Shown here one piece after another: positions 1 to 64,000 of a DNA stretch of 64,000 bases (its first letter is position 1; each line of letters starts with the position of its first letter). Below the pieces are notes generated by a model. That model had not been told where the DNA came from. It was given only the letters and a program-made list of their open reading frames with translations, and did not search any database. This DNA is from Bacteroidales bacterium (lineage in GTDB: Bacteria > Bacteroidota > Bacteroidia > Bacteroidales > UBA10428), in contig JAFGIP010000073.1 of the NCBI GenBank assembly GCA_016929525.1, positions 1-64,000 of the forward strand. The letters are read 5' to 3'. The position numbers and the translations under genes are program-made.

Positions 1-798
1 CTTAAGACTTCTTCCAAATATGACTTCAGTGAATATTCTGAAAAATCACTCAAAAGGAGACTGACCAAGATTTTGGCTGATAATCGGTTAAATGTCAATT
101 CTTTAATTAATAAAATAAAGAACGACCCGACTTTCGTTGAGAAAATAGTAAAAGAAGTTACTGTTAATACAACAGAGTTATTTCGCGATCCGCAGGTATG
201 GCACGCAATACGGTATGCAATCCTACCTAAACTTAAAAATAATTCCGTCATAAATATATGGCATGCAGGATGTTCTACCGGTCAGGAGGTTTATTCAATG
301 TTAATTGTACTGAATGAAATGGGCCTCCTGGAAAAAACAAAAGTTTATGCTACAGATCTAAATTCCGATGTAATTACCCAGGCACAAAATGGTGAATATA
401 AATATCGCTTCAATATCGGATATCTCGATAACTTCGATAAAGTGGTAAAAGAAAACCCTTACAATTATGAGGAATATTATGATGTTCCTTATGAGAAATA
501 CTTTAAAATTGACAAAGCCTCGGATACTATTAAAATGCACGATTTTCTCAGAGAAAAACCGATATATAAGAAACACGATCTTGTGAAAGATTCAAATACC
601 CTGTATGTAAAATTCGATCTGATCCTTTGCAGAAATGTTATCATTTATTTTAATTATAACTTACAAAGCAGAGTATTCGACCTCTTTCACAGAAGTTTAT
701 ATGATAATGGTTGCCTTATTCTTGGCATGCACGAAACCATTCTTGGATCTTATTCGGTAAAATTTCAGAAAAAAGGACATGGCTATTATAAAAGCTAA
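1..798 (+). CDS. cheR: CheR-type protein-glutamate methyltransferase (5' end cut off)
   Basis: S-adenosylmethionine-dependent methyltransferase of the CheR family, which methylates glutamates in receptor coiled coils. The frame is open from base 1, and the residues before the first usable start (TTG at 73) belong to the all-alpha CheR N-terminal domain (YSEKSLKRRL), so the true start lies left of the window. Visible hallmarks are VNTTELFRDPQVW, the SAM loop GCSTGQE (usual GCSTGEE), the acidic strand end YATDLN and the motif CRNVIIYF. Both SAM-contacting elements look intact, so this is the likely active member of the two CheR proteins here. It is 18 bases upstream of a GAF/PAS sensor and opens the visible part of a nine-gene cluster. 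Known for the family: methyltransferase. Inferred: its targets are the sensors of this operon, since no chemoreceptor is visible. Confidence 0.9.
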   Translation, partial: LKTSSKYDFSEYSEKSLKRRLTKILADNRLNVNSLINKIKNDPTFVEKIVKEVTVNTTELFRDPQVWHAIRYAILPKLKNNSVINIWHAGCSTGQEVYSMLIVLNEMGLLEKTKVYATDLNSDVITQAQNGEYKYRFNIGYLDNFDKVVKENPYNYEEYYDVPYEKYFKIDKASDTIKMHDFLREKPIYKKHDLVKDSNTLYVKFDLILCRNVIIYFNYNLQSRVFDLFHRSLYDNGCLILGMHETILGSYSVKFQKKGHGYYKS

Positions 799-816
799 TA
801 AACATATTGAACTATC

Positions 817-2997
817 ATGAATTTCAGGTTCAAAAATATAACCCAACGTTTCTACCTCCAGGTACTACTTTTTATTGTGTATCTTGTTCTGGTATTTGTT
901 ACGTTAAGATTTTACTCTAAAAAATCAAGCCATTATTCTACAGTAAACAGTAATCTGGATGAGTGTGAAAATATTTTAAACCAAACGCAGATTGCATATT
1001 CAGATTATATGGTGAATATAGGCCATAACGAACGTTTTATACTTGGAACGAACATTACATCTACAGATTTATTCTTTGAAGAGATACAAAGCTTTATAGA
1101 CAGTATTAACTCAATTAGTTCCTTTATTGCCGGTACGGATAATATGTACCAAAAAAATTTAGTGGATAGTCTGCTTGAAAATGTTGGTATATATAGTACC
1201 ACCTTTGAGCATTTAATGCATGCATTCAGAGATCGTGGTTCTGAAAGCGGCGGCAACCTGGCAATTCTAAAGTCCGCTTCGGACAGAATATTAAATAATC
1301 TTATATTCTATACCGATTCTCTCCAGATAATTAAGGGTTTTCAATTAAAAGAACTTGAGGATAAATATCTGATTGATCCTAATAAAGCAAATTTAGAAAA
1401 TATCAATTACATCGTTGACGATCTAATGATGATCAATCCTATCGAATATGAAGAATTGGCTTTTAATTTCGACATACATGACGCGCTAACGGAATATAAA
1501 GAGAAACTTCGTTACCTGAACACCGTTTTTGTCAGACTGGGAAAACCATCAGGAACAACGGGTCTGATTCCGGAAATGGAAAATCAGTACAAATTGATTG
1601 AAAACATTTTTGCTGCTTACAAAAAAGATGCTGCAGCCTTTAGTGTCCAAAAGTCACACACATTGATTATCCTGTGTTTTTCATTTATAGTTTTGCTTTC
1701 ACTTGGATACATCGCCACGATTGTAATTCTGATGCAAAAGATTCGTATTCCTTTAATAAACATTGTAAAATTTACCTTTAATCTGGCTAAAGGAAGGTTA
1801 CTTATTAATCCTTTAGATGCAGAAAGCTCATATGAATTTTCTGTAATCGCAAAGAATTTGAATCAGCTCTGGAATGCTCTTAAAGAGAAAAAGAAATTTG
1901 TTGATAACCTTCTCAAACAAAAATTCAAAACCGATCTTTCATTACAGGGTAAAAGCGATGCATTTGGAAAAACTTTATGGGCACTTAAAGAAAACATGAG
2001 AAAGGCCCGTGATGAGCAGATTAAAAATGAAGAAGAAAATAAACTTCGCCGCTTCCTGAATGAGGGCATTGCCAAGTTTGCAGAAGTTCTTCGAACAAAT
2101 AGTGACGACTTCTCAAAACTTACAGATGAATTTATCAAAGAGCTCGTAAAATATCTTGGCGCCATACAAGGAGGATTATTCCTATACGAAGAAGATGATG
2201 ATACCAGTTTATACCTTGTTTCTGCTTTTGCATATAACAGAAAGAAATATCTTTCAAAAACCGTTGTAAAAGGAGAAGGGCTTATCGGAGCATGTGCCCT
2301 TGAGAAGAAATATATTAACCTGAGTGATATCCCTGAAGAATATATTGAAATAACTTCAGGTCTGGGTGAAGCCTCTCCAACCAATTTATTACTTCTTCCC
2401 GTAATGAAAGAAGATAATCTGATAGGAGTAATAGAACTGGCTGCCCTGAAAAAATTTGATGAATATCAGGTAGAAGTCGGCCAAAATATAGCATCAAGTC
2501 TTGCATCGTCAATAATTGCTACAAAAGCTAATGAACGCACTGCAAAACTACTTGAAAAGTCGCAACAGCAAGCAGCTGAAATGGCCGAGCAGGAAGAAGA
2601 AATGAGACAAAATATGGAAGAACTTAAAGCTACTCAGGAAGAATCGGCCCGCAGAGAAGAAGATCTTGAAGGATTTCTTAAATCCATAAATGAAGCATTT
2701 TATCAGTTACAATACGATACCGAAGGAAAAATTATTAATGTGAACGAAAAACTACTGTTTTTATTAGATAAGAAAGCAGATCAGGTGATCGGAAAATCGC
2801 ATTCTGAACTATTTGGTAAAGGAAGTAAAGCAGACTCGCTGTTATTTGCAAATATTTCTGAAGGCAATGTGGTTGAACTGGATGAGACTATTCAAATTAA
2901 GAAAAAAACCCTGAACATTAAAAACACTTTTTCTCCGATAAAAAACAAAGAAGGACTAACAAAAAAGATTTTAAATATTATTACAGTAAAAGTTTAA
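817..2997 (+). CDS. Membrane GAF/PAS sensor without an output domain
   Basis: A 726-residue membrane sensor. Residues about 13-32 form TM1, followed by a helical periplasmic region (33-283), TM2 at about 284-306, a HAMP-like linker, a GAF domain (about 415-560), a Glu/Gln-rich coiled coil (about 570-620) and a C-terminal PAS-like domain (about 622-726). The protein ends with the PAS domain. No histidine kinase, cyclase, phosphatase or classical MCP signalling hairpin is present, so output must go through a partner. The coiled coil carries RQNMEELKATQEE, almost repeated in the phosphatase gene at 5201-7825, and the GAF domain is closely similar to the one there. Between two CheR genes, it may be a methyl-accepting input subunit. 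That role is inference; the domain layout is read from sequence. Confidence 0.8.
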   Translation: MNFRFKNITQRFYLQVLLFIVYLVLVFVTLRFYSKKSSHYSTVNSNLDECENILNQTQIAYSDYMVNIGHNERFILGTNITSTDLFFEEIQSFIDSINSISSFIAGTDNMYQKNLVDSLLENVGIYSTTFEHLMHAFRDRGSESGGNLAILKSASDRILNNLIFYTDSLQIIKGFQLKELEDKYLIDPNKANLENINYIVDDLMMINPIEYEELAFNFDIHDALTEYKEKLRYLNTVFVRLGKPSGTTGLIPEMENQYKLIENIFAAYKKDAAAFSVQKSHTLIILCFSFIVLLSLGYIATIVILMQKIRIPLINIVKFTFNLAKGRLLINPLDAESSYEFSVIAKNLNQLWNALKEKKKFVDNLLKQKFKTDLSLQGKSDAFGKTLWALKENMRKARDEQIKNEEENKLRRFLNEGIAKFAEVLRTNSDDFSKLTDEFIKELVKYLGAIQGGLFLYEEDDDTSLYLVSAFAYNRKKYLSKTVVKGEGLIGACALEKKYINLSDIPEEYIEITSGLGEASPTNLLLLPVMKEDNLIGVIELAALKKFDEYQVEVGQNIASSLASSIIATKANERTAKLLEKSQQQAAEMAEQEEEMRQNMEELKATQEESARREEDLEGFLKSINEAFYQLQYDTEGKIINVNEKLLFLLDKKADQVIGKSHSELFGKGSKADSLLFANISEGNVVELDETIQIKKKTLNIKNTFSPIKNKEGLTKKILNIITVKV

Positions 2998-3011
2998 GTA
3001 ATGAATTTTAG

Positions 3012-3842
3012 ATGATAGAATTAGGTATTGTTGATATTAGAGAAATTATCAGGTTATTGCAAAATAACTTCAATTACGACTTTTCGAGTCTGGCCCTGAC
3101 GTCGTTCAAATACCGTCTTGAGCATGTTATTGCCAAGAACAATTTAAATAGTGCTGAAAGTTTGTATCGTAAGCTGATTGATCAACCGGATTTCTTTAGC
3201 ACATTCATACATCAGGTATGTGTCCCATCCACTGAAATGTTTCGTGATCCATCATTGTGGAGATGGATGCGTGAATCATATGTTCCTGAATTAGATGATA
3301 AACAGTTAATAAATTTTAAGATATGGCTTCCTTACTGTGTTTCAGGTGGCGAACTTTATTCCCTCGCAATATTTCTTAAAGAACTCGATCTGTTGGATAA
3401 GGTGAAAATCTATGCAACATCTTTTAGCCACAAAAGTATAGATTATATAAAATCCGGCCATTATCCCTTTAAGAAAATAGAAATATCACAGGAAAATTAT
3501 AAACGCTATAAGGGGACCGATGAATTTGTTAATTATTACAAGGAAGACAAATACAATGCTATAAGAGATACATCATTGATAAAAAATGTTGAGTTTATTA
3601 CTGATGACTTTAATTTCAATAATGCCCCGAAAAATGTAAAATTAATATTAATGAGGAATGTTTTAATTTATTTCAATCCTAATCATCAGGATAAGGTCAC
3701 AAAAATAATACATGAAAATTTATCAGCCTCGGGCACTTTTATTATTGGATTAAAAGAACAAATCAGAACAAATACAAATGGCCAGACTCTTTTTGAACCA
3801 GTAAATATTAATGAAAGTGTATACAAAAGAAAGATTGTATAG
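3012..3842 (+). CDS. Second CheR-family protein, SAM motifs altered
   Basis: CheR-like protein of 276 residues, near normal family length. The N-terminal helical domain (about 1-75), the motif TEMFRDPSLW and the late motif MRNVLIYFN are well kept. The SAM-binding loop reads LPYCVSGGELYS where CheR normally has a GCSTGEEPYS-like sequence, and the acidic residue after the next strand (YATD in the first CheR of this operon) is Ser (YATSFS). These are positions that contact SAM in characterised CheR structures. The protein may therefore be inactive or strongly divergent, perhaps a scaffold or regulator of the first CheR. It starts 14 bases after the sensor gene and is 12 bases before cheB. Family assignment is firm; loss of activity is inferred. 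Confidence 0.85.
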   Translation: MIELGIVDIREIIRLLQNNFNYDFSSLALTSFKYRLEHVIAKNNLNSAESLYRKLIDQPDFFSTFIHQVCVPSTEMFRDPSLWRWMRESYVPELDDKQLINFKIWLPYCVSGGELYSLAIFLKELDLLDKVKIYATSFSHKSIDYIKSGHYPFKKIEISQENYKRYKGTDEFVNYYKEDKYNAIRDTSLIKNVEFITDDFNFNNAPKNVKLILMRNVLIYFNPNHQDKVTKIIHENLSASGTFIIGLKEQIRTNTNGQTLFEPVNINESVYKRKIV

Positions 3843-3854
3843 ATTGACAGATAA

Positions 3855-4412
3855 ATGAATTATAAAGCAGTCATAATTGGAGGATCGGCAGGAAGTTTCC
3901 AGATAGTAACACGGATACTTAACTCATTGCCAAAGACATTTCCTTTACCGGTTTTGTTATGCTTGCACAGGTTAAAGCATGTCCGGTCAGGATTTGTAGA
4001 AGCACTTTCTTTAAAATCAAATATTCCTGTCGTTGAACCCTGTGACAAAGACCAGCTGAAATCCGGTATTGCTTACCTTGCACCGGCAAATTATCACATG
4101 TTTATTGAATTGGCTAACAGGGTTGCTTTAAGTGCCGACGAACCTGTAAATCATTCTCGACCTTCAATTGATTTGTCCTTTATTACAGCAGCAAATGCAT
4201 ATCGCGATAAATTAATCGGAATAATTCTATCCGGTGCTAACCGTGATGGAGCATTTGGGCTTAAAAAAGTAGCAGATAACGGAGGGGTTACTTTAGTGCA
4301 GGATCCAAATGAAAGTGAAGTAAAAACTATGCCCGAATCTGTTCTTAAACTTACAAAAGTTGATTACGTATATAGTGCAGACCAAATAATTCGGTTCCTG
4401 CTTAAATTATAA
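3855..4412 (+). CDS. cheB: Stand-alone CheB-type methylesterase domain
   Basis: Protein-glutamate methylesterase/glutamine deamidase of the CheB family, removing methyl groups added by CheR. At 185 residues it is only the catalytic domain; the receiver domain of classical CheB is absent, so it cannot be switched by CheA phosphorylation in the usual way. The catalytic triad is visible: Ser11 in GGSAGS, His38 in LCLHR and Asp131 in SGANRDGA. The loop LAPANYHM and the end MPESVLK are also typical. It sits between the second cheR and a GAF gene with gaps of 12 and 2 bases. Together with the intact CheR it supplies a full methylation cycle. Deamidation of Gln residues in the neighbouring coiled coils is possible but inferred. 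Confidence 0.9.
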   Translation: MNYKAVIIGGSAGSFQIVTRILNSLPKTFPLPVLLCLHRLKHVRSGFVEALSLKSNIPVVEPCDKDQLKSGIAYLAPANYHMFIELANRVALSADEPVNHSRPSIDLSFITAANAYRDKLIGIILSGANRDGAFGLKKVADNGGVTLVQDPNESEVKTMPESVLKLTKVDYVYSADQIIRFLLKL

Positions 4413-4414
4413 AC

Positions 4415-5191
4415 ATGATGTTTAAACAGCAAAAAATACAATTCACAGGAATATTTGCCACTTCAATAGTCCTTATAATACTAATGACCGGATCATTTTG
4501 GAACAGATGTCTGAAATCGGATAAGATCATTTCGTTCTGGCCGGTTATATTCTTTCTGCTTATTTTAATCTCGATGATATTACTGTACATGCTTTATCGC
4601 AGAATAACCGACGAAAAAGCAGTTCAACATTTAGTAGAAAAAGCAGTTTCAGAGGAAAGAACAAAAATTCTGACCGGATTGGAAAATAAAGATAAAGATA
4701 AGGAAACAATAGAAACCGAAGATTTAGAAGTCAAAGCGGGTAAATTGATTCCATCTGGTAATTTTAAGGAGCAACAAAGCTTTGCTAAAAAACTGTTATC
4801 TAACCTGGCTAAAGAACTGGAATTCTCACAGGGAATCTTTTATAGTTACAATAGCAGAAAAAAAGTACTTACCCCCCTGGAAAGCTATGCAATAACTTCT
4901 GAAAAATCATTGCCTGAAATAAGTGCGGGAGAAGGTTTAAACGGGCAGGCAATTCAATCGAAGGAAATCCTGGTCATTAAAGACATCCCGAAGAAATATT
5001 TTGAAATAGAATCAGGGTTAGGAAAAAGTATACCTAAATGTTTGATATTTATACCCATTGTGGATAATAAAAATGCTATTGCTTTACTCGAATTAGCTAC
5101 CTTTAAGGATATTACTGAGGAAACAAAAGATATTTTTAATCGGATTTCGCCAATTATTGCAGAGAAATTTAAAAATATTAAAAAGGCATAA
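4415..5191 (+). CDS. Small membrane-anchored GAF-domain protein
   Basis: A 258-residue protein with two membrane segments close together (about 10-29 and 40-62), a charged linker rich in Lys/Glu (about 65-120) and one cytoplasmic GAF domain (about 125-255). The GAF domain shares the pattern GEGL.GQAI, an IP..Y motif and SGLGKS..P with the GAF domains of the two larger proteins of this operon, so the three look like paralogues. No enzymatic output domain is present. It begins 2 bases after cheB and ends 9 bases before the phosphatase gene, so it is almost certainly cotranscribed. It could be a regulatory subunit that senses the same ligand as, or forms mixed oligomers with, the other two. Its ligand is unknown. 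Confidence 0.75.
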   Translation: MMFKQQKIQFTGIFATSIVLIILMTGSFWNRCLKSDKIISFWPVIFFLLILISMILLYMLYRRITDEKAVQHLVEKAVSEERTKILTGLENKDKDKETIETEDLEVKAGKLIPSGNFKEQQSFAKKLLSNLAKELEFSQGIFYSYNSRKKVLTPLESYAITSEKSLPEISAGEGLNGQAIQSKEILVIKDIPKKYFEIESGLGKSIPKCLIFIPIVDNKNAIALLELATFKDITEETKDIFNRISPIIAEKFKNIKKA

Positions 5192-5200
5192 TAGGAGATA

Positions 5201-7825
5201 ATGACGAAAATATTTAAGACATATAAAAAATTAATCACAGAAGAAGCAAATCTGTTACCGGTTTCCATAATTATTGGATTTCTGCTGCCGGTAATATCAT
5301 GGATCATTGAGATAATAATTCATAAAACACCCGTAACACCGACTGGTATCATTCAGTTACATAAAGAAAACCCATCTCTTATTTTCTTAGATCTTGTTCC
5401 TTTCATATTTATCAGTATTGTCTATTTCTTCCAGAATCGTCAGAATACAAGTATAACACGCTTCGATAATCAAATTAAAGAGAGAGATACCAGACAGCAG
5501 GAAATGGCTGAATTTGCTAACCAGATCGGTGAAGGTAATTTTAATATAAAGCTCGATACTGCTATACATAATGATACCTTGGCTCAGTCTTTACTGGTTA
5601 TGCGCGAGAATCTGTTGTCAAATCATAAAAAGGAAACTGAACAGAGCTGGATAGCTGAAGGAAAAGAAGTAATCTCTGATATATTACGCACTCACAGTAA
5701 GATAATTGAATTATCAGATAAGGTGATACAGTCACTTGTTAAATATGTAAATGTCGTTCAGGGAGCTTTATACTTATATAACGAAGAAAAAGAGGTGTTG
5801 CAAAATGTAGCAACATATGCATACAACCGAAAAAAATACATCAACCAGGAATTTAAAATAGGTCATGGTCTAATAGGTGAATGCGCATATGAAATGGATT
5901 ATATATACCGAACCGAAATACCCGATGATTACACTACTTTAACTTCCGGGATTCTTGGTGAACAGAAGCCTCAAAGTATATTATTGGTCCCGCTGATAGC
6001 AGATGAAAAACTACAGGGAGTCATTGAATTTGCAACTGTTCAGGATCATATACCTGAAAAAACCATTCGTTTCCTCATCGAATTAGCCGAAATCATTGCC
6101 CGGACAGTATTTAACCTGAAGGTTAACCAAAGGACAGAACAACTTTTAAGAGAATCGCAAAAAATGACCCGTGAACTGCAGGAAAACGAAGAACAGTTGC
6201 GGCAGAATGCGGAAGAAATGAGAGCTACTCAGGAAGAGCTTCAAAAATCGAACGAGCAGCTTGAAACCAATATTCTCAAAGTAGAGAATGCGCAGAAACG
6301 TCTATACTCCCTTTTAGAAAATGCATCAGAGATCATTTCCATATATGACGAAAATATGATCCTCACATACGAAAGTCCATCGGTCATTAAAATACTTGGT
6401 TATACCCCGGAAGAAATGATGGGTGGCAAAGATATGGACCGTCTGACCCGAAAAGGAGAATCGGCGATGCGTACCATGTTCAAACAGCTTTTATCAAATC
6501 CGTCTGAAGCTGTTACCATACAGTATACTTATATGAAGAAAAACGGCCAGAAGATCTTTCTTGAAACTACCGGACGAAACCTACTGACCGATTCGGCAAT
6601 TAAAGGAATCATTCTCAATTCTACCGATATAACCGAAAGAAAGAGGGCCGAAAAAGAAGAACGCATGCGTAGTAAGATGCAGGCACTGTCAGAAAATTCT
6701 CTCGACATGATCATGCGTTTAAGTACTGTAGGTCAGTTTTTCTATGCTAACCCTGTTGTTGAAAGATATACCGGAATAGAAGCAAAAGAGCTAATCAATA
6801 AAACACTTAATGAAGTAAACTTTGCAGAGGTGCTTTTTAACTACTTCCGCGATACTATCTCTCAGATTAAATCGAATCCTGAAAAAACGAATTCAGAAAT
6901 AACAATTCCTGCACAAATTGAAGGTATTGAAGGTGAAGAACGTTTCATGAGTTTTGATGCTATTCCCGAGTTCAACGAAAATGAATTAGAGACTATTTTA
7001 TTTGTTGGACATGATATTACAGAAGCAAAACGTATTGAACAGGAAATCCAGGATAAAAATAGGAAAATTGAAGATTCAATTAACTACGCTCAACGAATTC
7101 AGACTTCGATACTTCCAGACAACAGATTCATCAGAGAATTTATTCCAAAATCATTTATCTTCTACAGACCACGCGATGTGGTTAGTGGAGATTTTCCATG
7201 GTTCTTTAAAAAAGATGATCAAATATATATTGCTGCCGTCGATTGCACCGGACATGGAGTTCCCGGTGCGCTGCTGTCATTTATCGGATATTTTCTTTTA
7301 AATAACATAGTAGACCATCCCGGAGATCATACTGCGTCCAATATTATTGACGGATTGCACTATAGTGTCAGAAAAACACTTAAGCAGGAAGATAATGAAG
7401 CGGAAGCACGCGATGGAATGGATATCGCCTTTTGTAAAATTGATTACAATAAAGGTGAATTACAGTTTGCCGGAGCACACCGCCCACTTTATCTTTTGCG
7501 TGATGGTGAACTTGAAGAATTTAAAGGTGACAGAAAAGCAATTGGGGGAATCCCTCACAGGAAAAAACCAGAAAAAGATTTTACTAATTATGTAATAAAT
7601 TTCAGACGCGGAGATAAGATATTCTTCTTCTCAGATGGACTGACTGATCAGCTTGGTGGGTCGGAATTAAAAAAATATTCTCCCAAACGAATTCGGGAAC
7701 AAATTGTTGAGAATAAGGACTTGACTATGGATGAATTTAATACTTTCTTTGCTAAAGACTTTACTGAATGGATGGGGAAAAACAAACAAATTGATGACGT
7801 TTTACTCATTGGTATTGAGTTTTAA
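5201..7825 (+). CDS. Membrane GAF-PAS-PAS PP2C-type (SpoIIE) phosphatase
   Basis: An 874-residue sensor phosphatase. Two membrane segments (about 20-38 and 58-76), a HAMP-like segment (about 95-140), a GAF domain (about 150-310), a coiled coil with QNAEEMRATQEE (about 326-360), two PAS domains (about 368-490 and 493-615) and a C-terminal SpoIIE/PP2C phosphatase (about 625-874). The phosphatase has the metal-binding aspartates expected of an active enzyme: SGDF, AVDCTGHGVPGA, FFSDGLTDQ and QIDDVLLIG. It precedes the siaB-like and siaC-like genes by 26 bases, as the SiaA phosphatase does in Pseudomonas, so its substrate is probably the phosphorylated SiaC-like protein. Architecture and motifs are seen; the substrate is inferred from gene order. 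Confidence 0.9.
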   Translation: MTKIFKTYKKLITEEANLLPVSIIIGFLLPVISWIIEIIIHKTPVTPTGIIQLHKENPSLIFLDLVPFIFISIVYFFQNRQNTSITRFDNQIKERDTRQQEMAEFANQIGEGNFNIKLDTAIHNDTLAQSLLVMRENLLSNHKKETEQSWIAEGKEVISDILRTHSKIIELSDKVIQSLVKYVNVVQGALYLYNEEKEVLQNVATYAYNRKKYINQEFKIGHGLIGECAYEMDYIYRTEIPDDYTTLTSGILGEQKPQSILLVPLIADEKLQGVIEFATVQDHIPEKTIRFLIELAEIIARTVFNLKVNQRTEQLLRESQKMTRELQENEEQLRQNAEEMRATQEELQKSNEQLETNILKVENAQKRLYSLLENASEIISIYDENMILTYESPSVIKILGYTPEEMMGGKDMDRLTRKGESAMRTMFKQLLSNPSEAVTIQYTYMKKNGQKIFLETTGRNLLTDSAIKGIILNSTDITERKRAEKEERMRSKMQALSENSLDMIMRLSTVGQFFYANPVVERYTGIEAKELINKTLNEVNFAEVLFNYFRDTISQIKSNPEKTNSEITIPAQIEGIEGEERFMSFDAIPEFNENELETILFVGHDITEAKRIEQEIQDKNRKIEDSINYAQRIQTSILPDNRFIREFIPKSFIFYRPRDVVSGDFPWFFKKDDQIYIAAVDCTGHGVPGALLSFIGYFLLNNIVDHPGDHTASNIIDGLHYSVRKTLKQEDNEAEARDGMDIAFCKIDYNKGELQFAGAHRPLYLLRDGELEEFKGDRKAIGGIPHRKKPEKDFTNYVINFRRGDKIFFFSDGLTDQLGGSELKKYSPKRIREQIVENKDLTMDEFNTFFAKDFTEWMGKNKQIDDVLLIGIEF

Positions 7826-7851
7826 TATATAAATAATAATAAAGGTGCATT

Positions 7852-8430
7852 ATGGATAATAAAAAAGATGTGAAAGGTTTTCTTGAATTTGTATATGAAT
7901 TTTACAAATCCATGAAAGCCCATGAAATCACCCTGGTGTATGAGGGAGAAATCACACACCAAATCACCAAGGCTTTTACTTCGCTTACGGAGTCTAATAT
8001 GGCTAAGGAAGATGAACCGGGTGCTGTGCAGAGAAAAGTCTTTCATGTAATGGTCGAATGTTTACAAAACATAAGTAAACATGCTGATGACTTTACTTCA
8101 AGTGACTTTCTGTTTTCAGGCCGGGGTATTTTCCTTGTAAGTAAAGGTGATAATGAATACAGTGTGACCACTGGTAATGCAGTGGATAATGATCGTATCG
8201 AGGAGTTGACCACTATGCTTGAAACTATTAACAAAATGGATAAAGACGAGCTTAAGGGTCTTTATAAGCGACAAATGAAAGAAGGACGACTCTCTGATAA
8301 AGGAGGAGCCGGACTCGGGTTTATCGATATTAAAAGAAAAACGGGTAAGGAGCTTGAATATCACTTTCTGCCCATTTCGAACGATACATCATTCTTTTTA
8401 TTAACTTCGACTATTTCAAGAGACGACTAA
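7852..8430 (+). CDS. siaB: SiaB-family protein kinase
   Basis: A 192-residue GHKL-fold Ser/Thr kinase resembling SiaB, which phosphorylates SiaC in the SiaABCD pathway. The N-box is visible as ECLQNISKHA with Glu69 and Asn73, and the ATP-lid glycines as GGAGLGF at 151-157. There is no phosphoacceptor histidine domain, consistent with an anti-sigma-like kinase of a partner switch. It lies 17 bases upstream of the siaC-like gene and just after a PP2C phosphatase, so kinase, substrate and phosphatase are adjacent. A leader helix (FLEFVYEFYKSMKAHEI) precedes the ATPase core. Cytoplasmic. I am confident of the family; that this kinase acts on the adjacent SiaC-like protein is inferred from gene order and the known system. 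Confidence 0.85.
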   Translation: MDNKKDVKGFLEFVYEFYKSMKAHEITLVYEGEITHQITKAFTSLTESNMAKEDEPGAVQRKVFHVMVECLQNISKHADDFTSSDFLFSGRGIFLVSKGDNEYSVTTGNAVDNDRIEELTTMLETINKMDKDELKGLYKRQMKEGRLSDKGGAGLGFIDIKRKTGKELEYHFLPISNDTSFFLLTSTISRDD

Positions 8431-8447
8431 CAATTAAAAGTGTAGCT

Positions 8448-8828
8448 ATGGAAAATATCAAAATTCAAGGAACTGAAGATACGCCCAAAGTAATTCTAGA
8501 TAAGGACAACGAAATAATGGAGATATCGGGCCGCTCTTTACCAGAAGACGTAGCTTCATTCTATGACCCGGTTCTAACCTGGCTTGAAGAGTATTCACAA
8601 AATCCAAACAAAAAAACAATTTTTAATTTCAAACTTGTCTATTTCAATACGGCATCTTCAAAACTTCTTCTTGATATTCTGATGAAACTGGAAGAAATAC
8701 ATGAGGCAGGGAACGATGTGCTTATACGCTGGCACTTCCCCGAGGATGATGAAGATATGGAAGAAGCAGGAGAAGAATACGCTGATATTGTAGATGTTCC
8801 TTTCGAACAAGTGAGTTACTCTTTATAA
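8448..8828 (+). CDS. siaC: SiaC-family regulatory phosphoprotein (DUF1987)
   Basis: A 126-residue cytoplasmic protein of the SiaC/DUF1987 family, the switch component of SiaABC-type pathways. The conserved segment YFNTASSKLLLDIL is present, and its threonine is residue 68, the same number as the phosphorylated threonine of Pseudomonas SiaC as I recall it. The C-terminal half is acidic (EDDEDMEEAGEEYAD). In Pseudomonas, unphosphorylated SiaC binds and activates the diguanylate cyclase SiaD. No GGDEF protein is encoded in this window; the next gene, 37 bases downstream, is an ABC transporter with extra N-terminal regulatory regions. The likely target therefore differs here. Family call is firm, target is inferred. 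Confidence 0.9.
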   Translation: MENIKIQGTEDTPKVILDKDNEIMEISGRSLPEDVASFYDPVLTWLEEYSQNPNKKTIFNFKLVYFNTASSKLLLDILMKLEEIHEAGNDVLIRWHFPEDDEDMEEAGEEYADIVDVPFEQVSYSL

Positions 8829-8865
8829 TTAAGTTGCCAGGTAACTTCTGAAAAACATTTAGGGT

Positions 8866-11800
8866 ATGAGTGAGGAAATTCTTAAGGCTTTAATGCAATT
8901 GTTTGCTATTGTTGCAAAACAAGATGAAGGTGTTGAATCTACCCAGGTAGAATATGTAAAAACCTTCCTACAACAGCAACTGACAGCAGAAAAAGTCGCA
9001 GAGTATTATGCCCTGTTTGAAAAAAATGCAGGATTAACAGATGAAGAGGAAAGAAAAAGTAAACTTACCTCAGTAAAAGATTCTGTCAGGATTCTGGGAC
9101 TTTGTAAAAAAATCAACAAAACACTTACCCAGAAACAAAAAGTTATAGCTCTTGTACGTTTATTTGAAATTGTTAATGCCGACAGAAAATTTACAGATCA
9201 GCGCCTGGCTATTATCAATACAGTTGCAGAAGTATTTAATATAACCCAGGAAGAATTCAAAAGTATAGAGTCTTTTGTTGTAGAAACCGAAACCAGCAAA
9301 TTAGATGATGGAAATATTCTTATTATAAACGATAATCATGATCATTATAAGAATGCCAAAAAGATTAAAACAAAACAGCTTGATACCGATATATTCATCC
9401 TGAGAATTAAAAGTGTAGATTTATACTTCCTTAAGTACGTAGGAAAAGAAGAACTCTTCCTTAATGGTTTACCTGTCAATAATAAGCGAATTTATCTGTT
9501 TGCCAATGGAAGTACTGTAAAACTCCCAAAAGGTGCACCTATTTATTACAGCGACATTGCAGCGCACTTCCTGGCAGATATAACATCACATAAAATTTCA
9601 TTTACAACCCGCGATGTTAGTTTTAAATTTCCAAACGGAAATTACGGCCTCCGGAATATTTCTTTCTCAGAAGGTCATGGCCGTCTTATTGGTATTATGG
9701 GGGCCAGTGGCGCAGGTAAAACCACCTTAATCAATGTACTTTCCGGTATTGATTCGCCATCATCGGGTTCTGTGCTGATCAATAACATTAACCTTCACGC
9801 TGAAAAGGACAAACTTGAAGGTGTTATCGGACTTATCCCGCAGGACGATCTTTTAATTGAGGAACTGACAGTTTTTGAAAACCTTTACTATAATGCTAAG
9901 CTTTGTTTCAAAGATAAATCTGACGATGAAATAAAGCAGATTGTATACAAAACTTTAACAAACCTTGGACTTTACGATCGAAAAGATTTGAAAGTGGGTT
10001 CTCCCCTTAAAAAAACTATAAGCGGCGGACAAAGAAAACGTTTGAATATCGCGCTTGAACTTATCAGAGAACCATCAATCCTTTTTGTTGACGAGCCAAC
10101 ATCAGGATTATCATCGCGCGACTCTGAAAACGTAATGGATTTATTGCGCGAGCTTACCTTAAAAGGAAAACTAATATTCGTTGTTATCCATCAGCCATCT
10201 TCAGACATTTACAAAATGTTTGATAAAATGATCATCCTTGATACTGGCGGTTATATGATATATTATGGTAACCCGGTTGAGGGAGTCATGTATTTCAAGC
10301 GAATGGATGCACAAATCAATAGTGAAGTTGGAGAATGTCCTACTTGCGGTAATGTAAACCCGGAATTACTTTTTAATATTATTGAAGCTCATGTAGTAGA
10401 CGAATTCGGAAATTATACCGATATAAGAAAAATATCTCCGGAGAAATGGGAAGATAGTTATCAACAAAATTTTTTCCCTGAAGAGTATAAACCTGTCAAA
10501 GAAAAACCTCCAAAAACACTGAACATACCAAATTGGTTTTCGCAATTAAGAATATACACCATTCGCGATTTTCTTTCAAAAATAAGTAATCGTCAATATG
10601 TGACCCTGAATTTATTAGAAGCACCGGTACTTGGTTTTATTCTTTCTTATATTATCCGATATATCGAAGATCCGAATTCTAAAATATATATTTTCAGAGT
10701 CAATGAGAATATCCATATATTCATTTTCATGGCTCTTATTGTTGCTTTGTTCCTTGGATTAATGGTTAGCGCGGAAGAAATTGTTAAAGACCGAAAAATA
10801 TTAAAAAGGGAGAAATTCCTGAATCTCAGTCGTTCGAGTTATCTAATTTCCAAAATTTTTATCCTTTTTGTTATCAGCGCTATTCAGGCATTTCTCTTTG
10901 TAATAATTGCCAATAGTATACTTGGAATAAAAAGCATGAACTTCGAATATTGGTTTACATTGTTTTCTACTGCTGCATTCGCAAATATGTTGGGACTGAA
11001 TATTTCTGCCACATTTGATTCAGCCGTTACAATCTATATCCTTATTCCATTACTCATGATACCCATGATGATACTGAGCGGTGCTATGTTTAGCTTCGAT
11101 AAATTAAATCAAAGGGTTGGCCGTATGGATAAAGTTCCTTTTATCGCTGAGCTAATGGTTACAAAATGGGGGTATGAAGCACTTATGGTGCACCAGTTCA
11201 AAGAAAATATATTTACACAAATATTTTATGATCTGGAGCAACAGGAGAGTATGGCCGACTTTAAAAAAGTCTATTTTCTTCCTGTTATGAAAGAGAGACT
11301 TAACAGGGTTGATAAAGAGTTGAAAAATATTAATGCTGTTGATGTAACACGCGATGATCTTAATCTGATTCAGAACGAAATCCGAAAAGAAAATAAACGC
11401 ACCCATGTGTTTGAGGAACTCTATAGAAAACAGGGCAATGAAGAACAGCTGCTTATTGCACCTTTTTATTTTGAAGATGTTGATGGACTGAATCCCGAAG
11501 ACTTTAATCTTAACAAAGCCAGAAAAGTATTTGAGTACCTGAAAAATCTTGAATTGTATTATAGTAAGCTGTTTGCCCTGGCCAACAGGATGCGCCAGAA
11601 TATGATCAATTATTATCTCGAAAATAAACCAGATATGTACCAGGAATATCGTGACAGATATTTTAATGAAAGCATTGCCGATATCCTGAAAAAAGTATAT
11701 GAAAAAAACAAAATTATAGAATATAAAAATGAGCTAATTCAGCACATTGATCCGATTTACGAATATCCGGTCCCCCGCAATGCATTAAGCTTCAGAACAC

Positions 11801-11961
11801 ACTTTTTTGCACCAAAAAAACATTTGTTCGGAAGATATTTTGATACGTACTGGTTTAATATGTGTGTGATTTGGTCACTAACAGTTTTATTTTACGTGTT
11901 TTTATATTTCGACTTATTTAAAAAAATACTTAACGTTGGTGAGCGTTTAAAAAGAAAATAA
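8866..11961 (+). CDS. ABCG-like transporter with TerB-like and FHA-like N-terminus
   Basis: A 1031-residue ATPase-permease fusion. Residues 1-140 resemble a TerB-type helical domain and about 150-240 look like a degenerate FHA-type beta domain (FLNGLPVNNKRIYLF, then STVKLPKG). The ABC ATPase follows, with Walker A GASGAGKTT (about 279-287), signature ISGGQRKRL (about 385), Walker B ILFVDEPTSGL (about 405) and VIHQPSSD (about 441). A linker has a CPTCG motif (about 491-495). The membrane part has five helices (about 578-745), a long soluble insertion (about 750-995) and a last helix (about 998-1021). ABCG-type order (ATPase first) suggests export or membrane extraction. The substrate is unknown. 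Its place behind SiaC suggests it is the regulated output. The FHA call is tentative. Confidence 0.85.
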   Translation: MSEEILKALMQLFAIVAKQDEGVESTQVEYVKTFLQQQLTAEKVAEYYALFEKNAGLTDEEERKSKLTSVKDSVRILGLCKKINKTLTQKQKVIALVRLFEIVNADRKFTDQRLAIINTVAEVFNITQEEFKSIESFVVETETSKLDDGNILIINDNHDHYKNAKKIKTKQLDTDIFILRIKSVDLYFLKYVGKEELFLNGLPVNNKRIYLFANGSTVKLPKGAPIYYSDIAAHFLADITSHKISFTTRDVSFKFPNGNYGLRNISFSEGHGRLIGIMGASGAGKTTLINVLSGIDSPSSGSVLINNINLHAEKDKLEGVIGLIPQDDLLIEELTVFENLYYNAKLCFKDKSDDEIKQIVYKTLTNLGLYDRKDLKVGSPLKKTISGGQRKRLNIALELIREPSILFVDEPTSGLSSRDSENVMDLLRELTLKGKLIFVVIHQPSSDIYKMFDKMIILDTGGYMIYYGNPVEGVMYFKRMDAQINSEVGECPTCGNVNPELLFNIIEAHVVDEFGNYTDIRKISPEKWEDSYQQNFFPEEYKPVKEKPPKTLNIPNWFSQLRIYTIRDFLSKISNRQYVTLNLLEAPVLGFILSYIIRYIEDPNSKIYIFRVNENIHIFIFMALIVALFLGLMVSAEEIVKDRKILKREKFLNLSRSSYLISKIFILFVISAIQAFLFVIIANSILGIKSMNFEYWFTLFSTAAFANMLGLNISATFDSAVTIYILIPLLMIPMMILSGAMFSFDKLNQRVGRMDKVPFIAELMVTKWGYEALMVHQFKENIFTQIFYDLEQQESMADFKKVYFLPVMKERLNRVDKELKNINAVDVTRDDLNLIQNEIRKENKRTHVFEELYRKQGNEEQLLIAPFYFEDVDGLNPEDFNLNKARKVFEYLKNLELYYSKLFALANRMRQNMINYYLENKPDMYQEYRDRYFNESIADILKKVYEKNKIIEYKNELIQHIDPIYEYPVPRNALSFRTHFFAPKKHLFGRYFDTYWFNMCVIWSLTVLFYVFLYFDLFKKILNVGERLKRK

Positions 11962-11980
11962 GGTTTTTACTAAAACAGAT

Positions 11981-12012
11981 TTTTAATATCTTTATACTAA
12001 TTGTTACATTTG
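11981..12012 (+). promoter_or_regulatory. Candidate promoter for the lipoprotein gene
   Basis: The -7 box TACATTTG at 12005-12012 matches the Bacteroidota consensus TAnnTTTG exactly. A weak -33 element (TTTT at 11981-11984) lies 20 bases upstream. It would start transcription about 25 bases before the ATG at 12043, which argues against the in-frame TTG at 12001 as start codon. Confidence 0.4.
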
Positions 12013-12042
12013 TTAAACTCGCAACAACAAATACAGAATGCT

Positions 12043-12948
12043 ATGATAAACAGAATAATCGCACTTCTTGTTGTCAGCCTTATTGTTTTCGCCTGTAAAT
12101 CGGGAGGAGATAAAGGTGCCAAAGATGATTTTGTGGTACCTGAAGATGTCGTAACCGAAGGTGTACTCGAAATATCTGAAGAGGTAATGCAGGATATTGT
12201 CCAAAATATATCCTCTCCTGTTGAAATGGCAGCACTTGTTAAAAGTCTCAATGCAAATTTTTCAAATGATTATCTTGCTCCAACCGACAATGTTGATGAA
12301 TTGACAACTGCTTTTCAGCAAGCATTTAACTTAGGTGTTTATGCTGCCGATCTTGGTTATCTGAATATTTACAATAAAACAAATTCTGTGATTGACTATA
12401 TTACAGCTATTAAAACCCTGGCCGACGGTGTAAGGGTTGGGCAATTTTTCGATTTTACAACATTAAAAAGACTGGCGCAGAGTAACCAAAACCTTGATTC
12501 GCTAATGTACATTTCAGTCCATAGTTTTAATCAGATGGATAAATATCTTCGTACAGATAACAGAAGCAATTTAAGTACACTAATGGTAACAGGTGTATGG
12601 ATTGAAGGATTATACCTGGCAACACAAGTAGCAAAGGAAGACCCCCATCCGGAACTTGCAGAACGTATCGGAGAACAAAAGATAATTATGAATGACCTTA
12701 TGGTTATTCTTGAGAACTATAAAAGTGATAAACAATTTAACAGTCTGATCGAAGATTTAAGGGTACTTAAAAGCGAATTCAATGATGTAAGTATAACAAT
12801 ACAAAAAGGTGAGCCGGAAGCAATTGAAGAAAACGGAATGTTGGTCATTATTCAAAATGATATTAGTATCGTTAATATATCACCTGAAAGACTTCAGAGC
12901 ATCATTGAAAAAACTGAAAAAATCCGTAACAAGCTAATTAGTCTATAA
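12043..12948 (+). CDS. Conserved lipoprotein of unknown function
   Basis: A 301-residue lipoprotein. The chosen ATG gives a signal peptide MINRIIALLVVSLIVFAC with the lipobox cysteine at residue 18; an upstream TTG at 12001 would add 14 residues before the signal and overlaps a promoter-like box. The mature part is mostly helical, with a conserved-looking stretch LGVYAADLGYLNIYNK and later GVWIEGLYLATQ. I recognise this pattern from Bacteroidota lipoproteins but know no function. It begins 81 bases after the transporter gene and ends 1 base before the next gene. It may act with the exporter in the envelope, but only gene order supports this. Confidence 0.75.
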   Translation: MINRIIALLVVSLIVFACKSGGDKGAKDDFVVPEDVVTEGVLEISEEVMQDIVQNISSPVEMAALVKSLNANFSNDYLAPTDNVDELTTAFQQAFNLGVYAADLGYLNIYNKTNSVIDYITAIKTLADGVRVGQFFDFTTLKRLAQSNQNLDSLMYISVHSFNQMDKYLRTDNRSNLSTLMVTGVWIEGLYLATQVAKEDPHPELAERIGEQKIIMNDLMVILENYKSDKQFNSLIEDLRVLKSEFNDVSITIQKGEPEAIEENGMLVIIQNDISIVNISPERLQSIIEKTEKIRNKLISL

Positions 12949-12949
12949 T

Positions 12950-13390
12950 ATGAAAAATATCCTGAAGCTTATTTTCCTTACATCTGTTATCATTAGCATA
13001 GGGACTACTGCTCAAGATAATGTGGAATTGGTTGCACAGTGTGCCGCAAGTGCAGGAAATGTCACATATCTGAAGGATTTTGTTGTTAAACTTGATGCCG
13101 GAGTACCGGGTGGCAAACCTCCCTCAGCTAAATTTTCAATGGTTCTTAGTAAAAACACCCAATATCGATTCTCAATCTGCACAGCTCCTGATTCTGAAGG
13201 AGAAGCCATTCTTCAATTATTTGACATGAATGTATTGCAGGGAAGTACATACATAAGTGCCACAGGAAAAGAATTTCCATTCTTTGATTTTAAATGTCAA
13301 AAAACGGGCGTTTATCATGTGTTTATATCTTTTAAAGAAGGTAAAGTCGGAGAATCTGTCGGAATTCTCTCTTTTGTAAAAAAATTATAA
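12950..13390 (+). CDS. Small secreted protein of unknown function
   Basis: A 146-residue protein with a Sec-type signal peptide (about 1-21, ending near TTAQ). The mature domain contains four cysteines (in QCAAS, SICTA and FKCQK, with one more in the signal-proximal part uncertain) and beta-strand-like alternation, compatible with a small extracytoplasmic beta-sandwich. The start codon follows the stop of the lipoprotein gene by 1 base, so the two are translationally coupled. A bidirectional terminator hairpin follows about 20 bases after the stop, making this the last gene of the signalling cluster. No family recognised. Confidence 0.65.
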   Translation: MKNILKLIFLTSVIISIGTTAQDNVELVAQCAASAGNVTYLKDFVVKLDAGVPGGKPPSAKFSMVLSKNTQYRFSICTAPDSEGEAILQLFDMNVLQGSTYISATGKEFPFFDFKCQKTGVYHVFISFKEGKVGESVGILSFVKKL

Positions 13391-13411
13391 TCCGGTGATA
13401 TCACCTTTAAC

Positions 13412-13440
13412 AAAAAAGCTATCAATAAGGTAGTTTTTTT
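13412..13440. terminator. Bidirectional terminator hairpin
   Basis: An A-run, the arms CTATC and GGTAG around a short loop, then a T-run, so the A and T tracts extend the stem on both sides. It lies between the convergent genes ending at 13390 and 13443. A separate short palindrome GGTGATATCACC sits at 13394-13405. Confidence 0.6.
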
Positions 13441-13442
13441 TA

Positions 13443-14441
13443 TTAATATCTCATACGTATAATATTTAAAATTAAAGGCGCAATCATTAGTAGTAGAAAT
13501 ATAAAACCGTTTATATAACTACTTCTGCAGTCTGTGAAATAAATCGATAATAAAACCGAGGCCGGTACTGAAATTAGAAATAACATTTCAACCCCTGCCG
13601 ATGGTATAAAAACCAGAATTGCAATAGCATTAATAAAAAGATATAAAAAAAGCTGGTATAATTTTCTGGATTGTACTTTTGTAGTAGCAAACTTTTTTAA
13701 CGCATAAAAACTCGCAATAATCATAATAAAAATATAAAATGCTATACCAGCATAAAACATCCATGAAGTATCAATTACCTTATTTAGTAACAGCCAGTTT
13801 CTAAGGAACATTAAATATCCAGTGACTGATTTTCCCAGAATGAAATACCCGGAAAATAAATAAATAAACGGAATTAAAAGACCAATAATACTATATAATA
13901 TCTCTCTCCAGTCAAACTGCCTGAGAATTGATTGTGTTACCCATAAAAAAGGCAGAAAAAAAATAAGGTTAAAATAAAATAAACTCCCAATTCCAATTAA
14001 TATCCCTGAGTCGAGGAATCTTAATGAATGCCCTTTATCATCATATGACCCGAAAAGCCTGTTAATTAAAATTATTAGAATAAATGCAGCAATTAGTACG
14101 TTGGAAAAGAGTTCCTGAAAAAAGGCGAAAGATGATATTGAAATTAAAAACAATGCGGAAAATTGCGATCTGGATTTTATGATTAAATACTGAACAGAGA
14201 TCCGGACTAATAGAAATCCGCATACCAAAAGTATAACTACCGTCAGAAATGAAAATATGAATGGAGCATTGTCATACTGAAAGAACACATTCTGATACTG
14301 CAAAAGAAAAGGCAGCTTTATTGGATCAGGAACATAGTATTTATCGGACTGAATGTAATGTATACTGAATACTGAAATAATACAGTAGAGAATTATATAA
14401 ATAATAAATACCTGGTAATTTTTTCTAAAAAATTTGATCAT
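13443..14441 (-). CDS. DUF6427-type integral membrane protein
   Basis: A 332-residue polytopic membrane protein, with roughly nine to ten hydrophobic segments over its whole length (the first at about residues 10-28) and few charged residues. Length and the opening MIKFFRKN fit the DUF6427 family of Bacteroidota. Family function is not known to me. It lies 66 bases downstream of the thioredoxin gene on the same strand and may be cotranscribed with it. Its 3' end faces the end of the signalling operon across a shared terminator. Family call is from memory of the pattern, so moderately sure. Confidence 0.65.
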   Translation of the reverse strand: MIKFFRKNYQVFIIYIILYCIISVFSIHYIQSDKYYVPDPIKLPFLLQYQNVFFQYDNAPFIFSFLTVVILLVCGFLLVRISVQYLIIKSRSQFSALFLISISSFAFFQELFSNVLIAAFILIILINRLFGSYDDKGHSLRFLDSGILIGIGSLFYFNLIFFLPFLWVTQSILRQFDWREILYSIIGLLIPFIYLFSGYFILGKSVTGYLMFLRNWLLLNKVIDTSWMFYAGIAFYIFIMIIASFYALKKFATTKVQSRKLYQLFLYLFINAIAILVFIPSAGVEMLFLISVPASVLLSIYFTDCRSSYINGFIFLLLMIAPLILNIIRMRY

Positions 14442-14507
14442 TGGAGTAATGTCGGAAGGCTGAATAACATAAAATAATACGTTTGTTCAACCCTCCAAAA
14501 TATAATT

Positions 14508-14825
14508 TTATATAAGAGCTTCAAGCTTACTTACTAATGTACTTTTTGGGCAAGCCCCAACTTGTTTGTCTTTAACCTCTCCTTCCTTAAAAAACAATAT
14601 TGTTGGTATATTTCTGATACCATATTTACTCGCAACGCCGGGGTTACTATCAACATCGAGTTTCCCAACAATTGCATGATCTTTAAAATCTTCGCCAATT
14701 TCCTGCACAATTGGACCAACCATACGGCACGGGCCACACCATTCTGCCCAAAAGTCAACAATTACAGGTTTATCTGCCTTCAATACAGTTTCCTCAAAAT
14801 TTGCATCTGTTATTTCTAAAGCCAT
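14508..14825 (-). CDS. trxA: Thioredoxin
   Basis: A 105-residue classical thioredoxin that reduces disulfides in cytoplasmic proteins. The active site WCGPC is at residues 29-33 (Cys30 and Cys33), the buried aspartate is in VIVDFWAEW, and the cis-proline is in IRNIPTILFF. There is no signal peptide. Full length for the family. The gene is 82 bases downstream of dnaE on the same strand. No anomalies seen. Confidence 0.95.
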   Translation of the reverse strand: MALEITDANFEETVLKADKPVIVDFWAEWCGPCRMVGPIVQEIGEDFKDHAIVGKLDVDSNPGVASKYGIRNIPTILFFKEGEVKDKQVGACPKSTLVSKLEALI

Positions 14826-14907
14826 CTTATTATAATTAAATGTTAATACTCCAAATCATGCGCCGCCTAAAATTAACAAAATAAAAGGCAACTCGGTTTA
14901 TATATAT

Positions 14908-17900
14908 TCAACTTACTTTATAATCAATTTCAGGGTGTGAATTAAAGAATGTAATTAACTCATTTGTAATCTCAACTGAAGTATTTCTTGAGAATAATTC
15001 TACCGATAACCCTTCTTCTTCATCATAAATACAAAATTTTAATTTCGCCTTCCCTTTACTGTCATTTGTTTTATCTTTTATTTCCTCAATAATCTCATCG
15101 TTAATATCATTTAGTGACATTCTAATAGAAATATTATTAACTAACTCATCGCGCGCATTATTTAAAATATTCATTGATTTAATTTTAAATTCCATAGCAA
15201 TAACATCTTTTCGCCATGTATTTTGCTGGACTGAACCTTTTATAAGTAAAGAATATCCTTCATATAGAAATTTACGGTAATCTTCGTAGTCTTTCCCGAA
15301 TAACATAAATTTAAAGGAATCTGTATAGTCTTCAACTGTTAAAGACCCGAAAGGCCTTCCGGTTTTAGTTGTAAGGTGTCTGACATCAGTCACAAGACCT
15401 GCAACTGACAAATCTTTACCTTTAAACCTTTCCAGATCGATTAATTCAGCCAAAGTACAGTTTGTGAAATTTGTAATTTCTAATTTATAATCATCAAGAG
15501 GGTGTGATGACAGGTAAATTCCTATAAGTTCCCTTTCTTTATTCAAACGTTCCAGCGGCGCCCACCCTTCACCTTTTGGAATGACAGGTTTTTTCTGTGC
15601 ATTCTGGTAACTTACATCCATATCGAATAAAGTATTGGCAGTTTGGCTTTTTACCAGGTTGCCATAACGTATAAGATGATCAATGAATGTAAGATTTTCT
15701 TTATCCGGCGAAAAAAACTGATGCCGTTCCATTCCTTCAAAACTATCAATCCCTCCAGCCATAACAATTGCTTCCAGACATCTCTTATTGACTGTAGTCA
15801 GATTTACACGTTCTACAAAATCGTAGATATCTTTATAAGGCCCATTTTGTTCCCGTTCCTTTATAATGTGCTCAACTGCTGCTTCCCCTATTCCTTTTAT
15901 AGCTGCTAATCCGAATCGAATATTCCCGTCTTTATTCACTGTAAATCTGGCATGACTTTCATTAATATCCGGAACTAAAACATTTAATCCCATTCTTTTA
16001 CACTCCTCCATAAAGAAAGTGATCTTTTTTATATCACTAAGATTACGGCTTAATACCGCAGCCATAAACTCTGCCGGATAATGTGCTTTCAGATAAGCTG
16101 TTTGATACGAAACATATGCATAACATGTAGAATGCGATTTGTTAAAGGCATATTGTGCAAAGGCTTCCCAGTCAGTCCATATTTTGGTCATCGTTTTTTC
16201 CAAGTATCCGTTTTTCAGGCAACCTTCGAAAAATTTCTCTTTAAGGCTATCCATCATGGCCTTTATTTTCTTACCCATTGCTTTTCTTAATGAGTCGGCC
16301 ATGCCTTTAGTAAAACCTGCCAGTTTTTGAGAAAGAAGCATCACCTGCTCCTGGTAAACAGTTATACCATATGTGTCCTTCAGATACTCTTCCATTTCCG
16401 GCAAATCATATTCGATTTTCTCCCGTCCGTGTTTTCTTGCAATAAACCTGGGGATATATTCCATCGGACCTGGCCTGTAAAGTGCATTCATCGCGATCAG
16501 GTCTTCAAACCGGTTTGGCTTTAGGGCACGAAGATGTTTTTTCATTCCAGGTGACTCAAACTGAAATAAAGCTGTGGTTTCACCTTTACTGTATAAATCG
16601 AATGTCAGAGGATCATCCAAAGGGATTTTATCGATATCAATTTTAATTCCTTTTGAGAGTTCAATATTCTTAACGGCATCTTTAATAATGGAAAGTGTTT
16701 TAAGTCCTAAAAAGTCCATTTTAAGCATACCGACAGCTTCAATATGTTTCCCGTCATATTGCGTTACATAAAGATCTGCATCTTTATTTGTACAAATGGG
16801 AATATGCTCTTCCAGGTTGTCTCTTCCGATAATTATACCACATGCATGAACTCCGGTTTGTCTTACCGACCCTTCAAGTGTTTCTGCATACTTAAGCGTC
16901 TGCGATACAAGTTCATTTCTGCTTTCTCTCTCCTGAGTCAGCTCCGGAACTTCTTCATAAGCTTTTTTAAATGAGGTTCCCGGCCTTTCCGGTATCAACT
17001 TTGCCAGGCGGTCGGCTTCCTGCAGATCAAGCTTTTGAACACGCGCAACGTCCCTTATTGCCATTTTCGGCGCCATTGTACCAAAAGTTATAATATGCGC
17101 TACCCGCTTTTCACCATATTTCTCAACAACCCACTTCAGTACTTTATCTCTGCCGTCTTCATCAAAATCGATATCAATATCAGGCATCGAGATTCTGTCA
17201 GGATTTAAAAAACGCTCAAATAGCAGATCATAACGTATCGGGTCGATATCGGTGATACGTAAACAATAAGCTACTGCCGATCCTGCAGCCGAACCCCTCC
17301 CCGGACCGACAGACACATCCATCTCACGGGCAGCCCTTATGAAATCCCATACGATTAGAAAATACCCCGGAAATCCCATTGCTTTTATGGTATTGATCTC
17401 AAAATCGATACGTTCACTTATCTCTTTGTTTAACTTATCACCATATCGTTGACTGGCTCCTTCATAAACAAGATGCCTTAAATAATCTGATTCCAGTTTC
17501 ACCCTCAGGGCTTTACTAAAATCACCTATTCTCCTATATGCTTCAGGAGTAAATTCTTTTTTCAGTTCTTTCTCAGTGAATTTATCTTGGTAACTCTCCA
17601 ATGTTCCAAAATCCTCAGGTATTGGAAATTCAGGCATTACAGGTGCAGAATCAAGTTTATAATTTTCTATCTTATCAACTATCTTCTGCGTGTTCGACAA
17701 TGACTCAGGTATATCGGCAAACAGGTGAGCCATTTCATCGCGGGTTTTAAACCATTCCTGTCTTGTAAAACGCATACGGTTTTCATCGTCGAGATCTTTC
17801 CCTGTACTGATACATAATAAACGATCATGTGCTTCTGCATCCTCTTCGTTAATGAAATGAACATCGTTTGTTGCAACCGTCAGTATTTCTGTTTCTTTAG

Positions 17901-19254
17901 CTAACTCAATGAGCTTTTCATTTACATAGACCTGATCTTTATATACCTCTTTGTCAGTATCTGTATCTCCCGAAGGGTGTCGTTGCAACTCAAGGTAAAA
18001 ATCGTCTCCGAATATTTCCCTGAATTCTAATACTTTTGCCCTTGCCACATCAATTCCATCATTTCGCAGGGTATAAGAAATAACTCCGTTTAAACATGCA
18101 GAGGTTGCAACCAGACCATCATGATACTTATGAAGTAATTCCATATCGATCCTGGGTTTATAATAAAAACCTTCCGTCCAGCCATAGGAAACCAATTTTA
18201 CCAGATTTTTATACCCCTGTTTATTTTTTGCGAGCAATACAAGATGCTTTCCTCCTCCATCCGTTTTATCATCTTTATCAAAACGTGAACGATTTGCAAC
18301 ATATACCTCACATCCTAGGATGGGTTTAATTCCCTTTTTATTTGCTTTGTCATGAAATTCTTTAACCCCAAACATGTTACCATGATCGGTAATAGCCAGC
18401 GCTTTCATCCCATCAGCCTTTGCTTTATCAATCAGACCGGGAATATCAGCTGCTCCGTCCAATATCGAATATTGGGTATGTACATGCAAGTGAGTAAATA
18501 CAATTTCATCAGGAGTATTAATATGTTGTTCTTTTGTTATTTCGTCTTCATCCACAGGTAATGTTTCATTCCCAATCTCTTTATTGGAAATAATTTCTAG
18601 ATCGATAGGTTTTATCTGTTCAGAATTGTGTTTTTGAAAATCCTGAGTAAATGTTGGCTTTAAACCATATTTAACGGGACTTATAACTCCCAGTCTCAGT
18701 AATTCAAGAAAGCATCGTGCAGTTGCAACAACATCAGCGGCAGCATTATGTGCTTCTTCAAAGTTATCTCCGAACAATTTACTGTGAAGTTCCGATAAAT
18801 TGGGCCATTTATATTTTCCACCCTTCCCGCCAGGCAATGCACAAAATTCTGTACTATCTTCTTTGGTATCAATCTTTGCAAGATCAAGAAATTTTGTGGT
18901 AACATTTTTACGAAGAAATTCTGCTCCGACAACGTTAATATCAAACTCTACATTATGACCGACCAGAAACTTTGTCTTTGTAAGAATATTATTAAATTCT
19001 TCTAGTACCCATCTCAGATCTTTCCCTTCTGTTATAGCTTTATTAGTAGAAATCCCGTGGACCTTTTCCGCACTGTATGGAATTACATATCCTTCAGGCT
19101 TAATAATATAATTCTTCACTTCTATCAGATTACCAAGATCATTGTGTAACTGCCAGGCAAGCTGAACCATTCGTGGCCAGTTATCAAAATCAGTCAAAGC
19201 AGCATTGTACTTTTTTGGTAATCCTGTTGTTTCAGTATCAAAGATTAAAAACAT
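14908..19254 (-). CDS. dnaE: DNA polymerase III alpha subunit fused to a proofreading exonuclease
   Basis: A 1448-residue replicative polymerase. Residues 1-190 form a DnaQ-type 3'-5' exonuclease with all DEDDh residues (DTETTG at 6-11, VGHNVEFD, and EAHNAAADV). A linker (about 190-250) leads to the PHP domain (from about 252, HLHVHTQYS and ITDHGN), then the C-family polymerase core with GPGRGSAAGS and the catalytic PDIDIDF (about 690), the QTGVHACGIII motif, and an OB-fold region (about 1280-1360). Standard DnaE is about 1160 residues, so the extra length is the N-terminal exonuclease. Covalent fusion makes alpha and epsilon a single chain. I recall related fusions in other Bacteroidota, but cannot say how widespread they are. 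The start MFLIFDTETTG is typical of an epsilon N-terminus, so the start is secure. Confidence 0.95.
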   Translation of the reverse strand: MFLIFDTETTGLPKKYNAALTDFDNWPRMVQLAWQLHNDLGNLIEVKNYIIKPEGYVIPYSAEKVHGISTNKAITEGKDLRWVLEEFNNILTKTKFLVGHNVEFDINVVGAEFLRKNVTTKFLDLAKIDTKEDSTEFCALPGGKGGKYKWPNLSELHSKLFGDNFEEAHNAAADVVATARCFLELLRLGVISPVKYGLKPTFTQDFQKHNSEQIKPIDLEIISNKEIGNETLPVDEDEITKEQHINTPDEIVFTHLHVHTQYSILDGAADIPGLIDKAKADGMKALAITDHGNMFGVKEFHDKANKKGIKPILGCEVYVANRSRFDKDDKTDGGGKHLVLLAKNKQGYKNLVKLVSYGWTEGFYYKPRIDMELLHKYHDGLVATSACLNGVISYTLRNDGIDVARAKVLEFREIFGDDFYLELQRHPSGDTDTDKEVYKDQVYVNEKLIELAKETEILTVATNDVHFINEEDAEAHDRLLCISTGKDLDDENRMRFTRQEWFKTRDEMAHLFADIPESLSNTQKIVDKIENYKLDSAPVMPEFPIPEDFGTLESYQDKFTEKELKKEFTPEAYRRIGDFSKALRVKLESDYLRHLVYEGASQRYGDKLNKEISERIDFEINTIKAMGFPGYFLIVWDFIRAAREMDVSVGPGRGSAAGSAVAYCLRITDIDPIRYDLLFERFLNPDRISMPDIDIDFDEDGRDKVLKWVVEKYGEKRVAHIITFGTMAPKMAIRDVARVQKLDLQEADRLAKLIPERPGTSFKKAYEEVPELTQERESRNELVSQTLKYAETLEGSVRQTGVHACGIIIGRDNLEEHIPICTNKDADLYVTQYDGKHIEAVGMLKMDFLGLKTLSIIKDAVKNIELSKGIKIDIDKIPLDDPLTFDLYSKGETTALFQFESPGMKKHLRALKPNRFEDLIAMNALYRPGPMEYIPRFIARKHGREKIEYDLPEMEEYLKDTYGITVYQEQVMLLSQKLAGFTKGMADSLRKAMGKKIKAMMDSLKEKFFEGCLKNGYLEKTMTKIWTDWEAFAQYAFNKSHSTCYAYVSYQTAYLKAHYPAEFMAAVLSRNLSDIKKITFFMEECKRMGLNVLVPDINESHARFTVNKDGNIRFGLAAIKGIGEAAVEHIIKEREQNGPYKDIYDFVERVNLTTVNKRCLEAIVMAGGIDSFEGMERHQFFSPDKENLTFIDHLIRYGNLVKSQTANTLFDMDVSYQNAQKKPVIPKGEGWAPLERLNKERELIGIYLSSHPLDDYKLEITNFTNCTLAELIDLERFKGKDLSVAGLVTDVRHLTTKTGRPFGSLTVEDYTDSFKFMLFGKDYEDYRKFLYEGYSLLIKGSVQQNTWRKDVIAMEFKIKSMNILNNARDELVNNISIRMSLNDINDEIIEEIKDKTNDSKGKAKLKFCIYDEEEGLSVELFSRNTSVEITNELITFFNSHPEIDYKVS

Positions 19255-19354
19255 TTTTCTTCTGAAATATATGAAATGAATATCAGGTAAATTTATAACA
19301 GCGTTTGGAAAAAAAGGTTACCTGTTGATATCTATGTATAACTTATTACCGAGA

Positions 19355-19385
19355 ATATAAAAGCCGGTCAGAATCCTGACCGGCT
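19355..19385 (-). terminator. Rho-independent terminator after the GH16 gene
   Basis: A perfect 10-bp stem AGCCGGTCAG / CTGACCGGCT with a 4-base loop at 19362-19385, followed on the minus strand by a T-rich tail. It is about 50 bases after the GH16 stop codon. Confidence 0.85.
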
Positions 19386-19437
19386 CTCAACTCACTTTTC
19401 TCTACAAAAGCAGAACTGTTATACCAGTTAAATCAAT

Positions 19438-21453
19438 TTATTTAATGATTTTCTTATAGGTTCGTGCTCCGTTATTGAATCCAACAACCAATATATACAA
19501 ACCTTTTTGAATATCACCAGTATTAAGATCAATGTATTTAGTATTTGTGCAATTATTTTTTAAGATTATTTTCCCGGACATATCTATCAACTGTATCAAA
19601 TTAACCGGGTTATCCGATTCTATAATAAGATTATCGTTAAACGGATTAGGATACACATTGAGATTTTCTGCCAGTTCTTCATTAACAGAAACCGGCGTAA
19701 CAAAATCCATATAACTTACATTGAATCCACCGACTCCCATATCTAGTCTGATGAGCGTATCATTCTCATATATCATTATGTTTTCAGTTACTGATCTGAA
19801 AGAACCCCAGTCTCCTGTAAACGGGACTTCATAGGTTGCTCTTTCTTCACCATTTATTAATACTGTCATGGGGCCTCTTGCTCCCGAATTATTGCTGGCA
19901 AATCTTATTCGTAATCCATGCAGTCCTTCTTCTTCATCTTCAACCTGTACAGTATATTCAAGCCATTCACCACTATCTATCCAGCCAACATTTCTATAAG
20001 ACCCGTCATTTGTTTCGGTATCAACACCTTCATCCTGACGAATACCAGGCCCTACATTCTCAGCATCTGCATCATGATAAGCAACACCTTCTCCTCCTAT
20101 ATCATAATCTGCTGCATAAATTCTTCCGGGTATAGAATGTGGTGTTACCATATCCGGATATGGATAATTCATTCTTAACCACATATTTTTTGCTATTGTA
20201 TCAGTCCCACATTCATTGGTTATAACAACCATAACTGAATCAGCGGTTGCCCCCCAGTCAACAGTGATCGCATTTGTTCCCTGCCCTGAAGTTATCGCAG
20301 CATCATCGGGGACAATCCACAGATACTCGGTATCGGTTTTCTCCGGGATTGAGAATGTAAGTCCGGTTTCATCTACATCGAAAAACATAGGGCCTTCAAT
20401 GGAGGGAAGAACAACTTTAATAAAAAATGCTATTGTATCATCAATACAACCGCCCACAACTTTACAAAGTAACGTGTCATCATCACAACCCCAGTTAATT
20501 TCAATCCAACTGGTGTCAATATCTCCAATAATTTCGGTCCCTTCCGGGGCAATCCATTCATAAGTCCAACCGTCCTGATAAAATATACTGTATTGTAATG
20601 CCGAATCATTTGCATAAACTTCTTTTTCTCCAAGTATAGCTAATGTTGCTTTAGATTTGTATAGCCGTACATAATCAATCAGGTATGTTCCTGTATCAAG
20701 CTCCGGATCGATCCCCTGGGCTCCACCCCAGTCACCTCCTACAGCCAGATTAATAATTGGATAGAACTCATGTTTAAATGGCCATTTGGCAAAATCATCG
20801 TCTCCCGGATTGTCATATTTGAAGAATTTCACATCGTCTAAGTAAGTAACCATACTGTCAGGTGTCCATACTACCTTATATGTATGAAATTCAGTTTCTA
20901 CTGTTGGATTTACGGTACTTTCACCTATCTGTGTTCCTATCGTGTGATTAAAGGCTGCAGTATGAATTGTAGAATGTACCCGATTTTCATCGTATCCGAC
21001 ATACTCCATGATATCATATTCACCACTGCTGGGCCAGCCACCGTATGTATTTACGGTTGGCATCATCCAGAATGCAGCCCACATTCCGCGACCGCCTGGA
21101 AGTTGCAGCCTGGCTTCAAGAGTACCGTACAGAAAATCCACCTTATTCCTTGCCTGGATCCTTGCTGAAGTCCAATCAGCACCTAAATAGTCTTCTCTGA
21201 TTGCCTGGATAATTAAAATACCGTCTTCTACCCTTGAGTTTACAGGTCTGTCGGTGTAATATTGAAGTTCATTATTTACCCTTCCCGGGGTCCATATCTC
21301 ATATGTCCAGTTTTCAGAGTTTACTGCGCCATCAACATCAAACTCATCTGACCAGATTAGTTCTTCGCATTGAGCATTTGCGAACTGCCTCGTAATACTC
21401 AACGTAATAATTACAGATAATAGTAAAAAAACCTTCTTTTTCATGATATTCAT
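19438..21453 (-). CDS. Secreted GH16 beta-glucanase with CBM6-like and T9SS sorting domains
   Basis: A 671-residue extracellular glycoside hydrolase. Signal peptide (about 1-27), GH16 catalytic domain (about 30-270), Ig/PKD-like region (about 275-430), CBM6-like domain (about 440-590) and a type A T9SS sorting domain (NVYPNPFNDNLII to the end). The catalytic motif is E145-x-D147-x-x-E150 (GEYDIME), typical of laminarinase-type GH16 enzymes that cut beta-1,3 or mixed-linkage glucans. ATG at 21453 is used; the in-frame ATG three codons later (MKKKVF) is equally plausible. It lies 127 bases downstream of a membrane-tethered regulator gene, its likely controller. No SusC/D pair adjoins it. Substrate type is inferred from the family. 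Confidence 0.92.
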   Translation of the reverse strand: MNIMKKKVFLLLSVIITLSITRQFANAQCEELIWSDEFDVDGAVNSENWTYEIWTPGRVNNELQYYTDRPVNSRVEDGILIIQAIREDYLGADWTSARIQARNKVDFLYGTLEARLQLPGGRGMWAAFWMMPTVNTYGGWPSSGEYDIMEYVGYDENRVHSTIHTAAFNHTIGTQIGESTVNPTVETEFHTYKVVWTPDSMVTYLDDVKFFKYDNPGDDDFAKWPFKHEFYPIINLAVGGDWGGAQGIDPELDTGTYLIDYVRLYKSKATLAILGEKEVYANDSALQYSIFYQDGWTYEWIAPEGTEIIGDIDTSWIEINWGCDDDTLLCKVVGGCIDDTIAFFIKVVLPSIEGPMFFDVDETGLTFSIPEKTDTEYLWIVPDDAAITSGQGTNAITVDWGATADSVMVVITNECGTDTIAKNMWLRMNYPYPDMVTPHSIPGRIYAADYDIGGEGVAYHDADAENVGPGIRQDEGVDTETNDGSYRNVGWIDSGEWLEYTVQVEDEEEGLHGLRIRFASNNSGARGPMTVLINGEERATYEVPFTGDWGSFRSVTENIMIYENDTLIRLDMGVGGFNVSYMDFVTPVSVNEELAENLNVYPNPFNDNLIIESDNPVNLIQLIDMSGKIILKNNCTNTKYIDLNTGDIQKGLYILVVGFNNGARTYKKIIK

Positions 21454-21528
21454 ATATGAAAAGTTAATATCCCGAATTAAATAAATAATATTTAAATGAG
21501 AAATTTATTTACCTCATCAAATACACAA

Positions 21529-21536
21529 CAAAATTA
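21529..21536 (-). promoter_or_regulatory. Candidate -7 box for the GH16 gene
   Basis: TAATTTTG on the minus strand matches TAnnTTTG; no clear -33 element is seen at the usual distance. It would give a leader of roughly 70 bases and a promoter separate from the regulator gene upstream. Confidence 0.35.
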
Positions 21537-21580
21537 CATCAATATTTCATTAAATTACTAAACAGAATTCCTGTATATGA

Positions 21581-24508
21581 TTAAAGATTCATCATAAAAT
21601 CTGTAAGATTTGCCTCGCGATTAAGATAAAGTTTTTTCCTTAATCTGTAACGACTTATTTCTATTCCCCGAATAGATATATTAAGTAACGGCGCTATCTC
21701 TTTGCTTGAAAGATTCATTCTCAGGTACGCACACAACTTGAGGTCTTTAGGAGTTAGCTCGGGGTAATTCTTCCTTAACTTTTTTAAAAAGTCTTCATGT
21801 ACCTGATCGAAATGTACCTCAAATTTTTCCCAGTCGTCCTGACCAACAATGTCTCTTTCCAGTGTTTTAATCAAACTGTCAACTTGTTGTTTAGACTCTC
21901 TGTGAATCATAGTATTTGATACTTTTGATAGTTTTTGCTTTATCTGGGTAAGTAATTCATTTTTATAGGTAATCTGCATTGCTATGGAGGCCAGTTCTTT
22001 AGTCTTACCCTCAAGCATAGCTTTGTTAATCTGATTTTCCGCTTCCAGTTTTTCATTGCGGAGTTTGATAATCTCCTGTTCAGCCTTTAATGATTCTGCA
22101 GCAAAATTTTTCTCTTTTGCATCAATAGCTTCTTTCTGCTTAACCTTTAGTGTCTGTTTTTCTCTTTCAATTCGCCTGACAAGAAACAATACGATAAAAA
22201 AGATAAAAACTGCAAACAGAATTGCATATATAATATAAGCAAATGTGCTTCTATACCATGGGGGTAAAATGATAAATGAAAATGGAACTGATTTTTGTAT
22301 ATGCCCATATACATTTCTTGCTTTTACATGGAAGGAATATGCTCCTTCTTTTAGATTTGTGTATTCCTTCTCTTCATTAAAATTCCATTCAGACCACCCG
22401 TTATCAAATCCTTCCAGAAAATAACTATATGTGATCTGCTCAGGCCATTCATAATGTGCAGCAGTAAATATAAAACGTAACGCATTTTTATCATAATTTA
22501 TTGATGCCGGATAGCAGCAACTATCAGGCAGACCGGTCTGCCCATCGAAAATAACCGAATCGTTGTTGCAGATAACTTTCCTTATGAGTACACTATAATT
22601 TTCACTATAGTTTTTTCTGAATGAAGGATCAAAATGTAATAATCCATCTACCGATGAAAATAATAAGTTTGATTGGTCAATCTGCAGAATATTTTCATTG
22701 CCTGCAATAAATTCTTTGCTTAATGGCATGAATGGAATAATTTCTTTACTATAACTTCCGTCGAAATTCGGTTTTAAAATGCCGACAGATTGGCTTGAAA
22801 AAAACCAGGTATTACCATTTTTATCTTCAATAAGAGAATGAATATTCCTGTTATCAAAAAGATCAGTTAATGACTCGCTTTTTTTAAATGAGTTATCTAG
22901 ATAGTCAAATAGATATATTCCTTTTTCTGTGCTTATCAGAACCTGATTATTAAACTTTAAAACATTAAGCTGATAAGTTGACGGAAGACCATCATTGACT
23001 GTATATCTTTTTATATCGGTTATAGAATCAAAAGCACTATTAAATTTAATTTGAAACACTCCCAGATAACTGTGCCCCATCCATAAAGAACTATTATTAT
23101 CAAACTGAATCTGTTTACAGGAAACATTAAAATCACTGATTGGCTTAGCGCTTTTCAACGTTGACCCATTTTCCCCCTCACTTAATTCGTATAAGGTAAG
23201 ACCGGAATATGTTCCACCAATTACAAATCCAGATTTGCCCGGTACATCTGCATATGCCCAACCCCCTTGTTGTATTCCAACGTTTTTTAAAGTGCCATTT
23301 TCAAGTAAAAAAGTACCTTTATCGTGACCTATCCATAGTAAATTATAATTCTGTGCAATTGTCCACACCTGCCCCTGCGAACCATCTATTAGTTGAAATC
23401 CCGAATTGTCGCCTGCCAGATATTGAGTTCCAGGCCATTTTGAAGTAAACAATCCCTGATTAGTTCCAATATAAAGATTATCCCTAACTATCACCATATC
23501 ATAAGCTGATCCAATAATATTTTGATGTTCATAGTAACCTAAAGGTGAATTTAACAGAACGTAATCAATTCCATTATCAAGTCCTAACCACAGATTTTTA
23601 CTTTTATCAACGAAAATCGATAAAATGGTATTGTTTTGTAGTCCTCTGCTTCTGTTTATATGTTGAACCAGATTTCCTTTTTCATCAATGATTACAAGTC
23701 CATCCTGAACAGTTCCTAATGCATATGTATTTTCATCAATCTGTGCAACACAATAAATCTGATTAGCAATCAGGTGTTTTTGTACCTGCGAATTGAAAGG
23801 TTTACCGCCGTTCTCATCAAAGACGAATAATCCCTTTTCCCGAGTTGCAATGAGTAACTTATCCTTAACATACGGCAATATTCCTGTAATGGGTAAACTT
23901 GTACATATCTCACTACCTTTAACTAATTTAAGTCTTCCGTTAGTCAGTTTAAGCAATCCCTTTTCAGGTTGCTTTATATAGAAAATATCGTTTACTATAT
24001 GCGAAAAAGAAAGATCACGATCTGAGCTGATTACCTCAACAGTATCATTAACATAAAATAACACCTTATTGAATGAATGAAATATCAAGCCGTTCTTATA
24101 TTTCTCAATATTCCAGACCTCTCCGAAATTCCTTTGTTCAATCGGGATCTTATTCATTAATGATTTATAAGACAGATGACCTTCCCTGTTATAAGAGTAA
24201 GACCCGAACTCGTTAAATGCCCCTATGTATATCTTACCATCTTTATCAATAATAATTGAGCGAATTACAGAACTGTTTGGTAGTGAGTAAGTTCTCCACC
24301 CGGAACCATCAAAAACAAGTAATCCCTCATTATTTCCGAAATACATCAATCCATTTTTATCCTGAGCAATGGCCCAGTTTTGAGTTGCTGCATTATATTG
24401 ATCAGTAGTGTAGTTTTGGACAAACGAGAAACCGACATTTTTTACTTTTGCATTTGTAAAACCGGAAATGACAAACAGAAGGAATATAATAAAAGCAGGG
24501 TTTCTCAT
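21581..24508 (-). CDS. Membrane-tethered propeller/Y_Y_Y regulator with LuxR-type HTH
   Basis: A 975-residue one-component regulator. Signal peptide or anchor (about 1-20), two-component-regulator-type beta-propeller repeats (about 25-650; repeated patterns like DKNGLMYFGNNEGL and DKSKNLWLGLDNG), a Y_Y_Y domain (about 660-745), a single membrane helix (about 752-777), a long coiled coil (about 780-880) and a LuxR-type helix-turn-helix at the C-terminus (LTPKDLKLCAYLRMNLSSKEIAPLLNIS). No histidine kinase or receiver domain is present, unlike classical hybrid two-component systems. The periplasmic part probably senses oligosaccharides while the DNA-binding end stays at the membrane. The neighbouring GH16 gene is the obvious candidate target, an inference from position. 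Confidence 0.88.
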   Translation of the reverse strand: MRNPAFIIFLLFVISGFTNAKVKNVGFSFVQNYTTDQYNAATQNWAIAQDKNGLMYFGNNEGLLVFDGSGWRTYSLPNSSVIRSIIIDKDGKIYIGAFNEFGSYSYNREGHLSYKSLMNKIPIEQRNFGEVWNIEKYKNGLIFHSFNKVLFYVNDTVEVISSDRDLSFSHIVNDIFYIKQPEKGLLKLTNGRLKLVKGSEICTSLPITGILPYVKDKLLIATREKGLFVFDENGGKPFNSQVQKHLIANQIYCVAQIDENTYALGTVQDGLVIIDEKGNLVQHINRSRGLQNNTILSIFVDKSKNLWLGLDNGIDYVLLNSPLGYYEHQNIIGSAYDMVIVRDNLYIGTNQGLFTSKWPGTQYLAGDNSGFQLIDGSQGQVWTIAQNYNLLWIGHDKGTFLLENGTLKNVGIQQGGWAYADVPGKSGFVIGGTYSGLTLYELSEGENGSTLKSAKPISDFNVSCKQIQFDNNSSLWMGHSYLGVFQIKFNSAFDSITDIKRYTVNDGLPSTYQLNVLKFNNQVLISTEKGIYLFDYLDNSFKKSESLTDLFDNRNIHSLIEDKNGNTWFFSSQSVGILKPNFDGSYSKEIIPFMPLSKEFIAGNENILQIDQSNLLFSSVDGLLHFDPSFRKNYSENYSVLIRKVICNNDSVIFDGQTGLPDSCCYPASINYDKNALRFIFTAAHYEWPEQITYSYFLEGFDNGWSEWNFNEEKEYTNLKEGAYSFHVKARNVYGHIQKSVPFSFIILPPWYRSTFAYIIYAILFAVFIFFIVLFLVRRIEREKQTLKVKQKEAIDAKEKNFAAESLKAEQEIIKLRNEKLEAENQINKAMLEGKTKELASIAMQITYKNELLTQIKQKLSKVSNTMIHRESKQQVDSLIKTLERDIVGQDDWEKFEVHFDQVHEDFLKKLRKNYPELTPKDLKLCAYLRMNLSSKEIAPLLNISIRGIEISRYRLRKKLYLNREANLTDFMMNL

Positions 24509-24585
24509 TAAAGTTGTATAGGTTTACGAAAATAGTGAATATTCAAATTGAAATATATTAATACATCAAAGAGCAATTTATTGCC

Positions 24586-24616
24586 AAAAAAAAGGAATGC
24601 AAAAAAAGCATTCCTT
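24586..24616 (-). terminator. Terminator for the thioredoxin-like lipoprotein gene
   Basis: A perfect 9-bp stem AAGGAATGC / GCATTCCTT with a 7-base loop, followed on the minus strand by a run of eight T residues. It is about 155 bases after the stop at 24772 and 78 bases before the next gene on that strand. The rest of 24509-24771 shows no gene. Confidence 0.8.
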
Positions 24617-24771
24617 ACTGTCTTAAAGATAGATAACTAGTATTGGAAATTTGACTTATCTGTTCCAATAAGTTAAAAATAATACACCAGTTGCTAAAAT
24701 ATTTTATTATCCTATGTTGTAACAGAATATGATAATATAATGAACACTGTCATTTGATTAAATGTCAAATA

Positions 24772-25269
24772 TTAATTATTGCTTAGCAGTATTTCTTCTA
24801 TCTGTTGACGAAACATTTGCTTAGTCTGTTCAGGTGTTTGAGCAATTCCTGATGACATAACCGGAGTGTTGTCTTTTGGAATAAATAAGAAAGAAGGTAT
24901 ACTTTGAATTCCAAATACAGCAGCCAACTCCTGTTCTGCCTGAACATCTATTTTATATACTTTGATCTTCCCTGCATATTCCTGTGCCAATTCTTCCAGT
25001 ATTGGAGAAGTAATACGACATGGCCTGCACCAGTCAGCATAAAAATCAACCAATCCTGGTAACTCACCTTTATAAAGCCATTCCTTTGGATTTTGCTCAT
25101 AATCCATTATTTCATCAAGAAATTTTTGCTTTGTCAGCATAACAGGTTTGCTTTCAATAACTTTTTCAGTAGTCCCTGTCACATTCTGATTTTGATCTGA
25201 TGATTGTTGACTGTTGCACCCTGCTATAATGAAACCTGTGAGTACAAATGCAATCAACAATTTCTTCAT
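24772..25269 (-). CDS. Thioredoxin-like lipoprotein
   Basis: A 165-residue envelope lipoprotein with a thioredoxin fold. The ATG at 25269 is preferred over the one five codons upstream because AAGGGATC lies just before it as a rare Shine-Dalgarno-like site and MKK starts a clean signal peptide; lipobox cysteine at residue 18 (FIIAGC). The active site is WCRPC in FYADWCRPCRITSP, with the cis-proline in IQSIPSFLF. It probably acts in periplasmic disulfide reduction or exchange. The motif WCRPC differs from cytoplasmic WCGPC. It is preceded by a possible 20-codon ORF and a promoter-like box on the same strand. Confidence 0.88.
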   Translation of the reverse strand: MKKLLIAFVLTGFIIAGCNSQQSSDQNQNVTGTTEKVIESKPVMLTKQKFLDEIMDYEQNPKEWLYKGELPGLVDFYADWCRPCRITSPILEELAQEYAGKIKVYKIDVQAEQELAAVFGIQSIPSFLFIPKDNTPVMSSGIAQTPEQTKQMFRQQIEEILLSNN

Positions 25270-25301
25270 ATTTGATCCCTTCATATTTAAAATTTTAAAG
25301 A

Positions 25302-25364
25302 TTATTCAAATTTCTTCGGCCTGATATCAAACCATATCTTAAATTCTTTGTCGTAATCTCCCAT
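25302..25364 (-). CDS. Possible 20-residue leader or small protein
   Basis: ATG to TAA encodes MGDYDKEFKIWFDIRPKKFE, a charged, aromatic-rich peptide that does not look like random AT-rich translation. It starts a few bases after the predicted transcription start of a TATCTTTG box and ends 33 bases before the thioredoxin-like lipoprotein start. No ribosome-binding site is visible. It could be a real small protein, a leader peptide, or chance. Only conservation can decide. Confidence 0.3.
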   Translation of the reverse strand: MGDYDKEFKIWFDIRPKKFE

Positions 25365-25375
25365 AAAAACTTACG

Positions 25376-25383
25376 CAAAGATA
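25376..25383 (-). promoter_or_regulatory. Candidate -7 box for the small ORF and lipoprotein
   Basis: TATCTTTG on the minus strand matches TAnnTTTG. The -33 element is not evident. Predicted start of transcription is near 25369-25371. Confidence 0.4.
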
Positions 25384-25509
25384 ATATTTTATTTAATTAT
25401 GTAGATATATGCATATTTTATGCCGGCATTAAAAGAATGACAAAATTTCCTATAACACTATATTTCTTATCAATTTCATTACTTAATGTCAATTTCTCAA
25501 ATAAATAAC

Positions 25510-25517
25510 TAAATTTG
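25510..25517 (+). promoter_or_regulatory. Candidate -7 box for rpsP-rimM
   Basis: TAAATTTG matches TAnnTTTG about 40 bases before the rpsP start. No clear -33 TTTG at the expected distance. The 25384-25509 stretch is AT-rich with no gene seen. Confidence 0.4.
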
Positions 25518-25558
25518 CACCCTCAATTTTTTAAGTAGGTTTAATTTAATAATTTTTT

Positions 25559-26353
25559 ATGCCCACAAAAATCAGATTAACAAGGCAAGGTCGGAAAAAG
25601 AAGCCGATCTACCACATTGTTGTAGCAGATAGCAGGGCGCCACGGGATGGTAAATATATCGAAAGATTGGGACAGTATGACCCCAGTACTAATCCTGCTT
25701 CAATTGATCTTGACTTTGAAAGGTCATTAGATTGGTTGCAAAAGGGCGCTCAACCTACTGACACCTGTAGAGCTATCTTATCATACAAAGGTGTGTTGAT
25801 GAGAAAACACCTGTTAGAAGGTGTTAAGAAAGGTGCTTTCTCAGAAGATGAAGCAAATAAACGCTTCGAAAAATGGATGAAAGAGAAAGATGCAAAAATC
25901 CAGGCTAAAGCTGATTCCGTGCAAAAAGACAGGCAGAATGAAATTAAAAAACGTCTGGCTGAAGAATCCAAAGTAAAAGAAGCTATGGCCGAGGAACTGG
26001 CAAAGAAAAGAGCTGCTGAAGATGCACACGAAGAGGTAAGTGAAGAAGTCACAGAAATAGTTACAGAAGCAGTTGAAGAAACAGATGAAGAAGCAACCGG
26101 TGAAGTATCTGAACAAGTTTCAAAGGAAACAATAGCCGAAGAAACAGCTGTTGAAGAAACTAAAAAGGATGAAGCAGTAGCTGAAGAAACTGTAAAAGAA
26201 GAAGAAACACCTGAAGCAACAGAACTAAAAGAAGAAAAAACAGCAGAAGAAGATCAGGAAGTAAAAACTGAAGAGCCTGCTGCAGAAGAAAAAGCAGCAG
26301 AAGAACCTGAATCAAAAGAATCAAATGCTGAAGAAAAAGAAGAGGAAAAATAA
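25559..26353 (+). CDS. rpsP: 30S ribosomal protein S16 with long acidic tail
   Basis: Ribosomal protein S16 of the small subunit. The first 85-90 residues are the conserved domain ([52 protein letters not shown]). S16 alone is about 80-90 residues; this protein is 264 because of a long C-terminal extension: a Lys-rich helical part (about 95-155) and then a low-complexity Glu/Ala/Thr/Lys tail to the end with repeated EET and AEE units. Bacteroidota S16 proteins are commonly extended, but this is at the long side. rimM follows 32 bases later, the usual neighbour. The tail is probably disordered and highly acidic; its role is unknown. Confidence 0.95.
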
Positions 26354-26385
26354 ATCCCTTATTTTTATGAGGCTGAAATAGTCTT

Positions 26386-26910
26386 ATGATTGATCTGAAA
26401 GATTGTTTATTACTTGGTACTATAACTAAAACACATGGTGTCAAGGGACAAGTTGTCTTAAAACTTAACAATCTGTGCTTCGACGATATCAAGGAAATGG
26501 AAACGGTTTTCATTATTATAGATGGATTACCGGTTCCATTTTTTGTTTCAGAATATATTAAAAAAAACCATGATTCACTGATAATAAAATTCGATGATAT
26601 TAATATGGAAGAAGATGCGAGGGAATTATCTGAATGTAATGTATATATAAAAAGCACCTTAATATCATCTAAAACAATAAATCCTGAAACATCAGAAAAA
26701 CTAATCGGTTATAAAGTTATTGATAATAAACTTGGCCTTTTAGGTACACTGAATGATATTCTGGATATTCAGCTTAATCCTTTATTTCGGATTGTAAACA
26801 TCAATAAAGAAATTCTGCTGCCAATCCAACCTGAATTCATTTTGAGTATCGATGATGACCAAAAAATAATTTTAGTGGAAACACCTTCCGGTTTTGAAGA
26901 TTTAGTATAA
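26386..26910 (+). CDS. rimM: Ribosome maturation factor RimM
   Basis: A 174-residue RimM, needed for maturation of the 3' domain of 16S rRNA and known to bind S19. The N-terminal barrel begins LLLGTITKTHGVKGQVVLKL, and the PRC-barrel half carries LIGYKVIDNKLGLLGTLNDIL and LLPIQPEFILSID. Length is normal. It follows rpsP directly, as in many bacteria; the trmD and rplS genes often found after it are absent, replaced by a large secreted-protein gene. Cytoplasmic. Confidence 0.93.
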   Translation: MIDLKDCLLLGTITKTHGVKGQVVLKLNNLCFDDIKEMETVFIIIDGLPVPFFVSEYIKKNHDSLIIKFDDINMEEDARELSECNVYIKSTLISSKTINPETSEKLIGYKVIDNKLGLLGTLNDILDIQLNPLFRIVNINKEILLPIQPEFILSIDDDQKIILVETPSGFEDLV

Positions 26911-27122
26911 ACCTGGCACTGAATCCCCGACTTTAAATATCCTCCCGATATCCTCCAACACCGTAACCCTTATTCTCCCTATTACGTATATAATGACAAT
27001 ACTAGACTAAACTAACAGCAGTAGAAGAAGAAAATGCAGGCAGCAATGTAGTATTGAGTGCCTTACTCGTATTTATACCAACTTGGGCAAATTACAGCTA
27101 CGGCTGAAAAAAAGGTATTTAA

Positions 27123-30100
27123 ATGAGGTCCACAAAACTACTAACTATTTTTATGCTTTCATTTTTGATTTCTTTTAGTGATTTATTCTCTCAGTGTTCG
27201 CTAATAATCAAAAGTGGAAGTGCGCAGGATCCGCAAACAGTATGCGCTCCCGTCAATTTCACCATGAGTGTATGGTACAAATTTTTAATTCCTGTAAATC
27301 CTGCACAGGTTGAAATCCTTTTTGTATGGAATGATGGTTCAGTATCTACAACTACAGTGCCCGGTAACTGGAATACAGGCAATGATTCTGTTTGGGCAGA
27401 AGCAACTCATTTATATCCTCCCACCAACGAATGTTCAAGTACTGCTGATGCCTATATAGTATTCGATGGAGAAATATGTACCAGTAGTAGTCACCAGGAG
27501 CAAACATTCAGTACCTGGGGTACCGACGAAGAAAATAGTGGTGTGCTTAGTACCGATCCGATAGTAGCCTACTTCTGTGAAGGAGAAGATATTATTAATG
27601 TAACATTTGATGATAATTCAACTTTCAATTGCAATATTTTAATTGAACCTGATAACCCGAACCGGTATTACCGCTGGGTACAGTTTATTTATAATACCTA
27701 TTCTTCAGGTGGTGACAGAATTCCCGATGTAACTGTAAGAGATGGTTCGGGCATCATTCATAATATGACCGATAATAACGGTAACTTTATCAGTTCACTG
27801 GATGGTCCGATCATCCAGATTCCAATACCTGCAGATGGCCCGAATCAAACCTCATTTGAGATTAGCGCACCTGCCGGAGCTGTGGCAGGAGATATTTTTG
27901 AAATTACACTGAGAAACTGGAATGTCTGTAATCCATACGATGATCTTCCGACAGACGGAATACCTCCTGCAGATCTGATTAATGGAGACAATCCTCCAAT
28001 AACAACAACAGCCCGAATAGAAGTAATTGCTCCTCCCCCAATTGTCGTTTCAAACCTCTTTGAATTCTGTACAACTGAAAATGTAATTCTGCATGCAACA
28101 GCAGGTGGAGCAGAAGTAAGATGGTATTCCGATGTTGCCCTTACAAATCTTTTATTTGCAGGAACTGATTACAACCCGCAACTACCTCCTTTTAATCTGG
28201 ATAATACTATCCCCGGTAATTACACATTTTACGTAACCAGCTACCAGGGTATTTGCGAAAGCGGACCTAACCAGGTTGATGTGGTAATTTATCAAAGTCC
28301 GGAAAATGTATATGCCGGGTTGGATCAGATAATATGTGCCGATAGTGTCCGGTTAAATGCTTCAGTGCCGTCAGCAGGAAGTGGAATATGGTCTACAACA
28401 GGCTCCTCAATTATCGAAAACAACACGCAGCGAAATACCAGGGTCAGAAACCTGGAACATGGCGATAATGAATTTATATGGACGGTAACTAATGGTTCCT
28501 GTGCAGCTTCGGATGTTGTTCATATTATCAGCGACCGACAGCCATCAAATGCCTATGCAGGAACAGATGACAGCATTTGCAATGCCACAAGTATTAGCCT
28601 TAATGCTACACCACCTGACGTTTCAGGTTCCGGTATGTGGATCATTACCCAGGGCTCAGGTACTCCGGCTGATCCAAATTCACCAAATACCAACTTAAAT
28701 AACCCGTCAGCAGGGAATAATCAACTTATCTGGCGTGTTTCAAGTCTTTACGGTGCCTGTCCGGTAACCCGCGACACAGTGAATTATTTTGTGGATTTTC
28801 CGGCAGGAACAGCAGATGCAGGTAACGATTTTCATCTTTGCGAAACATCCTCAATCAGTTTAAATGGAAATGCTCCGATTAATGGAGGTTCCGGTATCTG
28901 GGTCGTAGAAACCGGGGCTTCTATAATAGTGAATCCAAACAACCCGACTTCCCTGGTGAATAATATTGACGAAGGTTTAAATTCATATATCTGGACTCTA
29001 AACAGTCTTTATGGTTTATGCCCGGAATCAGCAGATACTGTCAATATCATCAGGGATCTGACACCGGGAACTGCCGATGCAGGATCTGACATTTCACTAT
29101 GTCTCGAGAATTCCGATACCCTTCAGGGCAATACTCCGCTACGCGGAACAGGCAACTGGAATGTAGTTGCCGATCCATCAGGTATTAATCCTGTATTTTT
29201 CCCAAATATTTATGATCCGAATGCAATAATCACTGTTCTGCCGGGTAACGAAGGACAATACATTTTACAGTGGGTATTACAAAACGGTGTATGTGAAAAT
29301 CGCGACACCATGATCATTGATTTTGGGATACCACCGCCCCCTGGTTTTGCAGGTAATGATACCGTAGTGTGTGGACTTGAAATTGATTTGCAAAGTAACA
29401 CTTTTGCACAGGGACAAGGACTCTGGACCCAGATCTCCGGAACCGGTGTTGCAACCTTCTCTCCTGACAGATATTCTGATAATCCCCATGTGATAATTCC
29501 AGAAGATGAAGAAGGTATATACGAATTTGAATGGATGCTTACCAGTGGTGCCTGTGCACCATCATCAGATACGGTTGAGATAACTTTCCTGCGTTTACCT
29601 GATGAGCCGACAGTCGCCGGCGTATCGTCATGTGGCCCTGATAGTATGCTACTTTCGGCCACAAATCTGCAATCAGATGTAATTATCAGATGGTATAGCG
29701 ACAGTACTATTCCTTCACCATTTAATACAGGTGAAACATTTCAGACTCCATACCTTTTAAATTCGGCGTATTATTATACATCGAGTTATGATACGGTATC
29801 GGGTTGTGAAAGCGATAGAGTTGAAGCCGGCGCAGAAATTTTTAATATACCCGGCTCTCCGTCTTTGATTTCCGATACGCTTTGTGGTGCAGGAAATGCA
29901 TTACTGACAGGTTTAATTTCCCCACCAGCAAATACAATTATATGGTACGAAGATTCACCTGGAATTACTATGATAGAAACAGGAACGGTTTTTAATCCTG
30001 CAGTCACAGATGATACAATATTTTATGCCAGAGCCGCAGATACCATCCACAGCTGTTTAAGCGAAATTGATTCTATTGAAGTTATTGTACATCCGGAAAT

Positions 30101-32882
30101 ACCGGTGCCTGTAGTAATTAATGACTCATCCTGCGGTCCATCCGATTTTATTCTTTCAGCCATAGGTTCTTCAACCGACCACTGGATGAGATGGTATGAA
30201 ACAGCAATCGATAATACTATTATTCATATTGACGATACTATGTTCGTTCCTTTAACCGATACCAGCAGACATTTCTGGGTTTCGGAATGGAATGATTCTA
30301 CCGTATGTGCAAGTCCACGAATTGAATGCAGTGCGATTGTCCAGCCAATGCCATCTGCACCTATGGTAAATGATACATCTTCGTGTGGTGCTGCATCTTT
30401 TACAATCAGACCACAAGGTAATTCAATCACGGATGCATTCAGGTGGTACGATCTCCCGGTTAATGGATCAATGATTGTGGAATCAGATTCATTTAACACG
30501 GGCTTTCTCTCTTCTAATTTTTCAGTGTGGGTATCGGGTTATAATACAGAAACATCTTGTGAGAGTTCTAGAAACCAGGTAGATATTTCGGTATTTCCGA
30601 TGCCCACCACTTTAGTTATTAACGGTCCCACGGTTGTTCTGGTCGATCAAAGCGGAGTAATATTTTCAACCAGTGGCTCATCTGCATCAACTTATATTTG
30701 GAATATACCACCTGAAATTACCCTCGATGTAAATATGAATGATTTTGTGAGATTATCATTCCCAAATACCGGGTCTTTTGATATAAGTGCGTATGAAATA
30801 ACATCGAACGGGTGTATAGGTAATCCGGTAACACATCCGATAACTGTAATCAATGATTCAATATTACTAAATATTTCACCTTATAATCAGTCGGCATGCA
30901 CTGGCGTTGATTTCGAAATCAGACCATATCTTTTTGGAGGTACTCCTCCTTTTACTTACACATGGACGGGTGACATCATATACCTTTCCAGCACCAGTTC
31001 ACTTTTTACCACATTTTCTCCTCCGGGAACAGGAATTTACAACCTGTATCTCGAAGTAATGGATATAAACCTGAAAACAACAAAAGATTCTGTTAAGATT
31101 ACAGTATTTGAATCGCCAACAGCAGATATTACAACAGAAGATGAAATAGTGTGTGTGGGTGACAACCTGCAGCTGCTTGTCGAAATAACAGGCTATGAAG
31201 CAGCATCGCATAACTGGACAGGCCCAATTCATAATCTGTCCTCATATACTGTTCAGGAACCGGTTTATACTCCACAACAGCCTGATACGGTACAATATTT
31301 TTACGAGTTAACTGATATAAATGGTTGTAAGGCATACGATAGTGTCAATATATACTCTGATATCCCGCTCGCATATTTTGAAATTCAGACAGAACCTGGC
31401 TGCAGTCCTTTAGATGTTGAATTCAACAACCAGTCATTACGTGCAGTTAGTTATGAATGGGATTTTGGTGATGAATCATATTCAGACCTGGCAAATCCGT
31501 CACATCTGTATATTAACCAGAGTCCTGAGATTAAATATTTCCCTGTTTCACTTGAAGTAACAAGTATGTTGGGTTGCAAAGATCAAATGACCCAATATGC
31601 CATGGTTTGGCCAAACCCGGTTGCAACATTAGATGCTATTCCTGAAAATGCATGCAGTCCGGCACTGATAACTTTATTTTCAACTCCAGGAAACCGATAC
31701 TATTACTGGGACCTTGATGACGGTACTACTCAAACAACTAACGAATTTAGTATTATACACACATTTGAAACGCAAGAACCTGAAGATGAAACATTCATTG
31801 TAAAAGTGATAACTGAATCATCATTACATTGCATTGATTCAGCATTTCTGCCAATTAATATATACGCAACTCCAAATGCCGATTTTAGCATTTCACCTCC
31901 TGCGAATACTTTCCCGGATAATTCCTTCTATATTGATAATCTTACAATTGGTAATGAATGGAATTATGACTGGGAATTTGGAAATGGCAATGTATCTACA
32001 ATTCCTGAACCGGGGGAAATTACGTATGAATCATCCGGTAATTATACAATTACCTTAACGGTTTCTGATGAACAATGTACCGACAGCATAAGCAGAACAG
32101 TTTATTTATATCCTGCAATGCCTGAGGCAAAATTTGAAGAGCCTGAGCCAGGTTGTATGCCGCATACAATCAGTTTTATAAATAGTTCTGAATATGCTGA
32201 TGAATATTTATGGGAATTTGGAGACGGAAGCATATCTACCGCTGCAAACCCATCATATACATATTATGAAGCTGGTATTTACAGAGTTAAACTTACGGTA
32301 AGAGGAGCAGGTGGTGAGTCATCATATTGCGATACTGCAAGAGTATATATTTTACCAAATGCATTTTTTGAACTTGCTCCAAGGTATGTATATGTAAATG
32401 ATGAACCTGTACACTTCTTTAATCTTTCGGATAATGCTGATATAATCGAATGGAATTTTGGCGATGGCACAACCTCAAACGAGTTTAATACACAACATAT
32501 TTACCGGGAAGAAGGAACTTATGAAGTTACATTAAGTGTTTGGACAGAAAATAGCTGTTTTGACCTGTATAAGATGGAAAACGCTGTTTTTGTCGAACCA
32601 TCAGGTGTAGTTGAATTTCCGAATGCCTTCAGACCAAATTCTCCACTTGAAGAAAACAGAGAATTCAAACCAGGTATCATTGATCATGTTGATGATTATC
32701 ATCTGATGATATTCAACCGCTGGGGAGAAATGATTTTCGAAAGCTTTAACCAGGATATTGGATGGGATGGTAAGTATAAAGGCAGTCCAGCCAAACCTAA
32801 TGTATATATATGGAAGGTGACCGGTACCTATTCAGATGGAAGAGGGTTTACAAAAACGGGTGATGTAACCCTTATGTATTAA
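27123..32882 (+). CDS. Giant T9SS-secreted repeat protein with PKD domains and type B sorting domain
   Basis: A 1919-residue cell-surface or secreted protein. Signal peptide (about 1-24), a unique N-terminal part (about 25-390), five tandem repeats of about 80 residues with the pattern AGxDxxxC...L...G.W (about 396-820, for example YAGLDQIIC, AGTDDSIC, AGNDFHLC), four Ig-like repeats opening with an SCG or CGxxx segment and ending RWY or IWY (about 835-1160), about five PKD domains marked by WDFGD/WEFGN/WNFGD (about 1445-1790), and a C-terminal gliding/CHU_C type B sorting domain (FNRWGEMIFES, YIWKVTG). It is followed 30 bases later by PorP/SprF, the usual partner for type B cargo. Probably an adhesin; cargo nature is firm, function inferred. 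Confidence 0.9.
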   Translation: MRSTKLLTIFMLSFLISFSDLFSQCSLIIKSGSAQDPQTVCAPVNFTMSVWYKFLIPVNPAQVEILFVWNDGSVSTTTVPGNWNTGNDSVWAEATHLYPPTNECSSTADAYIVFDGEICTSSSHQEQTFSTWGTDEENSGVLSTDPIVAYFCEGEDIINVTFDDNSTFNCNILIEPDNPNRYYRWVQFIYNTYSSGGDRIPDVTVRDGSGIIHNMTDNNGNFISSLDGPIIQIPIPADGPNQTSFEISAPAGAVAGDIFEITLRNWNVCNPYDDLPTDGIPPADLINGDNPPITTTARIEVIAPPPIVVSNLFEFCTTENVILHATAGGAEVRWYSDVALTNLLFAGTDYNPQLPPFNLDNTIPGNYTFYVTSYQGICESGPNQVDVVIYQSPENVYAGLDQIICADSVRLNASVPSAGSGIWSTTGSSIIENNTQRNTRVRNLEHGDNEFIWTVTNGSCAASDVVHIISDRQPSNAYAGTDDSICNATSISLNATPPDVSGSGMWIITQGSGTPADPNSPNTNLNNPSAGNNQLIWRVSSLYGACPVTRDTVNYFVDFPAGTADAGNDFHLCETSSISLNGNAPINGGSGIWVVETGASIIVNPNNPTSLVNNIDEGLNSYIWTLNSLYGLCPESADTVNIIRDLTPGTADAGSDISLCLENSDTLQGNTPLRGTGNWNVVADPSGINPVFFPNIYDPNAIITVLPGNEGQYILQWVLQNGVCENRDTMIIDFGIPPPPGFAGNDTVVCGLEIDLQSNTFAQGQGLWTQISGTGVATFSPDRYSDNPHVIIPEDEEGIYEFEWMLTSGACAPSSDTVEITFLRLPDEPTVAGVSSCGPDSMLLSATNLQSDVIIRWYSDSTIPSPFNTGETFQTPYLLNSAYYYTSSYDTVSGCESDRVEAGAEIFNIPGSPSLISDTLCGAGNALLTGLISPPANTIIWYEDSPGITMIETGTVFNPAVTDDTIFYARAADTIHSCLSEIDSIEVIVHPEIPVPVVINDSSCGPSDFILSAIGSSTDHWMRWYETAIDNTIIHIDDTMFVPLTDTSRHFWVSEWNDSTVCASPRIECSAIVQPMPSAPMVNDTSSCGAASFTIRPQGNSITDAFRWYDLPVNGSMIVESDSFNTGFLSSNFSVWVSGYNTETSCESSRNQVDISVFPMPTTLVINGPTVVLVDQSGVIFSTSGSSASTYIWNIPPEITLDVNMNDFVRLSFPNTGSFDISAYEITSNGCIGNPVTHPITVINDSILLNISPYNQSACTGVDFEIRPYLFGGTPPFTYTWTGDIIYLSSTSSLFTTFSPPGTGIYNLYLEVMDINLKTTKDSVKITVFESPTADITTEDEIVCVGDNLQLLVEITGYEAASHNWTGPIHNLSSYTVQEPVYTPQQPDTVQYFYELTDINGCKAYDSVNIYSDIPLAYFEIQTEPGCSPLDVEFNNQSLRAVSYEWDFGDESYSDLANPSHLYINQSPEIKYFPVSLEVTSMLGCKDQMTQYAMVWPNPVATLDAIPENACSPALITLFSTPGNRYYYWDLDDGTTQTTNEFSIIHTFETQEPEDETFIVKVITESSLHCIDSAFLPINIYATPNADFSISPPANTFPDNSFYIDNLTIGNEWNYDWEFGNGNVSTIPEPGEITYESSGNYTITLTVSDEQCTDSISRTVYLYPAMPEAKFEEPEPGCMPHTISFINSSEYADEYLWEFGDGSISTAANPSYTYYEAGIYRVKLTVRGAGGESSYCDTARVYILPNAFFELAPRYVYVNDEPVHFFNLSDNADIIEWNFGDGTTSNEFNTQHIYREEGTYEVTLSVWTENSCFDLYKMENAVFVEPSGVVEFPNAFRPNSPLEENREFKPGIIDHVDDYHLMIFNRWGEMIFESFNQDIGWDGKYKGSPAKPNVYIWKVTGTYSDGRGFTKTGDVTLMY

Positions 32883-32912
32883 AATATTATTACTAACCTT
32901 CAGGGAAGTATT

Positions 32913-33911
32913 ATGAAAAAATGGGCGTTGATCATATTACTTATTCTGCTTTCCGCTTTATGCTTGGCACAAGATCCTCAGTTTTCGAGGTTTTATTCCA
33001 ATTCTCTGTATATGGCTCCGTCTTTTGCCAGCAGCACGGGGCAAAACAGGTTTGCATTGAGTTATCGTAACCAGTGGCCGGCAATAAAAACAGGATATAA
33101 AACATACACAGCTTCATTTGATCATTACTTTGATAAACTGAACAGTGGTGCCGGAGTGTTATTTATGCGTGATGTTGCCGGTTCGGCAAATCTAACTTCA
33201 ACAAATATCAGCTTACTCTATACTTATGATTTTAGAATTAAAAATACATTACATGTCAGACCCGGACTAAACTTTACTTACACTGAACGCAGCATAGACT
33301 TTGACCGTCTGATATGGGGCGATCAAATGTCGGCCTCGGGGAATGCTCCTTCATCCGGGGAAGTTGTCTCTTATGACAAAGTTGGTGATCTTGATTGTGC
33401 AGTTTCCGGATTAATTTATAATGAGAATTTTTGGCTGGGAGCAAGTGCTGATCACTTGTTACACCCAAACCAGTCACTTTACGAGCAGGAATTTTCAAAT
33501 GATAATTACGGCCTCGTAGATACTAAAATACAAGTGTTTGGCGGATACAGATTTATTATAAAGGAAAAACTGCTCAGACCAACACCAACAACACTTCAAC
33601 TGACATTGCTTTATAAAAACCAGTCGGGATTTAATCAGCTCGATCTTGGATTCTACTGGAACTATGAGCCTTTAATATTGGGAGTATGGTATCGCGGAGT
33701 ACCTGTAATTGAAAACTCTACGAATGATGCAGTTGTTTTACTTGTCGGACTTAAAACCCTTCGTTATAATATTGGTTATAGTTACGATTTTACAACATCA
33801 AAACTTCTAATGTCCAGTGGTGGTTCACATGAAATATCATTTTCATTCACATTCGGTAAACCAAAGAAAAAAAGAAGATCCCGTAAAATGGTACCTTGTC
33901 CGGATTTATAA
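32913..33911 (+). CDS. PorP/SprF-family type IX secretion membrane protein
   Basis: A 332-residue outer-membrane beta-barrel protein of the PorP/SprF family, which works with the T9SS to export or anchor type B cargo. Signal peptide (about 1-19, ending LCLAQ), then the family opening DPQFSRFYSNSLYMAPSFA and LSYRNQWPAI. The C-terminal part ends in a basic tail (KPKKKRRSRK). The gene is 30 bases behind the giant repeat protein, so they form an operon and probably a cargo-partner pair. Normal length for the family. No other T9SS component is in this window. Confidence 0.92.
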   Translation: MKKWALIILLILLSALCLAQDPQFSRFYSNSLYMAPSFASSTGQNRFALSYRNQWPAIKTGYKTYTASFDHYFDKLNSGAGVLFMRDVAGSANLTSTNISLLYTYDFRIKNTLHVRPGLNFTYTERSIDFDRLIWGDQMSASGNAPSSGEVVSYDKVGDLDCAVSGLIYNENFWLGASADHLLHPNQSLYEQEFSNDNYGLVDTKIQVFGGYRFIIKEKLLRPTPTTLQLTLLYKNQSGFNQLDLGFYWNYEPLILGVWYRGVPVIENSTNDAVVLLVGLKTLRYNIGYSYDFTTSKLLMSSGGSHEISFSFTFGKPKKKRRSRKMVPCPDL

Positions 33912-33962
33912 TCATAGTTTATTTCTTAATAGTATCCAGACTGAATTGAAAGTAGAGGTTTA

Positions 33963-33984
33963 AATTCTAATACATATTAGAATT
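33963..33984. repeat. AT-rich inverted repeat between convergent genes
   Basis: Arms AATTCTAATA and TATTAGAATT around a 2-base centre. It lies 50 bases after the PorP/SprF stop and may act as a weak terminator or processing site; no T-run follows, so its role is unclear. Confidence 0.4.
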
Positions 33985-34102
33985 AATGTAATAATGAATC
34001 AGTTAATCATTATTCGAACATCCCATTATTCCAATAATCCTTATTTTTAAACCTATCGCAGGTTATGAATTTTAAAAGGATTCTTATTATTTATAGGTTT
34101 AA

Positions 34103-34810
34103 CTATAACGGCTTTGTTCTTCCCGAGCCTGTTGTTTCGGCGTCGATAACAGGATTGCCTTTATAATAAACATCTCCACTACCTACTATATTTGTTTCAA
34201 GCTCACCGGAAACATATACCTTTACTGATCCTGAACCGGCAATATTAACCTCCACTTCACTTGCTTCAAGATCTGATGCATCTACTCCGCCTGAACCTGC
34301 TATATTTATTTCCATTTCCTCAACTTTTGATCCTCCAACAGTGATATCACCGGAACCGGCCAAATTTAATTCCACCTCCTCGGCGCGAAGTTCCGGACAT
34401 TTAATAATTCCGCTCCCGCTAACATTCATTTCAATTTCTTCAGCATTAAGCGGTGTAGTAAAATATACATCGCCAGATCCCGCAATGCTGATCGCTCCAA
34501 GTTCCACGAATGTCACGTATATTTTTACATCTCCAAGTTTTGTTGTATGGTTTTTTGTATAAATTTTAAGGTTCCCGTCAACAACTTTGGTAATGATCTT
34601 ATCAAGATCATCCTGATTACCTTCAAGTTTAAGACTAACACTACTACCCTGCTTTAGAATCATGTTGCCGGGTAAAAAATAGCTTATCTCACTGAATTCG
34701 CTTATCTCTCTTTCTTCACTCTCGCAGTATGCTGTAACAGATATGAAGCAAAAAGCTATTATACTGGTTAAATTAATAGCAATTTTTCTTAAAAAATGGT
34801 TTTGGTTCAT
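34103..34810 (-). CDS. Head-GIN-domain (DUF2807) secreted protein
   Basis: A 235-residue exported protein. A signal-like N-terminus (about 1-29) precedes a right-handed beta-helix type domain of the DUF2807/GIN family. About seven GSG turns recur at intervals (IAGSGDV, VSGSGII, LAGSGDI, IAGSGGV, IAGSGSV, IVGSGDV, TTGSG), marking successive rungs. Such proteins are common in Bacteroidota envelopes; their role is not known to me. No lipobox was seen. It stands 77 bases downstream of the lacI-type gene on the same strand but is probably unrelated to starch use. Confidence 0.85.
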   Translation of the reverse strand: MNQNHFLRKIAINLTSIIAFCFISVTAYCESEEREISEFSEISYFLPGNMILKQGSSVSLKLEGNQDDLDKIITKVVDGNLKIYTKNHTTKLGDVKIYVTFVELGAISIAGSGDVYFTTPLNAEEIEMNVSGSGIIKCPELRAEEVELNLAGSGDITVGGSKVEEMEINIAGSGGVDASDLEASEVEVNIAGSGSVKVYVSGELETNIVGSGDVYYKGNPVIDAETTGSGRTKPL

Positions 34811-34887
34811 TTTAATAAAGTTTTAATTAAACATCTACAAGTAATGACGAATAAAATAATAAAGAGCTGCATTGGGAATATAAATAA

Positions 34888-35919
34888 TCACGATACTTTT
34901 GAAGGTTCTCTCAGACTTGAACCCCTGACGACCAATTCTGTTTTAATCTGATGAACCCTCGCTTCAATAATTTCATCTTTTAAAATTCTGTCCAATAACA
35001 AAGTTATGGCTTGTTTACCCATTTCATAACCCTTTTGTTCTATTGATGTAAGAGGAGGATCGGTCATTGATGAGTACAGACTATTGCTAAAACCAACAAT
35101 AGCAATATCTTCCGGAATGTCATACCCTGAACTTTTTATTATAGACATGGCTGTAATGGCCGTAAGATCATTAACTGCAAAAATTCCATCAATCTTCTTT
35201 TGTAACGACAATAAATACGGAATACACTTTCTGGCATGCATATCAGTATCGCAGCGTAAAATAATTTCTTCATCAATTTCAATCTGGTTATCACGAAGTG
35301 CCTGCAAATATCCATTTTTTCTGTTTCGCCCGATAAGCAGTTCCTGACTTGTTGCCAGGTGAGCTATTCGCTTGCAACCCATCTTTATAAGATGCTCAAC
35401 TGCTTTATATGATCCTGTATAATCATCGACAATTACCCGGTCACAATTTGGCAGATTTAAAACCCTGTCGTAAAACACAATAGGTATATTACTATTCTTT
35501 AGCTCATAAAAATGGTCATAATTAGTTGTTGTCTTTGAAACCGATGCCAATATCCCGTCAACTCTCTTCGACATTAATGTATGAATGATATTCTTTTCTT
35601 TATCATAATCTTCATTCGACTGGCAAATAATTACAGTGTAACCCGATTCATATGCTATTTCTTCAATCCCGCTAATCACATTACTGAAAAAATAGTGTAC
35701 AATCTGAGGAATTATCACACCAATGGTTTTGCTCTGTTTACTTCTTAAACTTAAAGCAAGCGCATTGGGCTCATAATTTAATCTTTCAGCAAGTTCTTTT
35801 ACCGCTTTCCTGGTTTTAGGACTAATATCAGGATGATCCTTCAATGCCCGAGAAACAGTTGAAGGGGAAATACCCAGAGCTTTCGCAATATCTTTTATAG
35901 TAACCTGCGAGCTTTTCAT
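34888..35919 (-). CDS. LacI-family regulator of the starch/maltose locus
   Basis: A 343-residue transcription factor. The N-terminal helix-turn-helix (VTIKDIAKALGISPSTVSRALKDHP) and hinge (YEPNALALSLRSKQ) are followed by a periplasmic-binding-protein-like effector domain with typical IGVIIPQIVHYFFSNVISGIE and the late VGFSNSLYSSMTDPPLTSI. It is divergent from the GH13 amylase gene, and the palindrome GCAAACGTTTGC, a classical LacI/GalR-type site, lies in the shared control region and again before the SusC/D arm. The effector is probably maltose or a maltodextrin. This locus has no SusR-type regulator in view. Family is certain; regulon assignment is inferred from the shared sites. Confidence 0.93.
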   Translation of the reverse strand: MKSSQVTIKDIAKALGISPSTVSRALKDHPDISPKTRKAVKELAERLNYEPNALALSLRSKQSKTIGVIIPQIVHYFFSNVISGIEEIAYESGYTVIICQSNEDYDKEKNIIHTLMSKRVDGILASVSKTTTNYDHFYELKNSNIPIVFYDRVLNLPNCDRVIVDDYTGSYKAVEHLIKMGCKRIAHLATSQELLIGRNRKNGYLQALRDNQIEIDEEIILRCDTDMHARKCIPYLLSLQKKIDGIFAVNDLTAITAMSIIKSSGYDIPEDIAIVGFSNSLYSSMTDPPLTSIEQKGYEMGKQAITLLLDRILKDEIIEARVHQIKTELVVRGSSLREPSKVS

Positions 35920-36003
35920 AACACTTTTATAACCTGATATTCCTTCATTTTGCAGACTAATTTAATACTAAAAACAATCTCTGCAAACCTTAAACACTAT
36001 ATT

Positions 36004-36015
36004 GCAAACGTTTGC
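36004..36015. promoter_or_regulatory. LacI-type operator, perfect 12-bp palindrome
   Basis: GCAAACGTTTGC, with the central CpG usual for LacI/GalR sites. It lies 84 bases from the regulator gene and 147 bases before the GH13 gene. A half-site GCAAAC occurs at 35983-35988. The same 12-mer occurs at 54504-54515. Confidence 0.75.
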
Positions 36016-36059
36016 GGTATCGTTTGTGATAATATTTATATTGGAATATTGCATAACCT

Positions 36060-36090
36060 TTTGATCTGCTGAATGTAGTAATTAACTTTA
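36060..36090 (+). promoter_or_regulatory. Candidate promoter of the divergent GH13 gene
   Basis: TTTG at 36060-36063, a 19-base spacer and TAACTTTA at 36083-36090 (7 of 8 to TAnnTTTG). The LacI palindrome sits about 45 bases upstream of the -33 element, a place more like an activator site than a repressor site. Confidence 0.45.
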
Positions 36091-36162
36091 TAGATTACAG
36101 TTATTCTACTTTAATTGTAATAACGAACGAACTAAGAACTACTATTAACAAATTACTTAATT

Positions 36163-38973
36163 ATGAAAATTGTAGGATATATTACAACAGGAATAATTAT
36201 ATCTCTGGCTCAGTTTTTTAATGTTAATGCCCAAATCATTGAAGCTGACCCTGAATATCCAACTCAGGAGGAACCGGCGGATATAACATTTCATGTAAAT
36301 CGATGCGGTTGTAACCTTGAAGGTTATACGGGAGACATTTATGCTCATACGGGTGTAACTACACCATCGGGACACTGGCAATATGTATTAACCGACTGGA
36401 ATACAAACCTTGAAAAAGCCAAACTGGAAAAAATTGACGATACCACTTATGTTTTGCACATCACACCAGACATTGAAACATACTACGAAGTTGCCGGCGG
36501 AACAGAAATTTTGGGTCTTGACTTTGTGTTCAGAAATACAAACGGATCACAGCAAACAGCCGATCTTACTTACCCTGTATTTGAAGAAGGACTCACTGTT
36601 ATTTTAAATTACCCGAATGGAAATATTGTAGTCGAAAATGAGGATACAATTAATGTTCAGGCTGAAGTAGCTGTTATCGGATCTGCCAACCCGGATAGTG
36701 TTACTCTTTATGTTGACGACGCTGTAGTATGGGTATCATACACAGATACCCTGATGCACAATATCATTGTCGACAATACCGGAAAACACTGGATAAAAGT
36801 CACTGCAGAAAATGATACTTACAGCTCTTCCGATTCGGTATTCTATTTTGTGAGAAACGAAATACTGACTGCCGACCTTCCTGAAGGAGTCAGGGACGGC
36901 ATAAATTATATCGACACTTCAACCGTAACCCTGGTACTGCATGCTCCTTATAAAGACAATGTGTTAGTAATTGGCGATTTTAACAACTGGGAACTGGATA
37001 ATAACTATCTCATGAATCGTACGGCGGATGAAGAAAGATACTGGCTTACCATTCAAGACCTTACAAAAGGTGAAGAATATGCATTCCAGTATTTAATCGA
37101 CGGTAACCTTCGAATTGCCGAACCCTATACCGAAAAAGTCCTTGATCCAAATAATGATCCCGGAATTCCTGAATCAACATATCCCGATCTGAAGGAATAC
37201 CCTTACGGAAAAACTACCGGACTGGTTAGTGTGTTTAAAACTAATGATGCCAACTATGAATGGACTATCACAGATTTTGATCCACCTGCCATAACTGATC
37301 TGGTGATTTACGAACTGCATATACAAAATTTTACCACCGAGGGTAATTTCCAGGGGCTTACCGATACAATTGACTATCTGGAAAGCCTCGGTATTAACGC
37401 CATTGAACTTATGCCGGTAAATGAATTTGAAGGGAATCAGAGCTGGGGATATAATCCGTCGTTCTACTTTGCAATCGATAAAATGTATGGCCATAAAAAT
37501 GATTTTAAAGAGTTTGTAGATGCTGCCCATGCCCGCGGTATAGCAGTAATTATCGATCTTGTGTTTAACCACTCTTATGGTCAGAGCCCGTTGGTGCAAA
37601 TGTACTGGAACAATGAACTAGGAAGACCTGCAGCCAATAATCCCTGGTACAATGAAACACATAACTTCGAGAATACTTCAGCACACTGGGGATATGATTT
37701 TAACCACGAAAGCACGGCCACACAGAATTTCGTGGACAGTGTCAACAGTTATTGGATGTCGGAATTTCATATCGACGGATTCAGATTCGATTTCACGAAG
37801 GGTTTTTCGAATACGCAGTGGATTGGACAAGACAATTGGGCAAGTGCCTACGATGCCGACCGTATTGCCATTCTAAAACGTATGGCCGACGAAGTTTGGG
37901 AAAGAAATTCTGATGCCATTGTCATTTTCGAACACCTGGCGGAAAATTCCGAAGAAACGGAACTGTCTAATTACGGAATACTTCTGTGGGGTAATATGAA
38001 CTACGACTACAACGAAGCAACAATGGGTTATAGCTCCAACCTGAACGGAATTTCTTATCAGAACCGTGGCTGGGATGATCCTCACCTGGTAGGATATATG
38101 GAAAGTCACGATGAAGAAAGATTGATGTATAAAAACCTCACCTATGGGAATTCCAATGAAACCTACGACGTGACGAATTTGCAAACTGCCCTGCAAAGAG
38201 TGGAGGCAGCCGCTACATTCTTTTTCACCGTACCCGGACCGAAAATGCTTTTCCAGTGGGGTGAACTTGGCTATGACTACAGCATCAACCGCTGTATTGA
38301 TGGTACAATTGATAATGGTTGCCGGTTGAGTCCAAAACCCCTGGGTTGGAATTATTATGAGGTTTCAGGTCGATATCGGCTATACAGAATTTTTTCCGAA
38401 CTTATTAAATTGCGAACACAAAGCAATCTTTTCGAGACCGACGATTTCAGCCTGAATGTCACAGCCATGAGGAAAAGCATTCATCTTAATTCTGCTGAAA
38501 TGAATGCGACAATTATTGGCAATTTCGGAATTTCTTCCGGCGATATAACACCATCGTTTCAGCACACCGGAACCTGGTACGAATACTTTACGGGAGATAG
38601 TATTGAAGTAACAGATGTCGATGAAATCATAAATCTTGATCCGGGTGAATACAGGTTATATATTGATGTTCAGCTTGAAATCCCGGATATTCCGTCTTCA
38701 ATTAATACCATGCAGCCAGATGAAAGTGACTTTATAATATATCCAAACCCGAGCAATGGTGAAATCAGTCTGTATATAAATCAGCCCGGTACTTTTGACA
38801 TAGAACTTTTTAACCTTACAGGAAGCCTGGTATACAGAGATAAATTTATTTCTGAAGGTAACAAAACAATTGTAGTAAATCTTAATAATGAAACACCTGT
38901 TCAACCAGGTTTGTATTTATATAAAATCTATAACCAGGAGGTTACTTTGCAAGGTAAAATAATCATACAATAA
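36163..38973 (+). CDS. T9SS-secreted alpha-amylase family (GH13) protein
   Basis: A 936-residue extracellular GH13 enzyme. Signal peptide (about 1-23), an N-terminal E-set-like domain (about 24-135), a further beta region (about 140-255), a CBM48-like domain (about 262-345, VLVIGDFNNWELDN), the catalytic barrel (about 380-770) and a type A T9SS sorting domain (IYPNPSNGEISLY to the end). Catalytic residues are the nucleophile Asp543 (GFRFDF), acid/base Glu590 (VIFEH) and Asp650 (ESHDEER). Region I is DLVFNHSYG. It probably cleaves starch or glycogen outside the cell. It is divergent from the LacI-type gene with a shared operator. A hairpin terminator follows its stop. Exact specificity cannot be read from sequence. 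Confidence 0.9.
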   Translation: MKIVGYITTGIIISLAQFFNVNAQIIEADPEYPTQEEPADITFHVNRCGCNLEGYTGDIYAHTGVTTPSGHWQYVLTDWNTNLEKAKLEKIDDTTYVLHITPDIETYYEVAGGTEILGLDFVFRNTNGSQQTADLTYPVFEEGLTVILNYPNGNIVVENEDTINVQAEVAVIGSANPDSVTLYVDDAVVWVSYTDTLMHNIIVDNTGKHWIKVTAENDTYSSSDSVFYFVRNEILTADLPEGVRDGINYIDTSTVTLVLHAPYKDNVLVIGDFNNWELDNNYLMNRTADEERYWLTIQDLTKGEEYAFQYLIDGNLRIAEPYTEKVLDPNNDPGIPESTYPDLKEYPYGKTTGLVSVFKTNDANYEWTITDFDPPAITDLVIYELHIQNFTTEGNFQGLTDTIDYLESLGINAIELMPVNEFEGNQSWGYNPSFYFAIDKMYGHKNDFKEFVDAAHARGIAVIIDLVFNHSYGQSPLVQMYWNNELGRPAANNPWYNETHNFENTSAHWGYDFNHESTATQNFVDSVNSYWMSEFHIDGFRFDFTKGFSNTQWIGQDNWASAYDADRIAILKRMADEVWERNSDAIVIFEHLAENSEETELSNYGILLWGNMNYDYNEATMGYSSNLNGISYQNRGWDDPHLVGYMESHDEERLMYKNLTYGNSNETYDVTNLQTALQRVEAAATFFFTVPGPKMLFQWGELGYDYSINRCIDGTIDNGCRLSPKPLGWNYYEVSGRYRLYRIFSELIKLRTQSNLFETDDFSLNVTAMRKSIHLNSAEMNATIIGNFGISSGDITPSFQHTGTWYEYFTGDSIEVTDVDEIINLDPGEYRLYIDVQLEIPDIPSSINTMQPDESDFIIYPNPSNGEISLYINQPGTFDIELFNLTGSLVYRDKFISEGNKTIVVNLNNETPVQPGLYLYKIYNQEVTLQGKIIIQ

Positions 38974-39009
38974 TACAGGAACCAATTTGAAGATTAGGTT
39001 GTTTAAAAG

Positions 39010-39042
39010 TGGGTGGTTTTGAATTTTTACCACCCATTTTTT
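39010..39042. terminator. Terminator between GH13 and AhpD-like genes
   Basis: An 8-bp stem TGGGTGGT / ACCACCCA at 39010-39017 and 39029-39036, followed on the plus strand by six T residues and preceded by A residues, so it may serve both converging genes. Confidence 0.8.
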
Positions 39043-39397
39043 ATTTTTCTGATTCATAATATTCAAGAACATTCATTGCAAACCTTGCAGAAGCAGTCCC
39101 GGGACCACCGCTCATTTCTATTCCAACTTCAATTGATTCAATAATTTCCGTGGTAGTTGCCCCATCATCCAATGCCTGTTTAATATGCCATTCCATGCAT
39201 GATTCACAATTAATTACTATCGATATCCCAATTGCAATAAGCTCTTTTTGTTTCTTACTCAAAGCACCATCGATATATGTATTCCGCTCCATATCGGTGA
39301 AAGCCTTATAGACTTTTGAGTTTTTCAGATAAAACGAATGGGCTTTTTTTCGCTTTGAGACAATTGCTTTAATTCTTTCTTTATCTTGATTTTCCAT
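39041..39397 (-). CDS. AhpD-like (carboxymuconolactone decarboxylase family) protein
   Basis: A 118-residue all-helical protein of the AhpD/CMD family. The redox motif CESCMEWHI gives a CxxC followed by His, as in AhpD-type disulfide reductases, and the family end GIEMSGGPGTASAR is kept. It probably acts in the cytoplasm as a thiol-dependent peroxide-defence or related redox protein. It lies between convergent neighbours and is flanked by terminators on both sides, so it is likely transcribed alone. Its link to the starch locus is only positional. Confidence 0.85.
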   Translation of the reverse strand: MENQDKERIKAIVSKRKKAHSFYLKNSKVYKAFTDMERNTYIDGALSKKQKELIAIGISIVINCESCMEWHIKQALDDGATTTEIIESIEVGIEMSGGPGTASARFAMNVLEYYESEK

Positions 39398-39544
39398 ATT
39401 ATTAATATTATTTGGGGTTTGACGATATTAAATACGAATTTCGATTCGAAAATAATACATTAGCTAACAATACTATTTGTCCAATTTAATCTTAACCGGT
39501 AATAAGAAAATTAAGTCCACATCCTGGTCTGTAAGGATCAGTCA

Positions 39545-39582
39545 GAAAATAAAAGGCCGGCATTTTACAGATACCGACCTTA
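39545..39582 (-). terminator. Terminator after the second susD gene
   Basis: On the minus strand AAGGTCGGTA pairs with TGCCGGCCTT (10 bp including two G-U pairs, 39553-39581 region), followed by a T-rich tract TTTTATTTT. It closes the transcript of the gene ending at 39642. The rest of 39398-39641 shows no gene. Confidence 0.7.
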
Positions 39583-39641
39583 AAATTGTATCACTATTAA
39601 TATATGGATTTGATATTAAATTAGTAGTCCTTTATAAAACA

Positions 39642-41186
39642 TTAATATCCGGGGTTTTGTTCCAGTTCCGGGTGTTCAATTAATTCTGATACAGGAATGG
39701 GAAGTATTTCATTTACTCCTTCGGTAAATCCTTCTTCAGCAAATATCTCATCGGCATCTCCCCAACGCACAAGATCAAAAAATCTGTGCCCTTCTAACGC
39801 GAGTTCTAGCCTTCGTTCTGTTTTAATGGCGGTAAATAATGCAGCTCCGGTGGCAGAAACCGGATCCAGATCCACTCTTCCCCTCACTTCATTCAGATAA
39901 GTTTGTGCCAAAGGATCGTTACCGATTTTAAGATTTGCCTCAGCTGCCATTAACAGAACATCAGAATAGCGAATTATTCTGTCATTTGTCCCATAATGGT
40001 AAGTGTCACTTGGAGATGACTCCTGTTCGGTAATTTTGGTAGTGGTTTTATTGTTGAAGTTCGTTGGGTATCCTAATATTTCATCATTTTCAAAATTGTA
40101 AGTCCCTCCTGATTCGAGCACTTCATCCAAAGTAATAACAGTTGCTGATCGTCTTACTGCATCATCCTCATTCATAAACATATCTGTTAATTCTTCCTTA
40201 ACTCTTTGGAAACCCCATCCTTCATCATATACAGAATTTCCATATAACATTTTAGGACCATTAAACTGACAATCTATATTTCCGGTACTGGCAGGAGTCC
40301 AGTCCTGAGAAGTTGATTCATTAGCATAATAACTAATCTCAAAGACCGATTCCTCTTCAAATTCCCCGGTCTTAATAAAGTTATCACCAAAGTCATCCAT
40401 CAAGGCATATTCACCTGAGTTTATAACCTCATCAAACTGTGCCAGCGCATCCGTGTAATATGAACTCCCAAGATTAAAATAATCCGAAGCCATATATAAA
40501 TAAAGTTTTCCTAAAAGTGCCTGGGCAGCACCTTTTGAAGGTCTAAACAGATCTTCCGGAGAAAGAGAAGATTTTAAAGGCAGCAATTCAGCTGCCTGTA
40601 AAAGATCCGCAACAATCAAATCACATTTGCCCGCCAGATCTAATCCGGTATTTATATATGAATGATCTGGCAGATACTGGTTGACTACCGGAATATTTTT
40701 AAACAGCTTTAATAACTCAAAGTGAAAGTAAGCTCTGAAAAATAACGCTTCACCCCTCATCTGTTCATTCCCAGCAATATCATGTACAGATGTATTGAAA
40801 AGTATTTTATTCGTATGATATATCCCTAAATAATACTTCATCCACAACGAATAACAAACTTCATTACCGGCATCGGCATCAAATTGCTGGAGTTCAAGAA
40901 ACTTATACTGGTCACCGTCGGAATCACCCCCTTTAATAGCATCGCCTGACATTAAATTCGCAGCAAGTAACGGAGAGCACCAGCCATCGTATATTTTTGT
41001 AAGCAGATAAATATATACCGAATCCAGATCAGCAAGGGCATCTTCAAGAGTGCCTTCAAAATAAACCGTGGTATCATCATTATCATTAACGTCGTCTACA
41101 GGATCATCTTTCTTGCAGGACGAAACTAATAATATGGATAAAACTGTAAGAATTACTGTTAATTGCCTGATTAATGTTGTTCTCAT
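39642..41186 (-). CDS. SusD/RagB-family lipoprotein without a SusC partner
   Basis: A 514-residue glycan-binding outer-membrane lipoprotein of the SusD family. Signal peptide with lipobox cysteine (LLVSSC), followed directly by KKDDPVDD, which fits the surface-export signal of Bacteroidota lipoproteins. TPR-like helices (GEALFFRAYFHFELLKLF) and the C-terminal SusD hallmarks (RRLELALEGHRFFDLVRWGD and a final NPGY) are present. SusD genes normally follow a susC gene; here the upstream neighbour is a GH13 gene and a terminator lies between, so it is its own unit. Only a weak promoter box (TATCTTTA, 41218-41225 on this strand) is seen. It may serve the SusC of this locus as an alternative lid, or bind starch alone. 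Not closely similar to the other SusD here. Confidence 0.9.
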   Translation of the reverse strand: MRTTLIRQLTVILTVLSILLVSSCKKDDPVDDVNDNDDTTVYFEGTLEDALADLDSVYIYLLTKIYDGWCSPLLAANLMSGDAIKGGDSDGDQYKFLELQQFDADAGNEVCYSLWMKYYLGIYHTNKILFNTSVHDIAGNEQMRGEALFFRAYFHFELLKLFKNIPVVNQYLPDHSYINTGLDLAGKCDLIVADLLQAAELLPLKSSLSPEDLFRPSKGAAQALLGKLYLYMASDYFNLGSSYYTDALAQFDEVINSGEYALMDDFGDNFIKTGEFEEESVFEISYYANESTSQDWTPASTGNIDCQFNGPKMLYGNSVYDEGWGFQRVKEELTDMFMNEDDAVRRSATVITLDEVLESGGTYNFENDEILGYPTNFNNKTTTKITEQESSPSDTYHYGTNDRIIRYSDVLLMAAEANLKIGNDPLAQTYLNEVRGRVDLDPVSATGAALFTAIKTERRLELALEGHRFFDLVRWGDADEIFAEEGFTEGVNEILPIPVSELIEHPELEQNPGY

Positions 41187-41279
41187 AATTTTAATCGTTT
41201 TAAAATTAATAAATTTGCTAAAGATATAAATTAAACAATGTCATTATAAGATCGATATTAACATGCTAAAGACTTTCAT

Positions 41280-41309
41280 AAAAAAACCGGACCTTAAACA
41301 AGACCCGGC
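41280..41309 (-). terminator. Terminator separating the PUL operon from the second susD
   Basis: On the minus strand CCGGGTC pairs with GGTCCGG (7 bp with two G-U pairs, short loop), followed by seven T residues. It is about 25 bases after the GH13 stop at 41334. Confidence 0.7.
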
Positions 41310-41333
41310 ATCAAATGGATTTAACGTCTCAAC

Positions 41334-42716
41334 TTACAATTCATTTAAGAGTACACTGTAACTGTACGCTCCCAATTTAATTCCTCTTGAAACATCAATA
41401 TTCTCATCTGAAAATGCATTGCTATACTCACCCTTTATTCCTGTATTATTAAAATTAATCATTCTGGGGGAATCGGAGAAATTTAGAATAACAATTGCTT
41501 CCTCCCTGGTATCTTTTCGCTGAAAAGCAAAAACATCATCATACACTGATTCAATAATTTCAAATGATCCACCCTGATCCCCATTCCAAAAAACGGAATG
41601 ATTGGTTTTAAGATCAATGAATTTCTTATATATATCCGTCCATTCCGATTCTTTCCATTCAACCGGGTCTCTTTCAAAAAATTCCAGCCTTTTATCCAAT
41701 CCAACTTCCTGACCTGAATACAGCAGCGGCATTCCGGGTACTGTGAAGATCATCAGAGCGTACACTTCTGCAGCTTCTCCATATCGTTCACTGATTGTTC
41801 CTCTCCAGGTGTTTTCATCATGATTGGTAAGGAAATTCATCTGAATGATATTTGGCTCGTACAATGTATCGTGTTTCGCATAGAACGTTTTAAGGTGTTC
41901 AACCGTTTTTTCTCCTGCTGCGATATCATTCATGATGTGATGCAATTCCCAACCATAATTCATGCTAAATGCTTCTTCCAGCAAACAATTTTTATTTTCG
42001 TTCTCTGCCAGCATAAATATCGGTTTTGATAATGAATCAAGTGAGGCCCGCGCTTCATTCCAGTAATCACACGGAACATCACCTGCAACATCGCAACGAT
42101 ATCCGTCAACTCCGACTTCAGTTATCCAATACTTTAAAGCACCTGTCATATATGTTCTGAGATCTTTATTGTTATAATCAAATTTCACAACATCAACCCA
42201 GCCTCTTGGTGAATACATATTTCCTAACGTATCTTTTGCATACCAATCGGGATGCTTTACAACAAGTTCATTATCCCACGCCGAATGATTAGGCACCCAG
42301 TCAAGAATTACATACATCCCAAGTGAATGTGCTTTGTTTACTAAGTTCTTTAAATCTTCGGTAGTTCCAAATTCAGGATTGGTACTATAGTAATCTTTAA
42401 CAGAATAATAACTTCCCAAAGGTCCTTTCCTGTTTTTCTCACCTATGGGATGTACCGGCATTAACCATAATATATCTATTCCCAGTTTACTCAACCTCGG
42501 CAAATCTTCAGTAAAAGCATTAAAAGTCCCTTCTTTTGTGTGTTGTCTGATATTTACCTCGTAAATAACAGCATCTTTTACCCAGTCAGGGTGTATTATA
42601 TTGCTTTGAACAACATATTGTTTTTGTTCGGATTGTTCATTAACGGCAGGCCTGCATGAAATAATTAGTGCAGGTAATACAGCCACTGAAAAGAGTTTCA
42701 TGAGATTTTTTTTCAT
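41334..42716 (-). CDS. GH13 alpha-amylase lipoprotein
   Basis: A 460-residue GH13 enzyme with a lipoprotein signal (MKKNLMKLF, lipobox LIISC at about 21). Almost the whole mature protein is the catalytic barrel, from WVKDAVIYEVNIRQ. Motifs: region I LDWVPNHSAW, nucleophile Asp in GYRCDVAG (about 207), acid/base Glu in MLAENEN (about 236) and the third Asp in LTNHDENTW (about 298). The C-terminal beta domain is short. No extra carbohydrate-binding module. It starts 2 bases before the stop region of the upstream GH13 gene, so translation is coupled. Position in the periplasm or on the surface cannot be settled; no strong surface-export signal follows the cysteine. Likely a maltodextrin-cleaving alpha-amylase, exact specificity unknown. 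Confidence 0.9.
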   Translation of the reverse strand: MKKNLMKLFSVAVLPALIISCRPAVNEQSEQKQYVVQSNIIHPDWVKDAVIYEVNIRQHTKEGTFNAFTEDLPRLSKLGIDILWLMPVHPIGEKNRKGPLGSYYSVKDYYSTNPEFGTTEDLKNLVNKAHSLGMYVILDWVPNHSAWDNELVVKHPDWYAKDTLGNMYSPRGWVDVVKFDYNNKDLRTYMTGALKYWITEVGVDGYRCDVAGDVPCDYWNEARASLDSLSKPIFMLAENENKNCLLEEAFSMNYGWELHHIMNDIAAGEKTVEHLKTFYAKHDTLYEPNIIQMNFLTNHDENTWRGTISERYGEAAEVYALMIFTVPGMPLLYSGQEVGLDKRLEFFERDPVEWKESEWTDIYKKFIDLKTNHSVFWNGDQGGSFEIIESVYDDVFAFQRKDTREEAIVILNFSDSPRMINFNNTGIKGEYSNAFSDENIDVSRGIKLGAYSYSVLLNEL

Positions 42717-42718
42717 AT

Positions 42719-45100
42719 CTAATCTGATTTAATTATATCAAAACTATTTGCTTCTAATTCTATCGTAATATTTTCTCCATCCTTTTCAATCCTACTTCCG
42801 AATAAGGATTTCAGAGTTTTATCTTTTACAGCCGGGTAGTCAATTGTTACCGCAGCAGGTTCAGAATCCTTATTGAATATGACTAATGCAATATCATCGA
42901 AGTAACATCTTATATATGCAAAAGTTTTATTATCGGTATGTAAAAATTTCAAATCTCCATATAGTAATGCCATGGATGATTTTCTGACCGAAATAAGTTT
43001 GCTCACTGTATTTCTCACTTTCATCTCACGCGGATTAAGATTATCGAATTTCATCCACCTGCGATTGTCGGGATCGTTTGCTCCAGGTAAACCTATTTCA
43101 TCGCCATAATAAATTACCGGAATACCCGGAATGGTTAAATTAAATGCATGCAGCATAATAAGTTTATCGTAGGCTGTTGAATCACCTATTCCAATTTCCC
43201 TGTTCCAGCCGGCATATTTGGAGTTTTCACCAAATTTAAGATCTCCGCCCGCCAGAGAAATGAACCTCGGCCTGTCCTGGTTACCGGTAATGTAACCCAT
43301 CTGGTTATGGTATCCATAATAACGTAAACTCTGATCTAGTGTAGATTTTAATCTGTCGAATGAAACCTCGTCGCGGCCAAGCACAGAAACTGTGTTGTCA
43401 TAAACATTAAAATCAAACTGACCATCCAACATACCTGAACTAACATAACTTGCTATAAGTTCAGGGCTTCCATATGTTTCACCGATCTGGAAAATCATAG
43501 GATCGCAGTCAGTTGCTTCTTTGAGCTTTAGCGTAAGTCTACGCCAGAATAGTTCGTCAATATGTTTGGTAGCATCGTGTCTGAAACCATCGAGCCCGAA
43601 TTCAGTAATCCAGTATATAGCTGAATCAGTCATGGGTTCAATAACCTCTGGCCTGCTCAGGTCAAGTGTTGGCAGAAATACATCGAACCAGGTTGTTAAC
43701 CTGTAATCATCCCATCTTTCGGTGTTCAGTGTTCCATCGGGTAAATACAGGTTTGTCGCCCAGTCGGGATGTAGTTGATACACAGGATGGAGTTCATGAA
43801 CATGGTTGGCAACATAATCGAGAATAATATTCATATCATTCTCATGAGTTTTTTGTATTAAATCGCGAAGTTCCTGATCGGTGCCAAAACGATAATCGAT
43901 CTTTAGAGATGATATGGGCCAGTATCCATGATATCCCGAAAATTTTGTTCTTGGTTCCGGATATAATCCATAAGCCCCTTTAGGATTTTGAGTTATAGGT
44001 GACAGCCATATTGTATTTGTCCCGAGTTCCTGGAAATAATTATTATTCAACTGACTTAATACACCTGCAATATCGCCACCATAGTGGTTTGCCTTTGGAA
44101 GTATATCCGGGTCATCAACCGGTTCATCATTACCAGGATTTCCATTGTAGAACCTGTCAATCATCATAAAATACATGATCATGGTCTGGCGGTCGAATCT
44201 TGTCAGTTTTGAAGCATCGGTAATAACTTTTCCATATTCCAGCGGGATTAAAAGATCATTAGAGATTCCCCGTTCATCGTCCCCTATAACGCGGACATAT
44301 GATCGTTCTTCTTTTTTTGAACTTCCGGGGATTTTCACAGTTATGGAATTTCCATCAGTGATTGCCGGAACTGAAGTATTATCAAGGAAGGCATAAATTT
44401 CTTTAAGAACGGATGAAGATTCAAGTTCAATAGTATTTTTATTAAAAGATACACTTCTTATAAAGGGCATATTTTCCTGTTCATAAGTGCCTACACGTAA
44501 TATTGAATTATAACCTCCGAATCCATTATCAATTGAGTCGGGATTAACCGGGTCTTTCATTTCTAAACCGTCAACAACCAGTAAATACTGATATTCTCCT
44601 GCCGGCAACTCAAATACTTCAGTCCATATCCCATCAACATTTTTCATTTTTGAAGCGTTGACATTCCATCGGTTTAAACTACCCCTAACTTTTACCGATT
44701 TACATTTTTTATCTCCCGGATTATATTTGATGGTCACCTTCTCTTTTGCCAGATTTTTAATCAGAATAGCATATTCACCACCATCCTGAGCTGTTAAACC
44801 TATTGTAGAAAGTTTGGGAAGGTTTTCGCTTTTAACAAGCCTGAATATCCCGCTATCGATTTCAACAGCAGAGATCTCACCGGGAAAAGTAATCTCCTTT
44901 AGTAAAGATTGATCGTGCACGTAATCGGATGTATGAAAAAAGAATGTATCACTGGTAACAATAAGTGGTGTTGCCAGTCCGCAAATCAGACTTTTACCGG
45001 AATCATTACTTTCAGTAGAACATGACAGCATGAATGCAAAACCCATTGTGAGTAATGCAGCCAGCATTTTAATACCTGCTTTTTTCATTTGTTGCACCAT
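42719..45100 (-). CDS. GH13 glycosidase lipoprotein with N-terminal beta domains
   Basis: A 793-residue GH13 enzyme. Lipoprotein signal with cysteine near residue 27 (FAFMLSC); an in-frame ATG four codons in (MKKAGIKM) may be the real start. Beta-sandwich domains fill about 30-310, including a CBM48/E-set-like part (GEYQYLLVVDGLEMKDP). The catalytic barrel runs from about 315, with region I LDYVANHVHE, nucleophile Asp near 507 (GFRHDATKH), acid/base Glu near 539 (QIGETYGS) and the third Asp near 608 in GNQDRPR. Region IV normally has His before that Asp; here it is Gln. The enzyme may still be active, since some GH13 subfamilies differ there. Middle of the three-gene GH13 run. Confidence 0.9.
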   Translation of the reverse strand: MVQQMKKAGIKMLAALLTMGFAFMLSCSTESNDSGKSLICGLATPLIVTSDTFFFHTSDYVHDQSLLKEITFPGEISAVEIDSGIFRLVKSENLPKLSTIGLTAQDGGEYAILIKNLAKEKVTIKYNPGDKKCKSVKVRGSLNRWNVNASKMKNVDGIWTEVFELPAGEYQYLLVVDGLEMKDPVNPDSIDNGFGGYNSILRVGTYEQENMPFIRSVSFNKNTIELESSSVLKEIYAFLDNTSVPAITDGNSITVKIPGSSKKEERSYVRVIGDDERGISNDLLIPLEYGKVITDASKLTRFDRQTMIMYFMMIDRFYNGNPGNDEPVDDPDILPKANHYGGDIAGVLSQLNNNYFQELGTNTIWLSPITQNPKGAYGLYPEPRTKFSGYHGYWPISSLKIDYRFGTDQELRDLIQKTHENDMNIILDYVANHVHELHPVYQLHPDWATNLYLPDGTLNTERWDDYRLTTWFDVFLPTLDLSRPEVIEPMTDSAIYWITEFGLDGFRHDATKHIDELFWRRLTLKLKEATDCDPMIFQIGETYGSPELIASYVSSGMLDGQFDFNVYDNTVSVLGRDEVSFDRLKSTLDQSLRYYGYHNQMGYITGNQDRPRFISLAGGDLKFGENSKYAGWNREIGIGDSTAYDKLIMLHAFNLTIPGIPVIYYGDEIGLPGANDPDNRRWMKFDNLNPREMKVRNTVSKLISVRKSSMALLYGDLKFLHTDNKTFAYIRCYFDDIALVIFNKDSEPAAVTIDYPAVKDKTLKSLFGSRIEKDGENITIELEANSFDIIKSD

Positions 45101-45127
45101 AGTTGTCAGTTTTTTATTAATAATATG

Positions 45128-46984
45128 CTAGTCTTTGTTAAGTTCCAATACAATCGCCGATCTGGATGGTAATCTGATATTATCAAGATCACTAATTGCA
45201 GATCCGCTAATAATTTCAACAGCTGAATTATATTCTGTAAGGTTTTCCTTGAATCTGGCGGTCTCAAGTTGAACCTCCTCACTGTTTTTATTTATTGCAA
45301 CCATAACCGATTTATCATCGTTGTACCTGAAGTAAACATAAATACCATCGGCAGGAAGATAATGTTTTAAATGACCTGAGTGAATGACTTCAGATGAAGC
45401 TCTCCAATTCAACAATTTCTTCAAGAAAAGTTGTGCTTCCAGCTGATCAGGTGAAAGTCCTTTTGCTACAAAAGCATTTATAGTATCCGTTCTCCATCCT
45501 CCCGGAAAATCCTGCCGGATATAACCATGTCCGCTATGTTCTTCTCCTGTCATCAGAATTTCCGTTCCATAATATATCTCTGGTATTCCGCGAGTAGTAA
45601 GCAGAAATGTCATAGCCATCTTAAATAATGAAAGATCTTCATTTATTGTTGTGAAAAAACGACTCAGATCATGGTTATCTGCAAATACCAAAAGATTATC
45701 GGGATTGGAATATAAAAAGTCCTGAGATAAAATATTGTGCAATTTTGTAATGCCATCCTGCCAGCTTTCTTTTTCAACAAATGCTTCACTCATCGCATAA
45801 TATAAAGGGAAATCGGTAACCACAGGTAAAAATGAATCATATCCAAAACGATTTCCTTCCTGCCAATATGCTGTTTGTGCAGGTTCTCTCAACCAGACTT
45901 CCCCTACAATTGAAAAACGGGGGTAAAGTTCCAGAATTGTCTTTGCCCACTTTGCCATCGATTCCTTCTCAGGAAAAGGATAAGTATCCATTCTTATTCC
46001 GTCGATACCTGAATACTCAATCCACCATATACAATTCTGAAGAAGATAATTATAAACAAAAGGGTTGTTCTGATTTAAATCTGCCATACCAAAACTGAAC
46101 CAACCCTTTTCCATTATTTCGAGGTCGTAATCAGAAACGTACGGATCGGAAATGATATCGCCACGATAACTGGTGCGCGTAAAATTATCCCACATATTCA
46201 CCCAATCGGGCACAGGCAGGTCTTCTATAAGCGGATTACCGGTTCCGCAATGATTAAAAACCATATCCATTATAACTTTTAAACCTTTTGAATGTGCTGA
46301 ATCAACAAGCAGTTTATAATCGTGATTTGATCCAAAACGCGGGTCTATTCTGTAAAAATCGGTGATAGCATATCCGTGATATGAATACGCCGGCATATTA
46401 TTTTCAAGTAACGGATTGATCCATATAGCAGTAAATCCCATATCAGCAATATAATCAAGATGATTTGCGATGCCTTCGATATCGCCGCCATGTCTGCCAT
46501 TGGGATTCGACCTGTCGGCACTTTCAAGCATGTCTTTATGGTTGTCGTTTTCAGGATTACCGTTTGAAAACCGGTCGGGCATGAGCAGGTAAATTACATC
46601 AGTGCTTTTAAAACCCTTTTGTTTACCGGCATTCTCAGCTCTGACCTTTAATGAATACTGGATTGATGTTGTCTCATTAATATCGTTTAAAAATTCTATT
46701 TTATAAACACCCGGTGCAGCCTCAGGGAATATTTCTATATCAATGAAGAGATAGTTTTTATTTTCCGGCCGGTGAATTTCTTTAATCTGAATATCAGGAG
46801 ATGAAGAAGAAACGTTTGTATTGCCAATGTTCTGACCATAAACAAGTAACTGCAGATTATTATACTCCATGCCGGCCCACCAGAATGGTGGTTCTACAGA
46901 ATAAATCTTCAAAGTATCTTCAGCATGGCAAAGCACACCATGTAATAAAAAGATCAGAAAAAGAATAACTCGTGAGCGAACCAT
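45128..46984 (-). CDS. susA: SusA-like periplasmic neopullulanase/cyclomaltodextrinase (GH13)
   Basis: A 618-residue GH13 enzyme with a cleavable signal peptide (about 1-21, LCHA) and no lipobox. An N-terminal cyclomaltodextrinase-type domain (about 22-115, SVEPPFWWAGMEYNNLQLLVYGQNI) is typical of SusA. The catalytic barrel (from about 128, VIYLLMPDRFSNGN) has MDMVFNHCG, the nucleophile in GIRMDTYPF (about 329), acid/base in IVGEVWLRE (about 358) and the third Asp in FADNHDLSRF (about 437). SusA hydrolyses imported maltodextrins and pullulan fragments in the periplasm; the same job is likely here. It is the first enzyme gene after SusD, separated by a stable hairpin. Confidence 0.92.
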   Translation of the reverse strand: MVRSRVILFLIFLLHGVLCHAEDTLKIYSVEPPFWWAGMEYNNLQLLVYGQNIGNTNVSSSSPDIQIKEIHRPENKNYLFIDIEIFPEAAPGVYKIEFLNDINETTSIQYSLKVRAENAGKQKGFKSTDVIYLLMPDRFSNGNPENDNHKDMLESADRSNPNGRHGGDIEGIANHLDYIADMGFTAIWINPLLENNMPAYSYHGYAITDFYRIDPRFGSNHDYKLLVDSAHSKGLKVIMDMVFNHCGTGNPLIEDLPVPDWVNMWDNFTRTSYRGDIISDPYVSDYDLEIMEKGWFSFGMADLNQNNPFVYNYLLQNCIWWIEYSGIDGIRMDTYPFPEKESMAKWAKTILELYPRFSIVGEVWLREPAQTAYWQEGNRFGYDSFLPVVTDFPLYYAMSEAFVEKESWQDGITKLHNILSQDFLYSNPDNLLVFADNHDLSRFFTTINEDLSLFKMAMTFLLTTRGIPEIYYGTEILMTGEEHSGHGYIRQDFPGGWRTDTINAFVAKGLSPDQLEAQLFLKKLLNWRASSEVIHSGHLKHYLPADGIYVYFRYNDDKSVMVAINKNSEEVQLETARFKENLTEYNSAVEIISGSAISDLDNIRLPSRSAIVLELNKD

Positions 46985-47022
46985 ATAAACGTTAATATTA
47001 TAATAATGATCTGTAGTAAATC

Positions 47023-47066
47023 ATCCCCGCACATTATTCGATATAACAACCGGTGTGTGCGGGGAT
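47023..47066. other. Stem-loop between susD and the GH13 genes
   Basis: A perfect 11-bp stem ATCCCCGCACA / TGTGCGGGGAT with a 22-base loop, in the 110-base gap between susD and the susA-like gene. No T-run follows on the minus strand, so it looks like an RNA stability or processing element that sets higher SusC/D levels rather than a full terminator. The function is inferred. Confidence 0.6.
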
Positions 47067-47094
47067 TATTTTAATCTATCTAGTTAAAAACTTA

Positions 47095-48711
47095 TTAATA
47101 TCCTTCGTTTTGTACAAGCAAACCTTCTGAAGCATCAATCGCAGTTTGTGGGATTGGCAACAGAATTGCAGTTTCAGGTGATGCTTCTGGTTTATTAGTT
47201 TTTGGTTGAGTAAATGTGCCAAATCGAATCTGATCCTGGCGTCTATGACCCTCCCAATATAATTCCCTACCTCTCTCTGCGAGAATATCATCCAAGCTAA
47301 AATCTTCAAGAGGCGAAGCATTTCTTTTTTCACGTAATTCAGTAACCAAATCTTCAGCATCACCTAAATGACTAGTTCTGGCAAGACATTCTGCTTTCAT
47401 AAGTAAAACATCAGCATAGCGCCATACAACAAAATCATTTGGTGTTCTACCTATGTTAACTGGAGGAAAACGAGGAGGATATTTTAAAACTCTAACACCT
47501 TCATTTTCTAGAGCCCCTTCTAACGGGCATTCAAATGTAAAATATAATGGAGCACCACCACGAGTAGTTAAGCTATCCCCAGTTCTTGCATCATATTGCT
47601 GACCATAATTGAATCCCAAATGTACTGCCATATCACTAAATACTCTATCATCTTTCCATCTGACATCGGTTGTTGTATCTGTTCCTTCAATCCATACTTC
47701 CTGCAAGTATTCTTCCGGTGCCATACATCCATTCCAGTTATCAGTTTGGGTACCTCCAAAATCCTGATTATAATGGAAAACCGGTCTTACCCACATTACA
47801 TCCCCTGCACCACCAAAATCCTCTGAGTCATCAAACACACAAACAAGTATAGCCTCATTATCACTGGCAGTAAATCTATTCTGGTTTTCAACACTAAACA
47901 TATCAAAGTAGTCATTAGCTAAAGTATATCTGTTAGAAGCAATGAGTTCATCAAGATAAATCTGACATGAATCCCACCCCGGAATACCAAGATATACTTC
48001 TTTATTCAAGTACAATTTAGCTAATAACATTAAACCGGCATCTCTGGTAGGTTCACCATACAATGCCTGTAAATAACTAGGATCATTTACCGGATCAATA
48101 TCAATTCTCTTCATATAAGGAAGTTGTTCTTTCACTATTGATACAAGTCTATAAAATCCAGCTTCATCTTTATAATAATCCGGTTGTATTGAGTAATCAA
48201 GATTAAAAGGATCTCTTACGGGATAAACTCTATAAAGGTCGTACATATAATATTCATAAAAAGCTCTTAGAAATTTGGCCTGTGCACGGCCTGTAAGAAC
48301 ACTTCCCTGATCGTCTTCATTTTCAACACCTAAATTATTAAGCGCTGCATTTGCATCAGAAATAGCATTACTGAGCCTGTTCCATGTATCAACTACATCA
48401 CGATGAGTTGGTGACCAGGTATGCAGGTAATGTTCCTGCCATACACCCTGATCATACCAGTCATTACCTCGAGTAGGAAAACAAAGTTCGTCAGAAGTCG
48501 CTTCCTGAAACCCCCAAACGCTTTGACGCCACCAGAGCTGTCTCATGGCTGCCAATGGGGGAGCTAAAAGATTTGTCAATAATTCAGGGTCGGATTGTAT
48601 AACATCTGCTGTATACTCATCAAGAATTTCTTCATCCAGAGTACATGATGTCGGGAACAGAAATGAAACCATTAAGGCCCCGAACATATATATTAAGATT
48701 TTTCTTTTCAT
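47095..48711 (-). CDS. susD: SusD/RagB-family starch-binding lipoprotein
   Basis: A 538-residue outer-membrane lipoprotein that binds glycan and caps the SusC transporter. Lipobox cysteine at about residue 23 (LFPTSC), followed by TLDEEILDE, an acidic surface-export type signal. TPR-like helices (AKFLRAFYEYYMYDLYRVYP) and a late RGRELYWEGHRRQDQIRFG mark the family. It follows susC by 18 bases, the standard pair. Given the GH13 and maltose phosphorylase genes around it, starch or maltodextrin is the likely ligand. Confidence 0.94.
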   Translation of the reverse strand: MKRKILIYMFGALMVSFLFPTSCTLDEEILDEYTADVIQSDPELLTNLLAPPLAAMRQLWWRQSVWGFQEATSDELCFPTRGNDWYDQGVWQEHYLHTWSPTHRDVVDTWNRLSNAISDANAALNNLGVENEDDQGSVLTGRAQAKFLRAFYEYYMYDLYRVYPVRDPFNLDYSIQPDYYKDEAGFYRLVSIVKEQLPYMKRIDIDPVNDPSYLQALYGEPTRDAGLMLLAKLYLNKEVYLGIPGWDSCQIYLDELIASNRYTLANDYFDMFSVENQNRFTASDNEAILVCVFDDSEDFGGAGDVMWVRPVFHYNQDFGGTQTDNWNGCMAPEEYLQEVWIEGTDTTTDVRWKDDRVFSDMAVHLGFNYGQQYDARTGDSLTTRGGAPLYFTFECPLEGALENEGVRVLKYPPRFPPVNIGRTPNDFVVWRYADVLLMKAECLARTSHLGDAEDLVTELREKRNASPLEDFSLDDILAERGRELYWEGHRRQDQIRFGTFTQPKTNKPEASPETAILLPIPQTAIDASEGLLVQNEGY

Positions 48712-48729
48712 AATTTTTAATTTATCAGA

Positions 48730-51729
48730 TTAGAATGTAACATTTAAACCAACTAAAAATGATCTTGATTTCGGATAATTTGTAATATCCAATCCATAAG
48801 ATTTAACTCCTCCCATGTCAGAACTGCTACTTACATCAGGATCATACCCGGAATAATCTGTTAGCAACAATAGGTTATTCCCGGAAATATATATCCTTAC
48901 CCGAGACAACCAGTCAAGATTCTTTACCGTATATGTATAACCTAGTGTTACATTACTTAGTCGAATATATGAACCATCTTCCATATACCGGTCATTAACT
49001 TTCGGACCATAATTGAAGGAAATATCATCATAAACAAAATCTGAAAGTGCATTACTGGACTGTCTGGTAACATTACCTTTATCAAGAAGTAGTGCTGTGT
49101 TATTAAATACAGTGTTGCCATGTACACCTTCAATGAAGAATGAAAGATCGAAGTTTTTATATCTGAATGTATTATTTAACCCCCAGATAAAGTTAGGCTG
49201 AGGGTCACCTAAATAAGTCAGACTATCCTGACCATCTTCAGTCTGTAAATAATAAACGTTACCATCTTCATCAACTGAATCAATCCGAAAACCGATAAAA
49301 ACATTCATAGGTTCGTCATCAGTAATAATCTGCACATATTGTCCGGTCAATCCCTGACCTCTTGCCAAACCTGTGTGATAAACAGACGGGAGGTCTTTCA
49401 CTACATTATCCTGGAAAGTCATACTTCCTGATATTTCCCATGTAAAATCTTTTTTTGTAACCGGGAATGCATTAAGACTTATTTCAATTCCTTCATTAAT
49501 TATTTTTGCCGAATCAATATTACGAACCCATGTTGCAGTTGGTGATCCTGCCGGAGCAGTCGTTTCCAATAAAAGATCAGTAGTTGTTTTTCTGAATACA
49601 TCTACAGTTCCGGATAATTTGCCATTAAATAAGCCAAAATCCAAACCCAAGTTAGTAGAAGTTGTTGTTTCCCATTTAATATCTTTATTGAAGGTACGGG
49701 AAATACTAAATCCACTGATAACTTCTCCCCCGACAATTACTCTACTATCCGGATCGGAAGAGTATAAATATTGAGACCATTTTGATCCAATTTCCGAATT
49801 ACCGGTTTGCCCCCATCCAGCACGCAATTTAAGATTGCTTATTACATCTATATCTTTCATGAAACTTTCTTCTGAGATTCTCCATGCTAAAGCAAAAGAT
49901 GGGAAATAACCATACTTATTGTTTACCCCAAACTTTGAAGAACCATCAGCTCGTATTGTTGCAGTAAAGAGATATCGCTCAAGCAGATTATAATTTAACC
50001 TTCCGAAGAATGATTGAAGCTGATACTTTTCAGCCCATGAATCAATGTTTTCATATACTATGGCACGTCCAAATCCTAAGTTATTTGTATATAAAATACC
50101 ATCTGAAGCAAAACCTCCAAGTGCTAATTTTGATCCTCTGTCTATAAATTCCTGATAAGAATACCCTGCTAAAAAAGTAAATTTATGTATATCAAATTCC
50201 TTCGTATAATTCAATGTATGCTCAATTAAATAATTGTATAATTCCTTATTGTTTATTTGACCAAGACCTACCGTTGAAGCCATATAATCAAGTTTTTGAC
50301 TTTGATTAATTTGTCTGTTGGCATTTGCATAATCCAAGCTAAGATTCAGTTTGTAAGTAAGATCTTTAACTATGTTGGCAGTTGCTGCTATATTACCTAT
50401 CATTCGCGAGGTACGAGTCAAATCATCGGTGTAAGCAAGCATTGCAGCAGGATTTCTTTCACTGCTACTACCAGTCTGAAAAGGATCTCCACCAGGTAAT
50501 GTAGTCGGCCATGTTGGATTTGCTTTTAGTGCACTTAATAAGATATCTCCTTCATATCCTGTTGTACCTAAAGGAGGACGATTTTCAACTACTTGCGATG
50601 CAGTAATATTTGTTTCTAATAAAACCAAGTCCTTTATCGCTTTTTGTGTTAAATTAAGTCTTCCTGTATAACGTCTTAGATCAGACTTTTCGATAATCCC
50701 TTGTTGATTGAGATAACCCAAAGATGTTCGATATGTAGATTTTTCATTACCACCGGATATTGACAAGTTATGACTATGACTTAAGGCATTACGGAAAAGA
50801 ACATCTTGCCAGTCTGTGTCGTAACCATAATGATTCGGATCATCCTCTTCAATGTTTCTCCCATGTTCTACCCTAACCTGAACAAATTCTTCGGCATTTA
50901 AAATATCCAGTTTTTTAGGTAACTGTGACATACTTACAAATGTTGAATATTCCACTTCCGCTTTCCCTTCTTTACCTTTTTTCGTGGTAATAATAACAAC
51001 TCCGTTAGCACCTCTTGCTCCATATATAGCAGCTGCAGATGCGTCTTTTAAAATATCTATTGATTCAATATCCCCGGGATTAATAAAGTTAAGAGGATTT
51101 GTTGCCGGAGCTCCACCTAAAGCAGTACCTTCAACACCATCAGGAGAAGTGGTTTTAAAATCAAGTGGCACACCATCAATTACATAAAGTGGTTGCTGAT
51201 TGGTACGTATTGTACTTGTACCACGAATTCTGATTTGGGTTCCAGCTCCGGGTTCACCATTATTTGAGGTTATATGGACACCTGCTACCCTGCCCTGAAT
51301 TAATTGTTCAGGAGTAGCTCCAACCCGGCTGTTAAAGTCCTCTTCTTTAAGTGAAGCCATTGCTCCAGTCAGATCGCTCTTTTTTGTTGTTCCATATCCC
51401 ACAACAACAATTTCATCCAGTTCCATAATATCTTCCAGCAGGGTAACATCAATAGTTGACTGATCCCCGACGGTTATTTCCTTAGGTGTAAAACCTATAA
51501 AAGAAAACACAAGAACAGCATCATCGGGTACTTCAAGTGAGTATGTCCCTTCTATGCTGGTTGTTGTTCCCTGCGTGGTTCCTTTCACTATTATGCTCAC
51601 CCCGGGCAATGGCTCGCCATCGGAGTCGATAACCGTACCGGTTATTCCCCTGCCCTGAGCAAAAACATTTAATTGCATAAAGCAAAGTAGCAGCAATGCC
51701 ATTACTTTGCCAATAATGATTCTTTTCAT
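48730..51729 (-). CDS. susC: SusC-family TonB-dependent glycan transporter
   Basis: A 999-residue outer-membrane transporter. Signal peptide (about 1-24, NVFAQ), carboxypeptidase-regulatory-like domain (about 27-105, GITGTVIDSDGEPLPGVSIIVKG), TonB box and plug (DEIVVVGYGTTKKSDLTGA to about 260, with IRIRGTSTI and the family motif SAAAIYGARGANGVVIITTKKG) and a 22-strand type barrel ending in phenylalanine (VGLNVTF). No sigma/anti-sigma STN domain is present. It imports oligosaccharides captured by SusD using TonB energy. Cotranscribed with susD and probably with the GH65 gene upstream, from which it is separated by 53 bases holding a short hairpin. Confidence 0.95.
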   Translation of the reverse strand: MKRIIIGKVMALLLLCFMQLNVFAQGRGITGTVIDSDGEPLPGVSIIVKGTTQGTTTSIEGTYSLEVPDDAVLVFSFIGFTPKEITVGDQSTIDVTLLEDIMELDEIVVVGYGTTKKSDLTGAMASLKEEDFNSRVGATPEQLIQGRVAGVHITSNNGEPGAGTQIRIRGTSTIRTNQQPLYVIDGVPLDFKTTSPDGVEGTALGGAPATNPLNFINPGDIESIDILKDASAAAIYGARGANGVVIITTKKGKEGKAEVEYSTFVSMSQLPKKLDILNAEEFVQVRVEHGRNIEEDDPNHYGYDTDWQDVLFRNALSHSHNLSISGGNEKSTYRTSLGYLNQQGIIEKSDLRRYTGRLNLTQKAIKDLVLLETNITASQVVENRPPLGTTGYEGDILLSALKANPTWPTTLPGGDPFQTGSSSERNPAAMLAYTDDLTRTSRMIGNIAATANIVKDLTYKLNLSLDYANANRQINQSQKLDYMASTVGLGQINNKELYNYLIEHTLNYTKEFDIHKFTFLAGYSYQEFIDRGSKLALGGFASDGILYTNNLGFGRAIVYENIDSWAEKYQLQSFFGRLNYNLLERYLFTATIRADGSSKFGVNNKYGYFPSFALAWRISEESFMKDIDVISNLKLRAGWGQTGNSEIGSKWSQYLYSSDPDSRVIVGGEVISGFSISRTFNKDIKWETTTSTNLGLDFGLFNGKLSGTVDVFRKTTTDLLLETTAPAGSPTATWVRNIDSAKIINEGIEISLNAFPVTKKDFTWEISGSMTFQDNVVKDLPSVYHTGLARGQGLTGQYVQIITDDEPMNVFIGFRIDSVDEDGNVYYLQTEDGQDSLTYLGDPQPNFIWGLNNTFRYKNFDLSFFIEGVHGNTVFNNTALLLDKGNVTRQSSNALSDFVYDDISFNYGPKVNDRYMEDGSYIRLSNVTLGYTYTVKNLDWLSRVRIYISGNNLLLLTDYSGYDPDVSSSSDMGGVKSYGLDITNYPKSRSFLVGLNVTF

Positions 51730-51754
51730 ATCAGATAATTTTTAGTGATTAGTG

Positions 51755-51768
51755 GCAGATTCGTCTGC
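51755..51768. other. Short hairpin upstream of susC
   Basis: GCAGA / TCTGC arms around a 4-base loop in the 53-base gap between the GH65 gene and susC. It could be an RNA processing site; small and without a T-run. Confidence 0.3.
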
Positions 51769-51782
51769 ATATAGATTAGAGT

Positions 51783-54092
51783 TTACTTTTTAACAACTAA
51801 ATTATTATTACCGGACAGTAAATATTCCTGTCCGTAAATGAGAAGTGAAGCTGTATGATCTGATTCGTTATATATATTTATTTCTTCATTTGTCACTTTG
51901 ATGCTTAACAGTGCTTTCCTGAAATTAATTTTAAATGAGAACGATTTCCACCGAGACGGTATTAACGGATTCAGTACGAGCTTTTCATCACGTACTCGTT
52001 TACCTCCAAATCCTTCTACTACAGACATCCAGGTTCCTGCCATACTTGTAATATGGAGCCCTTCGTGTGCTTCGTTATTGTAATCGTCAAGGTCTAACCT
52101 TGATGTGCGCAAGTAAAGCGAATATGCATCTTCTATTTCCCCGATACGCGCAGCCACAATAACATGAATACAGGGTGAAAGGCTTGATTCATGAACAGTG
52201 CGGGGTTCATAGAATTCATAGTTTTTTCTGATTGTCTCGGTATCAAACCTGTCTTCAAAAAGATAAATACCCTGCAGCACGTCAGCCTGTTTAATAAAAC
52301 ATGATCGTAATATCCTGTCCCACGACCAGGTTTGGTTCAGCGGCCGTATTTTTGGATCAAGGTCATCGACTGTCAGCTGCTCTTTATCGAGATAACCATC
52401 CTGCTGAAGAAAAATTCCATTGTTTTCGTTAACAGGATAATACATGTTTTCAATGATATCTGTCCACTCAGTAGTTTCTTTCTGCTCATCGAAAGCGGCC
52501 TTTTTAACGATCTCGTTATATTTTGACTGATCTAAGCTTTTAACAATCTCAATAACTTTTAAAGTATAGCTAAGTGTCCAGGCTGCAATGGTATTTGTAT
52601 ACCAGTTGTTGTTTACATTATTCTCATATTCATTGGGACCAGTTACTCCCAGCATAACGTATTTCCCTTTAACTTCAGAAAAGTTAACTCTCTGACGCCA
52701 CATTCTTGAAATGCCTATTAATACTTCCAGACCATAATCAACAAGATATTGTTTGTCATCGGTATGTTTTATGTAATTAAAAATGGCATGGGCAATGGCT
52801 CCGTTTCGGTGGATTTCCTCAAAAGTAATTTCCCACTCATTATGACACTCCTCCCCGTTCATTGTAACCATCGGGTACATTGCTGCCCCTCCTGTAAAAC
52901 CAAGTTTTTCACCGTTTTCAATAGCCTTCTGTAAATGTTTATATCTGTACTTTAATAAATTTCTTGAAACTTCCTGCTCTGCTGTGCAAAGGTAAAATGG
53001 CAGGCAGTATGCCTCAGTGTCCCAATATGTGCTTCCACCGTATTTCTCACCTGTAAATCCCTTTGGCCCGATATTGAGTCTTTCATCATCGCCGGTATAG
53101 GTCTGGTTTAACTGAAATATGTTAAATCTTATTCCCTGTTGTGCCTCATCATCACCTTCAATGGTAATATCGCTATGCTCCCATTTGTTATCCCAGACTT
53201 TAATATTTGTATCAAGTAAACTTGCAAAGCCCGTTTTAACGGCATCCTGTAAAACTAAGTCGGCATTCTTTCTCAGCTTATCCTTATCGTGATAAAGCGA
53301 TGATAAAACCGAAGCATATTTATGGATTGTTAATACTTCTCCCTTCGCTACATTTACGGAGAATATTGAAGCAACATATTTCTCTTCCTGTGAGTTTTGA
53401 CATTTCAGTTCAATTGTATTACCATTGATATCAGCCTTAACCTCAGCACCTATACATACATCAAAGGCTGTTTTACGGGTGCGGCAAGTTAAAAATCCGC
53501 GAGCTCCCGATACATCTTTATTTACCTCATCCCAAAAGAATTCACCATAATTTGCATCTGCATTTTTAATCCTTCCCTCAACATCAGAAGTTACAGTAAT
53601 CGTTGAATTATCAGTTAGCGGGGAGATCTTATACTCCACTGCACCAACCTCAGGTTTATCCATACTGATAAATCTGATAATATCAGCCTTCACCTGTTGA
53701 CCCGAAGGAAGTTCAGCAACAAATTCACGTTGTAAATACCCTTTTTTCATATTTAATGTACGCGTGAATTTATGAACCTTGCATTTGGCCAGGTCAAGTA
53801 TTTCATCTCCAATTTTAAAATCTAGTCCTATCCAGCTTGGAGCATTGAGCACTTTGGCAAAATATTCGGGATAGCCGTTTTTCCACCAGCCAACTCTGGT
53901 CTTATCAGGATAGTATACTCCTGCAATATAATTTCCCTGAAGTGTTTCACCAGAATAGGTTTCCTCAAAGTTTGCACGCTGACCAAATCGTCCGTTCCCA
54001 ATGCTGAAAATACTTTCTGAAGCCCGGTGATTTTTTGGATCGAATCCTTCTTCTAAAATACACCATGGATCTATTTTCAAATATTTATTCAT
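51783..54092 (-). CDS. Maltose phosphorylase-type GH65 enzyme
   Basis: A 769-residue cytoplasmic GH65 enzyme with no signal peptide. It starts with the family opening PWCILEEGFDPKNHRASESIFSIGNG. The catalytic acid glutamate lies in the motif GVTGPNEYENNVNNNW (about 480-495), which is characteristic of maltose phosphorylases, and the phosphate-binding segment is HESSLSPCIH (about 630). Reaction: maltose plus phosphate gives beta-glucose-1-phosphate and glucose. Conversion of the product needs a beta-phosphoglucomutase, which is not in this window. First gene of the minus-strand starch operon, downstream of the two operator copies. Other GH65 specificities such as trehalose or kojibiose are less likely given the motif and context. 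Confidence 0.92.
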   Translation of the reverse strand: MNKYLKIDPWCILEEGFDPKNHRASESIFSIGNGRFGQRANFEETYSGETLQGNYIAGVYYPDKTRVGWWKNGYPEYFAKVLNAPSWIGLDFKIGDEILDLAKCKVHKFTRTLNMKKGYLQREFVAELPSGQQVKADIIRFISMDKPEVGAVEYKISPLTDNSTITVTSDVEGRIKNADANYGEFFWDEVNKDVSGARGFLTCRTRKTAFDVCIGAEVKADINGNTIELKCQNSQEEKYVASIFSVNVAKGEVLTIHKYASVLSSLYHDKDKLRKNADLVLQDAVKTGFASLLDTNIKVWDNKWEHSDITIEGDDEAQQGIRFNIFQLNQTYTGDDERLNIGPKGFTGEKYGGSTYWDTEAYCLPFYLCTAEQEVSRNLLKYRYKHLQKAIENGEKLGFTGGAAMYPMVTMNGEECHNEWEITFEEIHRNGAIAHAIFNYIKHTDDKQYLVDYGLEVLIGISRMWRQRVNFSEVKGKYVMLGVTGPNEYENNVNNNWYTNTIAAWTLSYTLKVIEIVKSLDQSKYNEIVKKAAFDEQKETTEWTDIIENMYYPVNENNGIFLQQDGYLDKEQLTVDDLDPKIRPLNQTWSWDRILRSCFIKQADVLQGIYLFEDRFDTETIRKNYEFYEPRTVHESSLSPCIHVIVAARIGEIEDAYSLYLRTSRLDLDDYNNEAHEGLHITSMAGTWMSVVEGFGGKRVRDEKLVLNPLIPSRWKSFSFKINFRKALLSIKVTNEEINIYNESDHTASLLIYGQEYLLSGNNNLVVKK

Positions 54093-54219
54093 AAGTTAAT
54101 TATTTTTTCTTCATGGTTATACATCCAGACTAATCTATCTATTACACGAAGCAAGTCAGATTACTAACCTTGTTTTAATATTTGCACAATTAATAAATTG
54201 TCTGCTGTGCATTGAGTCT

Positions 54220-54227
54220 CAAATGTA
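54220..54227 (-). promoter_or_regulatory. Candidate -7 box of the starch operon
   Basis: TACATTTG on the minus strand matches TAnnTTTG exactly; no good -33 element was found. It would give a leader of about 120 bases before the GH65 start. Confidence 0.35.
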
Positions 54228-54308
54228 ATTACTGAAGAATATAAAAATGAATTACTAAAACAGCGGAAATATGGTATTAAAAGGCATTTTAGGTCTGAAA
54301 CCTGCATT

Positions 54309-54320
54309 TAAAACGTTTGC
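54309..54320. promoter_or_regulatory. Secondary LacI-type operator
   Basis: TAAAACGTTTGC agrees with the perfect palindrome GCAAACGTTTGC at 10 of 12 positions, with the right half intact. It lies about 80 bases upstream of the candidate -7 box for the GH65-SusCD operon. Confidence 0.55.
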
Positions 54321-54503
54321 AGAAAAACACAAAAATCCTGAATAATTATTTAAGATCAGACCTCACTCCTACTAATATTATTGATTTATCTGAAGTTATT
54401 ACAGAAAATAAAGGTCGATTTCCTCAATTATGCGGACATTTTATTAATAAGTATAACCTGTTATATGGAAAAACCGTATACTGATCGTGTGAAACAGGTA
54501 TTT

Positions 54504-54515
54504 GCAAACGTTTGC
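54504..54515. promoter_or_regulatory. LacI-type operator, perfect palindrome
   Basis: GCAAACGTTTGC, identical to the site at 36004-36015 next to the lacI-type gene. Both also share a preceding TT and a following GG (TTGC...TGCGG), extending the match beyond the palindrome. Confidence 0.75.
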
Positions 54516-54662
54516 GGAGATTTTTTATCAGAAATGAATTTATATGCGGTTTCATAAATTGAAATAAATATTCTTGGAATACAAAATGGATTGATATAAA
54601 TTAGGATAGCCGATTATATAAGCTAAATGAAGTTATGATACGATAAACCAAAAGTTAAGAAA

Positions 54663-54905
54663 ATGGAAGCAGATCTTTGTCCAAAAACACCTAAGTGTCC
54701 GATATTTAATGGCATTTTAAAAGGTTCGGAATATTCTGATACCTACAGAAGGCTTTATTGTGAAGCCGGTGAGGAAGGCAGAAAAAAATGCAGAAGATTC
54801 CAGGTTGCAGAGAGGGTAGGAACTTGTCCTCCGGGTATTTTGCCCAATTCCTCAAAAACAGTTGATCAGATTATAGAATCGATGAAGGCAGAAGGAATAA
54901 TATAA
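54663..54905 (+). CDS. Small Cys-rich protein of unknown function
   Basis: An 80-residue protein with five cysteines (LCPKTPKCPIF, LYCEAG, KKCRRF, TCPPG). The pattern CPxxxxCPIFNG, then YC..G...CRRF.V and a Pro-rich LPNS segment resembles a widespread family of small proteins of unknown function with possible metal-binding cysteines. No signal peptide. It is transcribed away from the starch operon, 147 bases after the perfect operator, and converges with the TsaC-type gene at a distance of 5 bases. Role unknown. Confidence 0.75.
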   Translation: MEADLCPKTPKCPIFNGILKGSEYSDTYRRLYCEAGEEGRKKCRRFQVAERVGTCPPGILPNSSKTVDQIIESMKAEGII

Positions 54906-54910
54906 GTTCA

Positions 54911-55474
54911 TTAAGACCTGATTATTTTAATTTCACCATGTAAACCTAATTCCAGTATCGAAGAAGGTTTTGCGGTGTCGGTGTTATTTTGTCTCCACCT
55001 TACAACATAATCAACACCTCTAATAATTTTATTGGAAATATCCGTAAATATCGATGGCGATTTTTCTCCGCTTATATTGGCAGAAGTTGACACAATGGGT
55101 TTCTTAAATCTGTGTATAAGATTCCTGCAAAACTCATCCTGAACAATTCGAATTCCAATACTTCCATTCTCTGCAATTAAATTATCCGCTAAATTTTTTG
55201 CACCAGGATAAATAATTGTTAATGGTTTATCGGCTACTTGTAATAGCTGCCAGGCAATTTCCGGCACTTCTGAGATGCACTGCCCAAGCCTTTGTTCAGT
55301 ATCAATTAACACAATCATTGCTTTACTATCGACGCGTTTTTTAAGGTCGTAAATTCGTTTTACCGATTCTCTGTTTGTAGCATCGCAGCCAATCCCCCAT
55401 ATTGTATCGGTTGGATACAATATAATACCGCCTTCCTGCAGAACCTTCACAACTTTATTTATTTCCTCATTCAT
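54911..55474 (-). CDS. tsaC: L-threonylcarbamoyladenylate synthase (TsaC/Sua5 family)
   Basis: A 187-residue YrdC-fold enzyme that makes threonylcarbamoyl-AMP from threonine, bicarbonate and ATP for the t6A modification of tRNA position 37. Motifs: LYPTDTIWGIGCDA near the N-terminus, YDLKKRVDSKAMIVLI, and STSANISGEKSP. Length fits the short TsaC form without the Sua5 C-terminal domain. Its start overlaps the end of the glycosyltransferase gene by 8 bases (ATGAATGA), so it is translationally coupled and the last gene of the dapD-GT-tsaC unit. Confidence 0.93.
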   Translation of the reverse strand: MNEEINKVVKVLQEGGIILYPTDTIWGIGCDATNRESVKRIYDLKKRVDSKAMIVLIDTEQRLGQCISEVPEIAWQLLQVADKPLTIIYPGAKNLADNLIAENGSIGIRIVQDEFCRNLIHRFKKPIVSTSANISGEKSPSIFTDISNKIIRGVDYVVRWRQNNTDTAKPSSILELGLHGEIKIIRS

Positions 55475-56588
55475 CGGATATTTCTCTGTATGCGTTCATA
55501 ACTTTTGCTGCAATATCTGAATTATTAAATTTTTCAGCCTGTTCGTAGCCTTTTTTAATCATTTCTTCACGTCTGTCATTTTCCGAAAGCACACTTTTTA
55601 TTGCACATATCATTTCGTCGGTATTATACGGATCAATATAATATGCTGCTTTACCGCCAACCTCTTTAAAACAACTTCCGGTTGATGTAACTACGGGGAT
55701 ACCAGACGTCATTGCTTCAAGAATAGGTATACCAAATCCTTCAAAAACCGAAGGATAAATAAAGATTTCTGCCAACTGATAAATAGCAGGTAGATGTTCA
55801 ACCGGGAGCTGATTCATAAAAATGATATTCCTGACTTTATTTTCTGAAATAAACTCACGGACTTTTCTTAAATATCTTGTTGGCCGACCAACTACAACCA
55901 GTGGAATATTAATTTGCCCAAGATGAATTGATTTAATAATATTTAAAAGATTCTTTCTCTCTTCGATGGTACCAACATAAAGTATAAACTGTGAAGGGAG
56001 TTTATATAAATCAACAATTTTTCTATGATCATTTCCAGAAAGTTTCTTCTTAAAACTCTCATTACACCCCTGATAAATTACTTTAATCTTATTTTCATCA
56101 ATCTGAAAGAATTCAATAAGATCATTTTTTGTTTGTTCACTCACCGTTATTACCCTTTTTGCCACCTTTCCGGAGTATCTGAATTTCCTGGTATAGATGT
56201 ATCTGTCAATAGTTGAATACCATTGCGGGAATCTCATAAATATGAGGTCGTGGATTGTAACAACAGATTTTATCCCTTTTTTATGAATATTCACCGGAAG
56301 TTCATTGCTAAGGCCATGAAACAGATCAATTCCGTCTTTTTTTAACCTGTCTGTTAAAAGAAATGATCGCCAGTAAGCCTGGCACAGTTTCCCAAAATTC
56401 TTATCCGGTGTTTTAATTCTGATATCACTGTTATGAATAAAAGAAATTGCGCCTTTAACTGACGGCGTATACAGATAGTATTGTTGTGAAGGATCATAAA
56501 GATGCAGTGCCTTTATTAAATCACGGCTGTAGTTACCCAATCCGCTTTTATTATAAAATGCACGTTTTGCATCGAATCCTATTTTCAT
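55467..56588 (-). CDS. GT4-type glycosyltransferase
   Basis: A 373-residue retaining glycosyltransferase of the GT-B fold. N-terminal domain begins MKIGFDAKRAFYNKSGLGNYSRDLIKAL; the C-terminal donor-binding domain has LYVGTIEERKNLLNIIKSI and the EX7E-type segment VFEGFGIPILEAMTSGIPVVTSTGSCFKEV. Donor and acceptor cannot be told from sequence; cell-surface polysaccharide or lipid glycosylation is usual for the family. It starts 11 bases after dapD and overlaps tsaC, an odd but tight operon. Confidence 0.9.
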   Translation of the reverse strand: MKIGFDAKRAFYNKSGLGNYSRDLIKALHLYDPSQQYYLYTPSVKGAISFIHNSDIRIKTPDKNFGKLCQAYWRSFLLTDRLKKDGIDLFHGLSNELPVNIHKKGIKSVVTIHDLIFMRFPQWYSTIDRYIYTRKFRYSGKVAKRVITVSEQTKNDLIEFFQIDENKIKVIYQGCNESFKKKLSGNDHRKIVDLYKLPSQFILYVGTIEERKNLLNIIKSIHLGQINIPLVVVGRPTRYLRKVREFISENKVRNIIFMNQLPVEHLPAIYQLAEIFIYPSVFEGFGIPILEAMTSGIPVVTSTGSCFKEVGGKAAYYIDPYNTDEMICAIKSVLSENDRREEMIKKGYEQAEKFNNSDIAAKVMNAYREISDE

Positions 56589-56599
56589 TTTGAGATTTT

Positions 56600-57418
56600 T
56601 TATACAGCTAAATCGAAATCTCTAAGCGCATCATTTAATGATGTTTTCAGGTCGGTCGATAGTTTTCTTTGCCCAATAATCAGCGCAGCCGGAGTTTGGT
56701 ACTCGCCGGCCGGGAATTTTTTAGAGACCGATCCGGGAATCACAACCGACTGTGGTGGAACATAACCCCTGTATTCTTTGGCTTCCGGATTTGAAACATC
56801 AATAACCTTTGTCGATTTTGTGATAACTGTATTGGCACCCAGTACAGCTGCCTTTCCTATATGTGCACCTTCAACAACAATACATCGTGAACCAATAAAA
56901 CAATCATCTTCAATAATAACCGGTGCCGCCTGAACAGGTTCTAATACTCCTCCAATACCAACTCCTCCGCTTAAATGAACATTTTTACCAATCTGGGCAC
57001 ACGAACCAACTGTGGCCCATGTATCAACCATTGTACCCGAATCAACATAAGCACCAATATTAACATAAGATGGCATCATTATTACTCCTTTAGCCAAATA
57101 GGACCCATATCGTGCAACAGCATGAGGGACAACTCTTACGCCCAGTTCATGATAACCCGATTTTAATGCAATTTTATCATGAAACTCAAACGGATCGAGT
57201 TTTATCACCTCCATCTTCTGAATGGGAAAATATAATATGACGGCTTTTTTAACCCATTGATTAACTCTCCAACCTTCACCTGATGGTTCCGCAACACGAA
57301 TTTTTCCTTTATCCAGTAAATCAATTACATTCCTAATAATACTTTGTGTTTCCTTATTATTCAGTAAATCTCTGTTTCCCCAGACTTTTTCAATTTTATC
57401 AATATATTCCTGATACAT
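56600..57418 (-). CDS. dapD: Tetrahydrodipicolinate N-succinyltransferase
   Basis: A 272-residue DapD, which transfers succinyl from succinyl-CoA to tetrahydrodipicolinate in the lysine/diaminopimelate pathway. The N-terminal helical domain (about 1-95) is followed by the left-handed beta-helix with hexapeptide repeats (AKGVIMMPSYVNIGAYVD, MVDTWATVGSCAQIG, VHLSGGVGIGG) and the C-terminal part with VVIPGS. Normal length. It supplies DAP for peptidoglycan, so its nearness to two L,D-transpeptidase genes is thematically fitting. A promoter-like box lies just upstream. Confidence 0.95.
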   Translation of the reverse strand: MYQEYIDKIEKVWGNRDLLNNKETQSIIRNVIDLLDKGKIRVAEPSGEGWRVNQWVKKAVILYFPIQKMEVIKLDPFEFHDKIALKSGYHELGVRVVPHAVARYGSYLAKGVIMMPSYVNIGAYVDSGTMVDTWATVGSCAQIGKNVHLSGGVGIGGVLEPVQAAPVIIEDDCFIGSRCIVVEGAHIGKAAVLGANTVITKSTKVIDVSNPEAKEYRGYVPPQSVVIPGSVSKKFPAGEYQTPAALIIGQRKLSTDLKTSLNDALRDFDLAV

Positions 57419-57444
57419 ATTTATTTTTAATTAATTCAATGCTG

Positions 57445-57452
57445 CAAAAATA
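57445..57452 (-). promoter_or_regulatory. Candidate -7 box of the dapD operon
   Basis: TATTTTTG on the minus strand matches TAnnTTTG; a TTTG at 57476-57479 on that strand lies 23 bases upstream, slightly far. Leader of about 20 bases. Confidence 0.4.
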
Positions 57453-57458
57453 AAATGT

Positions 57459-57466
57459 TATGTTTG
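57459..57466 (+). promoter_or_regulatory. Candidate -7 box for the secreted-protein gene
   Basis: TATGTTTG matches TAnnTTTG on the plus strand, overlapping the divergent dapD promoter region. The -33 element is weak. Confidence 0.35.
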
Positions 57467-57542
57467 AAAAATATACAAAGTCAGATATTATATGTTTCAG
57501 GTAAAAATATTAATTCTGCCAACTGAAAATAAAACTTATTCT

Positions 57543-58232
57543 ATGATATTTCTGAATTCCTATAAAAAATTAACCCGATTTCTTCTTTTTCTGGTTTCCC
57601 TGCTATTTATTTCTGTTTGCTCTTATTCGCAGGAATTGCCTGTTGGTTATACTATATTGTTTGAAAACAAATGTACTGATAAAAGTATATTGGATTTAAT
57701 TACTACAGACAACTCTGAACAATGGGCTGTAAATGGAAATTTGAAAATTACTCCCCCTGCATGTGATTCCACGGATACGCTTTCTCAGTTCATTCTGCCA
57801 GGTATAATGGGAATTATTAATAATCTGATACTTGGCGATTTCATTATGGAATTTCAGGTACGTCAAGACGATATAAAAGGTAATTTCTATCTTATTGGCC
57901 CTGCCAAATCAAAGGATAATCTTTATACTTATTCTTTCATGGGAGACTCTGTGACTTTCTGCTATATAAGTCAAAGCGAAGTCATTTTTCAACAATCAAA
58001 GTACTTTTCTGCAGATTTTAGAAACTGGAATACGTTTGTTATTGAGCGGGATATTTTAAAAAGAACAACCAGCTTCAAACTGAAAAATGAGCCTGAAAGA
58101 AAAGTTATATTTTCACATCCCGGATTGGTAATGGGATTCATTGGATTCGGTGCAGATAAAGCCCCATTTGATGTCAGAAATATAAAAATATGGGGACCTA
58201 CAAGTATCAGCGAAAAAGAATTTTGTTGGTAA
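57543..58232 (+). CDS. Secreted protein of unknown function, beta-sandwich-like
   Basis: A 229-residue exported protein when started at the ATG at 57543, which gives a good signal peptide (KKLTRFLLFLVSLLFISVCSYSQ); the in-frame ATG at 57492 would add 17 residues in front. The mature part resembles concanavalin-like or DUF1080-type jelly rolls (LGDFIMEFQVRQDD, FRNWNTFVIERD, GFIGFGADKAPFDVRNIKIWGP). No catalytic motif recognised. It lies 40-80 bases upstream of an L,D-transpeptidase gene and may share its transcript. Confidence 0.7.
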   Translation: MIFLNSYKKLTRFLLFLVSLLFISVCSYSQELPVGYTILFENKCTDKSILDLITTDNSEQWAVNGNLKITPPACDSTDTLSQFILPGIMGIINNLILGDFIMEFQVRQDDIKGNFYLIGPAKSKDNLYTYSFMGDSVTFCYISQSEVIFQQSKYFSADFRNWNTFVIERDILKRTTSFKLKNEPERKVIFSHPGLVMGFIGFGADKAPFDVRNIKIWGPTSISEKEFCW

Positions 58233-58311
58233 CATGTTGATAAAATGTTGATATCCACTCTTGATTAACCCGATGTATTATGTAGTTTTGGCGCCAAATC
58301 CGCTATTCCAA

Positions 58312-59007
58312 ATGAAATCGGGCTTACGTTACATCATAATAGGGTCTTTACTCAGTCTGTTTACACAAAATCTTTATAATACTGTCTCCCCGGAAAACGC
58401 AGTACGCCACAATAAAGAAAATCTCCCTGAATATAAAGAGTTATTCACAAACGAATTCATTAATCCTGAAATTATAGCACACGCAATTAACGGATTCAAT
58501 AAAATTAAAAAAGAACATAAAATAAATGATTCCATTCTTACAATAATTGATTATAGCAAGCCCTCAACGGAAGAAAGGATCTTTGTTGTTGATATCAAGA
58601 ATAACAATATTTTATCTTCTGCTCTTGTTGCCCATGGGAAATCGACCGGAGTGTTATTCGCTGAAAATTTCTCAAATAATCCCAAATCTCATCAAAGTTG
58701 CCTTGGGTTTTTCATTACAGTTGAAACCTATTTTGGAAAGCACGGCTATTCATTAAGAATGCAAGGTATTGAAAAAGGTATTAATGATAATGCATACAAA
58801 AGATCAATTGTAATTCATGGGGCAAATTATGTAAGCAGTAATTATATTGATAAATATGGGAGGATTGGGAGAAGCTTTGGGTGCCCTGCTTTACCACAAG
58901 AAAAGAATAAACAGATCATTGATCTTATAAAAAATCAAACCTGTATTTTCATTTATGGGAATCATAAAGAATACTTATCTTCTTCGCGTTATTCTTATTT
59001 AAATTGA
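58312..59007 (+). CDS. YkuD_2-type L,D-transpeptidase-like protein
   Basis: About 231 residues from the ATG at 58312, chosen because MKSGLRYIIIGSLLSLF makes a typical signal peptide; an ATG at 58273 is possible. It matches the murein L,D-transpeptidase catalytic domain family: KIKKEHKINDSILTIIDYSKPS, FVVDIKNNNIL, VAHGKSTG, the histidine segment SIVIHGANYVS and the cysteine motif GRSFGCPALP. The likely role is 3-3 cross-linking or protein attachment in peptidoglycan, in the periplasm. Its last 9 bases overlap the end of a second, unrelated-subfamily L,D-transpeptidase gene on the other strand. Confidence 0.88.
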   Translation: MKSGLRYIIIGSLLSLFTQNLYNTVSPENAVRHNKENLPEYKELFTNEFINPEIIAHAINGFNKIKKEHKINDSILTIIDYSKPSTEERIFVVDIKNNNILSSALVAHGKSTGVLFAENFSNNPKSHQSCLGFFITVETYFGKHGYSLRMQGIEKGINDNAYKRSIVIHGANYVSSNYIDKYGRIGRSFGCPALPQEKNKQIIDLIKNQTCIFIYGNHKEYLSSSRYSYLN

Positions 59008-60684
59008 AACTTCCGATAAAAATGTTTCAAGTGCTTTTTCATCGCGGGAATATATATCGGGATAAAACTGTATATTTCCTGTGCTGTCGGCAGTACAGGT
59101 GTAATATTTAATAAAAACGGATAACGGCTTCTCAAGATAAATATCCTGGGTAGTTTTCGCTTTAATAATACTTCTTATATCAAGTTTTTTATTATTCCCT
59201 TTCGTATAGTCTTCAATTATATACTGAGCCAGTTCTTCCGGATTCTGAACCCTGACACAACCATGTGAATAAGCCCTGACTTTCTTATTAAAAAGAGACT
59301 TAGACTGGGTATCGTGAAGATATACTCTATAATTGTTCGGAAAAAGAAACTTAATCCTGCCAAGAGCGTTTCTGCTGCTGTTCTTCTGACGAATCCAGTA
59401 ATTAAACTCATTCGGATTAACGCTATCCCAATTTATTTCAGACGCATTAACCGCATTCTCTTTATTATCAATTACTATAAACCCATGTTTATCTAAATAC
59501 GATGAATCTTTTCTGAGCTTTGGTATTATTTCATTGTATGTTATGCTCCGTGGTACTGTCCAGTGAGGATTGGCCACAATTCGTTCAATCCTGCTGCTAA
59601 TATCAGGTGTCGGAGTATACTTCCTGCCAACAATCACATTAAACACTTTTAACTGACCTTTACCATTCATATAATTAAGCTGAAATGCCGGGATGTTAAC
59701 CAATATGTAATTGTCTTTACTTAGTTCGTCCTTTTTAATCCTGTTAAGATTTAAAGCAATTTTATTAAAATACTCCATTGTACTTTTCCCCAGTTCTGCA
59801 ACGGTATTTTCATCTGCAACTCCCGAAGCCTCAAGGGCATGAGCACGTTGAAATTTTCTAAGTGCTTCTTCTAAATCAGTTGTATATACAGTGTCTTTAT
59901 ATTGCAGGAATCCATGTCTTGAAAGACTTTTTACGATTTCAACCAGATTTCCTTTAAGTATTTTTGTACTTACTTCAACAGTATCAGGAATAACCGTTTG
60001 TATATATTTATGCAGAGCATGTTGTAACTGCACATATTCTTTATTTACGGGTTGTAATTCAATAATACCCTGATACACCGACTCATTATTCAGATGAAAA
60101 TTAAGATATGACGGTAACCCCTCTAAAAATCTGATATAATTTTCAGAAGAATTGTTACCATATCCGCATGAAATATGAATCATAAAGCGGAATGCGGTAT
60201 ATGTTAACAGGTATTCAAGCTTCACTCTTGCATTAATTCTTTCTTCCAGCTGTTTGTCCAAAGCCATCTTGTGTTTTAGTATCATTATTTCAAACAGAGA
60301 ATATTTTGATGGATAAAGTCCAAATTCATAGGAAGAACTTAATAGTTCATATAATTTACTGAATGACGAATTGGCCTCAAAGTTGAGCGTCCAGGCAGCC
60401 ATGTACTGCCTTTTTATATAAAAATCATGAACTAATTTGCTAATATTATCAGAAGTATCAATATGCGATTTCGAAAAAGATTGTGCATACTGTCTGAATT
60501 CTGAGTTATAGAACTCTATTGAAGTCTTTCCTAATTCAGGATTTGCAGATTCATGCCCCGCAAAAAGAATTAGTATAACAAACAATAAGGAGTATTTAAT
60601 AATTAATATTAGGTTGGAAAAATATCTTTGAAAAGATGTAGATGAATTTGTTTTAGCAGTTAAAGTTTGTGGTAGTGTATTCAT
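58999..60684 (-). CDS. YcbB/LdtD-type L,D-transpeptidase
   Basis: A 561-residue periplasmic enzyme with an N-terminal membrane anchor or signal (about 27-45). A long helical scaffold domain (about 70-235) and a peptidoglycan-binding segment (YTTDLEEALRKFQRAHALEASGVADENTVAELG) precede the YkuD catalytic domain (about 330-530) with FNVIVGRKYTPTP, IVANPHWTVP, VYLHDT and the catalytic SHGCVRVQNPEE. Architecture fits YcbB-type enzymes making 3-3 cross-links. It converges with, and overlaps by 9 bases, the YkuD_2-type gene. Confidence 0.92.
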   Translation of the reverse strand: MNTLPQTLTAKTNSSTSFQRYFSNLILIIKYSLLFVILILFAGHESANPELGKTSIEFYNSEFRQYAQSFSKSHIDTSDNISKLVHDFYIKRQYMAAWTLNFEANSSFSKLYELLSSSYEFGLYPSKYSLFEIMILKHKMALDKQLEERINARVKLEYLLTYTAFRFMIHISCGYGNNSSENYIRFLEGLPSYLNFHLNNESVYQGIIELQPVNKEYVQLQHALHKYIQTVIPDTVEVSTKILKGNLVEIVKSLSRHGFLQYKDTVYTTDLEEALRKFQRAHALEASGVADENTVAELGKSTMEYFNKIALNLNRIKKDELSKDNYILVNIPAFQLNYMNGKGQLKVFNVIVGRKYTPTPDISSRIERIVANPHWTVPRSITYNEIIPKLRKDSSYLDKHGFIVIDNKENAVNASEINWDSVNPNEFNYWIRQKNSSRNALGRIKFLFPNNYRVYLHDTQSKSLFNKKVRAYSHGCVRVQNPEELAQYIIEDYTKGNNKKLDIRSIIKAKTTQDIYLEKPLSVFIKYYTCTADSTGNIQFYPDIYSRDEKALETFLSEVSI

Positions 60685-60923
60685 TGCAATTTGCCCTCCG
60701 CACTTTTCAATTTATCTGATGATTTTCTACATCATTATATACGGAAAAAATGCAACTGCAACCATGCAATTTACATTAAGACTAAATGTTCTTTGATTAA
60801 ATAGTTCATACTAAGGATTAAAAACTATTCCTTCTAACAACCTACTGATTATCTGTAAGTTACGGCTTTAGCCTTATTGTTCCTATATACAAGGAAGATA
60901 CAACTACGAAAACCTTAAATTAC

Positions 60924-61055
60924 TTAAAACGCTTTGTTGAGATCGCTCAGCTTTTTCCAAAGTTCTGCAAGCTCGTTAGGATTAACTTCTTCAATTATTA
61001 TCCTGTTCTTTTTCTCGGTCTTCAAACTATGCTTCTGCTTTATTGTTTTCAACAT
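60924..61055 (-). CDS. Possible 43-residue basic small protein
   Basis: ATG to TAA encodes a 43-residue peptide, starting MLKTIKQKHSLKTEKKNRII and ending LAELWKKLSDLNKAF. A basic first half is followed by an amphipathic helix, unlike random translation of AT-rich DNA. It fills most of an otherwise empty gap between 60685 and 61151. No Shine-Dalgarno is visible, normal for this phylum. Function unknown. The remainder of the gap shows nothing. Confidence 0.4.
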   Translation of the reverse strand: MLKTIKQKHSLKTEKKNRIIIEEVNPNELAELWKKLSDLNKAF

Positions 61056-61151
61056 CTTGGATTTTAAACAATTAGTACTACAAATATATATCAACTTGTG
61101 TTATTGTTCAAGTCTCTTTACATAATTTACAAAAAAAAATGTATTAATGCG

Positions 61152-61703
61152 CTAATTTATTACATGAAATTCAAGTTGTCTGCTTGAATAAAGCACTTTA
61201 GTACCAGAAATGTTCCAGGCCCAAATAGCCCAGTGATAATCTCTTACGCTATTCCGCCCTAAAGGTTCCGGATCTGCACTGTAGTCAATTATTCCATTTT
61301 CTACACTCCTGCCCTGCAAAAATGAAACGCAACCTTCTGTGCCACAAAATTCCATGCCTGAATGCCACTGCCATATAATATCTTCAACGTTTAATATTTC
61401 ATTATTTCTCACAATCAGTTCAGAACTCGCTACCACAACTGTAATTAAATTCAAACCTAAACTGTCCCATTTAAATACCGGCATATTGTCAACGGTATCT
61501 ACATATGAACTATAATATCCTGTATCTCCTAAAATTTCATATCCGGAGCCCAGACTATCGCTATAGTTATAAGGCGGAATTTTAATTCTAAGACTGTTAG
61601 TAAAGATCAGGTCTTCATTATTAATTGTAACCTCATCGGATGAACAATTCATGAGAAGAAACAGAACAGATAATATTATGATTAATTTTTGCTGCATATC
61701 CAT
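61152..61703 (-). CDS. Lipoprotein of unknown function
   Basis: A 183-residue lipoprotein with lipobox LLMNC (cysteine near residue 20) followed by SSDE. The mature part is acidic and beta-rich, with a GMEFCGTEGCVSFLQGR segment holding two cysteines and a late DYHWAIWAWN. No known family recognised. It starts 2 bases after the stop of the 421-residue outer-membrane-like protein, so they are coupled and probably work together in the envelope. Confidence 0.7.
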   Translation of the reverse strand: MDMQQKLIIILSVLFLLMNCSSDEVTINNEDLIFTNSLRIKIPPYNYSDSLGSGYEILGDTGYYSSYVDTVDNMPVFKWDSLGLNLITVVVASSELIVRNNEILNVEDIIWQWHSGMEFCGTEGCVSFLQGRSVENGIIDYSADPEPLGRNSVRDYHWAIWAWNISGTKVLYSSRQLEFHVIN

Positions 61704-61705
61704 TA

Positions 61706-62971
61706 TTAAAATACTATCTGTATTCCAAGGTTAATGTTAATTTTATTAAAATGTTGCCTTACAGTATACCTGTCGGCATCACCATACGAATTGAATGTAT
61801 AGTTTACAACATCTATATCGAAAGCCGAATATCTGCATTCCAGACTTAAAGCTTTATTGATATCAAGAAATAATCTTGTTCCTATAACAGGTTGAAATAC
61901 AAATTCAGGGTTATTTAATTTTAATCCAAACGTACTCCCAATATATGAGGAAAAATTTCTTCTGTCTGGACTTATAAGCCATATCAGAACAGAAGGACCC
62001 ACAAATCCGGTTATATATGAACTATCTTTACTTGCCTGTACACCGGGAAATGTTTCGTGATTAACCGACAAAGTAGTTATAAACATATTACCATCGATTC
62101 CAAACGCCACCCTTTTTAATTTATTTGCATTTATCAAACGATAATATGATAAGCTTACAAACCAGTCATCGTCAAACGAACTGAAAGGGAAAGCCAGTTT
62201 TAGGTTAATATTATTTAAAGGCACTTCTGGCAGGTATTTATCATATTTCATCTTTATATTCATTATCTCACCCGAATATTCATCAAACCTCATTCCCATC
62301 GTATATGGTTTCATTCCATTCTTATTCAGGTCAATGGATATACTGTCAGATGGTTCATAGGCAGTAAGAACCACCTTAAACATGCCATTATAAAGACAGT
62401 TCCAGTAATTTTCACCATCGTAATAACATCCTCTTGTTTTAAGTTTATACGTATCATTAATATGATTAACTCTTACTTCCACTCCTTCGAGCGGAAGATT
62501 ACCTGCAAAAACTCTTCCCCTTAAAAGTATTTTATATCTGGGCATTAGTTTAGTTTTAATAAGGGTGAGCTTCGGATCTGTAATAATTATGGTATCCAGA
62601 ATATAATATTCCGGATGACTGATTTTCAGGCTAAGTACCTTACTATTAAAATCTCTGTTTATGCCTAATCTAAATAATCCGCTTTCAGTTATCGTTTTAC
62701 CAATAAGCCCTGAATTACTAAATATTTCTATCTGTGCACTATCTATACTCTCATGGAATATACTACTAATATAACCTCCTATTGCAATATTATCATTTTC
62801 TAATCTCAGCGATGAGATATAATCAATAATTTCATTGTTATCAGGTAATTCTAACGCAACAATTGTGTCGTTGCCATTAAAACCGGTATCAAACCAAACC
62901 TCATTATGCTGAGGGAAGCAATAAATACCAGAAAAAATAAACGCAATTATAAGGTTGATACATTTCCACAT
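61706..62971 (-). CDS. Outer-membrane-like protein with carboxypeptidase-regulatory-type domains
   Basis: A 421-residue exported protein (signal about 1-20, GIYCFPQ). Two Ig-like carboxypeptidase-regulatory-type segments (about 55-125, IGGYISSIFHESIDSAQIEI; about 148-225, LLRGRVFAGNLPLEGVEV) are followed by a beta-strand-rich C-terminal half ending NLGIQIVF, a terminal phenylalanine as in outer-membrane barrels. The barrel is probably small (eight to ten strands). No specific function recognised. First gene of a two-gene unit with the lipoprotein at 61152-61703. Confidence 0.65.
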   Translation of the reverse strand: MWKCINLIIAFIFSGIYCFPQHNEVWFDTGFNGNDTIVALELPDNNEIIDYISSLRLENDNIAIGGYISSIFHESIDSAQIEIFSNSGLIGKTITESGLFRLGINRDFNSKVLSLKISHPEYYILDTIIITDPKLTLIKTKLMPRYKILLRGRVFAGNLPLEGVEVRVNHINDTYKLKTRGCYYDGENYWNCLYNGMFKVVLTAYEPSDSISIDLNKNGMKPYTMGMRFDEYSGEIMNIKMKYDKYLPEVPLNNINLKLAFPFSSFDDDWFVSLSYYRLINANKLKRVAFGIDGNMFITTLSVNHETFPGVQASKDSSYITGFVGPSVLIWLISPDRRNFSSYIGSTFGLKLNNPEFVFQPVIGTRLFLDINKALSLECRYSAFDIDVVNYTFNSYGDADRYTVRQHFNKININLGIQIVF

Positions 62972-63157
62972 ATTGTTATACTGAAAATGGATTTTTATAA
63001 ATATACCTAAATTTTAAAAAATAGGTATATACAAATATTAATAATATAGATATTAGATCAAATATGTATTATACACAATAATGTTGTTGATTCCGACAGG
63101 TTTTTTTCTGATAGAAATAATTTCTAAATTAGAGAATACAGATTGGACTATCTTGAA

Positions 63158-64000
63158 ATGAAATATTTATTTCACATCGGGCAAAAATGTCTATTGATCA
63201 TCTTTTTAATTTTATGTATTAACATAACTCTTAAAGGGAATACTGTCAAACCGGTTGATAATGATCTATCTGTAACAGAATTTTTAGCTGTAAAAAGCAG
63301 CACAGAATATTTAAACAACTTTAATCTCCAACCTTCTTATGTATATCTTCAAATAAATAATGTTATAAGTCAATCTAATATTATTCTGACATTGATAGTT
63401 ATAATACTCTCTGTATTGTTAGCAATAATGTTTTTTTTCAACAAGAACAATAACCAAAAAAAGTTAACAGAAATTAACAATGTCATTGAATCTATCAGAC
63501 AGAAAGATTTTGACAAAAAGATTAAAGAAAATCAGAACGGTTACTATGGTAAGCTGGCGAAAGCCATTAATGAGATGAGCAGGCAGCTAAAAGAAGAATA
63601 TCATAATTTAGAGATAAGAGTAATCCGGAGAACATCGGCTATATCATTAAGAAATGCAGAATTAAGAAAGAAGCAACGCGAAATACTTAAACAAAACCAT
63701 GAAATCAAATCAGCATATGATGCTTTAAAGGAAAGCAGGGAGCGATATGAAAAGCTGATTATGCATCTTGAAGACGAATACATATTCTATAGCCTATCGA
63801 TTAATGGCTCCCTTCTTTTTGTAAGTCCATCAGTCAAAAAAATCCTCGGTTACGACGTTAAAGAATATAGAAAATTCTACGATTCCATATATACGGATAA
63901 CCCCGTTAATAATATTGCCAGGGAATGTTCTGAAAAGTCAAAGAATGGTATAGCACAACCAAAGTACATTAAAGAAATATATGATGCAAAAAAACAACCG
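63158..64000 (+). CDS. Membrane PAS sensor, 3' end outside the window
   Basis: Open for 281 codons from the ATG at 63158 to the window edge. A signal-like N-terminus (about 1-27) and short extracytoplasmic part, one membrane helix (about 74-93), a HAMP-like segment (about 100-142, IRQKDFDKKIKENQNGYYGKLAKAI begins it), a basic coiled coil (about 145-200) and a PAS domain (from about 201, FVSPSVKKILGYD). The output domain is beyond the edge; a histidine kinase or a phosphatase like that of region 1 would both fit. Divergent from the outer-membrane-like gene across 186 bases with no other feature. Confidence 0.8.
   Translation, partial: MKYLFHIGQKCLLIIFLILCINITLKGNTVKPVDNDLSVTEFLAVKSSTEYLNNFNLQPSYVYLQINNVISQSNIILTLIVIILSVLLAIMFFFNKNNNQKKLTEINNVIESIRQKDFDKKIKENQNGYYGKLAKAINEMSRQLKEEYHNLEIRVIRRTSAISLRNAELRKKQREILKQNHEIKSAYDALKESRERYEKLIMHLEDEYIFYSLSINGSLLFVSPSVKKILGYDVKEYRKFYDSIYTDNPVNNIARECSEKSKNGIAQPKYIKEIYDAKKQP

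Follow-up and report, generated by a model that had tools for sequence, protein, structure and literature searches.

Background

SiaC-family proteins are widespread and, to our knowledge, have been worked out only together with the diguanylate cyclase SiaD. In Pseudomonas aeruginosa, SiaC activates SiaD by direct binding to its helical stalk, and phosphorylation of Thr68 by SiaB abolishes this activation; the docking residues of the stalk are R74-D91 (PMC8457831). SiaC is structurally STAS-like, and a common role of DUF1987 proteins as modulators of adjacent proteins was suggested in the work on the SiaC-SiaD structure (PMC8457831). For exporters, phosphorylation-dependent control has been described in Mycobacterium tuberculosis. 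Rv1747 is an ABC exporter with an N-terminal FHA-type domain that is encoded together with the modulating Ser/Thr kinase PknF (PMC3908365, PMC5549992).

Here we describe a locus at the beginning of a 64,000-nucleotide stretch of a Bacteroidales genome (contig JAFGIP010000073.1, assembly GCA_016929525.1), referred to as the window. Most likely, a SiaABC-type partner switch is wired to an exporter in this locus.

Organization of the locus

The genes for the PP2C phosphatase, the SiaB-family kinase, the SiaC-family protein and the ABC transporter form one run on the forward strand with gaps of 26, 17 and 37 bases (Table 1). A preliminary description had delimited this run to positions 5201-11961, and its spacing and family assignments were confirmed by the ORF coordinates, Pfam and NCBIfam. 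The gene content could thus be retained, but the limits could not. The conserved block is wider than four genes and extends from the CheR/CheB/sensor genes through the genes of a lipoprotein and a secreted protein. The earlier inventory had included neither these flanking genes nor the 17 SiaC paralogues of the genome.

Table 1. Features of the locus in the window.
Feature	Position	Strand	Basis
CheR-type methyltransferase, N-terminus cut by contig start	73..798	+	Pfam CheR 8e-37
Membrane sensor: 2 TM flanking extracytoplasmic region, then GAF and PAS	817..2997	+	Pfam GAF_2, PAS_9; hydropathy
Second CheR-type methyltransferase	3012..3842	+	Pfam CheR 2e-27
CheB methylesterase without receiver domain	3855..4412	+	Pfam CheB_methylest 2.8e-48, whole protein
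Membrane-anchored GAF protein, 2 TM segments	4415..5191	+	Pfam GAF_2 2.5e-7
SiaA-like PP2C phosphatase: N-terminal TM segments, GAF, two PAS, C-terminal SpoIIE/PP2C	5201..7825	+	Pfam, catalytic Asp
SiaB-family protein kinase (DUF6272, GHKL-type)	7852..8430	+	Pfam 8e-42; NF038262 above cut-off
SiaC-family phosphoprotein, phosphosite Thr68	8448..8828	+	Pfam PF09345 2.6e-42; collinear with 6kko
ABCG/White-type exporter, 1031 aa, NBD then TMD, TerB-like and FHA-like N-terminus	8866..11961	+	Pfam, NCBIfam, structure prediction
Lipoprotein (LPP12), lipobox Cys18	12043..12948	+	Invariant Cys in 41 relatives
Small secreted protein (SEC), two conserved Cys	12950..13390	+	Alignment of 43 relatives

Upstream of the phosphatase gene, a CheR, a membrane GAF/PAS sensor, a second CheR, a receiver-less CheB and a membrane GAF protein follow each other without break. 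Since the window begins at base 1 of its contig, the first CheR is incomplete; its orthologue at the locus of a relative (L106) comprises 279 aa and shares 80% identity. At the same locus a 42% identical gene occupies the place of the GAF/PAS sensor, in which Pfam detected no kinase domain. Genes 51-83% identical to that of CheB are found at the same place in relatives, and many Bacteroidales and Cytophagales relatives preserve much of the upstream block, CheR and CheB in particular, with unchanged gene order. The methyl-accepting chemotaxis signalling domain (PF00015) is absent from the window's genome. Thus, the orphan CheR/CheB pair probably serves the locus's own sensors. Scans for promoters and terminators yielded counts approximately equal to those of shuffled sequences.

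With SiaABCD of P. aeruginosa the locus shares the order phosphatase-kinase-SiaC-effector in one operon, a collinear SiaC with Thr68, and conserved active sites. It differs in the effector, where an ABCG-type exporter with lipoprotein and secreted partners replaces the diguanylate cyclase SiaD, in the sensor domains of the phosphatase, and in the CheR/CheB genes upstream. STAS-type switches such as HsbA-HsbD and BgrV-BgrR follow the same logic of PP2C phosphatase, kinase and antagonist, but their partners are diguanylate cyclases and the SiaC family is distinct from them in sequence.

That a transporter takes the place of SiaD as fourth gene, as proposed earlier, agrees with the Pfam assignment and with the lack of any GGDEF domain in the window's genome (97.7% complete). 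A GGDEF partner encoded elsewhere was considered and ruled out for the genome as sequenced. Hence, SiaC cannot act on a GGDEF enzyme in this organism, unless one is encoded in the 2% that the assembly lacks. The same holds widely in the class, since GGDEF domains were found in 7 and were absent from 288 of 295 Bacteroidia genomes.

Components of the predicted partner switch

The metal-binding PP2C aspartates D664, D681, D812 and D866 are kept across relatives, and the N-box residues E69, Q72 and N73 of SiaB are invariant in 89 relatives. The SiaB-family kinase passes the subfamily cut-off of NF038262 (173.6 versus 85 bits) and remains below that of the Pseudomonas SiaB equivalog NF038264 (79.9 versus 225 bits). 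Correspondingly, SiaC scores above the PF09345 family cut-off (143.7 versus 24.5 bits) and below the Pseudomonas SiaC equivalog NF038265 (90.7 versus 150 bits). The PP2C part matches the SiaA equivalog of Pseudomonas NF038263 with 168.6 bits (2e-49), which is below the cut-off of 700 bits, the full length being unmatched.

The alignment of SiaC with the solved P. aeruginosa SiaC structures (6kko, 7e6g) contains no gaps, and residue 68 is a threonine. This gapless fit identifies Thr68 as the equivalent of the Pseudomonas phosphosite. It is present in 87 of 91 transporter-linked SiaC relatives and replaced by serine in 3. The active-site residues and Thr68, read from a single sequence in the preliminary description, are therefore both present and conserved. 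By residue conservation the phosphatase and the kinase look like working enzymes, and their reactions on Thr68 of SiaC are predicted.

It appears reasonably probable that the locus represents a conserved envelope module of the Bacteroidia, with an ABCG-type exporter under the control of a SiaABC-type partner switch. The PP2C phosphatase would receive its input from membrane GAF/PAS sensors, which the orphan CheR/CheB pair may adapt, and phosphatase and SiaB kinase would together set the phosphorylation of Thr68. Unphosphorylated SiaC may then dock on a cytoplasmic region of the transporter, either on the TerB-like/FHA-like N-terminus or on the NBD, and change transporter activity, much as the Pseudomonas protein acts through the stalk of SiaD. 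The choice of the unphosphorylated protein as the binding form follows the analogy with the Pseudomonas SiaC-SiaD pair. The exporter, the lipoprotein and the secreted protein would work across the envelope.

Control may also run in the opposite direction. BceAB-type transporters are flux sensors for their kinases, and in a similar manner the transporter could form the input side, moving or sensing an envelope signal, with SiaC and SiaA reading its state. Linkage of transporter and SiaC fits either direction of control, and the operon combines membrane sensors with no obvious output gene except the transporter. However, the only SiaABC system that has been characterised has SiaC as its output arm, and the transporter bears cytoplasmic regulatory-looking domains of its own. 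We consider a role of the transporter as input very improbable.

The transporter and its N-terminal domains

According to Pfam, TerB, ABC_tran (262-413) and ABC2_membrane (560-778) domains are joined in one chain, and the residues of the Walker and signature motifs are invariant. The transporter matches TIGR00955 (3e-78) and carries a CPxCGNxNPE motif before the first TM segment. The order NBD then TMD, the ABC2_membrane domain and this motif are shared with ABCG/White-type exporters. In contrast to these, it has a TerB and FHA-like N-terminus, a length of about 1030 residues, and about 250 residues between its last two clear TM segments as judged by hydropathy. By analogy with ABCG proteins this stretch is probably extracytoplasmic and, together with the lipoprotein and the secreted protein, it suggests envelope-spanning export. 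The latter two proteins belong to no Pfam family, and sequence-profile searches of PDB and Pfam gave no credible matches. In most genomes they go with the transporter, located either before or after it; the secreted protein is encoded at a distance of at most 2.5 kb from 126 of 160 transporters.

The N-terminus of the transporter was predicted with a pLDDT of 90.7. Residues 1-140 match TerB (34.8 bits, cut-off 24.4), as do 55 of 59 relatives, and the best structural match of this helical domain is 2h5n (Z 8.2, rmsd 3.6 over 115 residues). Residues 147-233 are predicted to be FHA-like, since nearly all structural matches were FHA domains (best Z about 7, Foldseek E about 0.1); the Pfam FHA family did not match this region. 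An FHA-like domain next to a switch with a conserved phospho-acceptor threonine raises the possibility of the opposite polarity, in which this domain reads phospho-Thr68 and phosphorylated SiaC is the bound form. A precedent is the binding of the phosphoprotein Rv2623 to the FHA I domain of Rv1747 (PMC5549992). But the FHA phosphothreonine signature (Gly-Arg, Ser-x-x-His, Ser-x-Asn-Gly-Thr) is absent, with only Ser183 (86%) and Asn200-Gly201 (100% and 90%) being kept. Canonical FHA reading of phospho-Thr68 was therefore rejected, and a reader function of the FHA-like part is less likely.

A natural read-through fusion of SiaC, linker, TerB and FHA was also modelled. Its individual domains were confident, but the overall pTM was 0.62, so that no confident docking was obtained with 13 paired sequences and no phosphate in the model. 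This counts against the proposed SiaC-transporter contact and also against binding of the phosphorylated form, although the state that matters in the latter case would carry the phosphate. We regard such a reversed polarity as quite improbable. A counterpart of the SiaD-stalk docking motif was sought separately. Helix 70-86 of the transporter appeared similar by eye, and this candidate was dropped because its score did not exceed those of other sites and shuffles.

For the idea of phospho-control of an exporter, Rv1747-PknF is the closest precedent. Both systems combine an ABC exporter, with an N-terminal domain that is of FHA type there and predicted to be FHA-like here, and a protein kinase encoded alongside, Rv1747 being modulated by a Ser/Thr kinase. 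They differ in that Rv1747-PknF comprises a Hanks-type kinase and two FHA domains, whereas the locus described here comprises a GHKL-type SiaB, SiaC as intermediate, TerB and one FHA-like domain without the signature.

Linkage of SiaC and transporter in the Bacteroidia

In the class sample of 295 Bacteroidia genomes, the full-length transporter was found in 157 and SiaC in 173, both being present in 154. SiaC thus occurs in 154 of 157 genomes with the transporter versus 19 of 138 others (Fisher p 2e-57, without phylogenetic correction). Adjacency was read from 160 transporter loci of two samples, the class sample and a set of named genomes enriched for close relatives; loci cut by contig ends were left out of the counts. 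Among the named genomes SiaC adjoins the transporter in 57 of 73 assessable loci, 56 of them co-directional. The class sample contains 27 such cases among 71 assessable loci (9 co-directional, 16 convergent and 2 other) and 44 transporters with no nearby SiaC. Assuming about 5 SiaC genes in a genome of 3.6 Mb, we calculate a chance adjacency of about 1%. In this count, set beforehand, and in the co-occurrence data, the adjacency claimed in the preliminary description proved to be conserved.

Two arrangements predominate. In that of the window, SiaC lies upstream of the transporter in the same direction and the lipoprotein and secreted protein genes lie downstream; most close relatives keep the six-gene order PP2C-SiaB-SiaC-ABC-lipoprotein-secreted protein. 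In the other, the genes of lipoprotein, secreted protein and transporter converge head-on with SiaC-SiaB. Convergent genes belong to separate transcription units, so that co-transcription alone does not explain the linkage.

The frequent separation of the two partners bears on a further explanation, in which switch and exporter merely share an envelope signal. SiaC would then act on another target, either a different SiaC partner or a regulator whose gene lies elsewhere, and linkage would reflect a shared stress regulon instead of direct control. SiaB-SiaC and the transporter are indeed unlinked in many genomes, the window's genome has 17 SiaC genes versus only 5 SiaB genes, which suggests a wider network, and the fusion model predicted no docking. 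On the other hand, near-perfect co-occurrence, adjacency in two orientations and the matched clades described below exceed the usual trace of shared regulation. A common regulon without direct control therefore seems unlikely to us, albeit worth considering.

Phylogenetic trees conform to direct control of the exporter by the switch. The transporter tree divides mainly by arrangement, with 25 changes of adjacency versus 42-51 in shuffles. SiaC falls into two clades by linkage type (2 changes versus 12-17 in shuffles), and these follow the two transporter clades. The window's genome contains both arrangements once each (C115 and C38); its third transporter lacks a SiaC neighbour (C85), and a further one is more distant (C33). 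Its two transporter-adjacent SiaC proteins belong to one clade each, apart from most other paralogues. A SiaC of the matching (second) clade is present in 20 of 20 genomes in which the transporter lacks an adjacent SiaC. The best-scoring Pfam match was used in each genome, which is a possible source of bias; SiaB adjoins this SiaC except at one contig end.

Implications and distribution

These data suggest that a switch already known from bacteria serves an output that is new and undescribed. About half of the Bacteroidia genomes in the sample possess the phosphatase-kinase-phosphoprotein switch. With SiaC in 173 and GGDEF in 7 of 295 class genomes, the module offers a concrete and testable second case for the proposed modulation of adjacent proteins by members of the DUF1987 family. 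The module further represents an exporter system not described before, with two partners outside known families, in approximately half of the sampled Bacteroidia genomes. Literature searches, to which mostly open-access papers were available, returned no report on the SiaB and SiaC families outside Pseudomonas and no description of a TerB-FHA ABC exporter in Bacteroidetes.

More tentatively, and with somewhat less than even confidence, SiaABC-type switches may be general phospho-controlled adaptors. Their main output in the Bacteroidia, a group largely without c-di-GMP synthesis, would be to gate, at the post-translational level, a dedicated TerB-FHA-ABCG exporter that has a lipoprotein and a secreted protein of its own, with CheR/CheB methylation of the sensors as adaptation layer. 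If true, this would constitute a regulated export system of a new kind.

Outside the class, matches in the phylum were confined to the ABCG core of the transporter. SiaB-SiaC pairs without the transporter occur in a few genomes. Among the 19 genomes with SiaC and without a full transporter, 2 contain fragments of the transporter, and several are incomplete. In the complete exceptions (families f61 and f85), a long-branch SiaC is followed by a coiled-coil membrane protein.

SiaC paralogues and further module components

The genome of the window (G000, 4.06 Mb) encodes 17 SiaC-family genes, as counted over the whole genome, versus only 5 SiaB-family kinases, which suggests that a large SiaC network is served by few kinases. 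Members of the family to which this genome belongs carry 6-21 SiaC genes each. Among the 16 intact SiaC paralogues of G000 (loci L015-L034), the phosphosite is occupied by Thr in 9 and by Ser in 5 cases, the remaining two having Ala and Asp. Judged from its sequence, the paralogue with Asp may permanently mimic the phosphorylated state. The copy interrupted by a TGA codon is probably a pseudogene.

Components of the module were also found in other arrangements. One SiaB gene is located adjacent to hydrogenase-like genes, in a locus without transporter and SiaC. SiaC was likewise absent from the genes neighboring the third transporter paralogue, and a gene beginning with a response-regulator-like domain is divergently oriented to this locus. 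In Nafulsella/Cesiribacter-like genomes the main operon is followed, after a few kb, by a second cluster.

Coordinates of SiaC variants and associated genes
Feature	Location	Remark
SiaC, Ala phosphosite	L027	
SiaC, Asp phosphosite	L023:7384-7806	tandem neighbor of a paralogue with Thr
SiaC broken by TGA codon	G000:C11:28703-29032	
SiaB gene adjoining lipoprotein paralogue and receiver-domain gene	L032:6347-8477 (G000:C112)	
Third transporter paralogue, lipoprotein, secreted protein	L030:5737-10313 (G000:C85)	
Second PP2C and SiaC-SiaB cluster	L156, L157, L160	15.0-18.8 kb
Coiled-coil and TM protein after SiaC	L246:2595-3149; L248:3607-4173; L253:4241-4825	
CheR/CheB genes	window 73-4412	

In transporter-less genomes with SiaB-SiaC, SiaC is followed by a protein of 184-194 aa comprising a coiled coil and a TM segment. 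Its segment LLTSVSDRLQ resembles by eye the SiaC-binding motif in the stalk of the diguanylate cyclase SiaD; single-sequence scores of the proteins bearing it against this motif were not significant.

Although G000 carries CheR/CheB genes, no MCPsignal domain was found in this genome. Hence, CheR/CheB of the window represent an orphan methylation system.
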